Part shown: in pieces, positions 1 through 8,492 of the stretch
Layout: each line of letters begins with the position of its first letter
Numbering within the stretch: position 1 is the first letter of the stretch
Assembly (NCBI GenBank): GCA_020721485.1
Contig: DYMR01000045.1
Location: forward strand, 1 to 8,492
Length of the DNA: 8,492 bases
Reading direction: 5' to 3'
DNA from: Halothiobacillus neapolitanus
Lineage (GTDB): Bacteria > Pseudomonadota > Gammaproteobacteria > Halothiobacillales > Halothiobacillaceae
Made by a program: the position numbers and the translations under genes
The notes under the pieces: generated by a model
What the model was told of the DNA's origin: nothing
The model's database searches: none
Seen by the model: only the letters and a program-made list of their open reading frames with translations

Positions 1-625
1 CCCGCAGGGTTTCGGCGGTCGCCACGAACGGGGCATCAATTAATTCGCCGGGACTGTGGTCAATCAAATCGCTGACCGTGGCCGCCGTCATTTCTAAATG
101 GAATTGCAATCCCACGGCGCGGCCACCGGGCAGGATGAACCCTTGATTCACGCAGGCGGCGCTGGAACCCAAGGCTTCCGCGCCGTCGGGCAGGCTGAAG
201 GTTTCGCCATGCCAATGGAACACGCGGGTTTCCTCCGCCGCTTGAGGCCAGATGCGTTGCGCCGCCGCCTGCCACCGCAGCGGCCACCAGCCGATTTCCG
301 GCTGCGGGTTTTTGACCACCGATGCACCCGATTGCTCGGCAATGAGTTGCCCGCCCAGGCAGATGCCCAACATCGGCACACCCGCCGCCAGCGCCGCGCG
401 AATATAGGCTTTTTCGGTCGCCAGCCACGGCAATTGCGCGGTATCGTGCACGCTCATCGGCCCGCCCAGCACGATCAATAAATCCACCGTGCGCACCGGC
501 GGCGGCGGGATCGGTTCGGCAGAAAACTGCTCGACCGTGGTAATCACCGCCGATCGTTGTGCCAACCACGGCGCCAACGCACCCAAACCTTCGAACGATT
601 CGTGTTGAAATACCACCACATTCAT
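1..625 (-). other. GMP-synthase-like glutamine amidotransferase domain, possibly also translated separately
   Basis: This is the C-terminal half of the fusion, counted here from its own Met at 625. It has the class I (triad) amidotransferase layout. The oxyanion-loop region VLGGPMSV is at 52-59. The nucleophile Cys89 sits in GICLGGQ. A WHGE motif is at 138-141, and LQFHLE at 173-178 supplies His176 and Glu178. The FHWHGE segment and the WHGE spacing fit the stand-alone GMP-synthase-like family (the YfeJ type), which hydrolyses glutamine or processes gamma-glutamyl compounds; most members have no proven substrate. Those proteins are usually about 230-240 residues, so roughly 25-35 C-terminal residues should lie beyond the window. 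All three catalytic residues are present, so the domain looks active. Confidence 0.85.
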
Positions 626-1408
626 GGGGAGAGCCTCCTCGGGGTTGAACGGGGCAGCCGACGGGTCTGCCCAGCGGGGATAGACAAACAAATCAAACTG
701 CCCGGCCGGAATCAGCGCCGCTTCGTCCACACCGGGCACCGCGAAGGCCAGACTGAGCAACCGCCCGCCGACGGGCAGCTCTCGCCCGGCCTTGCGCCAC
801 ACGCGCAGCATCGGTTCTGGGGATAAAAAGGCAAATACGCGATCGAAATCCGACCAATCGGCCGACCAAAAATCGCCGTAGCGAATCGTGCAGTTGGGCA
901 GCCGACGGCAGCGCCAGCGGGCAATGAGCCACAGTACCGGCGCGCTTTCGATGCCAACGAATTGGCCCTCGGGCAGCGCCCGCGCGAGCCGCCACAACAG
1001 GCGCCCATCGCCACAGCCAATGTCCAGCAACCGCCGCGCGCCCTGACTCTGCATTTCGTCGATCAGCCGTTGCGCCACCAGTGCATCGGCGCGATACAGC
1101 GGAATGCGGGTAAAAATCGCGTTCCACTGCACGGCGAGCAAGACCAGCGCGACCATCAGCAGCAACCAAGGATTCAGACTGAGCGACAACACCCCGGCCA
1201 AGGGCAGAAACAGCAGCACGGGGCGCCACCACGCGGGCAAAAACCGCCAACCGACTCCCATGGCGCAGGCGCCGACGATCAATGCCAACACCCACAGCGG
1301 AATCGCCGGAGCACCGGCGCGTTGCGCCAGATACAGCCCGCCGACCCCCAACACGCCGCCCAACAGCAAGGCGATCAGCACGACGGCGAATTGCAGCAGG
1401 CGGGACAT
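1..1408 (-). CDS. Membrane-anchored SAM methyltransferase fused in frame to a class I glutamine amidotransferase (partial, C-terminus beyond left edge)
   Basis: I read every codon from the ATG at 1408 down to base 2 and found no stop, so the visible part is one frame of 469 codons. Residues 1-97 hold about four hydrophobic segments (roughly 5-27, 35-54, 63-78, 79-97), which suggests a membrane anchor. Residues 127-135 (LLDIGCGDG) are a class I methyltransferase motif I. Glu154 in VGIE is the likely acidic residue that binds the SAM ribose. Residues 188-200 (FDRVFAFLSPEPM) look like the motif IV region. The order IPLY, then DIGCGDG, then FLSPEPM recalls the FAM173-like lysine methyltransferases; this is resemblance from memory, not a search. 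Residues 262-469 form a GMP-synthase-like amidotransferase domain with Cys350, His437 and Glu439. The start is fixed: the motB stop TAA lies in the same frame five codons upstream, with no ATG between. The gap to motB is only 12 nt, which suggests co-transcription. The substrates of both halves are unknown. Confidence 0.82.
   Translation of the reverse strand, partial: MSRLLQFAVVLIALLLGGVLGVGGLYLAQRAGAPAIPLWVLALIVGACAMGVGWRFLPAWWRPVLLFLPLAGVLSLSLNPWLLLMVALVLLAVQWNAIFTRIPLYRADALVAQRLIDEMQSQGARRLLDIGCGDGRLLWRLARALPEGQFVGIESAPVLWLIARWRCRRLPNCTIRYGDFWSADWSDFDRVFAFLSPEPMLRVWRKAGRELPVGGRLLSLAFAVPGVDEAALIPAGQFDLFVYPRWADPSAAPFNPEEALPMNVVVFQHESFEGLGALAPWLAQRSAVITTVEQFSAEPIPPPPVRTVDLLIVLGGPMSVHDTAQLPWLATEKAYIRAALAAGVPMLGICLGGQLIAEQSGASVVKNPQPEIGWWPLRWQAAAQRIWPQAAEETRVFHWHGETFSLPDGAEALGSSAACVNQGFILPGGRAVGLQFHLEMTAATVSDLIDHSPGELIDAPFVATAETLR
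634..639 (-). promoter_or_regulatory. Internal AGGAGG ribosome-binding site before the amidotransferase domain
   Basis: The minus strand reads AGGAGG at 639-634, followed by 8 nt and then ATG at 625-623, which is nearly ideal for translation initiation. In the long frame the same bases encode Glu-Glu-Ala-Leu-Pro before Met262. The match could be a coincidence of coding sequence, or a relic or active start of a once separate amidotransferase gene. It is a stronger site than the one before the methyltransferase ATG at 1408. Confidence 0.5.
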
Positions 1409-1420
1409 GGGTTGCGCCGG

Positions 1421-2536
1421 TTAGGGCTGGGTGGCGGGCACGGGCGCCTTCAAATCACCCGGATTGGTGATGATGCCGGTGATGCCGTTGATGGTGGCAA
1501 TGGGCGCAGCGGGCGCAGCGGGCGGCGGCGCGGCGGCGGGCACAGCGGATTCTGTCGTCGCAGCCGGGGGCGGAATCGACCCGGCAGCCGCAGGCGCCGT
1601 GCTGCCTGAATCAGCGGGCGCGGCAGGCATGGCACCGCCGGTCGCGGGATCAAAATCCTGCGGATGCAGCACCCGTTCGGCGGCGCTGTCGTTCATCACA
1701 ATGATCGAAATGCGCCGGTTGCGCGGATCCGCCGGGTCTTGCGGAATCAGCGGCAGGGCGTCCGCCATGCCCACCACGCGCAGCAGTTTTTTCTCGTCAT
1801 AACCGTCCGTCACCAGCTCGCGCCGCGCGGCGTTGGCACGATCTGCCGAAAGCTCCCAGTTGGTGCGGTCTTGCCCTGGGAATGGAATGGAATCGGTGTG
1901 CCCGACAATGCTCAGCCGGTTGGGCAGCTTGTCGATGACCGGCGCCAATTTTTTCAAAATCTCCGCCGCATACGGCTCCAGTTTGCTGGAGCTGACCTTG
2001 AACATGGGGCGGTTGGCCTGATCGATGATTTGGATGCGCAGGCCGTCGCGCGTCATATCGAGCTTGATTTGGTCTTTGTAGGCCTTGAGCTGCGGATCGA
2101 CATTAATCAGCGATTCCAGCTCTTGTTTGAGGTTTTCGATGCGCTTTTTATCGGCTTCTTCGATTTTCTTGCGCGCTTCGGCCTCGGTCATTTTTTTCTG
2201 ATCGATTTCGATCTTGACCGGCGGCTCGCTGCCGTTTTTGACCTGCCCTTGCTGCTTGGTGAGGTCATCGCCGCCGCCATTAATCAAACTCACCGACATC
2301 CCCGCGCTGGGGCCGCCTTCGAGCGTGACTTTGACCGGATTGCTGAAGTAATTGGCGATGCCTTTGAGCTTGACCTCGCCCACCGAGCCAAGCAGCCACA
2401 TGAGCAGGAAGAACGCCATCATCGCGGTCACAAAATCGGCATACGCGATTTTCCAAGCACCGCCATGATGGCCGCCGTGCCCTTTGTTGACCTTTTTGAT
2501 GATGATCGGCTTAGCCTGATCCGGTTGTTCCGCCAT
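1421..2536 (-). CDS. motB: Flagellar motor stator protein MotB
   Basis: MotB pairs with MotA to form the proton channel of the flagellar stator and anchors it to peptidoglycan. The 371-residue product has the typical family start: a basic, His/Gly-rich N-terminus, then WKIAYADF and one membrane helix (about 31-52). Asp34 in AYAD corresponds to the proton-carrying Asp32 of E. coli. A charged segment (about 113-145) is probably the helical periplasmic linker. An OmpA-like peptidoglycan-binding domain spans about 160-283, with GHTDSIPF at 212-219, LSADRANAAR at 229-238 and NRRISIIV at 273-280. Beyond it lies an Ala/Pro-rich tail of about 75 residues (about 297-371); E. coli MotB, at 308 residues, has only a short one. 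The gene starts 21 nt after motA, with only a weak GGAA-like site ahead, so translation is probably coupled to motA. Identification is secure; MotB rather than PomB is inferred from the MotA partner. Confidence 0.96.
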   Translation of the reverse strand: MAEQPDQAKPIIIKKVNKGHGGHHGGAWKIAYADFVTAMMAFFLLMWLLGSVGEVKLKGIANYFSNPVKVTLEGGPSAGMSVSLINGGGDDLTKQQGQVKNGSEPPVKIEIDQKKMTEAEARKKIEEADKKRIENLKQELESLINVDPQLKAYKDQIKLDMTRDGLRIQIIDQANRPMFKVSSSKLEPYAAEILKKLAPVIDKLPNRLSIVGHTDSIPFPGQDRTNWELSADRANAARRELVTDGYDEKKLLRVVGMADALPLIPQDPADPRNRRISIIVMNDSAAERVLHPQDFDPATGGAMPAAPADSGSTAPAAAGSIPPPAATTESAVPAAAPPPAAPAAPIATINGITGIITNPGDLKAPVPATQP

Positions 2537-2557
2537 GATGCGCTGCGTCGTTCCGGG

Positions 2558-3409
2558 TTATTTTTTCTTCAAAAACTCTTCGAGTTCTTGAAAGCTGGGG
2601 CGATCGGCCGAGAACAGCACTTTGCGGCCAAATTCGGCGGCCACTTGCGGCGGATAGCCATTCATGAACGCGATCATCGCCGCTTTGATGCTTTGGTAAT
2701 ACTTGGTCGAATCGTTGACTTTGTGCTCGATGTTGGCCGAAATTGGCGCCACCAAACCATACGAAACCAAAATACCGAGGAAGGTACCAACGAGCGCGGC
2801 CGCGATCAGCCCGCCCAGTACCGCCGGCGGCTCCGCCACGGATTCCATGGTGTGCACCACGCCCAGCACCGCCGCCACGATACCGAAGGCCGGCAAGCCA
2901 TCGGCGATTTTGGCGATATTGGTCGCGGGCAACGAGGCTTCTTGGTGGTGGGTTTCAATGTCGATGTCCATGAGGTTGTCGATCTGATGAACATCCAGCG
3001 TGCTCGACACCATCAAGCGCAGATAATCGGTAATAAAGTCCACCGCATGGTGATCGCCCATCACCTTGGGCGCTTCCTTGAACAGCGCGCTGGAATGCGG
3101 GTCTTCAATGTCCTCTTCAATCGCCATCAAGCCCTCTTTACGGGCGCGGGTGAAGATGTGATACAGCAGCGCGAGCGTTTCCATGTACAACGCTTTGTTG
3201 TATTTCGACCCCTTCATCGCAGTTTTGAAACCGCCGAGCGTCGCCTTCATGGTTTTGCCGGAATTACCCGCCACGAAGGCCGCAATCGCGGCACCCAAAA
3301 TGATGAGGTATTCAACCGGCTGCACCAGAACGATCAAATGACCGCCGGCGACGGCAAACCCGCCGAGCACCGCGCCAAACAGCAACACCCAACCAATGAT
3401 CACATTCAT
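2558..3409 (-). CDS. motA: Flagellar motor stator protein MotA
   Basis: MotA is the multi-pass inner-membrane stator subunit. With MotB it conducts protons and pushes on FliG to turn the flagellum. The product has 283 residues, close to the 295 of E. coli MotA and longer than sodium-type PomA. Hydrophobic segments are at about 3-20, 32-49, 172-190 and 198-220, with a cytoplasmic loop between the second and third. Functional residues known from E. coli occur at the same numbers: Arg90 and Glu98 in the FliG-contacting loop, Pro173 in GLPAFG, and Pro222 in VAPIS. AAGG-type ribosome-binding sequence lies at 3419-3424, 9 nt before the ATG. The C-terminus is rich in Lys and Glu and ends in KKK. The gene follows pepN by 47 nt and leads into motB. 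No other flagellar or chemotaxis gene is in the window. Confidence 0.97.
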   Translation of the reverse strand: MNVIIGWVLLFGAVLGGFAVAGGHLIVLVQPVEYLIILGAAIAAFVAGNSGKTMKATLGGFKTAMKGSKYNKALYMETLALLYHIFTRARKEGLMAIEEDIEDPHSSALFKEAPKVMGDHHAVDFITDYLRLMVSSTLDVHQIDNLMDIDIETHHQEASLPATNIAKIADGLPAFGIVAAVLGVVHTMESVAEPPAVLGGLIAAALVGTFLGILVSYGLVAPISANIEHKVNDSTKYYQSIKAAMIAFMNGYPPQVAAEFGRKVLFSADRPSFQELEEFLKKK

Positions 3410-3418
3410 ACGCGCGTG

Positions 3419-3424
3419 TTCCTT
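3419..3424 (-). promoter_or_regulatory. Ribosome-binding site of motA
   Basis: The minus strand reads AAGGAA, ending 9 nt before the motA ATG at 3409. It supports the chosen start, which also gives the usual MotA opening (MNVIIGWVLLFG). Confidence 0.65.
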
Positions 3425-3445
3425 GTCACAAAGAGCGCCAACCCG

Positions 3446-3472
3446 TCACCGACATATTACCCCAATGCTTTG
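3446..3472 (-). promoter_or_regulatory. Weak sigma-28 (FliA)-like promoter candidate for motA
   Basis: On the minus strand, CAAAGCAT (3472-3465) and GTCGGTGA (3453-3446) are separated by exactly 11 nt. The enterobacterial FliA consensus is TAAAGTTT-N11-GCCGATAA, so each half matches at 5 of 8 positions. The position is right for motA: a start near 3440 would give a leader of about 30 nt. The element overlaps the end of pepN. The match is imperfect in the conserved CGAT core, so it may be chance. Confidence 0.25.
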
Positions 3473-6081
3473 CCGGTAATTTCTGCCAAATCCGATGAGC
3501 ATTCAGGCCGGTCGTGAATCGCCTGCAACGCGGCACGCATCAAGGCGGCGCGCCCACCATCGAACCGGCGCCAGGTATTGAATACCGAGGCCATCCGCGC
3601 GGCAATTTGCGGATTCATCGCATCCAGCTCGATGATGCGATCGGCAAACCACCGGTAGCTTTCGCCATCCGCCGCATGGAAATGCAGCAAGTTGCCGCGA
3701 GAAAAACTGCCCAACAGCGCCCGCACCCGATTCGGGTTTTTGAAAGAAAACGCAGGGTGCGCCATCAGGTGCTGCACCCGCGCCAGGGCGTTGCCATCGG
3801 TGCGTTGCGCTTGCAACGCGAACCACTTATCCATCACCAGCGGATCATGCCGCCAGCGCGTTTCAAATGCCTGCATTTTTTCTTCGAAACGCGCGCCGCC
3901 GGCCACGCTCAGCGCCAACAAGGCGTTGAACGATTCAGTCATGTTATTGGCCTCGTCGAACTGTTGCGTCGCCAGTTGATGCCACGCCGGTTCGCCCAAC
4001 GCACACAGATAACTCAACACCTGCCGTCGCAGCGCCCGTTGACCCGCCGCCCGACCATCGAAACGGTAGTCCCCGCTGATGGCTTGATTGCGATACACCA
4101 AGTGCAAGGACGACGCCCAAGCGTTCGCCAGTTGTTCGCGCAGGCGCTGGCGCTCGCGGTGAATCCACACCACCGGCGTTTCGGTGTTGAATTGATCGGC
4201 CAGATAGCTTTCCGTCGGCAGCGCGATGCATTCGGCGACGAACATCGGGTCTTCGTGCGCCTCGTGCAGCAGGGCGCCAAAAGCGGAAGACAGCCCATCC
4301 GGCAGGGCATCCGTACCCAGCTTGCCCATATCCGCCGCGTGCCGAATCCGCTCGATCAGGGTGTGCTGAATCAGGCGCAAAAACGCATCCCAGCGGTTGA
4401 AGGCATCGGTATCGGCGCGGCTGAGCACCGCCAATTGCTCCGGTGTGTAGGGATATTCAACCTGCACCGGCGCGGTAAAGCCCCGATTCAGCGAAGGCAC
4501 CAGCGGGAATTTCACCGCCGGAATCGACCAATCCACCGTTTGCTCCAACGCATTCAGCACCAAGGTATGTTCGGCCACGCCGTCGAGCAGCACCGGCGCG
4601 CCGGCGGCATCGAACACCGCGACGCGAAACGGCAACATGAACGGTTCGATGGCGTGATGCCCCGGCAAGGATTGCCGCAAAGTCAGCCGATAGCGACCCT
4701 CGGTTTGCGTATCCGACACCGTCATCACCGGCGTGCCCGCGACATCGTACCAGCGGCGGAAGGGCTGCAAGTTCAGCCCGGACACCTCCGCCATGCAGCC
4801 AAAAAAGTCCTCGATCGTGACGGCTTGACCATCAAAGCGGGAGAAGTACAAATCCGTGCCTTCGCGGAATTTTTCCGCACCGAGCAGATTGCGCTGCATC
4901 CGCACCACTTCGGCGCCTTTGTTGTAGACGGTAGATGTGTAGAAGTTATTGATTTCTCGATAAGATTTTGGCTGAACCGGATGCTTTTGCGGCCCCGCAT
5001 CTTCGGCAAACTGGAATTGGCGCAGCACATTCACATCGCCGATGCGTTTGACCGCGCGCGAGCCCATATCCGCCGAAAATTCCTGATCCCGGAATACGGT
5101 AAACCCTTCTTTGAGCGACAACTGAAACCAATCGCGGCAAGTCACGCGGTTGCCCGACCAATTATGGAAATACTCATGCGCCACCACCGATTCAATGCCG
5201 GCATAATCGGCGTCGGTGGCGGTATCTGGCCGCGCGAGAATGTAGCGGGAATTGAAGATATTCAACCCCTTATTCTCCATCGCGCCCATGTTGAAATCAT
5301 CCACCGCCACAATGTTGAACACTTCCAGATCGTATTCGCGGCCATACACCACCTCATCCCAGCGCATCGAGCGCTTGAGTGAGTCCATGGCATGCGCGCA
5401 ACGGTCGAGGTTGTGGGCTTCAACATAAATCGCCAAATCGACCCGTTTGCCGGTCATCGTGACGAACTCATCGCGCACCGCCACCAATTTGCCCGCCACC
5501 AGGGCGAACAGGTACGAGGGTTTCGGGTGCGGATCGACCCAGCGCGCCATGTGCCGGCCACCGGGCAAGGTTTCCGCACTGACCGGATTGCCGTTGGCGA
5601 GCAGCACGGGGTATTGCTCGGCATCGGCGATCAGCGTGACGGTGTAGCGCGCCAACACATCGGGCCGATCAATGAAATAGGTGATGCGGCGGAAGCCTTC
5701 GGGTTCGCATTGAGTGCAAAAATTGCCCGAAGACACATACAAGCCTTCCAGCGCGGTATTCGCCGCCGGATCCAAGCTGTTGTCGATTTGCACTACAGCG
5801 GTATCGCCCGCCAGCGGCAGCGTGAGGGTGGATTCATCCAACACATAGTGCGCGGCGGTGAGCGCATGGCCATCCACCGACACCCCGCGCAGGGTCAACC
5901 CCTCGCCCACCAGCACCAAGGGGCGATCATGCGTGCCCTGACGCCGCACCTGAAGCACGGAGCGCACCTGCGTGGCGTTCGGCACCAAATCGAACACCAA
6001 ATCCACCCGATCAATCAAAAAATCCGGCGCTTGGTATTCCGCCAAGTGAATCTCAACCGGGGCTTGGCGTGTCGCACTCAT
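3457..6081 (-). CDS. pepN: Aminopeptidase N (M1 family zinc metallopeptidase)
   Basis: PepN is a cytosolic zinc exopeptidase that removes N-terminal residues during late protein turnover. The 874-residue product matches the 870 of E. coli PepN. The N-terminal beta domain (about 1-190) carries FCTQCEPEGF at 121-130, with Glu126 equivalent to E. coli Glu121. The thermolysin-like catalytic domain (about 190-445) has GAMEN at 266-270, the zinc motif HEYFH at 302-306 and the third ligand Glu325 in KEG. Tyr386 in TVYNKGAE is equivalent to the transition-state Tyr381. These residues keep a constant +5 offset from E. coli numbering. A beta-sandwich linker and an alpha-helical C-terminal domain (about 550-874) complete the usual four-domain plan. 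The start at 6081 is the only ATG after an in-frame TGA at 6087-6085, although the ribosome-binding site there is poor. I see no clear terminator before motA, so read-through into the stator genes is possible. Confidence 0.97.
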   Translation of the reverse strand: MSATRQAPVEIHLAEYQAPDFLIDRVDLVFDLVPNATQVRSVLQVRRQGTHDRPLVLVGEGLTLRGVSVDGHALTAAHYVLDESTLTLPLAGDTAVVQIDNSLDPAANTALEGLYVSSGNFCTQCEPEGFRRITYFIDRPDVLARYTVTLIADAEQYPVLLANGNPVSAETLPGGRHMARWVDPHPKPSYLFALVAGKLVAVRDEFVTMTGKRVDLAIYVEAHNLDRCAHAMDSLKRSMRWDEVVYGREYDLEVFNIVAVDDFNMGAMENKGLNIFNSRYILARPDTATDADYAGIESVVAHEYFHNWSGNRVTCRDWFQLSLKEGFTVFRDQEFSADMGSRAVKRIGDVNVLRQFQFAEDAGPQKHPVQPKSYREINNFYTSTVYNKGAEVVRMQRNLLGAEKFREGTDLYFSRFDGQAVTIEDFFGCMAEVSGLNLQPFRRWYDVAGTPVMTVSDTQTEGRYRLTLRQSLPGHHAIEPFMLPFRVAVFDAAGAPVLLDGVAEHTLVLNALEQTVDWSIPAVKFPLVPSLNRGFTAPVQVEYPYTPEQLAVLSRADTDAFNRWDAFLRLIQHTLIERIRHAADMGKLGTDALPDGLSSAFGALLHEAHEDPMFVAECIALPTESYLADQFNTETPVVWIHRERQRLREQLANAWASSLHLVYRNQAISGDYRFDGRAAGQRALRRQVLSYLCALGEPAWHQLATQQFDEANNMTESFNALLALSVAGGARFEEKMQAFETRWRHDPLVMDKWFALQAQRTDGNALARVQHLMAHPAFSFKNPNRVRALLGSFSRGNLLHFHAADGESYRWFADRIIELDAMNPQIAARMASVFNTWRRFDGGRAALMRAALQAIHDRPECSSDLAEITGKALG

Positions 6082-6103
6082 AACTCATCGCATCCATCAG
6101 GTA

Positions 6104-6122
6104 GGGTGAACTCAGTATACCC
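6104..6122. repeat. Imperfect 19-bp dyad over the pepN -10 region
   Basis: The plus strand has GGGTGAAC (6104-6111), three bases, then GTATACCC (6115-6122). The arms pair at 6 of 8 positions around 6113. The dyad covers the TATACT hexamer proposed for pepN and lies in the short divergent region, where an operator would be expected. No known regulator motif is recognised, and chance is not excluded. Confidence 0.25.
6114..6119 (-). promoter_or_regulatory. Putative -10 element of the pepN promoter
   Basis: The minus strand reads TATACT, one base from the TATAAT consensus, about 33 nt before the pepN ATG. Transcription would start near 6107 and leave a leader of about 25 nt. No convincing TTGACA-like -35 is found at 16-18 nt spacing, so the site would be weak or activator-dependent. 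Confidence 0.4.
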
Positions 6123-6153
6123 GTGGGACTGCATGGCGTGCGCAGGCTTGGGG

Positions 6154-6159
6154 CATAAT
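6154..6159 (+). promoter_or_regulatory. Putative -10 element of the rdgC promoter
   Basis: CATAAT on the plus strand matches TATAAT at 5 of 6 positions, 22 nt before the rdgC ATG. Transcription would begin near 6166, just upstream of the GAGGAG ribosome-binding site. No good -35 hexamer is visible at standard spacing. Confidence 0.35.
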
Positions 6160-6170
6160 GCGGCGATCAC

Positions 6171-6176
6171 GAGGAG
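6171..6176 (+). promoter_or_regulatory. Ribosome-binding site that fixes the rdgC start
   Basis: GAGGAG lies 5 nt before the ATG at 6182. This favours 6182 over the in-frame ATG at 6158, which would place this element inside the coding region and add eight residues (MRRSRGVP) not expected in RdgC. Confidence 0.7.
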
Positions 6177-6181
6177 TACCC

Positions 6182-8492
<2,311 letters not shown>

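Follow-up and report, generated by a model that had tools for sequence, protein, structure and literature searches.

A methyltransferase-amidotransferase gene fusion in Halothiobacillus: likely origin by chromosome rearrangement and a candidate internal start

The fused frame and its recurrence

The window, a stretch of 8,492 nucleotides from Halothiobacillus neapolitanus, starts at base 1 of contig G000:C116 of a MAG that is 81% complete and comprises 1.8 Mb on 217 contigs. Its minus strand carries a reading frame that starts with ATG, contains no stop for 469 codons and exits the window at the contig end (Table 1), directly behind two genes which we take from their sequences to be motA and motB. 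The C-terminus absent from the window is provided by P0001, a database protein of the window protein's cluster that differs from it by F56V in an alignment read by eye; the absent 31 residues were looked for on contig C148 and were not found there.

Table 1. Features of the fused frame and of the genes upstream of it in the window
Feature	Position	Strand	Remark
Fused reading frame	2..1408	-	469 codons visible, cut by the contig end; P0001 has 500 aa
N-terminal hydrophobic anchor, residues 1-101	1106..1408	-	AlphaFold model and hydrophobicity read from the sequence
SAM-dependent methyltransferase (MT) domain, residues 102-243, DIGCGDG at 129	680..1105	-	
Linker, residues 244-261	626..679	-	equal length in three fusions, diverged sequence, low model confidence
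AGGAGG, Shine-Dalgarno-like, within the coding frame	634..639	-	eight bases ahead of the internal ATG
Internal ATG (Met262)	623..625	-	corresponds to the first codon of the relatives' free amidotransferase genes
Class-I glutamine amidotransferase (GATase) half	2..625	-	
GATase motif codons	359..361 (Cys350), 98..100 (His437), 92..94 (Glu439)	-	
motB-like gene	1421..2536	-	immediately upstream, 12 bases from the fusion ATG; frame from ORF list
motA-like gene	2558..3409	-	frame from ORF list

A Pfam scan assigns residues 128-206 of the fused frame to Methyltransf_25 and residues 305-442 to GATase, the GATase half scoring 72.9 bits against PF00117 (cut-off 22.8). The motifs that the original prediction had called intact are all at the residues it gave, with Cys350, His437 and Glu439 sitting in LGICLGG and QFHLEMT; Cys, His and Glu form the catalytic triad of class-I amidotransferases. 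An AlphaFold model (mean pLDDT 91, pTM 0.62) has four helices in the anchor, at residues 3-30, 38-53, 61-77 and 80-101, all hydrophobic, so that the N-terminal half is predicted to be of membrane type, in agreement with the earlier description. Model confidence falls below 50 at residues 248-257, and the linker is predicted to be disordered and the halves to have no fixed mutual arrangement.

When 5.8 billion database proteins were searched with the whole frame, 7995 candidates were scored; of the 84 matches listed, three proteins, P0001, P0002 and P0003, have both halves. The search thus yielded two further fusions with the same domain order: P0002, from Halothiobacillus sp. DCM-1, is encoded on a 2.09 Mb contig and is 79% identical to the window protein (MT half 83%, GATase half 78%), and P0003 is 78% identical (81% and 76%); both are 494 aa long. 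Searching with the MT half, limited to lengths of about 275-875 aa (7999 candidates), listed five matches, comprising the three fusions, one lone 282-aa methyltransferase and one weak match. A search with the GATase half retained 141 of 7992 candidates, and the 120 listed include the three fusions and two proteins of reverse domain order, P0171 and P0177. The open fused frame, as claimed from the sequence with both of its Pfam domains, is therefore real and common to three proteins of different genomes. An assembly or sequencing artefact might be suspected in a MAG of this fragmentation and completeness with the gene at a contig end, but the same fusion in P0002 and P0003 from other assemblies refutes it unless those records share the error, and we regard it as extremely improbable; for the same reason the stop or frameshift between positions 625 and 700 that could have undone the fusion is not expected. 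Among ten same-genus genomes the window's own is the single one with the fusion; seven of the other nine have MT and GATase apart, G003 has MT only and G004 GATase only. Titles and abstract openings of the papers listed yielded nothing on a methyltransferase-amidotransferase fusion of this kind, and no work on Halothiobacillus with these genes was found.

Relatives and gene neighbourhoods of the two halves

The nearest relative of the GATase half among NCBIfam models is PRK07053.1, at 180 bits and below its cut-off of 250, and its fold matches include DnfC (8khs), TM1158 (1o1y) and plant gamma-glutamyl peptidase 1. It shares the Cys-His-Glu motif residues with PRK07053-type proteins and with these three enzymes, but differs from them all by the N-terminal membrane methyltransferase. 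The original prediction knew of no described enzyme with this pairing; the pairing is indeed rare but not unique, as P0171 (Streptomyces brevispora) and P0177 likewise carry a SAM methyltransferase on the same chain as a related class-I GATase. In these two proteins, unlike in the window, the GATase comes first, and their methyltransferase is best matched by Methyltransf_11; judged by domain order they would represent a separate fusion. Other partners of the GATase family among the 120 matches listed include GNAT acetyltransferases (10), LipB-type ligases (2), HIT (2), AhpC-TSA_2 (2), asparaginase (1) and some more, counted from precomputed Pfam labels of which six were rescanned (P0096, P0097, P0103, P0113, P0119 and P0120); in the rescan of P0096, AhpC-TSA_2 fell just under the cut-off.

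The MT half has its nearest sequence relative in the archaeal lysine methyltransferase aKMT (PDB 5fa8, 5fad, 5jwj), a weak match (profile E 6.5e-9), and by fold aKMT ties with 5bxy, which is labelled an RNA methyltransferase. The window protein differs from aKMT and the FAM173 enzymes by its GATase tail. Ergothioneine biosynthesis has a pair, EgtD and EgtC, made up of an EgtD-type Methyltransf_33 and a class-II amidotransferase. We rejected an EgtD/EgtC-like pair here, as the seven Pfam families that matched include neither domain and the amidotransferase is of class I. ATPSc-KMT (FAM173B) and ANT-KMT (FAM173A) are distant animal relatives of aKMT (PMC9006661, PMC5828452); FAM173 enzymes have one putative transmembrane domain, whereas the modelled window MT has four hydrophobic helices.

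The MT gene belongs to the neighbourhood of the flagellar stator genes. Across 26 family relatives, with strong matches (E <= 1e-20) counted, MT and MotA are both present in 20, MotA alone in one (G019), MT alone in none and neither in five, an association (p = 9e-5) to be read with the caveat that G026, one of the five with neither, is only 64% complete and that neighbouring genes are lost together. MotA of G019 is matched as two separate pieces, of which the first contains an in-frame TGA (G019:C92:328-1166). Of the 20 family relatives with MT, 19 have it adjoining motB; in the remaining one, G013, MT and motA share a contig at a distance of about 10 kb. In a class sample of 276 genomes, 16 carry MT (E <= 1e-12), 13 of them from other gammaproteobacterial families. 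Five of these 13 (G033, G040, G135, G180 and G240) have motB on the MT strand no more than about 1.5 kb away, and in the other eight it was not found near MT, although two of these (G122 and G301) end too close to the gene to judge; in G084, from another sample, MT is present and motB is absent from the stretch examined. Loci with MT after motB are found at window positions 680-3409 and in L114, L116, L118, L119, L121, L123, L125, L127, L131, L132, L152, L154, L155, L157-L164, L183, L187 and L188. Titles and abstract openings of the papers listed contained nothing on stator methylation.

Reciprocal junctions and the internal start

The unfused arrangement is preserved in the same genus. All eight same-genus relatives with MT have the order PepN-MotA-MotB-MT followed by RRM-DUF815, and in eight same-genus relatives GATase lies behind dnaB-alr, directly in six and with one ORF between in two (G005 and G007). 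In the genome of the window, contig C116 reads PepN-MotA-MotB-MT followed by GATase, and contig C111 reads dnaB-alr followed by RRM-DUF815 and then by thioredoxin-like and glycosyltransferase genes (names on C111 assigned by match to G009). The breakpoints on C116 and C111 are reciprocal with respect to the alr-GATase and MT-RRM junctions of the genus, the alr-RRM junction being observed in one MAG only, and a chromosome rearrangement is the most likely cause of the joining of MT to GATase. Each half of the fusions forms one clade in a tree of 14 rows (MT support 99/99, GATase 100/99), and one event is therefore enough; the MT tree carries a warning of long branches meeting, which affects where the fusion clade sits.

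From a pre-rearrangement order of alr-GATase and MT-RRM, the simplest reading would have a segment that runs from GATase to MT excised, joined at its ends and reinserted elsewhere, although two inversions could yield the same arrangement. In G009 the MT and GATase loci share one orientation and are separated by about 36 kb, but in G007 they are far apart on one contig, and the ancestral distance and layout are uncertain for that reason. The alr-RRM junction contains a dispersed repeat of about 45 bp (L138:7225-7284, G000:C111), and the junction stretch has 63 matches listed in its own genome, itself included, several of them at contig ends. The repeat was considered as a recombination site and rejected, since the joint at 600-740 bears no likeness to it above shuffles.

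Free MTs of the genus extend 10 to 25 residues beyond the position that corresponds to Tyr243, and the first residue of free GATases corresponds to Met262, suggesting that the end of MT was joined to the leader of GATase with loss of the MT stop codon and retention of the GATase ribosome-binding site. The AGGAGG ahead of the internal ATG, a feature that the original prediction did not mention, is uncommon: on both strands of three stretches of the genome (C116, C111 and C148) AGGAGG lies 4-10 nt upstream of four out of 1109 ATGs, the internal one among them, and six further gene starts in the window all lack it in the same test. The internal Met is retained in all three fusions, the linkers of which are equal in length with pairwise identities of 8, 10 and 8 of 20 residues. 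P0002 and P0003 also keep Glu258 with Glu/Gly neighbours, the codons of which could spell a similar site. Each ribosome reading MT would have to continue into GATase, and ribosomes landing at the AGGAGG and internal ATG would initiate free GATase. With the AGGAGG and the ancestral first Met both kept, one gene is predicted to give both proteins, and the likely products, as read from the sequence, are a membrane-bound two-domain protein and a free amidotransferase.

Independent or joint function

With presence taken as a strong match (E <= 1e-20, our own threshold), MT and GATase are both found in eight of the 26 family relatives (G001-G026), MT alone in 12, GATase alone in three and neither in three, giving no co-occurrence (Fisher p = 1); elsewhere in the genus the two sit in unrelated gene rows. 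The original prediction had proposed that the GATase could supply ammonia to the methyltransferase's substrate or free that substrate of a gamma-glutamyl group. The intact motif sets of both halves, the gamma-glutamyl peptidase among the GATase fold matches and the existence of reverse-order GATase-methyltransferase proteins are all in keeping with such a bifunctional enzyme, but MT accompanies MotA rather than GATase, the gene rows of the two differ, the model (pTM 0.62) joins them by a disordered linker without a fixed arrangement, other proteins link the same GATase family to many different partners, and the methyltransferase of P0171 and P0177 belongs by best match to another Pfam family. 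Catalytic coupling therefore appears very unlikely. The disordered linker, the lack of co-occurrence with GATase and the tracking of MotA by MT favour instead a stable product of rearrangement. The second suggestion made from the sequence, a lineage accident of two neighbouring genes, fits better than coupling as far as the accident is concerned, but the genes were not neighbours beforehand and were most likely brought together by the rearrangement.

The likeliest mechanism, which we hold with moderate confidence, is that one gene gives two products, the membrane fusion and a free GATase from the internal start, without catalytic coupling. The halves would probably function independently, the GATase keeping its old role in the hydrolysis of glutamine or of a gamma-glutamyl compound and the MT methylating a protein at the membrane, plausibly a component of the flagellar stator. 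Both the open frame and the precise length of the linker have persisted while the halves diverged to about 76-83% identity, which could reflect selection for the fused form. One form of such selection would be the tethering of GATase at the membrane near its product or substrate, with the fused form working and the internal start weak or unused. That three proteins share one linker length and an open frame speaks for tethering, as do the four hydrophobic helices of the N-terminal half; relatives, however, encode the same GATase without any anchor, and the AGGAGG test ranks the internal site above all others in the window, leaving tethering rather unlikely. Because the frame is kept, this reading and that of a bifunctional enzyme retain the limited probability given here. 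We also considered, as an unlikely extension, that the MT half corresponds in bacteria to ATPSc-KMT, that is, a membrane-anchored lysine methyltransferase of the flagellar stator encoded in the motA-motB operon, which in one Halothiobacillus lineage has acquired an amidotransferase tail and, with the internal start, two products.

The locus offers a gene fusion traceable to rearrangement: the two reciprocal junctions can both be seen, the genus also contains unfused relatives, and an old ribosome-binding site is retained inside the coding frame. The case cautions that fusion alone is no proof of joint function. The stator-operon methyltransferase is the more interesting lead and the one most worth following; if it does methylate the stator, methylation of the flagellar motor would be directly testable by mass spectrometry.
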